Positions 1 through 44,629 of a stretch of 44,629 nt of DNA are shown piece by piece. The position numbers and the translations under genes were made by a program. Below the pieces are notes generated by a model that saw only the letters and a program-made list of their open reading frames with translations, was not told the DNA's origin and searched no databases. Position 1 is the first letter of the stretch. Every line of letters begins with the position of its first letter. The stretch comes from Deltaproteobacteria bacterium. Its GTDB lineage: Bacteria > Desulfobacterota > BSN033 > UBA1163. The stretch spans positions 1 to 44,629 of the forward strand of contig JAGXTA010000090.1 in NCBI GenBank assembly GCA_018333535.1, written 5' to 3'.

Positions 1-334
1 AAATTTCCTGTTTAGTCACTTTGTATTTTTTCAAAAGATCCAATATTCCCTCAAGAATCTTGGATCCGGGGTATATCTTCAAAAAGTTTTCCGAATGGGT
101 GTATTTTGCAATCTCAACCCAGGCTTCTTCTTGCGTTCTTGGATTACTGACTCTTTTGGAATCAGTCACAATAGCAAAGAATTCAGTTAAAACCTGAGGG
201 CAAATGCAGAGAGAAATTTCTCCCCTTAGACCTTTTTCCCTAATCGCCTTGGCCGTTGGATGGAAAGGTGACGTCTCATCCGCCGCATAGACCAGGACAT
301 TAGTATCCAGGAGGCTTGCCTCAGAGGTAGTCAT
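1..334 (-). CDS. VapC-like PIN-domain ribonuclease toxin, partial (C-terminus beyond window)
   Basis: Reading leftward from an ATG at 334, the frame stays open to the window edge (111 codons). The N-terminal part reads SLLDTNVLVYAADE, the first acidic motif of PIN-domain nucleases (Asp followed by TNVLVY), and a later LTEFFAIVTD segment carries the second conserved acidic residue. PIN toxins of VapBC systems cut tRNA or rRNA when the antitoxin is lost. The start overlaps the upstream antitoxin frame by 14 bases, as in translationally coupled TA pairs. The last PIN acidic residues lie outside the window, so activity cannot be judged. The family call is firm; the target RNA is unknown. Confidence 0.85.
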   Translation of the reverse strand, partial: MTTSEASLLDTNVLVYAADETSPFHPTAKAIREKGLRGEISLCICPQVLTEFFAIVTDSKRVSNPRTQEEAWVEIAKYTHSENFLKIYPGSKILEGILDLLKKYKVTKQEI

Positions 335-515
335 AGATTTCCCTTCTCGTTAGTTTTCTCTTCACGCCCAATGGCCAGGTGGCAAAGACGGTTCCCTCGC
401 TTTTGTAGTCTTTTTTTTCTCTCGCCTTTGCTTTTTCCCTCAGAAATTCAACAAATTCCTGAACGAGTTTAGTCTCCTCTTCTGGTAAGTCACGAAGATC
501 GATAGTACTTCTCAC
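321..515 (-). CDS. VapB-like antitoxin of the PIN toxin pair
   Basis: This 64-residue, highly charged protein begins at a GTG (513-515) preceded by AAGGAGG with about nine bases of spacing. Residues 1-30 (starting RSTIDLRDLPEEE) form a likely amphipathic helix rich in Glu and Lys. The C-terminal half carries the aromatic and basic residues typical of the toxin-binding tail (LTRREIYDYL). Its 3' end overlaps the PIN gene by 14 bases, which is the main evidence for its role. No DNA-binding fold can be assigned by eye. TA antitoxins usually repress their own promoter, which here would lie in the AT-rich stretch right of 516. Confidence 0.7.
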   Translation of the reverse strand: MRSTIDLRDLPEEETKLVQEFVEFLREKAKAREKKDYKSEGTVFATWPLGVKRKLTRREIYDYL

Positions 516-975
516 CTTCTACACCTCCTTTTCCAATATCATTTTAGGGTATGATGGTCTGACTGTCAACATCTTTTGTATCGATATCGGGTCAGTACCC
601 AGGGTGGTTTCTCCGTGTCAATAATGAGGACAAAAGTGACAATTTAGCTGTTTGAAAAAACTTTTAAAATCCCTCCACACCTCCCTTTTGCCCTCCGGGT
701 CAGAGACCGCTCTCTCCGAGCCAGAGGCTCTTCTGAGCCGGAGGCTGGGTCGGAGACCAAAGGGAGGGAAAAGGATTTCCCCCTTTTGACAAAGGGGAAG
801 TTACAAGAAGTATACCCATTTTTAAGAGTATTTCACCCACTCACTTCCACGACAAGCCCAAATGAATTCTGGCTTTCTATGTTCTGATTTGCTATAAAAA
901 CCCTTAAAAATAGGTTCGGATTTCGTCCGAAAAGGGGACAGATTTATTTTCCCGGTTTGGAATGGAGCCCTATAA
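516..975. other. Intergenic region with palindromic element, no gene seen
   Basis: No convincing coding frame. A GC-richer palindromic block lies at about 680-790: CCTCCCTTTTG near 680 pairs with CCAAAGGGAGG near 757, enclosing short GAGCC/GGCTC-type inverted repeats. Near 915-950 there is a small hairpin (CGGATTTCGTCCG) followed by AAAAGGGGACAGATTTATTTT-like sequence. That phrase resembles REP-type intergenic repeats, and its AAAGGGGACAG part recurs near 6651-6661. The promoter of the downstream flavodoxin gene should lie just upstream of 976 but is not obvious. Confidence 0.5.
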
Positions 976-1763
976 ATGAAGACAGAGCTATATGTTTATA
1001 CTGGAACGGGCAATTCATTATGGGTCGCACACCAGTTGGCAGTGGAATTAAAAGAGGCTACTCTTGATTTTATGCCACTTTTATCAAACGGTCTCGAAAA
1101 GGAGGCAGATCGTGTGGGAATCATCTTTCCTGTCCACATCTGGGGGTTGCCTTCTCGTGTCATCCGGTTTGTCAACCATCTCAAGGTAAAGCCCGGGACT
1201 TACTTCTTCGCCATCGCCGTCAATGCCGGGCAACCGGCGGCCACACTCCTGCAATTGCAAAAATTAATGTCAAACAGAAAATTATCGCTCTCTTTAGGTT
1301 ATTCCATTGTCCTGCCTTCCAATTACATCCCATGGGGAGGTCCTGGACCGGTTGAGACTCAACAGCGCCTCTTCAGAAATGCACAGGAAAAGGTGAAAAG
1401 ATTGCCCATGCTGTCCTGACGGGTGAGCGGAAAAAGGTGGACAGAGGGCCTCTATGGCAGAATATTCCATTCTCCTGGTTTTATAAGATGTCCTTTCGGC
1501 ATGTTCCAAAAATGGACAAGAAATTCTGGGGCGACGATAAATGCAATGGCTGTGAAATCTGCCTTAAAGTTTGTCCTGCTGGAAATATCGAGATGAAAAA
1601 TGAAAAACCCTCATGGCTTCACCGATGCGAACAATGTCTGGCCTGTATCCAGTGGTGTCCGCAGGAAGCCATCCAGTATGGCAAAAAGACCATCAAATAC
1701 CAGCGTTATCACCACCCCGAAATCTCTTTAAAAAACATGCTTGAACAGGCCAATGCCTCTTAG
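976..1763 (+). pseudogene. EFR1-type flavodoxin / 2x[4Fe-4S] ferredoxin protein, frameshifted
   Basis: Two frames together encode one EFR1-family protein. Frame one (976-1419) holds a flavodoxin-like domain with the phosphate-binding loop YTGTGNS at residues 8-14. Frame two (visible from about 1405 to 1763) holds two [4Fe-4S] motifs of the CxxCxxxC type: CNGCEICLKVCP and CEQCLACIQWCP. The frames join smoothly if one A is added to the A-run at 1396-1399, giving ...KVKKIAHAVLTGERKKVDRG. The loss of one A therefore splits a gene of about 262 residues. It may be real decay or a consensus error in a homopolymer. Intact homologues are FMN/Fe-S redox proteins that shuttle low-potential electrons; substrates are unknown. 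No ribosome site is obvious before 976. Confidence 0.8.
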
Positions 1764-1938
1764 GCAAGCCATACTCCTTATAATAGTCATATAGTCTCAT
1801 AGTCCTATAGTCTTATCGTCAATTGACTAACCGACTAGCCGGCTGACGGCTATATGACTCACCGAAAGGGTTGACTTTTTCTACAAATGATTTAACCTGC
1901 ATATAGGAGTCGCTGATCAACCATCGGAGGAAATCAGG

Positions 1939-2604
1939 ATGGAGTTAAATGCCGGGAAGGTCAGGGTTTTAGTTTTTGCGAGTGGAGATGCAAAGGGCGG
2001 AGGCTCCGGTTTCCAGGATTTGGTCGAATTTTCCCGAACGAATCCACCGGTCCTCGATGCCGAAATCGTCGGCGTCATTTCTAACCATCCAGACGGAGGG
2101 GTTCGTAAAAGGGCAGACGCACTTTGCATTCCTTTTGAGTATTGGCCCGGCCCTTTCGATGCCACAGGTTACCAATCATTTGTCGAAAAATATCAGGCTG
2201 ACTTTGTCATGTGTTCCGGGTGGTTAAAGTTTATAAGAGGACTCGATCCTGCCAAAACAGTTAATATTCATCCGGGCCCCCTGCCTCAGTTCGGCGGACC
2301 AGGATTGTACGGCCATTACGTGCACGAAGCGGTCATGGCCGCTTACCGCCGAGGCGAAATAACCCAGAGCGCCGTGACGATGCATTTTGTTGACGAGACC
2401 GCCTATGACCATGGCCCCGTTATCTTCCAGATGCCCGTACTGATTAGACCTGATGATGATGCCGTGACACTGGCCAAAAGAGTCAACGAAAAAGAACGCG
2501 CCTGGCAAAGTCATATTTTAAACTTGGTCGTCCATCGATATATTTACCTTAGCAATGGGCAGGTCTTTTACAAAAGCGATGCGCCTAAAAGACTGTTTTA
2601 CTAA
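1939..2604 (+). CDS. purN: Phosphoribosylglycinamide formyltransferase (PurN-type)
   Basis: Transfers a formyl group from 10-formyl-tetrahydrofolate to GAR in purine synthesis. The 221-residue product matches the usual PurN length. The Rossmann-like N-terminus (VRVLVFASGDAKGGGSGF) carries the phosphoribosyl-binding Gly-rich loop. NIHPGPLPQFGG supplies the catalytic Asn and His (E. coli N106/H108), and DETAYDHGPVIFQ supplies the catalytic Asp. A strong GGAGGA lies about eight bases before the ATG. The gene is followed, after a palindromic element, by purL on the same strand. The HPGPLPQFGGPGLYG segment departs somewhat from the common HPSLLP form, so a PurN-like formyltransferase of divergent subfamily is the only serious alternative. 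Confidence 0.9.
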   Translation: MELNAGKVRVLVFASGDAKGGGSGFQDLVEFSRTNPPVLDAEIVGVISNHPDGGVRKRADALCIPFEYWPGPFDATGYQSFVEKYQADFVMCSGWLKFIRGLDPAKTVNIHPGPLPQFGGPGLYGHYVHEAVMAAYRRGEITQSAVTMHFVDETAYDHGPVIFQMPVLIRPDDDAVTLAKRVNEKERAWQSHILNLVVHRYIYLSNGQVFYKSDAPKRLFY

Positions 2605-2747
2605 GAACTTATCCACAAATAACTTCCCCCCCTTTAATAAAGGGGGGGAGGGGGGATTTAAAGTGGCAACCTTGGGCAAATCCCCCTAAATCCCCCTTTT
2701 CCAAAGGGGGATATTACAAACAATCATTATTTGCGGATTAGCTCTAA
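2602..2747. repeat. Nested palindromic intergenic element between purN and purL
   Basis: Outer arms: TAAGAACTTATCCACAAATA at 2602 pairs imperfectly with the region 2725-2747, whose reverse complement reads CTTAGAGCTAATCCGCAAAT. Inside are G/C-run arms (CCCCCCTTTAATAAAGGGGG and AAATCCCCCTTTTCCAAAGG). This is a MITE- or REP-like structure with no coding capacity. It sits between two genes of one pathway and could act as a transcription attenuator. Confidence 0.65.
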
Positions 2748-2762
2748 GAAAGGATGAGAGGG

Positions 2763-5700
2763 ATGTACCATTTTTTCTTGCGCAGAGATGAGACATTCGA
2801 ATACTGCTTCAATGTGGAAACTTCCGCGCCGTTGAATGCCAATGAGCTTTCGATTTTAAGGCAGGTTTTAGCCGACGGCTTTGTATCGGAAAGTATATTG
2901 ACGGAACCGATCCATCCTAACGGGGGCGGCGTGGTCGAACTTGGCCCGCGTATGAATTTTGCGACAGCCTATTCAACGAATATCGTCGCCATCTGTCAGA
3001 CCTGCGGGCTCGAAAAGGTAACTCGCATAGAACGCTCCCGGCGATATTGCCTTTCTCCAGAGGTGGATAAGGACCGCTTTATTCAAGAACATCACGATCG
3101 AATGACAGAATGTTTATATGATCGTCCCCTGCAAACGTTTGAAACTGGAATTCTGCCGGAGCCTGTTTTCGAGATTCCTCTGATGGAAAAAGGCCCGGAC
3201 GCCCTTCTGGACATACCGGGGCTTGCGATGGATGAGTGGGACAGAAACCTCTACCACGACTACTTCGTCAGGGAAGAGAGAAGAAATCCTACGGTCGTCG
3301 AAATCAAGGATCTCGATAACGCCAACAGCGAGCACTCCCGACACGGCTATTTCAAAGGAAAACAGATCATCAACGGGGTGGCCATGCCGGAGACGCTTTT
3401 GGATATCGTCAAGTCGACTTTAAAGGCAAACCCATCCAACAGTCTCATCGCCTTCAAGGACAATTCGAGCGGGATCAGAGGATATGACTGCTGGACCATC
3501 CTCCCCGAACAACCCGGAAGACCCTCTCCTTTCACAAGGAAGAACCTTAAATATCACATTATTTTTACGGCAGAGACGCATAATTTCCCTACCGGAGTGG
3601 CCCCTTTTCCGGGCGCTGAAACAGGAACGGGTGGACGGATCCGTGACGTTCAGGCAACGGGAAGAGGAGGTCTGGTCGTGGCCGGAACAGCCGCCTACTG
3701 CGTGGCAAACCTGCTGATTCCTGGCTATGACCTGCCCTGGGAAGACAAACAAGTCGTCTATTTATCGAATCTCGCATCCCCTCTTACCATCGAAATCAGG
3801 GCAAGCGATGGGGCAAGCGATTATGGCAATAAATTCGGCGAGCCGTTGATTCTGGGGTTTACCCGTTCATTTGATCAGAGACTTCCGAACGGTGAACGCT
3901 GGGCATGGATTAAACCGATCATGTTTACGGGCGGGATCGGACAGATCGATGCCAGGCATGTTGAAAAGAATGAGGCTCAAAGAGGGATGCTGATTGTTCA
4001 GGTCGGCGGCCCCGCTTACGGAATCGGGGTGAGCGGAGGGTCAGCCTCCAGCAAGCTTCAGGGCGAAAATGTTGAGGAGCTCGATTTCAATGCGGTCCAG
4101 CGGGGCGATGCGGAGATGGAACAGAAGATGAACCGCGTCATCCGTGCCTGCATTGAAATGGGAGAAAACAACCCCATCCTCAGCATCCATGACCAGGGAG
4201 CGGGCGGCCCTGCCAATGTTTTGAAGGAACTGGTCGAGAAAGCCGGAGGCAAAATCGAATTGAGGCGCATCAAACTTGGCGATCCAACCTTATCCGTCCT
4301 TAAAATCTGGGTTGCCGAATATCAAGAGCGATGTGGTTTCTTGATATCCTCCGAGAGAATTGAAGAATTCAAATCCATCTGCGATAGGGAAAAAGTAAAT
4401 TGTGAAATCCTCGGGGAAGTGACCGGGGATGGCCGCTTCACTGTGCATGACGAGAAGGATGATTCAACGCCGGTCAATCTCAATCTCGCAAAGGTTCTGG
4501 GCAATATGCCACAGAAAACATTCAAGGATGAGAGGATAGACTATTCACTCAAACCTCTTACATGGCCAGAGGATTTATCAGTGGAAGAAGCTTTGTCTCG
4601 TGTTCTTCGAAACCTGGCCGTCGGTTCGAAGAGATTTCTAACCAGTAAGGTGGACCGGAGCGTCACCGGATTGATTGCACGGCAACAGTGTTGTGGCCCG
4701 CTCCAATTGACGGTTGCCAATGTGGCTGTGATTGCCCAGAGCCATTTCGGATTGACAGGGGCCGCCACGTCGATTGGCGAGCAACCGATCAAAATGCTTC
4801 TCAATCCTAAAGTAGGAGCGCGGATGGCGGTTGGTGAGGCGCTCACCAACATCGTGTGGGCACAAATCAGCGGCCTGGAGGATATTAAGTGTTCAGCCAA
4901 CTGGATGTGGGCGCCAAAACTTCCCGGCGAAGGCGCCGCCCTCTATGACGCTGTTTGCGCTATGCGAGACCTGATGGTCCAATTGGGCATTGCCGTGGAT
5001 GGCGGGAAAGATAGCCTTTCCATGGCGACTCGGGTCGGAGAGGAGATCGTAAAATCCCCACGCCAGCTTGTGATCTCGGCCTATGCGACCATGCCCGATA
5101 TCACAAAGGTGGTCACTCCGGACATTAGAAGGCCTGGAGATAGCCGGCTCATCTTCATTGACTTCTCCGGAGAGAAGGCCCGGCTCGGCGGTTCGATTGT
5201 TGCGCAGGTTTTGGGACAGATCGGAAACGAATCTCCTGATGTGGATGATCCTGAAACGCTTAAACGCGCTTTCCACGCCATCCAGAAGCTAATCTCAGAA
5301 AAGTTGATTCTCTCTGGACACGACATCAGCGATGGGGGGCTCATTACGACCCTTCTCGAAATGGCATTTGCCGGAAATTGTGGTTTAAATATCCGAATGG
5401 ACGGTCCATCGAGCCCCTTCGAAAGGCTCTTTGCAGAAGAATTGGGGGCCGTGATCGAGTGTCAGGTTCATGATATTCCGAAGGTCCTGGAGGTGCTGAA
5501 TTCTTTTCATCTCGACTCAACCGTCATTGGAGAGACGACTGATGAAAAGAAAATTCTGATCACTTATCATTCGCAGAAGGTCCTCGAATCCGATATGCGC
5601 ATTCTTCGTCAATGGTGGGAGGAAACGTCCTATCAGATTGAGCGCCTTCAGATAAATCCCCAATGTGCGGATGAGGAAAAGAGAAATATCTTCGACCGCA

Positions 5701-6581
5701 AGGGGCCAACCTATGTCATTCCTTTTAACCCCGAACCGACGCCGGCGCATCTTCTCGAAGCGAAAGAAAAACCGGAGGTGGCCATTCTCCGGGAAGAAGG
5801 AAGCAATGGCGACCGGGAGATGACCTCCGCCTTCTATCAGGCAGGTTTCAGACCGTGGGATATCACGATGACCGATCTTATCAGCGGACGCATCACGCTG
5901 GAACGTTTCAGGGGGCTCGTCTCTGTCGGAGGGTTTTCTTACGCCGATGTCCCGGAAAGCGCCAAGGGGTGGGCGGCAGCCATTCGGTTTAGTGGAAGGC
6001 TGAGGAAAATGTTTGACGATTTTTATCATCGTCTCGATACATTCTCCTTGGGAGTATGTAATGGGTGCCAGCTCTTCGCGCTTCTCGGATGGGTGCCCTG
6101 GTTGGGAATTCCTGATCATCAACAGCCCCGGTTCGTTCAAAATGTGTCCGGGCGTTTTGAATCCCGATGGGCGACGGTTAAGATTTTAGAAAGTCCGGCG
6201 ATTATGTTCAAAGGCATGATCGATTCCATACTCGGAATCTGGGTGGCTCATGGCGAAGGAAAGCTTCACTTTCCCGATCCCGCGCTGATGGACGAGGTCA
6301 TCAATAAAAAACTTGTCTCGCTTGTTTTTGTGGACGATGAGGGCCAACAGGATGGAAAGATTTCACAGAGCTATCCTTTTAATCCGAATGGGTCGCCTTT
6401 CGGGATCACAGGGCTCTGTTCGCCCGACGGAAGGCATCTGGCAGTCATGCCCCATCCTGAGCGAGCCTTCCTCAAATGGCAATGGCCTTGGATGCCTGAG
6501 GACTTGAACGGTCGTCTCAAGGTATCCCCGTGGATTCGAATGTTCCAAAATGCGAGAGAGTGGTGCGATGGTGTGAAATAA
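2763..6581 (+). CDS. purL: Phosphoribosylformylglycinamidine synthase, long single-chain form
   Basis: Converts FGAR, ATP and glutamine to FGAM. At 1272 residues it is the one-chain form (PurS-, PurL- and PurQ-like domains fused), as in Enterobacteria and eukaryotes. The linker region near residues 160-200 includes NANSEHSRH. The nucleotide-binding AIR-synthase-like domain includes ETGTGGRIRD (286-295) and HDQGAGGPANV (from H476). The C-terminal class I glutaminase has nucleophile C1099 in LGVCNGCQL and the H1231/E1233 dyad in MPHPER. I chose the ATG at 2763 because AAAGGA lies nine bases upstream; an ATG at 2754 lacks room for a ribosome site. It is co-directional with purN. All catalytic motifs are intact. 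Confidence 0.96.
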   Translation: MYHFFLRRDETFEYCFNVETSAPLNANELSILRQVLADGFVSESILTEPIHPNGGGVVELGPRMNFATAYSTNIVAICQTCGLEKVTRIERSRRYCLSPEVDKDRFIQEHHDRMTECLYDRPLQTFETGILPEPVFEIPLMEKGPDALLDIPGLAMDEWDRNLYHDYFVREERRNPTVVEIKDLDNANSEHSRHGYFKGKQIINGVAMPETLLDIVKSTLKANPSNSLIAFKDNSSGIRGYDCWTILPEQPGRPSPFTRKNLKYHIIFTAETHNFPTGVAPFPGAETGTGGRIRDVQATGRGGLVVAGTAAYCVANLLIPGYDLPWEDKQVVYLSNLASPLTIEIRASDGASDYGNKFGEPLILGFTRSFDQRLPNGERWAWIKPIMFTGGIGQIDARHVEKNEAQRGMLIVQVGGPAYGIGVSGGSASSKLQGENVEELDFNAVQRGDAEMEQKMNRVIRACIEMGENNPILSIHDQGAGGPANVLKELVEKAGGKIELRRIKLGDPTLSVLKIWVAEYQERCGFLISSERIEEFKSICDREKVNCEILGEVTGDGRFTVHDEKDDSTPVNLNLAKVLGNMPQKTFKDERIDYSLKPLTWPEDLSVEEALSRVLRNLAVGSKRFLTSKVDRSVTGLIARQQCCGPLQLTVANVAVIAQSHFGLTGAATSIGEQPIKMLLNPKVGARMAVGEALTNIVWAQISGLEDIKCSANWMWAPKLPGEGAALYDAVCAMRDLMVQLGIAVDGGKDSLSMATRVGEEIVKSPRQLVISAYATMPDITKVVTPDIRRPGDSRLIFIDFSGEKARLGGSIVAQVLGQIGNESPDVDDPETLKRAFHAIQKLISEKLILSGHDISDGGLITTLLEMAFAGNCGLNIRMDGPSSPFERLFAEELGAVIECQVHDIPKVLEVLNSFHLDSTVIGETTDEKKILITYHSQKVLESDMRILRQWWEETSYQIERLQINPQCADEEKRNIFDRKGPTYVIPFNPEPTPAHLLEAKEKPEVAILREEGSNGDREMTSAFYQAGFRPWDITMTDLISGRITLERFRGLVSVGGFSYADVPESAKGWAAAIRFSGRLRKMFDDFYHRLDTFSLGVCNGCQLFALLGWVPWLGIPDHQQPRFVQNVSGRFESRWATVKILESPAIMFKGMIDSILGIWVAHGEGKLHFPDPALMDEVINKKLVSLVFVDDEGQQDGKISQSYPFNPNGSPFGITGLCSPDGRHLAVMPHPERAFLKWQWPWMPEDLNGRLKVSPWIRMFQNAREWCDGVK

Positions 6582-7111
6582 CAAAGCAGATGGGTAACAA
6601 ATATTTTCCAAAAAAAATGGCCCTTTCAGCAAATCCAAAGGATTCTTATAAAGGGGACAGCCACTCCGATTTAATGCCGATTTTTTCTCACCTCATCCAT
6701 CACTTCTGCGGCAATGGCTTTGCAGCGAGCGGCTCCTGATTTTAACACATCGACTATATATCCCTGTCTCTCGTTGATCTCTTTGACACGAGCCTGAATA
6801 GGACTCAACTCCTTTTAGAAAGCTTTTAGCTGGCGGTAATCCTTCATCCCTAAAAAAGGGAAGCTCCCCGTCTAAGCGTGAATGGATCGATTGTTAACTT
6901 CCACCCCCGTCACTGAGGCATCCCTGCACTCTCAAAGATTTTCATTGACAAGTGCAAAAAATTGAACTAAAAATTAAACATTGAAGAAGGGGCTTTCATC
7001 TTTACAACCTTCACAGGTTTTTCAAGCCAAATTGATCATTTTAAAATTTCTGACTCTTCGATTTTGATATGTGTTCGAAAAACTTTAAATACAAGAAAGG
7101 AGGCAAATGAT
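6582..7111. other. Intergenic region with trpS remnant and short repeat fragments
   Basis: Apart from the trpS-derived remnant (separate entry) this stretch holds no gene I can support. AAAGGGGACAG at 6651-6661 repeats part of the phrase near 937 and abuts the remnant directly. The part after 6830 is AT-rich and should contain the promoter of the small exported protein at 7112. Confidence 0.5.
6655..6815 (-). pseudogene. Remnant of a second trpS copy (C-terminal ~50 codons)
   Basis: Read on the minus strand this segment gives ELSPIQARVKEINERQGY, then IVDVLKSGAARCKAIAAEVM and DEVRK. It aligns almost residue for residue with the last ~55 residues of the intact TrpS at 7795-8781 (ELGPIQARVKEMNARPEYII...). 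Near its 3' end one extra A in an A-run shifts the frame to a stop, although the following bases still spell the SDWL-like end (SEWL). Nothing upstream resembles the rest of trpS. It is therefore a truncated, frameshifted duplicate about 1 kb from the functional gene, in the same orientation. Confidence 0.85.
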
Positions 7112-7537
7112 ATGAAGAAAATTGTTTTTTGGGGAGTTTTTATTCAAATTTTTATTTTAATAGGATTGGTGAGTTATGCCGCTATGACAAAAGAACCTAT
7201 ATCTGAAGGCAACCTTTCTGATTTAAAAGGAAAATGGGAAGGGTGGAGAACCCTCACGAGAGGTGATTACCGTACAGAATTGGAAATTTATAATGATACT
7301 CTTCCGCTCAAGGGAAAGATCATCTTTCATGATGTTGATCGAAGAGGGAAGATGAGTGGAACAAATGATGTGGGGTTCGAACAAGGCAAGATAAGAGACA
7401 ACAATTTCTATCTCAAATGGGCAGGGGGGAAAGGTGAAGTTGACCTTTCTCTTTACAAAGATGGTGGGAAGATGAAGCTGGAAGGAGACTGTTATCTTTG
7501 GGGAAGCAGGGGAACAATGAGTCTCAAGAAAAAATAA
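7112..7537 (+). CDS. Small exported or membrane-anchored protein, lipocalin-like beta pattern
   Basis: A 141-residue protein of unknown function. The start is the ATG at 7112, preceded by AAAGGAGG eight bases upstream; a longer in-frame start at 7064 has no ribosome site. Residues 1-24 (KKIVFWGVFIQIFILIGL) form a signal peptide or membrane anchor. The mature part begins near MTKEPISEGNLSDLKGKWEG. It alternates short hydrophobic and charged segments with GKWEGWR, LKGKIIFHD and KMKLEGDCYLWG, as in small beta-barrel proteins that measure like lipocalins. That fold is only an impression. It stands alone between the trpS remnant and trpS, on the opposite strand. Confidence 0.7.
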   Translation: MKKIVFWGVFIQIFILIGLVSYAAMTKEPISEGNLSDLKGKWEGWRTLTRGDYRTELEIYNDTLPLKGKIIFHDVDRRGKMSGTNDVGFEQGKIRDNNFYLKWAGGKGEVDLSLYKDGGKMKLEGDCYLWGSRGTMSLKKK

Positions 7538-7794
7538 AGCAACGACTCTGTTGATGGAAGTGGGTTTCCTGATTGCAAATTAAAAATGGAGCATACTGGA
7601 TGGGGTCATGCTTGCAATATTGCAATTTAGGAGACTGCTTTCAATATTTTATACATCGCATGTGGCAGTAAGGGGTCGGCCTTTGACACGGGACAAAAGG
7701 AAGTCTCTACTTGTCTTTGGACGGTTCCAGTTCAGGTAGATTCGGCCCCTTTTTTCTCTCGAACATAGCTATCTCCACCCTTTCAAAAAAGCGA

Positions 7795-8781
7795 TTACAG
7801 CCAATCCGATTGAACGCCGGTTTTTCTTCTCACCTCATTCATCACTTCTACGGCAATGACTTTACAGCGAGCGACTCCTGATTTTAGGACATCGATAATA
7901 TATTCCGGTCTGGCGTTCATCTCTTTAACACGAGCCTGAATCGGCCCCAACTCCTCAACCATATTTTTATAGAGAATCTCTTTACACTCGATGCATCCGA
8001 TCCCTGCTGTCCGGCAGCCCTGCTCGACACTTGAAATTTGATCCGGTTTCGAAAAGGCCTGATGCATGGTAAAGATATTGCAATGCTCCGGATGTCCGGG
8101 GTCGCTCCTCCGCTCCCGATGCGGACAGGTGGCTGCACTCCTTAATTTTTCCCGGATAACTTCCGGAGCTTCAAGTAATCCTATGGCATTATTCATCGAC
8201 TTGGACATCTTGGCCTGTCCATCGGTCCCTGCAATACGGGGAGCGGTGGATAGGAGAACCTTGGGTTCGGGAAAGGTCTCTCCGAAACGTCCATTGAATT
8301 TTCGGGCAACCTCTCTTGAGAGTTCGACATGCTGAGTCTGGTCCTCTCCCACCGGGACATATCCCGCTTTATAGATAAGGATGTCAGCCGCCTGAAGCAC
8401 GGGATAACCCAGGAGTCCCATATTGATATTCTGCCGGTGCTGTTTCGATTTCTCTTTGAACTGGGTCATCCTCTCCAGTTCCCCGATCGGGGTGACGCTG
8501 TTAAAGACCCAGGCTAATTCGGTATGCTCGGGCACATGCGACTGAACAAAGACGATGCATTTATCTGGAGTCAACCCACAGGCGACAAGGATGGTGGCGG
8601 TTTCCAGAATCCTCTTCTGCATCAACTCCACCTCATATTCAATGGTGATGGCATGATAGTCCACCACGCAATAGATGCAGTCATAACGCTCTGTCAATTG
8701 AACCCAGTTGCGAATCGCTCCCACATAATTCCCGATATGAATCTCGCCCGAGGGTTGAATTCCGCTGAAGATACGATCCAT
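7795..8781 (-). CDS. trpS: Tryptophanyl-tRNA synthetase, probable [4Fe-4S]-binding type
   Basis: Charges tRNA-Trp. The 328-residue protein has the class I signatures HIGN at 15-18 and KMSKS at 191-195. PVGEDQTQHVELSREVARKF, near 143, is typical of bacterial TrpRS. The C-terminal anticodon-binding part holds C234-x21-C256-x6-C263-x2-C266. This nearly equals the C-x22-C-x6-C-x2-C motif that binds a [4Fe-4S] cluster in Thermotoga maritima TrpRS, so an Fe-S cluster contacting the anticodon is likely. The insert CPHRERRSDPGHPEHC before it matches that subfamily. AGGAGTA lies upstream of the ATG. A decayed copy of the 3' end lies at 6655-6815. Confidence 0.95.
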   Translation of the reverse strand: MDRIFSGIQPSGEIHIGNYVGAIRNWVQLTERYDCIYCVVDYHAITIEYEVELMQKRILETATILVACGLTPDKCIVFVQSHVPEHTELAWVFNSVTPIGELERMTQFKEKSKQHRQNINMGLLGYPVLQAADILIYKAGYVPVGEDQTQHVELSREVARKFNGRFGETFPEPKVLLSTAPRIAGTDGQAKMSKSMNNAIGLLEAPEVIREKLRSAATCPHRERRSDPGHPEHCNIFTMHQAFSKPDQISSVEQGCRTAGIGCIECKEILYKNMVEELGPIQARVKEMNARPEYIIDVLKSGVARCKVIAVEVMNEVRRKTGVQSDWL

Positions 8782-9061
8782 GATTTACTCCTTTCATTAA
8801 CTCTTATTTAAATTGGGCGATTCTTTCTGAAAAAAATCATCAACCTATAGGGAATCAAAGGTCTTCAGAGAACATGAAATATCCCTTATGGGTGAAATAA
8901 TAATCTGTCATTCCTGTGAAAACAGGAATCCAGATTTTTTGTATATCGGGACAGGAATGTCCCGCCTATCGATAGACGGGGCCTGCTGCAGGTCTAACCC
9001 CGTCTGCGAAGGCTAGGGGGGAACGGAAACCTTTCTTCTTTTAGATACAAAATCGCTCAAT
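8782..9061. repeat. Intergenic palindromes including a GTCATTCC-type repeat
   Basis: At 8907-8935 GTCATTCCTGTGAAAACAGG continues to AATCCAGAT, forming an eight-base stem with a GAAA loop. It belongs to the GTCATTCC family also seen at 12451, 32334, 32714 and 38001. Two more hairpins follow: CGGGACAGGAATGTCCCG near 8948, and GACGGGG paired with CCCCGTC near 8977-9003. No gene is seen. Confidence 0.6.
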
Positions 9062-9511
9062 TTAATTCTTATTTAAAAATTCGCAGAGGATTTGGGCGGT
9101 CTTTTCTACGATGGCCGTACACTTTTCCCGGCCTCCTGAAGTCAGCCACTTCTTGTTTTCCTCGGGATCATCGAGATGAAGACCGATCAGGTCATAACAG
9201 TTTCTGCTTCCGAACTCCTTTTCGAATTGTTCCCAGAACTGTTGGCATTTCTCATAAACCTTTAGGAGAGTGTCCCTGTCTTTGGGATCGGTTCTACCCA
9301 TCTTCATTCCAATGGCCATGACCGCCGCAGTGAAGGCTCCGCAGAGCGATCCTTTCCGACCGACGCCTCCGCCAAACCCGGTAGCTAATCTGGGAATGAA
9401 GGAATCCTCATAGCCCAAAAACTCCTTGAAACTCAAGGAGACTGACTCCGCTCAGTTATACCCCTGACCAAAATAACCTTTTGCTTTCTCCGAAACCGAT
9501 TTTGCATCCAT
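9062..9511 (-). CDS. C_GCAxxG_C_C family redox protein with predicted selenocysteine (UGA, residue 20)
   Basis: A start ATG at 9511 behind GGAGGAG gives MDAKSVSEKAKGYFGQGYN, then an in-frame UGA (9454-9452), then AESVSLSFKEFLGYED. Relatives have Cys at exactly this place in GYNCAESV, so UGA replaces the first conserved cysteine. The later motif residues are present: GSLCGAFTAAVMAIG (the CGAxxG part), then C-QQFWEQFEKEFGSRNC. A perfect stem-loop lies 11 bases after the UGA (separate entry). Read through, the product has 149 residues, the usual family size. The family is thought to be redox-active; substrate unknown. It diverges from yedE, a selenium-linked gene. If UGA acted as a stop, only a 124-residue fragment from an internal ATG lacking a ribosome site would remain. 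Confidence 0.88.
9422..9440 (-). promoter_or_regulatory. Predicted bacterial SECIS element
   Basis: In the mRNA, eleven bases after the UGA codon, CUCCUUGA pairs perfectly with UCAAGGAG across a GUU loop. The eight-pair stem, a G as first loop base and 19 bases between UGA and the loop fit the spacing rules of bSECIS elements that recruit SelB in bacteria. The hairpin lies inside the reading frame, as bacterial SECIS elements must. Confidence 0.82.
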
Positions 9512-9716
9512 TTTCTCCTCCATGAGCTCTGCTTTTTGAAATTTTAGATCCATTTTAAATGAACTAAGCTTTTTTTTCAAACCACACCTTTTTCTTTATT
9601 GATTATTTCAATACGAATGGACTTCTCTATCGAAATAATCGATTTGACAGATCAAACATTTTGAATGAGGATGATACTGCATCACATTCCACAAAAAAAG
9701 GAAAAGGAGAGCAAGG

Positions 9717-10820
9717 ATGCGCAAAACAGTCCGATTCTTCGGCTCCCGATGGGGGATCATCTCAGCGGGTCTATTTGTGGGAATCTTCGCACCCCTTCTC
9801 CAGCATTGGGGAAACCCAAAAAATATGGGAATCTGTGTGGCCTGCATGGAGAGGGATATTGCAGGAGCGCTTGGTCTTCACCGGGCCGCATTGGTTCAGT
9901 ATATCCGGCCTGAGATCATCGGCTTTGTCCTCGGGGCGTTGATCGCAGCCTTTCTCTTCAAAGAATTTAAACCGAGAGGTGGTTCATCCCCTATCATCCG
10001 TTTCTTTTTAGGATTTTTCGCCATGATCGGTGCATTGGTCTTCCTCGGGTGTCCCTGGAGGGCCTTGCTCCGCCTGTCCGGAGGAGATTGGAATGCCATC
10101 GTCGGACTGGCCGGTCTTGCTTTTGGAATCTGGATCGGGATTCTCTTCCTCAAGTCGGGTTATACACTGGGTCGGTCCACGAAGGCCAGCGGATTTTCAG
10201 GGCTCGTCTTCCCTATCGTCATGGTCGTTCTCCTTCTCCTCCTGCTTTTTGCGCCCCAGTTCGGAAGAACGCCGGAAGGAACGCCCACAGGCCCGGTCTT
10301 CTTCAGCCAGAAAGGCCCGGGGTCACAACATGCTCCCTTGGTCGTCTCCCTTATCATTGCCCTTTGTGTGGGGTTTCTGGCACAGCGAACAAGACTATGC
10401 ACGATGGGAGCCATACGGGATGTTATCCTGATCCGAAACACTCACCTTCTAAGCGGCATCCTGGGAATCGTGATTGCGGCCTTCATCATGAATCTCATTT
10501 TGGGTCAGTTTAAACCAGGCTTTTCGGATCAACCCATTGCCCATGCTAACCACCTCTGGAATTTTCTCGGAATGGTCCTTTCAGGATTGGCCTTCGCATT
10601 GGCAGGAGGCTGCCCAGGAAGACAGCTCTTCCTCTCGGGCGAAGGAGATGGCGATGCTGCCATCTTTGCAACGGGGATGATTGTGGGAGCGGGGTTTGCC
10701 CACAACTTTTCAATGGCCTCCTCGCCTGCGGGCCCTGGAGCCTATGGCCCGGCGAGTGTGATCATCGGTTTAATCTTCTGCCTCGCCGTGGGATATACAA
10801 TGAAAGAAAAAATAGCCTGA
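9717..10820 (+). CDS. yedE: YedE-family (YeeE/YedE) putative selenium/sulfur transporter
   Basis: A 367-residue integral membrane protein with about nine or ten hydrophobic segments. Conserved cysteine motifs sit at membrane borders: MGICVACMERD (C40, C43), FLGCPWRALL, RTRLCTMGAIRD and LAGGCPGRQLF. These match the YeeE/YedE family, whose members pass thiosulfate or reduced sulfur species along cysteines. The subgroup next to YedF, a desulfurase and DUF3343 is linked by comparative genomics to selenium use. The start ATG has AAAAGGAGA upstream. It heads a four-gene run and shares a 205-bp divergent region with the UGA-containing selenoprotein gene. Confidence 0.9.
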   Translation: MRKTVRFFGSRWGIISAGLFVGIFAPLLQHWGNPKNMGICVACMERDIAGALGLHRAALVQYIRPEIIGFVLGALIAAFLFKEFKPRGGSSPIIRFFLGFFAMIGALVFLGCPWRALLRLSGGDWNAIVGLAGLAFGIWIGILFLKSGYTLGRSTKASGFSGLVFPIVMVVLLLLLLFAPQFGRTPEGTPTGPVFFSQKGPGSQHAPLVVSLIIALCVGFLAQRTRLCTMGAIRDVILIRNTHLLSGILGIVIAAFIMNLILGQFKPGFSDQPIAHANHLWNFLGMVLSGLAFALAGGCPGRQLFLSGEGDGDAAIFATGMIVGAGFAHNFSMASSPAGPGAYGPASVIIGLIFCLAVGYTMKEKIA

Positions 10821-10833
10821 TAAGGGGGAAAAT

Positions 10834-11049
10834 ATGTCCGAAAAGATAGATGCAAGAGGATTATCCTGTCCCCAGCCCGTCATTATGACAAACAAGAAGA
10901 TGAAGGAAATAGGGAGAGGGGCCTTTGAAGTCCTTGTCGATACCGAGACGGCAAAGGAGAACATCACCCGTCTGGCTCAACAGTCTGGATGGCAACTCGA
11001 TGTAAATGAGGAATCCGGAAATATCCGGCTCGTCCTTAAAAAGGCTTAA
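10834..11049 (+). CDS. TusA/SirA-like (YedF-like) sulfur/selenium carrier
   Basis: A 71-residue single-domain protein of the TusA/SirA fold. The active-site signature DARGLSCPQPVI places the carrier cysteine at residue 12, preceding the conserved CP. The C-terminal beta strands (WQLDVNEESGNIRLVLKK) complete the domain. Family members carry persulfide, or in selenium-linked subgroups probably perselenide, between a desulfurase and acceptors. It begins 13 bases after yedE and ends 4 bases before the desulfurase start, so the three are almost surely one transcript. Full YedF proteins have a second C-terminal DsrE-like domain that is missing here. Confidence 0.88.
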   Translation: MSEKIDARGLSCPQPVIMTNKKMKEIGRGAFEVLVDTETAKENITRLAQQSGWQLDVNEESGNIRLVLKKA

Positions 11050-11053
11050 AGCT

Positions 11054-12208
11054 ATGATCTACTTCGATAATGCGGCCACCTCCTGGCCAAAGCCTCCTGA
11101 GGTGAAAGAGGCGATGGTCAGGTTCATGGATGAGATCGGAGCCAATCCGGGCCGATCCGGACATCTGCTTTCAATTGAGGCGGCAAGAATCATCTACGAG
11201 GCCAGAGAAGCCCTGTCAACACTGTTCAACGTAAAAGACCCTTCCCGGATCGTCTTTACCCTGAATGCCACCGAATCTATTAATTTAGCCTTAAAGGGTA
11301 TGCTTCGCCCTGGCGATCATATCGTCACCAGCAGTATGGAACATAATTCAGTGATGAGACCTCTTAGGCATCTGGAGAAAAAAGGAATCGCATTATCGGT
11401 TGTTCCCTGTTTTCAAGATGGGACGTTGGACCCGAAAGAGTTGGAAAAACAAGTTCAACCTGCTACCAAGATGATTATCCTCAATCACGCATCGAATGTC
11501 ACAGGAACACTTCTTCCCATCAGAGAAGTGGGGAGAATAGCGAGAGAGCGCCACCTTCTCTTTTTAGTCGATGCTGCCCAGACAGCTGGCGCTTACCCCA
11601 TCGATGTTGAGAAGGATGGGGTCGATCTTTTAGCTTTTACCGGACATAAAAGCCTCTATGGACCCCAGGGAACAGGAGGATTGGTCATCGGAGAAAATGT
11701 CAATATTCAAGACCTGACCCCCTTGAAGCACGGAGGGACTGGAAGCCGCTCCGAATTTGAGGAACAGCCCGATTTCCTTCCCGACCGGTTTGAGAGCGGA
11801 ACGCCCAATGCGGTCGGCATCGCTGGACTCCTGGCCGGTGCCCGGTTTGTTCTGAAACAAGGAGTGGAATCTATTCGCCGACACGAAAGCCAATTGATCG
11901 AAAAGTTGATCGAAGGTTTTAAAGATATTCCTCAAATCACTCTTTACGGCCCAGAAGAGACGAAAGACCGCATCGCAACCCTCTCTTTTAATATTCAAAA
12001 CCTCTCTCCATCGGAGGTTGCATCTCTGCTGGAAGAGGAGTTCGGGATCCTCTGCAGGCCCGGACTCCACTGCGCACCCTCCGCTCATAAGACCATCGGA
12101 ACTTTTCCGAAGGGAACCGTTCGATTCAGCCTCAGCACCTTTACCAGCGATGGGGAGGTTAAACAGTCTATTGAGGCGGTTCGTCACCTATTGCATCAAA
12201 AGGACTGA
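11054..12208 (+). CDS. Class V aminotransferase: cysteine desulfurase / selenocysteine lyase-like
   Basis: Releases sulfur (or selenium) from cysteine (or selenocysteine) using PLP. The 384-residue protein starts MIYFDNAATSWPKPP, the hallmark of this group. K199 in FTGHKSLYGPQG is the PLP lysine; H105 or so lies in SSMEHNSVMRPL; C340 in GLHCAPSAHKTIGT is the likely persulfide cysteine. It belongs to the desulfurase subfamily found beside YedE and DUF3343 in selenium-using genomes. The start at 11054 follows the TusA stop by four bases; an in-frame upstream start at 11006 would run inside tusA and lacks family similarity. Specificity for Se versus S cannot be read from sequence. Confidence 0.92.
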   Translation: MIYFDNAATSWPKPPEVKEAMVRFMDEIGANPGRSGHLLSIEAARIIYEAREALSTLFNVKDPSRIVFTLNATESINLALKGMLRPGDHIVTSSMEHNSVMRPLRHLEKKGIALSVVPCFQDGTLDPKELEKQVQPATKMIILNHASNVTGTLLPIREVGRIARERHLLFLVDAAQTAGAYPIDVEKDGVDLLAFTGHKSLYGPQGTGGLVIGENVNIQDLTPLKHGGTGSRSEFEEQPDFLPDRFESGTPNAVGIAGLLAGARFVLKQGVESIRRHESQLIEKLIEGFKDIPQITLYGPEETKDRIATLSFNIQNLSPSEVASLLEEEFGILCRPGLHCAPSAHKTIGTFPKGTVRFSLSTFTSDGEVKQSIEAVRHLLHQKD

Positions 12209-12210
12209 CG

Positions 12211-12432
12211 ATGGTTTACGGTGTCATTCTCTTTCCCTCCATCTACTTTGCCCTTCGGGCAGAAAAAAAGAGCAAGGAGAAAGGACTCTCCGTAAGGCTC
12301 ATCCCTGTTCCCAGGCACCTCAGCTCGGATTGCGGGGTCTGCCTCCGCATCCCATGGGAAGAAAGGGAAGTCATTCGTTCCCTTCTGAAAGAAGAAAAAG
12401 TGAAGATGGAAGGGATTCACCTTCTGGAATAA
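12211..12432 (+). CDS. DUF3343 protein, putative Se/S carrier
   Basis: A 73-residue protein with the DUF3343 hallmark: a beta-alpha start (YGVILFPSIYFALRAEK), then VRLIPVPRHLSSDCGVCLRI with C41 and C44. Other DUF3343 members have the same PR-x-LSS-x-CG core. Comparative studies tie DUF3343 to selenium metabolism with YedE and the SirA-like carrier; a carrier role is proposed, not proven. It begins two bases after the desulfurase stop, with AGGA inside that gene's end, so translation is probably coupled. It closes the selenium/sulfur run; a palindromic repeat follows. Confidence 0.85.
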   Translation: MVYGVILFPSIYFALRAEKKSKEKGLSVRLIPVPRHLSSDCGVCLRIPWEEREVIRSLLKEEKVKMEGIHLLE

Positions 12433-12450
12433 TTCCCCATTGTTTTTCTT

Positions 12451-12577
12451 GTCATTCCTGTCCCGTAACAAAGTACGGGATAAACTCCAGCAGGAATCCA
12501 GATTTATATATATCCTTATTGATCCATATTATATTTCTTTAAAGACAAGTCTGGATTCCCGTTTTCACGGGAATGAC
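12451..12577. repeat. GTCATTCC/GGAATGAC inverted-repeat element
   Basis: A 127-bp element bounded by GTCATTCC (12451) and GGAATGAC (12577). Inner arms CAGGAATCCAGATT and AAGTCTGGATTCC pair, around an AT-rich centre. It is the second copy of a family seen five times in the window. It lies between the selenium and lipoate clusters and could act as a terminator-like hairpin. Confidence 0.75.
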
Positions 12578-12632
12578 AAATTTCTACCCTTTTTATTGAA
12601 GCTTATAGAGAACTGAGTTATAAATTATTTCA

Positions 12633-14189
12633 ATGGAAACCTGGCGACTTTTAGATACGGGAACACGGACAGCGGCTGAAAATATGGCCCTCGATGAGGT
12701 GCTCCTCGAATTAAAAGCCCAGGAGAGAATCCCTCACACCCTCCGTTTTCTCCAATTCTCTCGTCCCTCTGTCCTGGTCGGCCATCATCAATCCGTTGAA
12801 GAAGAGGTTCGACTCGATTACTGCCGGGAGAAAGACGTCGAGATTAACCGGAGGCTGACCGGAGGGGGGGCTCTCTACTGGGGGACAATGGAGCTGGGCT
12901 GGGAGATCTATATCTCCAAAAAAGATCCCAGAATTCCGTCGAGGATCGAAGACCTTTATCGAAAGATGGGAGAGGCTTCTGCGCGCGGCCTTCAGCGTCT
13001 TGGCCTGCGGGCCTATTTCCGTCCAAGAAATGATGTGGAGGTAGGCGGCCGGAAGATTTCAGGAACGGGTGGAACCGAGCTTTCCGGAGCCATTCTGTTT
13101 CAGGGGACGCTCCTTGTCAATTTCGATGTTGACGAGATGCTCAGGGCCCTGAGAATTCCAACTGAGAAGCTTCAAGACAAAGAAATCGATTCAGTCAAAG
13201 AGCGGGTTACCTGTTTAAAATGGGAACTGGGTCGAACCCCTTCGTTATCGAGCATTAAAGATTCCCTGATCAAAGGTTTTCAAGAAACCTTTGGAGTCCA
13301 TTTTATTTCCGGTCCCTTAACTCCCGAAGAAGAATGCCTGTTGAAAGAGAAACTCCCTCATTTCTCTTCTCCGGAGCATATCTTTAAGATAAGGGAGGCC
13401 CTGCCGAGAAGAAAGACCTTGACCTCCATTCTGAAGGCCCCTGGCGGATTGATCCGGATCTCGATTGCCATCGACACGAAAACGCAGGTGATCAACCAGA
13501 TCCTGATTACCGGCGACTTTTTCGCCTATCCCAAGAGGGCGATCTTCGATCTTGAAAGCCTTCTTAAAAATTCGAAGGCCACGCCTTCCAATATCGAGCG
13601 AATCATCCGGAGCTTTTTCTCCGAGGAAAAACCCCGGATCCCCGGAGTCAAAGAGGATCATCTTATTCAGGCCGTTGAAGAGGCGCTTCAGAAAACGGAA
13701 CTTCTCCCATTTGGTTTTGGCGAGAATGAAACCCACCATCTCTTTCCCGTCTTGAAGCCATTTAAAGAAGTAAAAAAGCCCGAAGTCCTCCTCCTTCCCT
13801 ATTGCGCCAAGGAGGTGGACTGTTCCTACCGCTATCAGAGAGGCTGTGAGGAATGCGGCCGCTGTTCCATAGGGGAGGCCGTGGAAATGGCAAGATCCTT
13901 TGGGATGGACTCCATCACCATCCAGAATTATGAAGATCTTGAAACGACGCTTCGCCGGACCAAACGTTCGGGCGCTACCGGATTCATTGGCTCTTGCTGT
14001 GAGCCTTTCTATGGCAAACACAGGCCCGATTTTGAAAGGATCGGACTCCCCGGTATTCTTGTGGATGTGGAGAGAAGCACCTGTTACGACCTGAACCGGG
14101 AGAAGGAGGCTCACTTAGGAAGCTTCGAAAACCAGACCCACCTCAACCTTTCCCTTCTTGAAAGGGTTTTAAAATATGTCCACGGCTGA
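12633..14189 (+). CDS. Lipoate-protein ligase A fused to DUF116
   Basis: Attaches lipoate or octanoate to a carrier protein. Residues 1-235 are the LplA/LipB-like catalytic domain: NMALDEVLLE (17-26), RRLTGGGALYW (73-83) and the adenylate-binding lysine K141 in GRKISGTGGTEL. Residues about 245-360 match the accessory lipoate-ligase C-terminal domain. Residues about 385-490 are a DUF116 domain with nine conserved-looking cysteines (C391, C397, C405, C408, C411, C455, C456, C484 and others), likely an Fe-S module. The fusion and the following flavoprotein and radical SAM genes point to the recently described sLpl(AB)/LipS1-LipS2 lipoate assembly pathway. The gene overlaps the next by 14 bases. 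The start has no clear ribosome site, but family alignment supports it. Confidence 0.88.
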   Translation: METWRLLDTGTRTAAENMALDEVLLELKAQERIPHTLRFLQFSRPSVLVGHHQSVEEEVRLDYCREKDVEINRRLTGGGALYWGTMELGWEIYISKKDPRIPSRIEDLYRKMGEASARGLQRLGLRAYFRPRNDVEVGGRKISGTGGTELSGAILFQGTLLVNFDVDEMLRALRIPTEKLQDKEIDSVKERVTCLKWELGRTPSLSSIKDSLIKGFQETFGVHFISGPLTPEEECLLKEKLPHFSSPEHIFKIREALPRRKTLTSILKAPGGLIRISIAIDTKTQVINQILITGDFFAYPKRAIFDLESLLKNSKATPSNIERIIRSFFSEEKPRIPGVKEDHLIQAVEEALQKTELLPFGFGENETHHLFPVLKPFKEVKKPEVLLLPYCAKEVDCSYRYQRGCEECGRCSIGEAVEMARSFGMDSITIQNYEDLETTLRRTKRSGATGFIGSCCEPFYGKHRPDFERIGLPGILVDVERSTCYDLNREKEAHLGSFENQTHLNLSLLERVLKYVHG

Positions 14190-15273
14190 AATGCCTATTG
14201 CGGGATCGTACGATATTCTGATCGTCGGAGCCGGACCTGCCGGGTCAAGTGCGGCTCGTGCTGCGGCTCAAAAAGGGGCCGCTGTTCTCATGGTGGACAG
14301 GAGACAGCGGATCGGCGTGCCTGTCCAGTGTGCTGAATTTGTGCCCCGGGCTATTTCCAGTTATGTTAATTTCTCCTCAAAATGCATTGCTCAAACCGTT
14401 GAAACCATGATCACCCATCTCCCCGATCAGCGATCTTATGAGATGAAGAGCCCCGGGTTTATGCTTGATCGCTCCTTGTTTGACAAAGAGTTGGCTGCTT
14501 CAGCCGTTCTCTCCGGTGCAGAAATCTCTATGGGAACAAGGGCCATGAAATGCTCTCAGGAAGGAGTGGCCATTGAACGGGGAGGAAAACATGAATGGGT
14601 CCGGGCAAAGGTGATCATCGGTGCGGATGGAGTCCGCTCATCCGTTGCCCAATGGGCTGGATTGCCTCCCGGCAGGACAACCATTGCCCTCCAGTATGAG
14701 GTCGTTCTCCCTCATCCCCAGAATCATGTGGACATATACTTCCATAAGGATTACGAAGGAGGTTATGCCTGGTTTTTTCCAAAAGGGAAAACGGCAAATG
14801 TCGGCATAGGGGTCGTCTCTCACAGAACGTCTTCGCTCCCGAATCTGATGGAAGGTTTTCTCAATCGCCTCATTGATTTAAAAAAAATGGGCCGGATTGA
14901 GATCATCGGAAAGACAGGTGGCGCCATCCCTTGCGAAAAGCCAAGACAAACCGTTTTTAGTAACATCATGCTTGCCGGAGACGCCGCAGGACATGCCCAC
15001 CCTATTACGGGCGCGGGAATCCTCAATGCGGTCATCGGAGGGGAGATGGCCGGAAGGATTGCTGTGGAGTCATTGGCCAGAGGGGATCTCAACCATTTAT
15101 GGCAATATGAGACGGAGTGGAGGGAGGCTTTTGGAGCTTCCCTCTCTTATGGCGCTTTCAAGCGGGATTTTCTTGAAGAGAACTGGAATAAACCGGAAAT
15201 CGATTTTGAAAGCCTGATCCGAAAAACCTGGGTGGGGTTTAAAGAATATTATGAGGATCGAAGGAAAAAATAA
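14176..15273 (+). CDS. FAD-dependent geranylgeranyl-reductase-like oxidoreductase (LipT-like)
   Basis: A 365-residue flavoprotein with the dinucleotide loop IVGAGPAGSSAA (16-27), the GADGVRSSVAQ motif in the middle and GDAAGHAHPITGAGILNA near 270, where the FAD ribityl-binding Asp lies. It belongs to the geranylgeranyl reductase family, which reduces double bonds in isoprenoids. Between a lipoate ligase and paired radical SAM lipoyl synthases, the better guess is LipT, an oxidoreductase of unproven function in lipoate clusters. GAAAGGG upstream supports the ATG at 14176; an ATG at 14191, just behind the ligase stop, is possible. The 14-base overlap indicates co-translation. Confidence 0.85.
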   Translation: MSTAEMPIAGSYDILIVGAGPAGSSAARAAAQKGAAVLMVDRRQRIGVPVQCAEFVPRAISSYVNFSSKCIAQTVETMITHLPDQRSYEMKSPGFMLDRSLFDKELAASAVLSGAEISMGTRAMKCSQEGVAIERGGKHEWVRAKVIIGADGVRSSVAQWAGLPPGRTTIALQYEVVLPHPQNHVDIYFHKDYEGGYAWFFPKGKTANVGIGVVSHRTSSLPNLMEGFLNRLIDLKKMGRIEIIGKTGGAIPCEKPRQTVFSNIMLAGDAAGHAHPITGAGILNAVIGGEMAGRIAVESLARGDLNHLWQYETEWREAFGASLSYGAFKRDFLEENWNKPEIDFESLIRKTWVGFKEYYEDRRKK

Positions 15274-15275
15274 CC

Positions 15276-15426
15276 CCACCTAACCTCCCCTTACCTCAAG
15301 GGGAGGCTTCATCCTCCTCTATTCCCCCATTAAATTAAGGGGGGATGAAGGGGGGTTAAGAAGGGGATGGAAAAGGGTCAGGGTGGGGGTGAAAGAGATA
15401 ATGTAGCGTCCCGATTTAGTCGGGAC
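15276..15426. repeat. Palindromic G/C-run intergenic element
   Basis: TAACCCCACC at the left pairs with GGTGGGGGT at about 15382, enclosing CCTCCCC/GGGGAGG and CCCCCATTAAATTAAGGGGG hairpins. A separate hairpin CGTCCCGATTTAGTCGGGACG, with a three-base loop, sits just before the next gene. It resembles the purN-purL element at 2602-2747 and lies inside the lipoate gene run. Confidence 0.6.
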
Positions 15427-15440
15427 GGAAAAGGGAAAAA

Positions 15441-16460
15441 ATGAAACCAAAAACAAGTCCTGAATATATCCAGACCAGCCTCGCCGCCTCTCTCACGCTG
15501 GGTTTTCAACAGGGGCTCTTCCATCGCAATGCCAAACTGAAGGGGCTGAATCTCCTTCTCCATTACGAGGAAGGGTGCCTGGGAAAATGCCATTTCTGCG
15601 GACTTTCAAGATCGAGGCTTGAAGGACCAAAGGGAAAGACCTTCATCCGTGTGGACTGGCCCCTCTATTCGCTCGAGGAGATCATTGGAAGAACGAAGGG
15701 TAAGGACCAGATCCATCGGGTCTGCATCTCAATGATCACCCATCCCAAAGCCCTTGAAGATACGACTCATGTCATCAAAAAGATTAAAGAGGAGACCGAT
15801 CTCTTCATCAGCGTCCTCATCACACCAACTCTTATTCATAACATCGAGTCCCTCGAGGCAATGAAAAAGGCCGGAGCCGATCGGATCGGGATCGCCATCG
15901 ATGCAGTGACACCCGAACTTTTTGATCGACTGAGAGGGAAAGGCGTTAACGGCCCCCATCGCTGGGATCATTACTGGGATGTGGTCCGGATGGCCGTGGA
16001 AGTCTTCGGGAAATTCTATGTCGGAATTCATCTCATTGTGGGTCTGGGCGAAACAGAGAGGGAGATGGTTGAAGCAATCCAAAAAGGTCAGGACATGGGG
16101 GCCTACACCCACCTCTTCTCTTTTTTTCCGGAAAAAGGAAGTCCCATGCAAGACCATCCCTCCCCTCCCCTTGATCAATATCGGAAAATTCAGCTTGCTC
16201 GCTGGATCATCAATGAGGGGCTGGGCTCAATCGGCCAGATGAGGTTTGGCGAACAGGGGAAACTAGTCGATTTCGGAACTGATATTGAACCTCTTGTCGA
16301 GATGGGCGAACCCTTTATGACCTCAGGATGTCCTGGCAGGGATGGAAAAGTGGCCTGCAATCGTCCCTATGGCAATGAGCGACCTTCCGGCCCAATCCGG
16401 AATTTTCCGTTCATGCCGGCAGCCGAAGATATTGAGGAGATCAGGAAACAATTGGAATAG
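15441..16460 (+). CDS. Radical SAM protein, lipoyl synthase component (LipS1-like)
   Basis: A 339-residue radical SAM enzyme. CLGKCHFC (C46, C50, C53) binds the SAM cluster in the CxxxCxxC spacing, and the TIM-barrel features follow (ISMITHPKALED, GIAIDAVTPELFDRLRGKG, IHLIVGLGETERE). The C-terminal TSGCPGRDGKVACNRPYGNE (C297, C306) is suited to an auxiliary Fe-S cluster, the sulfur donor site expected of a lipoyl synthase. In Thermococcus and in bacteria with sHdr-linked lipoate assembly, two such proteins together do the work of LipA. The assignment rests on context: ligase-DUF116 and LipT-like genes upstream, a second radical SAM gene downstream. Which of the two is LipS1 is inferred. Confidence 0.82.
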   Translation: MKPKTSPEYIQTSLAASLTLGFQQGLFHRNAKLKGLNLLLHYEEGCLGKCHFCGLSRSRLEGPKGKTFIRVDWPLYSLEEIIGRTKGKDQIHRVCISMITHPKALEDTTHVIKKIKEETDLFISVLITPTLIHNIESLEAMKKAGADRIGIAIDAVTPELFDRLRGKGVNGPHRWDHYWDVVRMAVEVFGKFYVGIHLIVGLGETEREMVEAIQKGQDMGAYTHLFSFFPEKGSPMQDHPSPPLDQYRKIQLARWIINEGLGSIGQMRFGEQGKLVDFGTDIEPLVEMGEPFMTSGCPGRDGKVACNRPYGNERPSGPIRNFPFMPAAEDIEEIRKQLE

Positions 16461-16468
16461 TGGAAGGA

Positions 16469-16554
16469 TGGAATACTGGAATAATGGGTTTTTTCTGAAA
16501 CAAAACGCCTCTTATTATTTCACAGTTTCATCATTCCATTATTCCATCATTCCA
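16469..16554. repeat. Inverted repeat between the two radical SAM genes
   Basis: TGGAATACTGGAATAATGG (16469-16487) and CCATTATTCCATCATTCCA (16536-16554) pair at 17 of 19 positions around a 48-base loop. No gene is present. It could form a long hairpin in the transcript. Confidence 0.65.
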
Positions 16555-16568
16555 TTTTTAAGAGCGCT

Positions 16569-17528
16569 ATGCTTACTCAACTCATTCAAACTTCTTTAAC
16601 CGAACTCCAATCCGAAGCGTTCAGGCTCCGAAAGCTCCACTTTGGCAGCGAACTCACTTTCTCCATCCCCGGTACTGTTGCTTACCATGATGGTACTCTT
16701 CCTTTTCAAAAAGATCGTTTTGCGGCAATCAGCGTCACGGGATCCCATTGCGATCTCCATTGCAGCCACTGCAAAGGAAAACTCCTCGAATCGATGATCC
16801 CGGCGAATGATCCTGAGACCTTTTCCATGACAGTTGATCACCTTCGGTCCCGTGGCGCCCTGGGAATCCTGGTAAGCGGTGGAGCAAACCGTAATGGCGA
16901 AGTCCCATTGGAGAAATTTATTCCCTCAATCAAAGAGATTAAGGGAAAGGATCCCTCTTTCAAAATCATCGTCCATACAGGCCTTATCAAAAGGGAAATG
17001 GCAACGGAATTGAAAGAGGCAGGAATAGACCAGATTCTGATTGATGTCATTGGTGATAATGATACCATTCGAAAGGTTTACCATTTGGACAGGCGAGTTG
17101 AAGATTATGAAGAGACGCTCTCGATGCTCAAAGAGATCGGCCACCGGCTCGCTCCGCACATCATCATCGGCCATCACTTCGGAGAGATCAGAGGAGAATG
17201 GAGAGCACTGGAAATGGTCACCCGGGTCGGTGTGGAAACAATCGTGCTCGTCATTCTCAAGCCTCTCATAGGAAAAGATCAATTCAGAACACCAACACCG
17301 GAGGAAACTTCCAAAATCTCGGCCATCACTCGAATCCTCAATCCCGCTACTCCCATCCGGATGGGCTGCATTCGACCGGCTCATCCCTCAAAGGTGGAAA
17401 TGGAAAAAGGGGCCATCGACTCCGGTGTGAACACCATCGCCTACCCTCTTCAGGGAACGATCGACTATGCAAAAGAAATCGGCCTCGAAACCCGCTTCAT
17501 CGAGATGTGCTGTAGCCTGATTTATTAA
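16569..17528 (+). CDS. Radical SAM protein, lipoyl synthase component (LipS2-like)
   Basis: A 319-residue radical SAM protein with CDLHCSHC (C61, C65, C68) as cluster motif. GILVSGGANRNGEVPLEKF (the GGE-like SAM-binding strand), DQILIDVIGDNDTIRKVYHL and a C-terminal MGCIRPAHPSKVE with a terminal MCC complete it. Extra cysteines near the end may bind an auxiliary cluster. It follows the LipS1-like gene on the same strand and completes the ligase - LipT - LipS1 - LipS2 set. Together the two would insert sulfur at C6 and C8 of octanoyl groups on a carrier protein. No lipoyl carrier, GcvH or LbpA gene is in the window. The ribosome site is weak. Confidence 0.82.
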   Translation: MLTQLIQTSLTELQSEAFRLRKLHFGSELTFSIPGTVAYHDGTLPFQKDRFAAISVTGSHCDLHCSHCKGKLLESMIPANDPETFSMTVDHLRSRGALGILVSGGANRNGEVPLEKFIPSIKEIKGKDPSFKIIVHTGLIKREMATELKEAGIDQILIDVIGDNDTIRKVYHLDRRVEDYEETLSMLKEIGHRLAPHIIIGHHFGEIRGEWRALEMVTRVGVETIVLVILKPLIGKDQFRTPTPEETSKISAITRILNPATPIRMGCIRPAHPSKVEMEKGAIDSGVNTIAYPLQGTIDYAKEIGLETRFIEMCCSLIY

Positions 17529-17928
17529 TCAGTCTAAATTCTTCCTCCCCATCCAGCGCCAAGGCTCCAATGCTCAGGTTGGCGTGAGCGTTTCGGTTCT
17601 GGATGGCGACCCCTCCCTTTACTCGCCGCGCAAGCGCTGGCGCAGCGGGCTAAAGTGAGGAATTCCCCCTCTTTGGCCGCCGGCCCATAAGTCCTCCCTC
17701 GGGGGCATGAGCCCTTCCGGGGCGGAGCCTGGCCTGGCTTCCGGCTCGGAAGAGCCATCCAGCTCGGAGAGAGGGCCAGGGGTTGGGGGAGATTTTCAGA
17801 ACAATTTGTCTACTCAAATATGAGCCACTAACAGGGGTTTGACATTGGGGACGAAAAACAGTATTTTAAGAATGGAGGATGGGTTTTACATAAATCCCAT
17901 ATCGATTCTGATAGAAAGGAAGGGTCGA
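17529..17928. other. GC-rich intergenic region with palindromes, no gene seen
   Basis: About 17545-17780 is much richer in G and C than its surroundings and contains repeated CCATCCAG/CTGGATGG blocks (near 17549, 17601 and 17753) and GCCGCCGGC- and CCGGGGCGG-like hairpins. Open frames crossing it have no recognisable protein features. The last ~100 bases are AT-rich and hold the likely promoter of the toxin-antitoxin pair. Confidence 0.5.
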
Positions 17929-18165
17929 ATGAAGGCATTTAGGACTTATCTTGTTGTGAAAGATCCAAAACGGGTCGTCCTCACTAATGTTCCCTTCAGT
18001 GCAGGCCAGCGGGTTGAGGTGCTGATGGTCCAGGATGAATCCCGCGATAGACTTGCAGAAGAGCTGGGATCCCTTATGAAGGAGACACAGAACCTCCCTC
18101 AGATCAAAGCCCTAAGCGAAACTGAAATCCGGGAAGAGATTCAAGCCTATCGAGCCGGTCGATGA
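17929..18165 (+). CDS. Antitoxin of PIN-family toxin
   Basis: A 78-residue protein, start ATG at 17929 with AAAGGAAGG upstream. The N-terminal half (KAFRTYLVVKDPKRVVLTNV, then PFSAGQRVEVLMV) is a beta-rich AbrB-like or family-specific DNA-binding part. The C-terminal half is charged and helical (LPQIKALSETEIREEIQAYR), as in toxin-binding tails. The stop overlaps the toxin start (ATGA), the usual arrangement in TA operons. The first half resembles antitoxins paired with TIGR00305-type PIN proteins. Confidence 0.78.
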   Translation: MKAFRTYLVVKDPKRVVLTNVPFSAGQRVEVLMVQDESRDRLAEELGSLMKETQNLPQIKALSETEIREEIQAYRAGR

Positions 18166-18596
18166 GAGTGGTGATCGATACGAATGTCTTGGTATCTGCA
18201 GCGCTGAAAGACCGTGACCCGGAATCGGTAGTCCTGTTCGTTGCTGGGCATCCCGAGTTTGAATGGATTGCTTCCAAAGATATTCTTGATGAGTATTTCA
18301 ATGTCTTAAACAGGGAAAAATTTCGACTTCCAAATGAGATTAAAGAACGATGGAGGGATCTTCTCTTAAGAGCAACTACTTGTCTGGAGACAATAGACAC
18401 AGTCGATTTCCCAAGAGATCAGAAAGATGCCAAGTTTCTGGCATGCGCTTTATCAGGGGGAGCCGCCTACTTCATAACAGGGGACAAGGATTTCGAAGAG
18501 GCATACAAGGTATTCAACACAACGGTTCTCTCCGTATCTCAATTCAAGAGGCTCGTTTGTGACGTAATCACCCGCGATTCTGTGCCTGAGAAATAA
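18162..18596 (+). CDS. PIN-domain toxin (TIGR00305-type)
   Basis: A 144-residue PIN nuclease. RVVIDTNVLVSAALKD carries the first catalytic Asp (D6). ASKDILDEYFNVL carries the conserved acid in the second helix. DAKFLACALSGGAAYFITGD with KDF supplies the third and fourth acidic residues. All four expected acidic positions are present, so the nuclease should be active. It is translationally coupled to the antitoxin through an ATGA overlap. It belongs to a different PIN subfamily from the one at the left edge. Confidence 0.88.
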   Translation: MRVVIDTNVLVSAALKDRDPESVVLFVAGHPEFEWIASKDILDEYFNVLNREKFRLPNEIKERWRDLLLRATTCLETIDTVDFPRDQKDAKFLACALSGGAAYFITGDKDFEEAYKVFNTTVLSVSQFKRLVCDVITRDSVPEK

Positions 18597-18651
18597 AATA
18601 GAAAAAAATCCCTAATGAAGGCCTAATAGAAATGAGTTATAAGGATGAGAA

Positions 18652-19713
18652 ATGGGATGTATTGGCAGAAAAACCAAAATTCAGACCAAACTTCTTCAAT
18701 GGTTTAAAAAAAACAAAAGAGACCTTCCCTGGAGAAAGACACGAAATCCTTATGCCATCTGGGTCTCGGAGATCATGCTCCAGCAGACCCAGGTAAATAC
18801 CGTCATTCCTTATTACAATCATTTTTTAAAAACCTTTCCAACCATCCAAGATTTAGCGAAAGCCAATCTGTCAAAGGTCTTAAAAGTCTGGGAAGGGTTG
18901 GGATACTATTCGAGGGCGAGAAATCTCCATCAGACCTCTAAGACCATTTCAAACCATTCCAATGGGAAAATCCCTGATAAACTAAAAGACCTCCTCAGTC
19001 TTCCCGGGGTTGGAAGATACACAGCGGGCGCCATCCTCTCTATTGCGTTTAATCAAGAGGTACCCATTCTGGATGGAAATGTGAAGAGAGTTCTATCAAG
19101 ACTCTTTGCAGTTTCAGGTGATCCAAAAAAGACAGAAGAATTTTTATGGCCTCTCTCAGAATCTCTGATACCAAAAGGTTCTCCAGGCGCTTTCAATCAG
19201 GCCCTCATGGATCTCGGTTCTATGATCTGTACTCCTAAAAACCCGAATTGTCTTAGTTGCCCTCTCAAAAACCACTGCCAGGGGTATCTTTCAGGAAAAC
19301 CCGAAGGCTACCCACGCCGATCCGTTAAGAAAAAAGTTCCTCATATCGAAGCGATCGCCGCAGTGATTCAAAAAGATGGAAAATTCCTGCTTCGTCAAAG
19401 ACCTCCAAAAGGTCTTCTGGGAGGATTATGGGAATTTCCGAACTGGAAGATTGAAGAAAAAAGAAGGTTAAGGTTGAGGTTAAGAAGCCATATCAAGAAA
19501 GAAATGGGAATGGATGTCGAAGTGAAAGAGTCTATCGGGACTTTCCACCAAACCTATTCTCATTTCAAACTCACCCTCCATGTCTTTCATTGCCAGCATC
19601 TGAATGGAAAAGGAAAGGGGAAATGGATTTCCATAAAGGACTTACCTCTTTTTCCCATGTCAAGAGTGCATCGTCACATCACCGAGCAGTTAGGTGAGGA
19701 GATAGGGATATGA
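18652..19713 (+). CDS. mutY: A/G-specific adenine glycosylase
   Basis: Removes adenine mispaired with 8-oxoguanine. The 353-residue protein has catalytic E40 in SEIMLQQTQV, the helix-hairpin-helix LPGVGRYTAGA (118-128) and catalytic D141 in ILDGNVKRV. The Fe-S motif C193-x6-C200-x2-C203-x5-C209 is intact. Residues about 225-350 form the NUDIX-like C-terminal domain that reads 8-oxoG, with FLLRQRPPKGLLGGLWEFPN. AAGGA lies upstream of the ATG. It converges on rnr; a strong hairpin separates them. Confidence 0.96.
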   Translation: MGCIGRKTKIQTKLLQWFKKNKRDLPWRKTRNPYAIWVSEIMLQQTQVNTVIPYYNHFLKTFPTIQDLAKANLSKVLKVWEGLGYYSRARNLHQTSKTISNHSNGKIPDKLKDLLSLPGVGRYTAGAILSIAFNQEVPILDGNVKRVLSRLFAVSGDPKKTEEFLWPLSESLIPKGSPGAFNQALMDLGSMICTPKNPNCLSCPLKNHCQGYLSGKPEGYPRRSVKKKVPHIEAIAAVIQKDGKFLLRQRPPKGLLGGLWEFPNWKIEEKRRLRLRLRSHIKKEMGMDVEVKESIGTFHQTYSHFKLTLHVFHCQHLNGKGKGKWISIKDLPLFPMSRVHRHITEQLGEEIGI

Positions 19714-19792
19714 ATCGCCCCGACACAACTCCAGTTATTCGATTCATGAGTCGTTAAGAGGGGGGGATAGGCTGAAAGCCTGCAGAGCATAG

Positions 19793-19819
19793 AACGTGAC
19801 TGAATTTTTCAGTCACGTT
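19793..19819. terminator. Hairpin terminator between convergent mutY and rnr
   Basis: A perfect 12-base stem (AACGTGACTGAA/TTCAGTCACGTT) with a TTT loop. There is no long T-run after it on either strand, so it may act as a bidirectional hairpin rather than a classic intrinsic terminator. Its place between converging genes fits. Confidence 0.7.
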
Positions 19820-19907
19820 CTTAAAACGGTATTGGTTGTGGCTCAAAGGTTCTCCATAAAATAGGGTCCTGATTTTCTCCGGCGAAATCTTCTATTTCCT
19901 CCATTCC

Positions 19908-22037
19908 TCACTTCACTAACCCGAAATCGATGTGCCTTCGTTCCACATCGACCCGTTCCACCTTCACCTTCACCGGATCTCCAATCCTGAAACTCTTGCG
20001 TGTCCTCTCCCCCATGAGACAGTATTTATCTTCATGATAGTGGTAATAATCATCGTGGAGGCTGGTCATTCTCACCAGCCCCTCCACAAAGACCTCTTTC
20101 AGCTCAACGAAAAAGCCAAAGGCCATGACCCCGCTGATCACTCCTTCAAATTCCTCACCGATTTTATCTTTCATAAACCGGACTCGATACCGGTCTAAAA
20201 TCTCCCTCTCCGCCTCCATCGCCACCCTCTCCCTTTGAGAAAGATGGCCTGCTTTCTTTTCCAATTCTTCTTCTGTGGATCGAACTTCTCCTTTTGATAA
20301 GGCTTTTTTCAGAAGCCGGTGGACCATTAAATCGGGATACCTCCGGATGGGAGAGGTGAAATGGGTATAGGCATCGGAGGCAAGGCCAAAATGTCCTGTA
20401 TTGTGCGATGAATACTTTGCCCATTTCATCGATCGAAGGAGGAGATGATTGATCACGCCCTCCTCAGGCCGTCCCTTAGCCTCCAGAAGAACCTTCTGAA
20501 ACTCTCCGGGAGAGGGGTCAGCATCTTTCCTCATCCTGTATCCCAGATGGGAGACAAATCTCCGGAACTCTCCGATAGCCTCCGAGGATGGGGGCTCGTG
20601 AATCCGATAAAGTGAAGGAACTTTCCTTCCTTCCATGAAACGGGCAACGGCCTCGTTGGCCGCAATCATGAATTCCTCGATCATCTGATGGGCCAGGTTT
20701 CTTTCCGAACGGATGATCTCCTCAGTCACTCCCTGAAGGTCAAGAATGACCTCCGGTTCCGGCAGATCAAAATCGAGGGTTCCTCGCTCCATCCTCTTCT
20801 GACGAAGTCTCCGTGCAAGGAAGGCCATCTGTTCCAGGGATGGGACAAGAGGCTTGAACCTCTTTCGCAACTCCTCATCCTCATCCAGCAGAATCCGCTT
20901 GACGATCGTGTAGGTCAGCCTTTCATGGCTATGGATGACGCTTGGATAGAAACGACATCCTCTGGGCTCACCACTGGCATTAAATCCCAACTCAACCGTC
21001 AGAGTGAGCCGGTCCACTTTGGGACGGAGGCAACAGATTTCATTGGAAAGTTCCGGTGGAAACATGGGCACAGCACGATCCGGAAAATAGACACTCGTTC
21101 CCCGAATATAAGCCTCCTCGTCCAGAGAGGTTCCCTCTTTGACATAGTGGCCGACATCGGAGATCGAAACATAGAGTTTCATCCCTCCATCGGGTTCTTC
21201 TTCGATGGAGACCGCATCATCAAAATCCCTTGCCTTTTCTCCGTCGATGGTGAAGGTGGGGATTCCCCGCAGGTCGACACGCCCTGCATCATCCTCCGGG
21301 GATGGAAGGAGGGGAAGATTTCGCGCCTCTTTCAGGGCAGCTGATGAAAATCGGTGGGGGAGGTCGTACTTATGTATGATGATCTGGGGTTCCACTTCCG
21401 GGTCGTCAGGATATCCGAGGATATGGGTCACCCGGCCCTCCGGTCTCGCCCTTTCGGTGGGATACCGCGTGATCTCAGCCACAACAATCTGGTTGGGTCG
21501 GGCCTTCTTTGTCTGACCATCCGGGATAAAGACTTCTTGAAGGAGCCGCTCATCCTCCGGAATGACATAGAAATAATTCGTGGCCTTCATAAACTTACCC
21601 ACGATCTTGCGCAGTCCCCTCTCCAGAATCCGGATGACGCTCCCTTCTCTCCCCTTCTTTCGTATCGACTCCACCCTCGCAACGACCCGATCCCCATGCA
21701 TGGCTTCTTTGAGATTCCTTGGGTTGACGAAGACATCCTCTTCCCCTTCCTTTTCCGGAATGACAAAACCATATCCGTCAGGATGGCATTTAACCTTCCC
21801 CACGACCAGATTCATCTTTGTGGGAAGGCCGTAACGATTCCCCCGAATTTTGACGACCTTCCCTTCCTCTGACAAATCCCTTAACCGCTCTCGAAGCGTT
21901 CTCCTTTCTTCCTTTCCCAACCCGAAGCGTTGAAGGATTTCCCTCAGAAGCAGAGGCCGATCTTCGTCTTCCATCAACCGAAGAATCCCTCCGGCTGTAA
22001 TTTCTTGTCCGCTAATCTTTTTCCCTCTTTTTTTCAT
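19908..22037 (-). CDS. rnr: Ribonuclease R (3'-5' exoribonuclease)
   Basis: Degrades structured RNA from the 3' end. The 709-residue protein has an N-terminal winged helix (about 10-70), two cold-shock domains (about 75-210), the RNB catalytic domain with D271, D273 and D274 in RDFDDAV, and a C-terminal S1 domain (about 625-705, with IGEEFEGVISGVMAFGFFVE). Length is slightly short of E. coli RNase R, mainly because the basic C-terminal tail is absent. The start ATG lies behind a short leader; a terminator for the upstream gene ends 36 bases before it. Confidence 0.95.
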   Translation of the reverse strand: MKKRGKKISGQEITAGGILRLMEDEDRPLLLREILQRFGLGKEERRTLRERLRDLSEEGKVVKIRGNRYGLPTKMNLVVGKVKCHPDGYGFVIPEKEGEEDVFVNPRNLKEAMHGDRVVARVESIRKKGREGSVIRILERGLRKIVGKFMKATNYFYVIPEDERLLQEVFIPDGQTKKARPNQIVVAEITRYPTERARPEGRVTHILGYPDDPEVEPQIIIHKYDLPHRFSSAALKEARNLPLLPSPEDDAGRVDLRGIPTFTIDGEKARDFDDAVSIEEEPDGGMKLYVSISDVGHYVKEGTSLDEEAYIRGTSVYFPDRAVPMFPPELSNEICCLRPKVDRLTLTVELGFNASGEPRGCRFYPSVIHSHERLTYTIVKRILLDEDEELRKRFKPLVPSLEQMAFLARRLRQKRMERGTLDFDLPEPEVILDLQGVTEEIIRSERNLAHQMIEEFMIAANEAVARFMEGRKVPSLYRIHEPPSSEAIGEFRRFVSHLGYRMRKDADPSPGEFQKVLLEAKGRPEEGVINHLLLRSMKWAKYSSHNTGHFGLASDAYTHFTSPIRRYPDLMVHRLLKKALSKGEVRSTEEELEKKAGHLSQRERVAMEAEREILDRYRVRFMKDKIGEEFEGVISGVMAFGFFVELKEVFVEGLVRMTSLHDDYYHYHEDKYCLMGERTRKSFRIGDPVKVKVERVDVERRHIDFGLVK

Positions 22038-22072
22038 GTTTTGATCTTTGACTCCGAACGCCTCCCAAAAAT

Positions 22073-22099
22073 AAAAAGGGGCGCCAGAAGCCCCTTTTT
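22073..22099 (-). terminator. Intrinsic terminator downstream of the YIP1-family gene
   Basis: On the minus strand AAAAAGGGGC, a seven-base loop, and GCCCCTTTTT form a perfect ten-base stem followed by ATTTTT. It is placed to end transcription of the gene at 22279-23361 before rnr. Confidence 0.85.
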
Positions 22100-22278
22100 A
22101 TTTAAAGTCAAAACCTTTTCTCCCTCACCGACACTCGATAACGGTTTCGTCTAACGGCAACGGCAAGGAGGTCCGTATCGTCCATAAAAGGACACGCCTA
22201 TCGTTTTTAATTTTTTAAAACGTAACCGTCACCGAATGACGAAACGGGCTTCGTAACCGTAACCTTAACCCACGCCTC

Positions 22279-23361
22279 TTATACCCCTACCCCCCTCAAC
22301 AATCCTAACCCTAACCCTCCTAAGAACATGGGGAGGAGGATCGCTGCAAGGATGCCTAAACCCAATACAACGATAAGAGGAAGAAGAACAGCCAGAACCG
22401 CTTTGCCGGTTGAAATTCCATGGCCTTCCCTCACCCCAATGATGATGAGAATAATCATATAGACCGACCCGATGAAGCTTCCAACAAACGGCACGACATT
22501 GAAGAGCTGGGCACAGTAGGAGTAGGAGATCGCTCGAAAGGTCGCCTGGTATCCTTTCTTATTCCCGCCTACGATCATGAGGCAGAGGTGTGTGATGGCG
22601 CTTCCCATGAAAATGGAGGAAGCCACCATTAAAGGGATCCCGATCAGAGAGAGGGTGAGGATAAGGTTATACGGAATAAAGGCATGGATCTGGGGCGGGA
22701 TGAAAGCTGAGAAAAGGAACCATTGAAAAACCAGGGAGACCCCTATCCCAATAATTCCAGAGATGATTCCGTAGATGAGGGGCGACCAGTAACCTTCTCC
22801 TGCCGAAACCTTTTTAAAGAATCGAGTGGGGGAAAAAAGAGCTTCCTTCGTCGTTCTCATATAGGCCCAGAAGAATCCCCCTCCGCTCTCCCACGGGGAG
22901 ACTTTTTCCTCGGTTGAAATCTCGCGAACCTGGCCCTCGATGGAACGCGCCATCTCCTGATATTGCACAAACTTTGAGATGATGATGCCGCATTTGACGC
23001 AATCATCGCTTTCGGGCTGTTCAAACCCGCATTGGGGGCAAGTCACCATTGGGCCGGTATAAGGCTTTACTTCTGGTTTGGGTGGCGGTGGCGGCCCAGG
23101 CTCCTGCGAAATTCCTGCGAACTCCGGAGGAGGCTCTTCTTCCACCCTCACCCTTCCCCCGATCTCTTCAAAGACCTTCACATACTTCTCCATCTCTTCC
23201 TGCGATATCCCCTTTTTCACTACGATAGGGACTCTCTGGAGCAAACTCTCCGCTTTCTCAGGAGTGAGGTTGAATCGCTTTTGAAGCCCCTGGGTTAAAC
23301 GAGCCTCCTCTTCCGGTCCTGCTACTTTCAGTCCCAAAAAGATCACCTTGTAAAGACCCAT
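22279..23361 (-). CDS. Membrane protein: L7/L12-like domain, zinc ribbon and YIP1-type membrane domain
   Basis: A 360-residue protein of unknown function. Residues 1-75 (GLYKVIFLGLKVAGPEEEAR onward, with a Gly-rich last strand EEIGGRVRVEEE) resemble the ribosomal L7/L12 C-terminal fold. A proline-rich linker follows, then a zinc ribbon CPQCGF ... DDCVKCGII (CxxC-x8-CxxC). Residues about 175-360 carry five hydrophobic spans of the YIP1 type (FWAYMRTTKEALFSPTRFF leads in). I chose the ATG at 23361 because GGGGAGGTG precedes it; the longer frame from 23421 has no site. The C-terminus (LGGLGLGLLRGVGV) overlaps a CCTAACCCTAACCCT run in the plus strand. Confidence 0.75.
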   Translation of the reverse strand: MGLYKVIFLGLKVAGPEEEARLTQGLQKRFNLTPEKAESLLQRVPIVVKKGISQEEMEKYVKVFEEIGGRVRVEEEPPPEFAGISQEPGPPPPPKPEVKPYTGPMVTCPQCGFEQPESDDCVKCGIIISKFVQYQEMARSIEGQVREISTEEKVSPWESGGGFFWAYMRTTKEALFSPTRFFKKVSAGEGYWSPLIYGIISGIIGIGVSLVFQWFLFSAFIPPQIHAFIPYNLILTLSLIGIPLMVASSIFMGSAITHLCLMIVGGNKKGYQATFRAISYSYCAQLFNVVPFVGSFIGSVYMIILIIIGVREGHGISTGKAVLAVLLPLIVVLGLGILAAILLPMFLGGLGLGLLRGVGV

Positions 23362-23588
23362 CTGTTCACCTCCCCATTCAGGACCAACCAGTTTTATGAT
23401 TGTTACCACATTCGACTTCAAACTACAAGAATTTTTATATAAAGAACAGAAGCGAATCGTTTCTATTCGGATCGTTTGTTACCCTTCGTGTAATTCGTTA
23501 ACGAAAAAATTGCAAAACAATTCTAAATCTGGGATAATTTCCACGGTAAAATCCTTGTTTGACACTCTCGACGCAAGAGGAGGATTCA

Positions 23589-24623
23589 ATGAAAACGAGA
23601 ATGACTGAACTCTTGGGAATCAAGCATCCCATCATGCTTGCAGGAATGGCCTTCATCAGTTTACCTAAATTGGTTGCCGCGGTGTCAAATGCCGGCGGGA
23701 TTGGCATGTTGAATTCTGTTGCCTATACCCCCGATCAAACGAAAGATGTCATTAAGCAGGTAAAATCCCTCACGGATAAACCTTTCGGAGTCAATGCCAC
23801 CCTGGTCATGCCCAATGCGAGAGAAAATATTGAGATCGCTCTTGAAGAAAAGGTTCCTATTATCAATTTTGCATTGGGAAAGGGGGACTGGATCATTAAA
23901 GCGGCCCATCAATATGGCGGTAAAGTGCTGGCAACGGTGGCCATAGAGAAACACGCCCGCCGGGCAGAAGCAGATGGTGCAGACGCACTGATCGTAACAG
24001 GCCATGAGGCCGCGGCCCACGGGGCAGATGTTGGTACAATGGTACTTGTCAATTCCATTGCTCGTCAAACCAAACTCCCCTTGATTGCGACCGGTGGCTT
24101 TTCCGATGGCAGGGGATTGGCAGCCGCACTGGTTTTGGGAGCGGATGGAATCTCCATGGGCACCCGGTTTATGTTGACCCGGGAATGCGAGATGCATGAA
24201 AGAGCAAAAGAACTCTGCATGAAAGCAGGAATCGAAGATACCCTCTGCTCGGAAAAGATTGATGGTTTGCCGGGTAGATGGCTCAAGAATCCCGCCGCAA
24301 TGAAGATGGCTCAGGGAAAACCATCTCTCTTTGACGCTCTCTCCAGCGCTCTGCGCATCAAAAAGATGATTAATATCCCTTTATATAAGCTTTTCCTGGG
24401 AGGGCTTAAACAACGGGGCGTTCAGGATCTGGCTCGCCAGGCGCTTGGCCTTCAGGGATTGCAGGTTGCTATCGAAAGCGGTGATTTAGAAACAGGAGTC
24501 CTGCCCATCAGCCAGGCCATCGGTTTGATGAGAGATTTGCCGACCTGCAAAGAATTGATTGAGCGAACCGTCGCTGAGGCCCAGGAACGGGTGGAGGATG
24601 TGAGAAAAAATATCTCCTCCTGA
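23589..24623 (+). CDS. NAD(P)H/FMN-dependent nitronate monooxygenase-like protein
   Basis: A 344-residue TIM-barrel flavoprotein of the nitronate monooxygenase / enoyl reductase FabK group. Features in order: GIKHPIMLAGMAF (FMN phosphate side), AVSNAGGIGMLNS, GVNATL, DALIVTGHEAAAHGADVG with the conserved His, LIATGGFSDGRGLAAALVLG and GISMGTRFM. Start ATG at 23589 with AGAGGAGG upstream. The C-terminal part is longer than FabK and lacks its typical end, so a nitronate monooxygenase or related oxidoreductase is more likely. It stands alone, divergent from the YIP1 gene. Confidence 0.85.
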   Translation: MKTRMTELLGIKHPIMLAGMAFISLPKLVAAVSNAGGIGMLNSVAYTPDQTKDVIKQVKSLTDKPFGVNATLVMPNARENIEIALEEKVPIINFALGKGDWIIKAAHQYGGKVLATVAIEKHARRAEADGADALIVTGHEAAAHGADVGTMVLVNSIARQTKLPLIATGGFSDGRGLAAALVLGADGISMGTRFMLTRECEMHERAKELCMKAGIEDTLCSEKIDGLPGRWLKNPAAMKMAQGKPSLFDALSSALRIKKMINIPLYKLFLGGLKQRGVQDLARQALGLQGLQVAIESGDLETGVLPISQAIGLMRDLPTCKELIERTVAEAQERVEDVRKNISS

Positions 24624-24810
24624 GGGCCGGGAATTGCTTAAAAAATAAAAGCATTGGCCAAAGGTTAGGGTAAGGATGCCAGTTTAGTCTATGGGTAAAG
24701 GCAAGGGTTTAAATCATTAGCCCTAACCCATTGACCTTTCACCAAACCGGCTTCATAGCCCTAACCTCTTCACCTTGCCCAAATGTTCATTTCCATGAGA
24801 AAGGAATATA

Positions 24811-25158
24811 ATGATACGACGAAACCTCGACCATTACGAAGTGAAAGCCACCCGTTATCTTGCTCATGGCGGGGGCATTGCCCATATGGTGCTCACTACC
24901 CCAACTCTGAGAACCGTGATGTTTCTCGCCCATGCCTCTGTGCCTCCGGGCAACAAACTCCTTGGCCACGTGGACCCCATGGAAGAGATCTACATCATTC
25001 AGAAAGGTAGAGGTCTTATGCAGGTGGGCGAGGAAATCTGTGAGGTAAAACCCGGAGACGCCATCCACATCCCCATTGGTGACTACCACGAATTGACCAA
25101 TACAGGGGATGGAGAAATGACCCTGCTCGTCGTGGCCGGTCTCATTCCATCTGAGTAA
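24811..25158 (+). CDS. Single-domain cupin protein
   Basis: A 115-residue cupin_2 protein. Motif 1 is G-x5-HVDPMEEIYIIQKGRG (about 50-68), with one His and a Glu as metal ligands. Motif 2 is PGDAIHIPIGDYHELTN (about 87-103), with the second His. AAAGGA precedes the ATG. Such proteins often isomerise or oxidise small substrates, or sense them; no substrate can be named. Its stop codon lies inside the left arm of an inverted-repeat element. Confidence 0.85.
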   Translation: MIRRNLDHYEVKATRYLAHGGGIAHMVLTTPTLRTVMFLAHASVPPGNKLLGHVDPMEEIYIIQKGRGLMQVGEEICEVKPGDAIHIPIGDYHELTNTGDGEMTLLVVAGLIPSE

Positions 25159-25378
25159 CCCCTCCGTTACAGAGATAGAAAAGGGTCGGGAGGTTCTTCT
25201 GGAAAAACTTTGAAGCGAAACCTTTCACGTTTAAACTCCATAGGTTTGTTTATAAAAATCATCATGAAACGGGCAGATGGGTCGGTTGGCATTCCTTCAA
25301 AGATCGCTTTACAAGGTTTTGGAGGAAGGACCTCCCGATCCTTTCAGGTTAAGTAACACCCCATAACTGAGGGGTTAC
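25155..25378. repeat. 224-bp element with long imperfect terminal inverted repeats
   Basis: GTAACCCCTCCGTTA at 25155 pairs with the complement of GAGGGGTTAC ending at 25378. Further in, GAAAAGGGTCGGGAGGT and the complement of ACCTCCCGATCCTTTC match at all but one or two positions, and similarity fades out about 80 bases from each end. There is no coding frame. It looks like a MITE-type element, and its left arm contains the stop codon of the cupin gene. Confidence 0.7.
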
Positions 25379-25392
25379 CCATCTGATGATAT

Positions 25393-26118
25393 TTAACTTG
25401 ACTTCTTCGCCTCAAGAGAAGAAAGTTCTTTTCTTAAGGCCTCTAATTCCTCCAGAAATCCCCATTTCTCCAGGAGCCACGGCATTCGCTGCCTGTCATC
25501 CATTTTTTTGAAGAGATCTTTTTCAGAATCACTGAGCGTCTCACGGATTTGACGGATGCCATTTTCATCGGTAGAAAAGACCCGGGCAACCTCGTGGGCA
25601 ATCAGCCCGATATTCGCCTTTCGGTTATTTGGGAAAGATCTCTGGATTAAAATGATCCGGATGAAAAATTTTCCCCTTGAAGCTCCTGGCTGGTGAATCC
25701 CTGCCGGGCGGGTTGAATTCTCTGATGCTACGGCTTCCCCTTGAATTAGATCGAGCGTACCGGGGGAGATAGGAATGGTCAGGGGCATTGAGAATAGGTT
25801 TTTCGGAATTTCATAAAATAACAGAAGATTGCGGAAGAGGACCGCTCCAAGCGTTGAGCTGTAAATTCTGTTGAGAAACTCTAACAAACAGGTCCCGAGC
25901 TCATTTGAAAGGACGACTGAGATATCGATAATCTGAGCGATCATGTTCTGCTTTCTCAGTTCATCTCTCTCCCGTTTCTCTTCTGCCGCCTTTTTGCCAT
26001 GGCGCAGGCAGTCCCGAACCTCATCACAGGTCCGGCACTCGGGCATTGCATTGGTCTTGGTCAGCCCGCTTTCAAGGGCGACCTCTTGAATCGAACCAAA
26101 ACAGTCTTTTCTTTCCAC
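25393..26118 (-). CDS. Unassigned cytosolic protein with N-terminal cysteine cluster
   Basis: I do not recognise this 241-residue protein. It has no membrane span or signal. The N-terminus has C6, then C28-x2-C31-x5-C37 (MPECRTCDEVRDC), suited to a metal or Fe-S site, and is followed by a charged helix (GKKAAEEKRERDELRKQ). The middle is hydrophobic and beta-rich (GAVLFRNLLLFYEIPKNLF, IRIILIQRSFPN). The C-terminal 60 residues form acidic and basic helices, perhaps a coiled coil (LEELEALRKELSSLEAKK). The upstream small membrane protein gene, on the same strand 43 bases away, may be co-transcribed. Confidence 0.6.
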   Translation of the reverse strand: MERKDCFGSIQEVALESGLTKTNAMPECRTCDEVRDCLRHGKKAAEEKRERDELRKQNMIAQIIDISVVLSNELGTCLLEFLNRIYSSTLGAVLFRNLLLFYEIPKNLFSMPLTIPISPGTLDLIQGEAVASENSTRPAGIHQPGASRGKFFIRIILIQRSFPNNRKANIGLIAHEVARVFSTDENGIRQIRETLSDSEKDLFKKMDDRQRMPWLLEKWGFLEELEALRKELSSLEAKKSS

Positions 26119-26161
26119 TTAATCTGCCCCCTCTTCCATATCTCTTAACCGGCCATCCCGA

Positions 26162-26461
26162 TCAGTCTTTCTTATGTCTCAACAGCCAGAGCAGTCCGAT
26201 GACGATTAGAAGAACCGGCAAAAAATAGACCTTGATTACACCGGGGACCGAAATGTGGATGGAGTAATATTTCCCCCCCAGGATCAAGATTCCGATGATT
26301 GTTGTCACCCACGCGGCAACGGATTTTCGGTTTCGGAAAAGGCCTCCTATTCCAAGAGCGATGACCACCCAGGGCCACCCTTCCCTCAATCCATACCCTG
26401 TGCCCATCCGGTCCAGGAAAATCAGCACTCCAATCACAATCAGAGCCAATCCCAACCCCAT
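26162..26461 (-). CDS. Small LiaI/LiaF-like membrane protein
   Basis: A 99-residue protein with four hydrophobic spans: LGLALIVIGVLIFLDRMG, WPWVVIALGIGGLF, VTTIIGILILGG and YFLPVLLIVIGLLWLL. The ending RHKKD is positive. The repeated I-x-IGI-L pattern matches the LiaI-LiaF-like transmembrane region (DUF5668). Members sit in the inner membrane and in some bacteria take part in envelope-stress sensing. No partner kinase is nearby. It is upstream of, and on the same strand as, the unassigned gene at 25393. Confidence 0.72.
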   Translation of the reverse strand: MGLGLALIVIGVLIFLDRMGTGYGLREGWPWVVIALGIGGLFRNRKSVAAWVTTIIGILILGGKYYSIHISVPGVIKVYFLPVLLIVIGLLWLLRHKKD

Positions 26462-26997
26462 CCCTCTTCTCCTTTCACATCATTTTAATGAAGGCATAAT
26501 GATTTGGAGTTTTCAGTCTTGAAATAATTTCTCAAATTTTTCATAATAGCCCTAGGCTTCGACCTATATTTCCAATACACCATCTTATGCAAAAAGGCAA
26601 CCGATCTTATTGTCTTAAGAAAAGGAGCTCTAATGGATCCCAAATTGGTCAGACAGTTCATCACTTTTATAGTCCTCCTCTTTGGATGGACCATCGTCAT
26701 CCTGCTGGCAGGACCAAAATAATTCCTCGTCGTCCTTTTTAAAAGACTATGCCGCAATGAGTTCCCCCTGATCGTGAGCCTGTCGAACGGTCGAAGGGTG
26801 AATCCCGCAAAATTTGCGGCTCCGTGCGGACTCTGTTGAACCACAAACGAACTTACGGCACGGTTATCTGGTGGGAGAAGACTAAGGTGAGCGGGTGGAG
26901 GGCAGGTGGAGGCATTTGATCCCCAACAAAAAATATGATAGATTAAATCTCAATGGAGTTTTCTTTGATCATTTGGTATTTGGATTTTGAATGATAG
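26462..26997. other. Intergenic region with one small membrane ORF
   Basis: Only the 29-codon frame at 26633 has gene-like features. The right part (26750-26900) holds short inverted repeats such as CCTGTCGAACGGTCGAAGG and GGTGAATCCCGC. A 119-codon minus-strand frame across the region has no protein-like composition. The promoters of the tRNA gene and of the minus-strand membrane gene must lie here. Confidence 0.5.
26633..26722 (+). CDS. Putative 29-residue single-span membrane microprotein
   Basis: An ATG at 26633 with AAAAGGAG seven bases upstream opens a frame of 29 codons. The product starts MDPKLVRQFITF and continues IVLLFGWTIVILLAGPK: a charged N-terminal end, then one hydrophobic helix of about 18 residues. 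Well-placed ribosome site, amphipathic lead and a stop soon after the helix argue for a real small gene. Function unknown; it could be an accessory subunit of a membrane complex. Confidence 0.5.
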   Translation: MDPKLVRQFITFIVLLFGWTIVILLAGPK

Positions 26998-27072
26998 GCC
27001 CACGTAGCTCAGTGGTAGAGCTGCTGATTTGTAATCAGCGGGTCGGCGGTTCAAATCCGTCCGTGGGCTCCA
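26998..27072 (+). tRNA. tRNA-Thr (anticodon TGT), CCA encoded
   Basis: The acceptor arm GCCCACG pairs with CGTGGGC. The D arm is GCTCAGTGGTAGAGC. The anticodon stem GCTGA/TCAGC encloses the loop TTTGTAA, with anticodon TGT (reads ACA, Thr). The T arm is GGCGG-TTCAAAT-CCGTC, and the discriminator T is followed by CCA. All arms fold. Its 3' part is repeated at 27899 and 29182. Confidence 0.95.
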
Positions 27073-27152
27073 TGATCATCGAAGCACTAATTCATCTGGA
27101 TTGGTCCTCTTTTTATATTTTTTTAGTTTAGAGGGGTTTTTCAAATTCTGAC

Positions 27153-27359
27153 ATGATGAAAGCAAAAGAATTTCAGAAATTTGAGTTGGCGCTCTTAAGA
27201 AAAGAGAAAATAGACATCCGGAGAAATTTCCGAATCGTCGAAGCCCTTCATAAGGAAGCCCTTGCCCTTTGTGTGTTCCCGCCGAAAAACCCTCTTGATG
27301 GGTTCGATGTAGATTTAAGAATTGCAAAGGTCATTAATTGTGTTCCAAAAACTGCTTAA
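27153..27359 (+). CDS. Small protein paired with nucleotidyltransferase (possible antitoxin)
   Basis: A 68-residue basic protein. The N-terminal half is a charged helix (KEFQKFELALLRKEKIDIRR), and the C-terminal half (DVDLRIAKVINCVPKTA) ends on a short hydrophobic strand. It overlaps the following nucleotidyltransferase gene by about 20 bases. Such short genes often pair with MNT/AbiEii-like nucleotidyltransferases in TA systems, but I do not recognise the family. The ribosome site is unclear. Confidence 0.6.
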   Translation: MMKAKEFQKFELALLRKEKIDIRRNFRIVEALHKEALALCVFPPKNPLDGFDVDLRIAKVINCVPKTA

Positions 27360-27894
27360 GAAAATTGCCCGGGAATTAAAAGAAACATCGATCCCCTACA
27401 TGGTCATAGGCGGACAGGCCATTCTTCTTTATGGAGAGCCAAGATTGACCCGCGACATCGATATTACTCTCGGAATTAATGTTGATCAATTGGATAAGGT
27501 CCTTGCGATCGCCTCAACACTCAAGCTCAACGTTCTTGTAGAAAATGAACGGGAGTTTGTCCAGAGAACCATGGTGCTCCCAGTAATGGAAGAAGAAAGT
27601 GGAATAAGGGTTGATTTTATTTTCTCCTTCTCTCCTTATGAAAAGCTGGCCATTGAGAGAGCGAGGGAGGTAAGATTGGGCCGCACCCCTGTCAGGTTTG
27701 GGTCTCTTGAGGATGTGGTGATCCATAAAGTGATCGCTGGAAGGCCAAGGGATATTGAGGATGTAAGGTCAATTCTTTTGAAAAACACAAATTATGATTC
27801 GGGCCATATTGAAAAGTGGTTGAAAGAATTTGACGCCTCACTGGGTGAAAACTTTTTGGCATTATTCAGAAATATACTGAAAGAGATTGAATAA
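27340..27894 (+). CDS. MNT/AbiEii-like nucleotidyltransferase
   Basis: A protein of about 184 residues with the minimal nucleotidyltransferase signature: GGQAILLYG (a GG-x9-like start) then RLTRDIDITLG, carrying the two metal-binding Asp residues. A third acidic residue lies in IRVDFIFSF. The C-terminal helices include the charged IEDVRSILLKN. Such enzymes, in AbiEii/MenT/MNT toxins, transfer nucleotides to tRNA or proteins. A GTG at 27340 with CAAAGG upstream is the likelier start; a TTG at 27322 is possible. With the preceding small gene it forms a probable TA module between tRNA-Thr and a copy of its 3' end. Confidence 0.8.
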   Translation: MFQKLLKKIARELKETSIPYMVIGGQAILLYGEPRLTRDIDITLGINVDQLDKVLAIASTLKLNVLVENEREFVQRTMVLPVMEEESGIRVDFIFSFSPYEKLAIERAREVRLGRTPVRFGSLEDVVIHKVIAGRPRDIEDVRSILLKNTNYDSGHIEKWLKEFDASLGENFLALFRNILKEIE

Positions 27895-27898
27895 ACCT

Positions 27899-27940
27899 GT
27901 CATCAGCGGGTTGACGATTCAAATCCGTCCGTGGATTTCA
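27899..27940 (+). repeat. Decayed copy of the tRNA-Thr 3' part
   Basis: 42 bases, same orientation as the tRNA, match its anticodon-stem-to-CCA part at 35 positions; the core TTCAAATCCGTCCGTGG is exact. It begins just behind the nucleotidyltransferase gene and looks like an old attachment-site copy. Confidence 0.75.
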
Positions 27941-28060
27941 TTTCCCCTCGGCCCTCCAAAGGCCCAAAAAAACCAGTTGGTCTTGCAATTCCTCTCGGCC
28001 TCCCGGCTTCAAGGCCGGACAACCACTTCAAGAGTTCGGCATAGAGTGTTTGGATTTTCA

Positions 28061-29128
28061 TCAGACATTGAACAGGAAATTGATGATATCTCCGTCCTCA
28101 ACGACGTAGTCCCTGCCCTTCTGCAGATATTTCCCCACTTCCCTGACCTTCTGTTCGCTTCCCAGCTTAATCAGGTCTTCATATTTCATCACCTCTGCCC
28201 GGATGAACCCGCGCTCAAAGTCAGAATGAATAACGCCTGCGGCTTGGGGAGCAAGAGAACCCTGCCGGTTTGTCCATGCCCGCACCTCGTCTGGTCCGAC
28301 CGTGAAGAATGAGATGAGGCCAAGGGTTTTATAGCAAAGCATCGTTAATCTATCCAGGGCGGGCTGGTCGAGCTGGAGTTCCTCAAGAAAGATCTGGCGA
28401 TCCGGCACATCAAGCTGACAAAGCTCCTGCTCAATCTTGGCAGAAACAGCAATCCATTGAAAGCCTTGCTCACCGAAGTCTTCCTTCAATTGACCCATCA
28501 GATCGTCGGCCTCCTCGGCCTCCTCTCCGATATTGAGAACGATGATCATCGCCTTACGGGTCAGCAAAGAATAGCCGGCGATCAGTTTCTCTTCAGCCTC
28601 TGTCAAAAGGAAGTTTTTCAGGAAACAGCCGGTTTCAAGATGCTTTTTCATACGGGCGAGAAGATCCGCTTCCATGGCCGTCTTTTGAGCGTCTTTCTTT
28701 TTGTTCTGTTCTTTATCGATCCTCTCAAGGCGCTTTTCAATAAACAGAAGATCGTTCAACTGCAATTCCTCGTTAAAGATCAGGATATCACGGCGGGGGT
28801 CGATAGCGCCACGGATATGAAAAACCGTGTCGTCCTGAAAAGTTCGAACGAGATGGCAGATCACATCAACCTGTTCCAGGCCTCGGAGAATCTGTTCTTT
28901 TCGGGAGGCCTGTTCATCTAAGTCAGGGAGAAGCAGAAATTCTATATAGGCAGGGGTCTCCTGGCGCGGTGCGTAAATCTCCGTAAGATGATCGAAGCGG
29001 ACATCTCGCACTTTCGCCAACCCCAGACCATTTCCTTTCTTGCTTTCTGAATTTGGCTCTTTGCCGGTTAACAGCCGAAAAAAGGTGCGTTTACCGACCT
29101 GAGGAAAACCAACAAGACCAAGCTTCAT
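28061..29128 (-). CDS. YchF/OBG-family GTPase paralogue with TGS-like C-terminus
   Basis: A 355-residue P-loop GTPase related to YchF. The start is MKLGLVGFPQVGKRTFF, chosen because GAAAGGA precedes it and nothing upstream is conserved. A longer frame from 29218 reads through the tRNA fragment. The Walker A reads GFPQVGKRT, with Arg where the Mg-coordinating Ser/Thr is normal. A helical coiled region (about 130-190) interrupts the G domain, as in YchF. The C-terminal TGS-like domain (from about 270) ends DYVVEDGDIINFLFN, the YchF hallmark. YchF proteins hydrolyse ATP or GTP and bind ribosomes. This one may be a second, diverged copy. It is downstream of typA on the same strand. Confidence 0.85.
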   Translation of the reverse strand: MKLGLVGFPQVGKRTFFRLLTGKEPNSESKKGNGLGLAKVRDVRFDHLTEIYAPRQETPAYIEFLLLPDLDEQASRKEQILRGLEQVDVICHLVRTFQDDTVFHIRGAIDPRRDILIFNEELQLNDLLFIEKRLERIDKEQNKKKDAQKTAMEADLLARMKKHLETGCFLKNFLLTEAEEKLIAGYSLLTRKAMIIVLNIGEEAEEADDLMGQLKEDFGEQGFQWIAVSAKIEQELCQLDVPDRQIFLEELQLDQPALDRLTMLCYKTLGLISFFTVGPDEVRAWTNRQGSLAPQAAGVIHSDFERGFIRAEVMKYEDLIKLGSEQKVREVGKYLQKGRDYVVEDGDIINFLFNV

Positions 29129-29181
29129 TGTATTCCTTTCTATTATGGTAAACCCCGTTAGAAATTCCTTTGGAATAAAGG

Positions 29182-29217
29182 AGCGGGCTGGCGGTTCAAA
29201 TCCGTCCGTGGGCTCCA
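29182..29217 (+). repeat. Near-perfect copy of the tRNA-Thr 3' end
   Basis: 36 bases match the tRNA from the anticodon stem to CCA with two differences; the last 28 (from GGCGGTTCAAATCC to CTCCA) are identical. It lies between typA and the GTPase gene, in the tRNA's orientation. No 5' tRNA half is present, so it cannot be a working tRNA. Confidence 0.85.
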
Positions 29218-29224
29218 CCCTTTT

Positions 29225-31030
29225 TTAATTCCTGTTCCTGGGGCGTTTGTTCGATTCGAGGATCTTTTTTCTGATGCGGACGGAGTGCGGGGTCACTTCA
29301 ACCAGCTCATCCTCTTTTATAAATTCGATGGCCTGCTCAAGGCTGAGGATCTTAGGCGGAATGAGTTGTAAGGCGTCATCCGACCCTGAGGCCCTGATGT
29401 TAGTCAGTTTCTTCTCTTTGATCACATTGACGTCCAGATCGTTCTCCCTTGAGTTCTCACCGATCACCATCCCTTCGTAGACCGGCGTATTCTCTTTTAC
29501 AAAGAGCGTTCCACGGGGCTGAAGGTGATGAAGGGCGTACGTGGTCGTCTTGCCTTGCCGGTCCGCAACAAGGGTTCCGGTGGAGCGTTTTGTAATCGGG
29601 CCATGCCAAGACTCATAACCATCGAAAAGGTGGTTGAACAGCCCTGTCCCTCTGGTGTCGGTTAGAAACTGGGAACGAAAGCCGATCAGCCCTCTCGATG
29701 GGATCCTGAATTCGAGGCGGACCCTGCCGTGACCATTGTTATTCATCTTCTGCATTTTGCCTTTACGGATTCCGATCTGCTGTGTCACCACTCCTATGAA
29801 TTCCTCCGGGACATCGATGACAAGATGCTCCATGGGTTCATGGACAACGCCGTTTATGTTTTTTGTAATGCTCTCCGGCATGGACACAGAAAGCTCATAG
29901 CCTTCTCTCCGGATCATCTCGATCAGGATGGCAAGCTGAAGTTCCCCTCTTCCCATCACCTTGAAAGAATCGGTCGCATCAAAGTCAACTCTGATGGAAA
30001 CATTATAGAGGAGCTCTTTCTCAAGCCGCTCCCTCAGGTTTCTCGATGTGACATGCTTTCCTTCCTGGCCGGCAAAAGGCGACGTATTGACGGAAAACAC
30101 CATGGAGATGGTGGGTTCATCCACCGCAATTCTTGGAAGAGGCTCCGGATCTTCAACATCGGCGATGGTATCACCAATACCGATCCCTTCAAGCCCGGAC
30201 AGGGCAACGATATCCCCCGCCGAGGCCTCTTTGGCCTCCACTCTTTCGAGTCCCTGAAATCCATAGAGCGATGTCACCTTCGTCTTGACCGGCTCCGCCC
30301 TGCCGTTTAGCATCGACACCCAATCGCCGACCCTAATCGATCCCGAGAAGATCCTCCCTATGGCAATCCTGCCTACATAATCGCTATAGTCGATGTTGGT
30401 GACCAGAAGTTGCAACCGTCCTTCTTTATCCCCTTCCGGCGGTGGAACAGCGCTCAGGATGAGCTCAAACAGGCATCGAAAGTCTTTCGCTTCATCATCA
30501 GGATGAAGTTTCGCAATTCCGAGCTTCGCATTGGTGTAGACAATCGGAAACTCAAGCTGTTTCTCTGTGGCATCGAGGTCAATAAAGAGATCATAGACTT
30601 CGTTGAGCACCTCTTGAATCCTCGCATCCGCCCGGTCGATCTTGTTAATGACCAGGATGGGAGAAAGATCGAATTCAAGGGCCTTTTTCAGAACGAATCG
30701 GGTCTGGGGCAAGGGGCCCTCCGAGGCATCAACGAGGAGCAGAACGCCATCCACCATCTTGAGTGTCCTTTCCACCTCCCCGCCGAAATCGGCATGGCCC
30801 GGCGTATCGACAATATTGATTTTCACTCCCCGGTAATCGATAGCCGTATTCTTTGCCATGATCGTAATGCCCCGCTCCCTCTCTAAATCGATGTTGTCCA
30901 TGACCCTTTCCTGGACCTTCTCGTTCAAACGGAAAATACCGGACTGTCTGAGCAAGCCATCGACAATCGTTGTCTTTCCATGATCCACATGGGCAATCAG
31001 GGCAATGTTTCGCAAATCTTCACGTTTCAT
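29225..31030 (-). CDS. typA: Ribosome-associated GTPase TypA/BipA
   Basis: A 601-residue translational GTPase, normal length. The G1 motif AHVDHGKTT (14-22), the switch [10 protein letters not shown], the G3 [19 protein letters not shown] and SAVPPP are intact. Later come the EF-G-like domains III and V and the BipA-specific C-terminus ([34 protein letters not shown]). BipA acts on stressed or cold ribosomes. The start lies seven bases behind the DEAD-box gene stop, so the two are in one operon; the ribosome site is inside the helicase's tail. Confidence 0.96.
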
Positions 31031-31037
31031 AAGCTTG

Positions 31038-32276
31038 TTATGAGAGGGGAGTAGAGAGCATTCCTGTCAATTGAGGGGATTCGACTCTGGAAACCGGACG
31101 GGACTGCTTTTTGAAGAATTTTTTACCATCCCGTCTCCCATACGGTTTGTGAACAGCCCGGAGGTCAGGGATATTGCCATGCCACACAGGGTCAATGCGA
31201 TTCGTCTTCAGCAGGGATTTCAGGATCCCCAATTCCTGATCAGTCACAAAGGTCATGGCAATGCCTGACCGCCCCATTCTTCCGGTCCTTCCTGTCCTGT
31301 GCGTATAGGATTCCAGGCCGTAAGGATAATCATAATTGATCACATGACTGACATGGCTGAAGTCGAGTCCCCGGCCGGCAAGGTCGGTAGCAACCATGAG
31401 GTCGATCTTTTTCTGGCGGAAACGCTCAAAGATCGAGGTTCGCTTCGATTGTTCCAGGCCCCCGTGGATATACCCTATCGATTTGAATTTTCTCTCCAAC
31501 TCCTTCGTCAATTTTTCACCGTGATGCCGCGAATTGCAAAAGATGAGGGCCTGGGAAATTTTTTCCCTTTTTAGATATTGGATCAGGGCATTGAGCCGAT
31601 CACGTTGCTCCGTATATTGAAAATGGTGAACCAGACTCTGCGGAGACAACTGCTCCTTATTTAATTCCACCCGAATGGGTTCTTTCAGATAGACACTGAT
31701 CAACCTTTCAATCTCTCCGGGCATCGTCGCCGCAAAAAACAGGGTTTGGTGCTTATGAATGAGGCTAGACATGATAAAGTCGATATCTTCAATAAAACCC
31801 ATTTTCAGCATCTCGTCCGCTTCATCCAGAACCAGCGTGCGGATATTAGAGAGGTCAACCTCCGTCGTATTATAGAGGAAATCGATCAACCTGCCAGGGG
31901 TTGCCACAAGGAGATGGACCCTGTCCCTTAATTTGGCTTTTTGAATCTCCATTGAGAATCCGCCAAAGATGGCAAAAGGAGCGACACCCGTATGTTTCGC
32001 AATGTTATCGATTTCTTCCACATATTGGAGCGCCAGCTCACGGGTAGGAACCAGGATGAGGGCCTGGATCGCATTGAGTGAAGGATCGATCATCTGAACC
32101 AGCGGAATACCGCAGGCCGCTGTTTTACCCGAACCGGTCTCTGCCCTGGCTAAAAGATCCCTGCCACTTAAGATCGGGGAGAAGGTCTTTTCCTGAATGG
32201 GTGTCAAATCCTGATAACCCATATTCGTCAGGGCCTTCAGGATTTCCGGTTTTAAATCTAATTCTGAAAACTTCAT
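31038..32276 (-). CDS. DEAD-box RNA helicase
   Basis: A 412-residue DEAD-box ATPase. The Q-motif region is [13 protein letters not shown] (20-32), motif I AETGSGKT (45-52), Ia PTRELALQ, motif II DEAD (151-154), motif III is AAT instead of SAT, and motif VI is [11 protein letters not shown]. The tail is short, basic and likely RNA-binding ([15 protein letters not shown]). The length suggests a RhlE-like or core-only enzyme and not CsdA/DeaD, which has a long C-terminal domain. Pairing with typA suggests a role in ribosome assembly or cold response. Start ATG is preceded by AAAGGTAA. Confidence 0.93.
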
Positions 32277-32304
32277 CGTTTACCTTTAAATAGCTCCTTC
32301 CAAA

Positions 32305-32422
32305 TTAAGGGAACCTCTAATAATTCCCAATTCGTCACTCCCGCGAAGGCGGGAGTCCAGTAATTTCAAAAGATTATGGATTCCTGCTTTCGCAGGAATG
32401 ACATTTTTAGAGGTTGCCTTAA
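32305..32422. repeat. GTCATTCC-family repeat nested in a longer inverted repeat
   Basis: An inner element GTCACTCC...GGAATGAC (32334-32402) is enclosed by TTAAGGGAACCTCTAA (from 32305) and its near-complement TTAGAGGTTGCCTTAA (to 32422), 15 of 16 paired. It is the third copy of the dispersed family. Confidence 0.75.
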
Positions 32423-32955
32423 ATAGAGTTATTCCTTTCCTTTTTTATATCAAGCCAACGATTTCTACGATTTCACACGACTTGCAGGCAAGCAATGATC
32501 AAATCATGCAGAAATAGGTTGGGAAGCTTATGCAGGCAGGCTGCCTCTTTCTTACAGATAGTGGGTATGCCCTTCCTACCATCGAGGAGCCTCAATTATT
32601 TAATCTTAGAGAATTATGTAACATTTTTAACTTAAAAGCAAGAAATTCTCTGGTAGTCGAAAATCATCTCTACTGTTGATGAAATCGTAAAAAGTCGAAA
32701 AAAGTTAAAGATCGTCATTCCGGCGAAAGCCGGAATCCAGTAATTTCATATAATTATCAAAACCCTGGACACCGGTTCCTGCCGCAGGACCGGTGAGACG
32801 ACTTTTAAAGAGACCATCACTGTTCATATTAACCCAAAAATATTTAAGTGGTTCGTAGGGGACGATTCTGCCACAACTAATTTCTCAGGAATTGGCATCT
32901 ATCTTCATTCTTGTAATAGGGTGCTAAGTAGTTTTTCAGAGGCTTTTCATCGCTT

Positions 32956-32971
32956 TTGACAATATGTCCAA
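32956..32971 (+). promoter_or_regulatory. Conserved upstream site of pilus operon 1 (possible activator site)
   Basis: TTGACAATATGTCCAA, an imperfect palindrome with TGTC, starts 166 bases before the -24 GG. The partner operon has TTGACATTTTGTCCAT at exactly the same distance. Known PilR-type activators prefer TGTC boxes, so a sigma-54 enhancer site is proposed. Confidence 0.5.
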
Positions 32972-33120
32972 ACTATTGAATATTTTCATAAAAATCGCTT
33001 CCATCTTAAAGAATATTACCAGTGGCCATCATTCATCCACCAAATCTCAACATATTAAAAACATAAGATATTTTCTACCCCAAATCTCTTCACTCTCATC
33101 TTTAAATTAAAAAAATTTAT

Positions 33121-33136
33121 TGGTATGGCTTTTGCA
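33121..33136 (+). promoter_or_regulatory. Sigma-54-type promoter of pilus operon 1
   Basis: TGGTATGGCTTTTGCA matches the -24/-12 consensus (TGGcacg-N4-TTGCa): GG at 33122-33123, ten bases, GC at 33134-33135. It lies about 30 bases before the pilV start. The same arrangement precedes the second operon. Confidence 0.8.
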
Positions 33137-33165
33137 CAATTAATTTATCAAAAGGCGGTATCAAA

Positions 33166-33549
33166 TTGAATATTTCTTTAAAATCAAATGGTTTTACACT
33201 TATAGAAGTTCTCGTCGCACTGGTTATTTTAGCTATTTCCTTACTGGCACTGGCAGGCCTGATGACTACGACAACAAAAAACAACGCCTTTGGCGGCCAC
33301 CTCACAGAAGCCGCCACATTGGCTCAGGACAGATTGGAGGAATTGAGGGTCACAGGCTGGGATAATATTGTTAACGGAAATGATACAAATCCAATTAGAG
33401 GTTTAAATTATAACCGAGCCTGGATAGTTGTACTGGGACCAAACAGTCCCCCCCCACCCAATGATAATGAAAAAAGGGTAACGGTCACGGTGAATTGGAA
33501 CGATGGGATGGCCCGCTCGATTAGTTTTTTAACAGTGATTACCAGATGA
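33166..33549 (+). CDS. pilV: Minor pilin, PilV-type (operon 1)
   Basis: A 127-residue prepilin. The type III signal is SNGFTLIEVLVALVILA: cleavage after Gly and E5 of the mature protein are present. The hydrophobic stalk is followed by GLMTTTTKNNAFGG, near-identical to the PilV of operon 2. The start appears to be TTG at 33166 with AAGGCGG upstream; no ATG exists before the signal. PilV, PilW, PilX and PilY1 form the priming complex and pilus tip. Residues beyond about 55 differ strongly from the second copy. The stop overlaps the region of pilW starts. Confidence 0.88.
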   Translation: MNISLKSNGFTLIEVLVALVILAISLLALAGLMTTTTKNNAFGGHLTEAATLAQDRLEELRVTGWDNIVNGNDTNPIRGLNYNRAWIVVLGPNSPPPPNDNEKRVTVTVNWNDGMARSISFLTVITR

Positions 33550-33572
33550 AACGGTTAACTCTGAGGGAAATT

Positions 33573-34268
33573 ATGAACATCAACGCATCATTCAATAAAA
33601 GAGGAATTACAATTATTGAATTACTGGTAGGACTGGTCATTTGTGCAATAGTCATTGCGGCGATATATCGCGTGTTTACTGTTCAAAGTAATGCATATGT
33701 CGTTCAAGACCAAGTCGTTGAGGTCCAACAGAATATCAGAAGCGCCATGGAGATTATGGTGAGGGATATCCGCATGGCCGGATTCGATTATGATAACTCA
33801 ACTTCGCCTCTCAGAATCGAGGACTTCAAACCGCTGCCCCCTTATGATGTGCGGGGAAATTCCATCACCATATGGTATGAAAATTATCAAGCAGGCCCTC
33901 CTCTCATATCCCAAATCCATGCAGTGACCTACACCTTACCCTTAAATAATACAAATTTAGAGAGGCAACTTTCTGTTAATGGTGTTGTTCAACCCGTTGA
34001 AGTTATTTTAGAGAACGTTATTGCATTAGAGTTAACCTGCGGTATAGATGGAAGAATCGGTTATGAGGACACGCAAGACGGAGTAGTAGACAACTGGATC
34101 AATTGCGGGGCAGTGAATAACAGTAGAGATAAAGTGATCGCTGTTCGTATAAGTTTAACAACAAGACCCGAACAGGTTAATCCTCAAGATGACCGCTTCA
34201 GAACAGTCTCCCCGAGGGCTTTAACTTCAATCGTAGCATTGAGAAATCTTTCGATTAAAAGGTTTTAG
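33573..34268 (+). CDS. pilW: Minor pilin, PilW-type (operon 1)
   Basis: A 231-residue prepilin with the cleavage and stalk motif KRGITIIELLVGLVICAIVI, then VQDQVVEVQQNIRSAMEIMV and RDIRMAGFDYD, typical of PilW. I chose the ATG at 33573 because GAGGG lies five bases upstream; an overlapping ATG at 33546 gives a 20-residue leader but has no ribosome site. The C-terminus ends VSPRALTSIVALRNL, conserved in the second copy (MSPRTLESAVTLRNL). It is inner-membrane until assembled into the pilus. Confidence 0.88.
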   Translation: MNINASFNKRGITIIELLVGLVICAIVIAAIYRVFTVQSNAYVVQDQVVEVQQNIRSAMEIMVRDIRMAGFDYDNSTSPLRIEDFKPLPPYDVRGNSITIWYENYQAGPPLISQIHAVTYTLPLNNTNLERQLSVNGVVQPVEVILENVIALELTCGIDGRIGYEDTQDGVVDNWINCGAVNNSRDKVIAVRISLTTRPEQVNPQDDRFRTVSPRALTSIVALRNLSIKRF

Positions 34269-34284
34269 GGAAAGGACTCGACAT

Positions 34285-34761
34285 ATGAAATATGGTCACT
34301 TTTCAAAAAATGAATCAGGGATGGCTTTAGTCGTTGCCCTTGTCATGATGACCGTCTTAACGCTCATCGGCCTTGCAGCCTCATTTACATCAACCTTTGA
34401 GATCATGCTCTCGGGTGAAAAAAGAAGGTCTACAGATGCCTTCTATAACGCAGATAGCGGGGCTAATGTAATCATACCGAGGTATGTGAATTTCGTTCCC
34501 GGTCGATCAAATTACAACCCCTTCACAGATCCAATAAACAGCAACCCCACCAATGTCACAGCAAGAATTGATTTCGATCCATTGAAAATAGGACCGCCAG
34601 AAGGTCAGTCTTTTAATAATGACTATGCCTATTTTTGGGTTGAATCAAGAGGAGATGATAGGACCGGTAATGCCACGCGTTCAAGATGCACCATTAATCT
34701 GAATGTGTACAGGGTATTAGCCAAGTCTGATTCATCCACTGAGGTTGTGGTGAATCCATAG
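34285..34761 (+). CDS. pilX: PilX-type minor pilin (operon 1)
   Basis: A 158-residue protein with the PilX N-terminus: NESGMALVVALVMMTVLTLI, without the GFTLIE motif, as is usual for PilX. After the stalk comes FEIMLSGEKRRSTDAFYNAD, then SGANV, a strongly conserved PilX stretch also present in copy 2. AAAGGA precedes the ATG. The stop TAG is followed at once by the ribosome site of pilY1. Confidence 0.85.
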   Translation: MKYGHFSKNESGMALVVALVMMTVLTLIGLAASFTSTFEIMLSGEKRRSTDAFYNADSGANVIIPRYVNFVPGRSNYNPFTDPINSNPTNVTARIDFDPLKIGPPEGQSFNNDYAYFWVESRGDDRTGNATRSRCTINLNVYRVLAKSDSSTEVVVNP

Positions 34762-34774
34762 GAGGTTCTTGCAT

Positions 34775-37700
34775 ATGAAGAAATTTGTTTATTTATTAAT
34801 ATCGATGATTTTATTAGCCCCTTTTTCTGATGCTTTGGGCGCCGACACGGACATTTACGTCCTTGAACAAACCATCACGCAGGTCCCTCCTGATATACTG
34901 TTTGTTCTTGACTTATCCGGCAGTATGCGCTGGACCCCGGCCGGCGAATATATGTACACTCGCGGTAACGACAGATGTGACAGGGATGTTCCATTTTATG
35001 CAACTCCTCAGGGTGGACGCACATGTGATGTTCCTCAAGATACAGGGTCCTATCCAATTTATAGCAAAAGTGATTGCTCAGGCCCATTTTATAAAGAGCC
35101 GAAGACGATTTCCGGAGTGGCCTATACAACCAATTGCAGTCGGGTCGAAATTGCTAAAAGAGCCATTAAAAGCATTCTTGATGCCTATCCTGTTGGAGCC
35201 CCCGATGGGGTAATAAATGTTAATGATGAAAACGAACTTAGTATGAGAATGGGGTATATGAGATTTTATAACTGCGGAAGCGATACGGGCACGAACTATG
35301 GTGCAGGATGCAATCAATTAATCCATCCCATTGATACACCTTATAATACCATATGGAATACCATAAACAATGCAGGAGCCAGTGGAGGGACGCATCTGGC
35401 AAGCTCTCTAAAGGAGGCAAAGCTTTATTTAGATGTTCACAAAGGCGGAGACAATGCAAAGGCATGTCGTAAAAAGTTTGTCATATTAATCTCAGACGGG
35501 GAGGATACATTGGCATGCAGTGGTTCGGGTTCGGAATCGCAATCAGACCAATATAAGAGGAGGAGGGAGACCGTAGCGCAAGCAAGGGCCCTTTCGAATG
35601 CCGGATATAAAGTCTTTGTATTAGGTTTTGGGGCGCCATTATCTCTCGCTCTTAGAAATACCCTGAATTGGGCCGCATATTATGGAGGCACGAACAATGC
35701 TGATGTTCCGGATTCAATTACAGGCACCTATTTAATACCTCCCGGACAACTTTATCCAACAACGAATCCAATAACTACCGCTTGCTCAAACAACAGCACA
35801 CCTGATCCGGCGGCACAAAATATTTCAGGCTATGCCTATTTTGCTGAATCCCCCTCAGAACTTGAACAGGCATTAGTAGACATCAAAGATTATATTCTTA
35901 ACCTCCTTGCGGAATCAACCTCCTATGTGGCGCCTGTTGTTCCGATCAGCCAGATGGAAGGCTTCAGTTCCATGAATCGCATGTACATGGCGATGTTTAA
36001 ACCCACCCTGAAAAGTTTATGGCTTGGAAACATCAAGAAATTGGGAATTGCAGATACGCCAAGCGGAAACACTAAAATAGGAGACATCATCGATGTCAAT
36101 AATCGGCCTGCCATTACTATTCTTAATGAGATTGATAAGAACGCTCGCTCTTATTGGAGCTCAATCAATGATGGAGGCGAGGTCGTAAAGGGAGGAGTTG
36201 GAGAGCAACTGGCAAGCAGAGACTTGGTTGGGGACCCCAGAAAAATTTATACTTATGTGGGATTACCGAGTAAGAAATTATTAACAGAACCTGAGAATGC
36301 CTTTACAGCAGGAAACCCCAACGTAACTTATTCAAAGTTGGGAATATCTGCTGATCCGGTGAAGAGGGAACATATTATTAAATTCGCTCACGGATATGAT
36401 TCTTATGATTGGAATAATAATACGGTTACAAACGAAAAAAGGAAAGGTTCGTATATAAATGATTTAGGAATAGAAGTTGAAGTTGATTGGATTTTAGGAG
36501 CCTTTATCCATTCACGGCCTTTAATGATCCACTACGCAAACAAATCTGTGATCTATGCGGGAGCCAATGACGGAATGTTTCATGCTTTTGACGACGCAAC
36601 GGGAAGGGAATTATGGGCTTTTATTCCACCCAGTTTATTGTCTCAATTAAAAGATTTCGAAACCACCAATACGCTTCAAATCTTTGCGGATGGCTCTCCA
36701 AAAGCGTATATTGAAAAGAATCCGAGCGGAACCATAACCAAGGCAATTATTATCTTTGGACTTCGTAGAGGAGGAGATCGATATATCGCCCTGGATGTGA
36801 CCAATCCCGATTCTCCGAGTCTTTTATGGGAGATTGCTCCATCAACTTCATTGCCTCTGTTAGGGCATGAGGTTACAACAGGGTTTGGAAGACTGGGGCA
36901 GACATGGTCTAATCCGGTGATCAAACAGGTGGCTGATGGAGGAGGGAAAAAGGCCGTGGTTTTCTTTGCAGGCGGATATGATCCGTGCAATGACCCCAAT
37001 ATGAATTGCGGGGCTTCGGATCAGAAAGGCAATGCTGTTTACGCCGTCGATGTAAATACCGGTTCGAAACTTTGGGAATTTTCAAAAGCGAATGACTCAA
37101 GGATGACTTTTTCAATTCCAAGTGATATCGGGGCATTTGATATTAATGGGAGCAATAAGATAGATCGGCTTTATGTTGGAGACATGGGAGGACAGCTCTG
37201 GAGGTTCGATATTGGGAACTTAAATAATACCGCCGGCTGGACAGGGAAGGTTATTTTCAGGGCCAACCAGTCGTCGGGGGACAAAAGAAAAATATTTTAT
37301 CCGCCTGATGTCTCCCCGGGATCAGGGTATCAATGGGTTTTCCTTGGAACTGGAGACCGAGAAAACCCAAAACAGGAAACGGGGACGGCAGTCTTCCTCA
37401 CTCAGAACAGATTATATGCAATAAAAGATAACAATCCTTCATCTCCATTCACAGAATCGAGCCTGGTTGATGTCACCAGTAATATATTACAGAAACCCAA
37501 TCCAACTGCCGATGATATTATTCTTCAGAACCAAACCCTAAATAATTTAAATAATTTAAACGGTTGGTTTATTACACTTGAAAATAAAGGTGAAAAATGT
37601 TTGGCTTCACCATTGATTTATTCAAAGGTGATTTATTACACAACATTCACGCCCTCTTCTCCGAATGAGGGAGATATTTGCGACTTGGGTGAAGGAACGG

Positions 37701-37960
37701 GAAGGGTTTATGCCCTTCAATATAAAACCGGTATGGCGATGTTTAATTATGACCTCACCAATGATACTGATGGTCAGCCTCCAACCATTTACAAAACGGA
37801 TCGTTCCATGACTGTCGGAGCCGGAATCCCATCTCAGGTTGTCATTTCACTCATAGGTGGGGAAGTTGTAGGATATATCGGAGTGGGAGGCGGAGTATTT
37901 TCACCGGAAGAATTAGGCGGAAAAAGCATTAATACTCTTTATTGGAGAACTGCTAATTAG
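34775..37960 (+). CDS. pilY1: PilY1-type pilus tip adhesin (operon 1)
   Basis: A 1061-residue secreted protein. Signal peptide 1-23 (KKFVYLLISMILLAPF). Residues about 40-375 form a von Willebrand A-like domain with MIDAS residues D46, S48 and S50 in DLSGSM and the later GGTHLASSLKEAK and ILISDGEDT. Many cysteines lie here. The conserved STSYVAPVVPISQMEG (about 385) starts the C-terminal PilC/PilY1 beta-propeller, with IFGLRRGGDRYIALDVTNP and a calcium loop D789-x-N791...D797 before RLYVGDMGGQLWRFD. TAGGAGG precedes the ATG at 34775. PilY1 caps pili, aids retraction control and binds surfaces. The MIDAS region differs from copy 2. Confidence 0.93.
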   Translation: MKKFVYLLISMILLAPFSDALGADTDIYVLEQTITQVPPDILFVLDLSGSMRWTPAGEYMYTRGNDRCDRDVPFYATPQGGRTCDVPQDTGSYPIYSKSDCSGPFYKEPKTISGVAYTTNCSRVEIAKRAIKSILDAYPVGAPDGVINVNDENELSMRMGYMRFYNCGSDTGTNYGAGCNQLIHPIDTPYNTIWNTINNAGASGGTHLASSLKEAKLYLDVHKGGDNAKACRKKFVILISDGEDTLACSGSGSESQSDQYKRRRETVAQARALSNAGYKVFVLGFGAPLSLALRNTLNWAAYYGGTNNADVPDSITGTYLIPPGQLYPTTNPITTACSNNSTPDPAAQNISGYAYFAESPSELEQALVDIKDYILNLLAESTSYVAPVVPISQMEGFSSMNRMYMAMFKPTLKSLWLGNIKKLGIADTPSGNTKIGDIIDVNNRPAITILNEIDKNARSYWSSINDGGEVVKGGVGEQLASRDLVGDPRKIYTYVGLPSKKLLTEPENAFTAGNPNVTYSKLGISADPVKREHIIKFAHGYDSYDWNNNTVTNEKRKGSYINDLGIEVEVDWILGAFIHSRPLMIHYANKSVIYAGANDGMFHAFDDATGRELWAFIPPSLLSQLKDFETTNTLQIFADGSPKAYIEKNPSGTITKAIIIFGLRRGGDRYIALDVTNPDSPSLLWEIAPSTSLPLLGHEVTTGFGRLGQTWSNPVIKQVADGGGKKAVVFFAGGYDPCNDPNMNCGASDQKGNAVYAVDVNTGSKLWEFSKANDSRMTFSIPSDIGAFDINGSNKIDRLYVGDMGGQLWRFDIGNLNNTAGWTGKVIFRANQSSGDKRKIFYPPDVSPGSGYQWVFLGTGDRENPKQETGTAVFLTQNRLYAIKDNNPSSPFTESSLVDVTSNILQKPNPTADDIILQNQTLNNLNNLNGWFITLENKGEKCLASPLIYSKVIYYTTFTPSSPNEGDICDLGEGTGRVYALQYKTGMAMFNYDLTNDTDGQPPTIYKTDRSMTVGAGIPSQVVISLIGGEVVGYIGVGGGVFSPEELGGKSINTLYWRTAN

Positions 37961-38000
37961 TGGAGGGTTTCAATAACAACTTTACAATAACCCTGGAAAC

Positions 38001-38065
38001 GTCATTCCTGCGAAAGCGGGAATCCAGTTTAAAAAGACTGGATTCCGGATCAAGTCCGGAATGAC
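38001..38065. repeat. GTCATTCC-family inverted repeat
   Basis: GTCATTCCTGCGAAAGCGGG... to GGAATGAC over 65 bases, with inner arms AATCCAGTTT and AAGACTGGATT. Fifth copy of the family, right after pilY1 of operon 1. Confidence 0.75.
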
Positions 38066-38104
38066 AGAAGAGACGCACTTTACAAAAAAGGTAAGGAGAT
38101 AAAA

Positions 38105-38434
38105 ATGAAGACAGGGAGAACCGCACTGACAATAGTCATTGCTCTATTGCCAATCTTGTTATCCTCTGGTATCGGATTTGCGCAAACAAAAGGGGCGAAG
38201 GAAACCATTTTCTTTTCAGGAATTGTAAAAAATGTTTCCTGGGATCATAAGTCGATCATTGTGAACGACAGGAGCTTTTTCATCTCACAAGACACCAAAA
38301 TTATAGATCATAAGGGAAATCGATTAAAGATAGATGATATAGAGAAGAATGCCGATGTCGGGATAGATGCTATTAAACATCCCAACGGATTCATGATCAA
38401 GGAGATTGTGGTGATTACGAATAGAGGTGTTTGA
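38105..38434 (+). CDS. Small exported protein between the pilus operons (DUF5666-like)
   Basis: A 109-residue protein. Signal peptide about 1-27 (ALTIVIALLPILLSSGIGFA, then Q-T). The mature part alternates short strands (IFFSGIVKNVSWDHKSIIV, RSFFISQDTKI, GNRLKIDDIEK, ADVGIDAI) like an OB-type DUF5666 domain. AAGGAGATAAAA precedes the ATG. It sits between the two pilus operons, on the same strand. The fold impression is weak and function is unknown; a periplasmic pilus accessory is possible. Confidence 0.7.
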   Translation: MKTGRTALTIVIALLPILLSSGIGFAQTKGAKETIFFSGIVKNVSWDHKSIIVNDRSFFISQDTKIIDHKGNRLKIDDIEKNADVGIDAIKHPNGFMIKEIVVITNRGV

Positions 38435-38453
38435 TTTGGCAACTTTTTACAAC

Positions 38454-38469
38454 TTGACATTTTGTCCAT
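38454..38469 (+). promoter_or_regulatory. Conserved upstream site of pilus operon 2
   Basis: TTGACATTTTGTCCAT, counterpart of the site at 32956; both start 166 bases before their -24 GG. The following ATTGAAT-TTTTCAT is also shared. Confidence 0.5.
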
Positions 38470-38618
38470 AATCATTGAATTTTTTCATGAATGCCACGTC
38501 TATTTCAAAAACTTGACTTCTCTTCTCTTCCCATTCCTCATATTCTAACATATTAATACTGCTTCATATTTTTTATTTTATCCCCTTCCCTTGAAGGTTT
38601 TTTAAACAACAAATTAAT

Positions 38619-38634
38619 TGGCATGCCTTTTGCC
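38619..38634 (+). promoter_or_regulatory. Sigma-54-type promoter of pilus operon 2
   Basis: TGGCATGCCTTTTGCC fits the -24/-12 consensus: GG at 38620-38621, ten bases, GC at 38632-38633. It starts about 40 bases before the pilV start. Confidence 0.8.
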
Positions 38635-38661
38635 TATTTATCTGACAGAAGGAGAATAAAA

Positions 38662-39057
38662 GTGAAAAATTCATTAAATTCAAAAGGGTTTACGCTGATC
38701 GAAGTTCTCGTCGCACTGGTTATTTTAGCTGTTTCATTGCTCGCATTGGCCGGTTTAATGACCACTACAACAAAAAATAACGCCTCCGGAGGACACCTGA
38801 CAGAGGCCGCAACATTCGCCCAGGACAAATTAGAGGAATTGAGAGCAATGCCGTGGAATAGTCTCATTCCTGGTTCCGTAAATACTGACCTGGTTCCTAA
38901 TCCACCGGGTTCCACCGGAATTCAATACACTCGAACTTATAGGGTAAATCAGCTCAATCCGAGTTTAAAAGAGCTTGAAATTACAATAAACTGGAACGAT
39001 GCAATAAACCGCTCGATAACATTCTTTTCAGTGCTTTCCAATCCGGAGAATACTTGA
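38662..39057 (+). CDS. pilV: Minor pilin, PilV-type (operon 2)
   Basis: A 131-residue prepilin starting at a GTG (38662) behind AGAAGGAGA. The leader KNSLNSKG precedes FTLIEVLVALVILAVSLLAL. Residues up to about 55 are nearly identical to the operon 1 PilV, including a run of 31 identical bases (gaagttctcg...), and after that the two share little. The end of the gene meets the start region of pilW. Confidence 0.88.
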   Translation: MKNSLNSKGFTLIEVLVALVILAVSLLALAGLMTTTTKNNASGGHLTEAATFAQDKLEELRAMPWNSLIPGSVNTDLVPNPPGSTGIQYTRTYRVNQLNPSLKELEITINWNDAINRSITFFSVLSNPENT

Positions 39058-39080
39058 TAAGAGCAATGGAGAAAAGAGAG

Positions 39081-39725
39081 ATGAATCATAAAATAACATT
39101 AAATCCAAAAGGAATAACGATCATTGAACTCTTGGTGGCATTAGTTATTTTTGCAGTGGTCATTGCCGGAACTTATCGGCTCTTCATTTCCCAGAGCCGG
39201 GCCTACACGGTTCAGGACCGTGTCGTCGAAACCCAGCAGAGCATCCGGTCTGCCATGGAGGTTCTGTTACGGGATCTTCGGATGACCGGATTCGATAACG
39301 ATAGTCCTGATTCGAAGATTGACATCACCACTCCCCTAAATGTCGGAACAGATCAAATCATTGTCGATTATGAATTTGACAACACGACCCGATACTCAGT
39401 TCGTTACTGGAGAGATGCCGGTTTCCAAACGCTGAGGCGGAAGTTGACCACACACAAAGACGATGGTTCGAGCGTAGAAGGCCCCGAGGAGACCCTGCTG
39501 GAAAATGTGGAAGACCTCCAATTCACTTATGGGGTGGACAAAGACAATAGCAAAGTCCTTGACAGATATTGGATTGAGGCTAACAAAATAAATCCAGATA
39601 ATGTTATTGCCGTTCGCGTCCGGTTAACGGCAAGGCCCCAGCAATTGGCTGCGGAGGATCGGAAGATGATGTCGCCGAGGACCCTGGAATCTGCCGTAAC
39701 CTTAAGAAATTTATGTATGAGATAA
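39081..39725 (+). CDS. pilW: Minor pilin, PilW-type (operon 2)
   Basis: A 214-residue prepilin: PKGITIIELLVALVIFAVVI, then VQDRVVETQQSIRSAMEVLL and RDLRMTGFDND, parallel to operon 1. I chose the ATG at 39081 because GGAG lies nine bases upstream; a TTG at 39054 and an ATG at 39066 are also in frame. The C-terminal VRLTARPQQLAAEDRKMMSP matches the first copy's position. Confidence 0.86.
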   Translation: MNHKITLNPKGITIIELLVALVIFAVVIAGTYRLFISQSRAYTVQDRVVETQQSIRSAMEVLLRDLRMTGFDNDSPDSKIDITTPLNVGTDQIIVDYEFDNTTRYSVRYWRDAGFQTLRRKLTTHKDDGSSVEGPEETLLENVEDLQFTYGVDKDNSKVLDRYWIEANKINPDNVIAVRVRLTARPQQLAAEDRKMMSPRTLESAVTLRNLCMR

Positions 39726-39748
39726 TTGGCCAAAAAGGAGTTTCAAAA

Positions 39749-40228
39749 ATGACAAAGAAAATAAATATTTTAAAAGACGAATCCGGCGCTGTTTTGGTCA
39801 TCGCCCTTATCATGATGGTTGTCATGACATTGATCGGAATCGCTGGTTCCTTCACCTCCATCTTTGAAATAATGATCTCCGGTCATAAACGGGGATCCAC
39901 CAATGCCTTTTACTCTGCAGACAGCGGGGTTCAGGTAACGGTAGCCAGTATTGATAATTTTGACCTGCCCGGAAAGTATAACAACAATCAATACATCCCT
40001 CCAATCGATCCTAAACTGACCAATGCCAAGATTACCATTAACCATGTTTCGAATCAGGTAGGGGCGCCGAGAGGCTCTGGGTTCAGCGCAACGGGTAATT
40101 TTGAGTTCGTTCATTACGTCATCGAATCCACAGGAACGGATCAAATCGATACAGGCGCCACCCGTTCCACCTGCATGATCGAGCAGAAAGTGGTGAGGCT
40201 TATACCCACTTTGCAAGGAGGAAATTAA
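39749..40228 (+). CDS. pilX: PilX-type minor pilin (operon 2)
   Basis: A 159-residue protein: DESGAVLVIALIMMVVMTLI, then FEIMISGHKRGSTNAFYSAD, then SGVQV. Compared with operon 1 the stalk is conserved and the rest diverges. The ATG at 39749 has AAGGAG eight bases upstream; the longer frame from 39713 overlaps pilW and lacks a site. Confidence 0.86.
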   Translation: MTKKINILKDESGAVLVIALIMMVVMTLIGIAGSFTSIFEIMISGHKRGSTNAFYSADSGVQVTVASIDNFDLPGKYNNNQYIPPIDPKLTNAKITINHVSNQVGAPRGSGFSATGNFEFVHYVIESTGTDQIDTGATRSTCMIEQKVVRLIPTLQGGN

Positions 40229-40231
40229 CTG

Positions 40232-43200
40232 ATGAGAACCATTAAACCCGCAATTTACGGACTGATGTTAGGTTTGATCATTTTTTCCGGACTCCCGTTC
40301 TGTTATGGCCTGGACACCGACCTCTATGTCCTATCGGGAGTAAATGTTCCACCGAATGTGTTAATTATCCTCGATAGTTCCGCAAGCATGGATGAGGGCA
40401 GTTTAGGTCAAAATTATAATCCCGATCCCATCAATGGTATTTTGGGAGAAGACATCGATTATAGCCAATACTTACCACCAAACAAAGAACCATATCCAAG
40501 ATATGCGGTTTATATAAAATCTTCAGGGAACAAATGGACGCCGTGGCATTCTGATTATAGAACATTGGATTTTCCATGCCCGGATTTGAGAGATAATTAC
40601 CTCATACCGGAGGGAGAGGCCATTAATTATTCCGGTTGTAGTGTCAGCAAGAAAGATTTTCAAACCGGGAATTTTAGAAATTATCTTCAACTCTTAGAAG
40701 GAGTAGGTGGACCTCGACCAAGGTTTGGTTTGGCGACCGGAATTATTCACAGTTATATCAATACGACGGGCGGAGTCCGTTTTGCGCTCATGGCATTTAA
40801 TCGAGATAAAGATGGAAACACCGTTAGGTGGAGCAAAAATCAAAAGAAAGAATATGTTTCTAACGAAGAACAAGATGAACAAAATATCATTTATGATGCA
40901 AATGGAGGAAGGGTTCTTGGCTTCGTTGACGAAAATAAAATCGGAAAAACCGCTCTTTTTAATGCCCTTGCCACCCTCAAGAATGATAGTTGGTCGCCAT
41001 TAGCTGAGACTTTATCCGATGCAAAGACTTATTTTGAGTATGGTAAAGATGGATTTCAGAGCCCCATTACCGCTAGTTGGTATTGCCAAAAGAATTATGT
41101 TCTAATTATTTCAGATGGCAATCCAACAAAGGATACGGGGAATCTCGCTGAAGTGGCGAAAACCCTTTACGGACTCGACTTAAGCGGAGGTTTATCAAGC
41201 ACCGGTCAGAATGTTAAAACCTATACTATTGGGTTCAGTGCGACCCATCAATTGTTAGAAGACACCGCCAGACAGGGGGGTGGAAAGTATTTCTATGTGT
41301 ATAGCTCACAAAGCTTTAATGTCGCCTTTCAGACCTTCATTGCCGAGGTTCTAAAAGAATCTACTTCCTATGTCGCTCCGGTCGTCCCCATCAGTCAAAT
41401 GGAGAGAACCAGTTCGGGCAACCGGATGTTCCTTGCTATGTTCAAACCAACAGAAAGAAGTTTCTGGAAGGGGAATATCAAGAAGTATGGAATCGCAACT
41501 AAGATTCCAGAAGGCGAAGCAAACAATATAGGAGATATTCTCGATTCTTGGGGAAAACTGGCTATTAATAGTCATAAACAAATTTACGACACTGAGAATG
41601 GTGATTCTTATTCAGCAAGATCCTATTGGAGTTTGGAGGCCGACGGCCAGAACGTAGAAGCTGGAGGGGTTGGCGAGAAATTACAGGAAAGGAATTTCTC
41701 TTCAAATCCGAGAAAAATTTACACCTATCTCGGAACAAACGTAAATCTCACCGACAATGCCTTTACTAAGAGTATCGCCCCACAAGCACTAGGGCTATCG
41801 GAAAGCGATACGACAGGCAGGGATAAAATTGTGGATTTCATTTATGGTTGGGATGTCTATGATGAAAACCGAAATAACAAGACAGACGAAAAGAGAGAGT
41901 GGATCTTAGGAGCTTTTATCCATTCGAGACCTATAGTCGTTCATTATGGTGCCCCTTATAACGTATCCGTCGTCTTCGCCGGAGCAAATGACGGAATGCT
42001 GCATGCTTTTCATAATGGAGTGCCCAGCGGAGATACTTGGACTGATGGCACGGGAGAAGAACTGTGGGCATTCATACCCCCAAGTTTGTTGGACAGTTTG
42101 AAGAATTTAAACGGCGAGGCACTCCAGTTTTTCGTGGATGGTTCGCCAAAGGTATATATCGGGAAAGACGGTGCAGGCAATGATGTAAAGTATCTTATCT
42201 TTGGACTTCGAAGGGGTGGAAACCGTTACATTGCTTTAGATGTGACCAATCCCACATCTCCTAAATGGCTGTGGGAAATCAGCCCATCTACAACAGGATT
42301 TGGGCAATTAGGGCAAACATGGAGCACTCCGCTAATCGGAAAGATTAAATATGGGTCAGGAGACAAGTGGGTCTTCTTCATCGGGGGAGGATACGATGAA
42401 AATCAAGATTTATCCACACCAGGAAATGATACCAAAGGAAGAGCAGTTTATGTAGTGGATGTCTTAACAGGGGGGCATATATGGAGTTATACCAATAATA
42501 CGAATGCCCAGATGAAATATTCCATACCCAGCGATGTGGCTCGCGTAGATACTAACGGAGATGGTTATATCGACAGGCTTTACATCGGAGATATGGGAGG
42601 ACAAATCTGGAGATTCGATATCGATGTAAGAGACGCAAATAATGAAAACATCCCGGCTAACTGGAAAGGGAAAATGATTTTTAAATCAAATTCTGAGGCA
42701 AGTGAAAAGAGGAAGATTTTCTATCCTCCTGATGTAACACTTGAAAAAGGAAATTTTGAGATGCTTTTCTTCGGATCGGGTGATCGAGAGGCTCCGAAAG
42801 AAAAAACGGTCATCAACCGGCTCTATGCCGTAAAAGATAAAAATTTATCAACAATATTAACAGAGAATGATTTGTTTGATGTAACCAGCGTGGAAGCCAC
42901 CTTTACAACCGTTGATGCCAAGAGTGGTTGGTATATCCGGTTGGGAGATGCCGGAGAAAAATCTCTTTCCACCTCAGTCGTGTTCCATGGGGTAGTCTAT
43001 TACACCACATTCACGCCTTCCATTGGTAAGCAAGGTGATGTTTGCTTCTTAGGGGAAGGGACTGGCAGGTTGTACGCTCTCAAGTATAAGACGGGCTATG
43101 CGGCATTAGATTTGAATGACGACGGAACAATTTCGCCAATCGACGACCGTTCAACTTCTATGGGAAAAGAGGGGGAAACCACGATCCCCTCTGGGGTCAT

Positions 43201-43321
43201 CATTACCTTCATTGGTGGAACAGCAGTGGCCTATGCCGGCGTAGGTGGAGGAGTTTATATCCCTCCCCTTCCAAGCACTAAGAGTCTCATCCCCATCAAT
43301 TGGAGAACCGTTACAAAATAA
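40232..43321 (+). CDS. pilY1: PilY1-type pilus tip adhesin (operon 2)
   Basis: A 1029-residue protein with a signal peptide (about 1-26). The vWA-like domain has MIDAS residues D48, S50 and S52 (DSSASM), and NYVLIISDGNPT later. Then comes the shared STSYVAPVVPISQMERTS, and a PilC-like propeller with IFGLRRGGNRYIALDVTNP. The calcium loop D773-T-N775-G-D777-G-Y-I-D781 before RLYIGDMGGQIWRFD is a full EF-hand-like loop, more canonical than in copy 1. AAGGAGG precedes the ATG, and the gene begins four bases behind pilX. The C-terminal half is close to copy 1; the N-terminal adhesin half is quite different. Confidence 0.93.
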   Translation: MRTIKPAIYGLMLGLIIFSGLPFCYGLDTDLYVLSGVNVPPNVLIILDSSASMDEGSLGQNYNPDPINGILGEDIDYSQYLPPNKEPYPRYAVYIKSSGNKWTPWHSDYRTLDFPCPDLRDNYLIPEGEAINYSGCSVSKKDFQTGNFRNYLQLLEGVGGPRPRFGLATGIIHSYINTTGGVRFALMAFNRDKDGNTVRWSKNQKKEYVSNEEQDEQNIIYDANGGRVLGFVDENKIGKTALFNALATLKNDSWSPLAETLSDAKTYFEYGKDGFQSPITASWYCQKNYVLIISDGNPTKDTGNLAEVAKTLYGLDLSGGLSSTGQNVKTYTIGFSATHQLLEDTARQGGGKYFYVYSSQSFNVAFQTFIAEVLKESTSYVAPVVPISQMERTSSGNRMFLAMFKPTERSFWKGNIKKYGIATKIPEGEANNIGDILDSWGKLAINSHKQIYDTENGDSYSARSYWSLEADGQNVEAGGVGEKLQERNFSSNPRKIYTYLGTNVNLTDNAFTKSIAPQALGLSESDTTGRDKIVDFIYGWDVYDENRNNKTDEKREWILGAFIHSRPIVVHYGAPYNVSVVFAGANDGMLHAFHNGVPSGDTWTDGTGEELWAFIPPSLLDSLKNLNGEALQFFVDGSPKVYIGKDGAGNDVKYLIFGLRRGGNRYIALDVTNPTSPKWLWEISPSTTGFGQLGQTWSTPLIGKIKYGSGDKWVFFIGGGYDENQDLSTPGNDTKGRAVYVVDVLTGGHIWSYTNNTNAQMKYSIPSDVARVDTNGDGYIDRLYIGDMGGQIWRFDIDVRDANNENIPANWKGKMIFKSNSEASEKRKIFYPPDVTLEKGNFEMLFFGSGDREAPKEKTVINRLYAVKDKNLSTILTENDLFDVTSVEATFTTVDAKSGWYIRLGDAGEKSLSTSVVFHGVVYYTTFTPSIGKQGDVCFLGEGTGRLYALKYKTGYAALDLNDDGTISPIDDRSTSMGKEGETTIPSGVIITFIGGTAVAYAGVGGGVYIPPLPSTKSLIPINWRTVTK

Positions 43322-43606
43322 GACTCTGATCAAATAAAACCCCAATTGAGTGAAAAATCATTGTTCTATTGATCTAGACCTAAAATAAGCGCGATTGGGA
43401 TCAACAAAAGCCAGACTGGCCGAGGGCCTGGCAAATCGACAGAAGTCAAAGAATATGTCTAAAATAGCCACGGATGAACACACACCTCTCCCTTGATTGT
43501 CTCGGCCCTTCATTGAAAACTGGTTTAGAATTCGAGAAGGTCTCCTTTCTTTTAGTATTTGTGAGAGGTGATGAGCACGATGGCTGCCATTGCCTGATGA
43601 CTCCCT

Positions 43607-44629
43607 TTAAGTCACTCGACACTCTTTGATCACCGAAAACGCTCGCAGGTATTCTTTCAGACAATGATTATAGCCCACCAACCGATAAATGATCTGACGC
43701 CCCGTCTTCACAATCAAACAGGGGATCTTCATGAAGGTGTTGAGGAACCGTTTGAACTCCATCCGCACGATCCGATGCCCCAGAATCTTTTGAGGCATCA
43801 ATAAACCCAGCCAGGCCTTCAAATTCCAAGCTAAGGCGGCAATCACCATGTAGGCCCAATTCGAAACCAAACCTTCCGAAGGCATGCGAAGTGCGTTGAC
43901 CCCGTTTTTCAGTTGCTCGATATCATTCTCGTGGTCACATCGCTCATTGGCAAAATAAACCACTTCCTGTGCGCTCATCGTCCGATCGTTAGTGATATAA
44001 AAGAAGTAACGAATATCATCAAATAAGGCCTGCTCTCCTCTTTCCACCGTCAGGTTCTTCCGCAGCGCCACCACCCGATAGGTCTTCTTACATTTGACCG
44101 GACGGTAATCAAATTGAGCAACCTGTTCCGAAATCGTCCGAATATTCTTATACCCTCGCTCCCTCACAATCCGCTCCTTCACATTCTCAGGCCGCTTCCG
44201 CCCCTCCGTCTTGACCTCATATTTGGGCTTCCTCTCCAATGCCTCCCACTGGCCTTCCAAAAGACGCTGAGCAAGAGAGACCAGATTCTGACGAGCATCC
44301 AAACCAAAAACAAATCGGCACCGCTCATCCCACCGATCCAAATGCTCCGTCAAACTGAAATCCGTATCCCCACGCATCCACACCTCCTCAAATCGCCCCT
44401 CCACTAAGTCCAAACTCCGGTCAATCCAGAAAGCCGAATCCAAATGAGAAGGCGCATTCCCCGGCCGATTCACCACATATAATGCCTCTCGCGTCTGCGC
44501 CAATGAAATCAATAAGGGAGCATACCCCCATTCCCCCTTATACGATATATCCATCCCCTCCTTACACTCCCCCGTCGTCTCCGACATCGTCCCATCGATA
44601 TTGAGAATCGCCTTCTTAAAGAATTCCTT
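43607..44629 (-). CDS. IS1380-family transposase, partial at the window edge
   Basis: A DDE transposase; the frame is open through the right edge, with EFFKKAILNIDGT upstream of the first internal Met, so the N-terminus is outside. The first catalytic Asp is D in NIDGT; the second is in MRGDTDFS; the Glu is in CDHENDIEQLKNG, the IS1380 signature (YREQ-like region replaced by NDIEQL). The C-terminal tail (KEYLRAFSVIKECRV) ends at 43607. The left terminal repeat should be between 43322 and 43606 but I could not fix it. Its edges would mark a mobile element next to the pilus operons. Confidence 0.9.
   Translation of the reverse strand, partial: KEFFKKAILNIDGTMSETTGECKEGMDISYKGEWGYAPLLISLAQTREALYVVNRPGNAPSHLDSAFWIDRSLDLVEGRFEEVWMRGDTDFSLTEHLDRWDERCRFVFGLDARQNLVSLAQRLLEGQWEALERKPKYEVKTEGRKRPENVKERIVRERGYKNIRTISEQVAQFDYRPVKCKKTYRVVALRKNLTVERGEQALFDDIRYFFYITNDRTMSAQEVVYFANERCDHENDIEQLKNGVNALRMPSEGLVSNWAYMVIAALAWNLKAWLGLLMPQKILGHRIVRMEFKRFLNTFMKIPCLIVKTGRQIIYRLVGYNHCLKEYLRAFSVIKECRVT

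Follow-up and report, generated by a model that had tools for sequence, protein, structure and literature searches.

A conserved in-frame UGA and a SECIS-like hairpin point to a selenoprotein gene of the C_GCAxxG_C_C family

An in-frame UGA in a C_GCAxxG_C_C-family gene

The minus strand of the window (i.e. the whole 44,629-nucleotide stretch of DNA analysed here) holds a frame at 9511-9062 that translates into 149 residues with a single in-frame TGA, raising the question of whether this triplet is read as selenocysteine (Sec), ends translation, or is an error. The features that bear on this question are as follows:

9062..9523, minus strand: predicted C_GCAxxG_C_C-family selenoprotein gene, giving 149 aa from the ATG at 9511 or 153 aa from the ATG at 9523
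9454-9452, minus strand: in-frame UGA, probably read as Sec, at residue 20 (149-aa numbering), the position of the family's first conserved Cys
9509..9511, minus strand: ATG chosen as the start in an earlier, sequence-only reading, with GGAGGAG 5' of it; unconserved in relatives
9521..9523, minus strand: alternative start ATG, lying four codons further 5' and shared by 13 of 17 homologues
9422..9440, minus strand: putative bacterial SECIS (bSECIS) hairpin with an 8-bp stem and a GUU loop at 9432-9430

Translation and alignment bore out the sequence-only reading's placement of the UGA at codon 20, in the context GYN-U-AESV, where the family has its first Cys. Its assignment of the 149-residue product to the C_GCAxxG_C_C family was likewise supported by two profiles, both matched above their cut-offs over residues 18-145: PF09719 (103.1 bits; cut-off 27), with the match running across the UGA, and TIGR01909, ‘C-GCAxxG-C-C family (seleno)protein’ (83.9 bits; cut-off 47.4). 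The related profile for the DVU_1555 family C-GCAxxG-C-C protein (NF045669) scored 53 bits, far below its 103-bit cut-off. Sec forms of the family are indeed on record: the TIGR01909 name says so, a review catalogues them (PMC9312934), and a second review lists C_GCAxxG_C_C selenoproteins of ‘form 1’ and ‘form 2’ (PMC13188914). Set against the TIGR01909/PF09719 family, the predicted product carries Sec at a conserved family Cys and differs in lineage only. Across 36 aligned sequences, three of the four family Cys positions (columns 20, occupied by Sec, 57 and 105) were invariant, and the fourth (column 131) was conserved in at least 90%.

Conservation of the UGA and evolution of the flanking codons

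Homologues were sought in 99 genomes, comprising the organism's own genome and those of relatives. The close homologues numbered 17 genes, including the window's gene, from 15 genomes of the genus or family; identity within this group was 67–93%, as opposed to 44% or less outside it. Among the plasmid matches listed, none exceeded 33.3% identity. TGA occupied codon 20 in every one of the 17 close homologues. Reads showing TGC or TGT in place of the window's TGA had been named beforehand as the observation that would count against Sec, and the uniform TGA of the close homologues speaks against such a misreading. Most of the distant homologues examined had a Cys codon (TGC or TGT) at this position, and a few had TGA.

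This distribution bears on the possibility that a Cys codon was mutated in a pseudogene, or was misread as TGA during sequencing or assembly. The window is one of 192 contigs in a draft assembly, and most of the distant homologues have Cys at this position. However, a read error is excluded by the presence of TGA in all of the close homologues, and purifying selection persists on the codons to either side of the TGA, so that we consider an error or a pseudogene extremely unlikely.

The codons preceding the TGA evolve as protein-coding sequence. Their pN/pS was 0.17–0.22, and because the value for codons 2–19 (0.22) matched that of the gene body (0.22), this segment appears to be translated as protein; residues 2–19 also align with the N-terminus of the Cys-containing homologues. 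These results weigh against a reading in which the TGA is a real stop, the protein has 124 residues and starts at TTG 9436 or another internal codon, and the upstream sequence is non-coding or a leader peptide. A gene caller would report just such a 124-aa frame, but the short form would be without the invariant first Cys position, and its TTG is covered by the hairpin; taken together, a genuine stop is very improbable. The truncation to 124 residues that was anticipated from the sequence is real in that the open reading frame list contains this frame, yet it opens not at a Met, as had been thought, but at TTG 9436, inside the hairpin stem, where the family has Leu.

Some genetic-code change might also keep such a frame open, through genome-wide reassignment of TGA or a suppressor other than tRNA-Sec, and several genes of the lineage do have open in-frame TGA codons. 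Since five of the orthologues (L071, L074, L077, L079 and L080) themselves terminate in TGA, the codon is not globally reassigned, and with the full Sec machinery present (see below) the likelihood of this alternative is negligible.

The start codon was less uniform. The claim that a strong GGAGGAG precedes the true start held in part: the motif does lie 5' of ATG 9511, yet this codon is not conserved, most orthologues having ATA, ATT, GAT, GAC or another triplet there. By comparison, 13 of the 17 homologues have an ATG at a distance of exactly four codons 5' of this position, in most cases preceded by a GGAGG-like site. If translation of the window's gene began at the corresponding ATG 9523, the GGAGGAG would fall within codons 1–3. 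Either ATG, 9511 or 9523, may be the start of the window's gene, the latter position being the usual one in relatives.

A SECIS-like hairpin downstream of the UGA

The hairpin described in the sequence-only reading, an 8-bp stem with a GUU loop 11 bases past the UGA, proved exact. Its arms, CTCCTTGA (9440-9433) and TCAAGGAG (9429-9422), pair without mismatch around the loop GTT (9432-9430); the stem begins 11 nt and the loop 19 nt past the TGA, with G as the first loop base. The published bSECIS model specifies a loop of 3–9 nt whose first two bases include a G, a stem of 4–16 bp and a spacing of 16–37 nt (PMC13188914), and the window's hairpin (8 bp, GUU, 19 nt) conforms to it. A perfect 8-bp stem equally near was found for just 15 of the 1784 TGA triplets on both strands of the window. 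A search with Rfam gave no match above the gathering score near the gene.

The folding energy of the hairpin alone was unremarkable and non-significant (z of -0.9 to -1.7); it is conservation, not energy, that sets the structure beyond chance. Synonymous divergence within the hairpin codons (25–31) was 0.059 vs 0.50 elsewhere, the lowest stretch of the gene, and none of 100,000 random seven-codon sets had a value as low. Stem pairing was retained in 96.3% of cells, compared with 37–62% when the partners were slid. Covariation was thin because the stem scarcely varies: one pair alternates among G-C, G-U and A-U, amounting to a single compensatory double change (G-C to A-U), and 38–51 of 500 shuffles did equally well. 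At the level of sequence, the comparison thus confirmed the hairpin as a selectively constrained SECIS-like element.

A hairpin at this location could also act as an intrinsic terminator or attenuator instead of a SECIS, and a consensus scan did flag 9440-9422 (minus strand) followed by TTTTTGGGCT, with a TTTTT run after the stem (9440-9415 in all). The T run is not conserved, however, being GTATTTG in most relatives, whereas the stem, the loop G and the distance from the UGA all are, making a terminator very unlikely. Read error, pseudogene, TGA reassignment, internal start and terminator were each tested and rejected.

Selenocysteine machinery of the genome

A lack of selB or selC would have spoken against Sec insertion, but these two genes, along with selA and selD, were all found in the organism's own genome. 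Profile scores were 627 bits for SelA, 368 bits for SelB (the sole match over the cut-off) and 391 bits for SelD, and a tRNA-Sec with anticodon TCA (UCA) was detected at 76.5 bits.

With both the signal and the machinery in hand, our preferred reading is that the gene almost certainly encodes a C_GCAxxG_C_C-family selenoprotein whose UGA is decoded via SelB and the hairpin, to which we assign a probability of about 0.96. SelB with Sec-tRNA(UCA) would decode the UGA at 9454-9452 as selenocysteine, and the hairpin at 9440-9422 would guide this decoding, as its conservation and the complete machinery suggest.

In-frame TGA codons are also present in other genes. The SelD gene (L018, match 1501-2427) has one at KKAGUASK, so that SelD itself appears to be a selenoprotein. 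The sole other PF09719 gene found in the same genome (L082, contig C23, 8759-9190, minus strand) is ∼29% identical to the window's gene; it too has TGA in frame at this codon, and a hairpin follows. In G077, a distantly related genome from this phylum, at least two C_GCAxxG_C_C genes (L081 and L084) among six matches have TGA at this codon, which suggests that Sec forms are scattered over the family tree.

Genomic neighbourhood

Divergent to the selenoprotein gene lies a run of genes with possible ties to selenium:

9717..10820, plus strand: YedE-family putative selenium transporter, the divergent neighbour (TIGR04112, 509 bits)
10834..11049, plus strand: TusA/YedF-like small protein, 71 aa (profile match)
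11006..12208, plus strand: cysteine desulfurase family protein (TIGR01977), near but below the selenocysteine lyase SclA cut-off

This context is suggestive but not defining. YedE adjoins the selenoprotein gene in 6 of the 17 loci and tryptophanyl-tRNA synthetase (TrpS) lies nearby in 15, and a firm tie of the gene to selenium transport was dropped on these counts. The protein might itself take part in selenium handling, as a selenium carrier or sensor acting with YedE, the YedF-like protein and the desulfurase and having a Sec-ligated metal or Fe-S site; we regard this role as unlikely, the link being weak because so few loci have the YedE adjacency.

Further along the window (12633-17528) are, in a row, a lipoate-protein ligase–DUF116 fusion, a geranylgeranyl-reductase-family protein and LipS2- and LipS1-like radical SAM proteins. 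The gene order resembles the LipS1/LipS2 lipoate route, with LipS1 and LipS2 scoring slightly under their cut-offs, and the lipoate set directly adjoins the selenoprotein gene in four loci (L066, L070, L073 and L079).

Predicted structure and possible function

An AlphaFold2 model built from 36 homologues (pLDDT 95.8) has nine helices. A search of solved structures by single sequence returned nothing convincing. The model had one clear structural match, split-Soret cytochrome c (PDB 1H21), at Z 15.4 and an rmsd of 3.6 across 136 residues, the next best hit reaching Z 3.9; a profile search against solved structures retrieved the same chain (E 1.3e-4). The product is thus predicted to be all-helical, with the split-Soret cytochrome c fold but without its haem motif: the haem-binding CXXCH is absent from the 149 residues, and the split-Soret cytochrome c equivalog NF047622 scored 16.8 bits against a cut-off of 400. 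Cys residues of 1H21 align with Sec20 and Cys57 in the profile alignment, Sec replacing the first Cys in the product, and the two proteins share the helical fold at 18% identity.

The title of the 1H21 entry reports a novel iron centre, and by analogy we infer that its ligands may be the cysteines equivalent to those of the product. Sec20, together with the conserved Cys57, Cys105 and Cys131, could form a thiol/selenol redox site or a metal/Fe-S site. A Sec/Cys redox or metal site of this kind is our best guess at function, drawn from the conserved residues and the fold match.

Significance

The gene is a well-supported new member of an already known selenoprotein family, and knowledge of the C_GCAxxG_C_C family is unchanged by it. 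What it adds is a clear, conserved selenoprotein that routine gene calling would cut short, and its relatives supply a well-supported natural bSECIS for testing.
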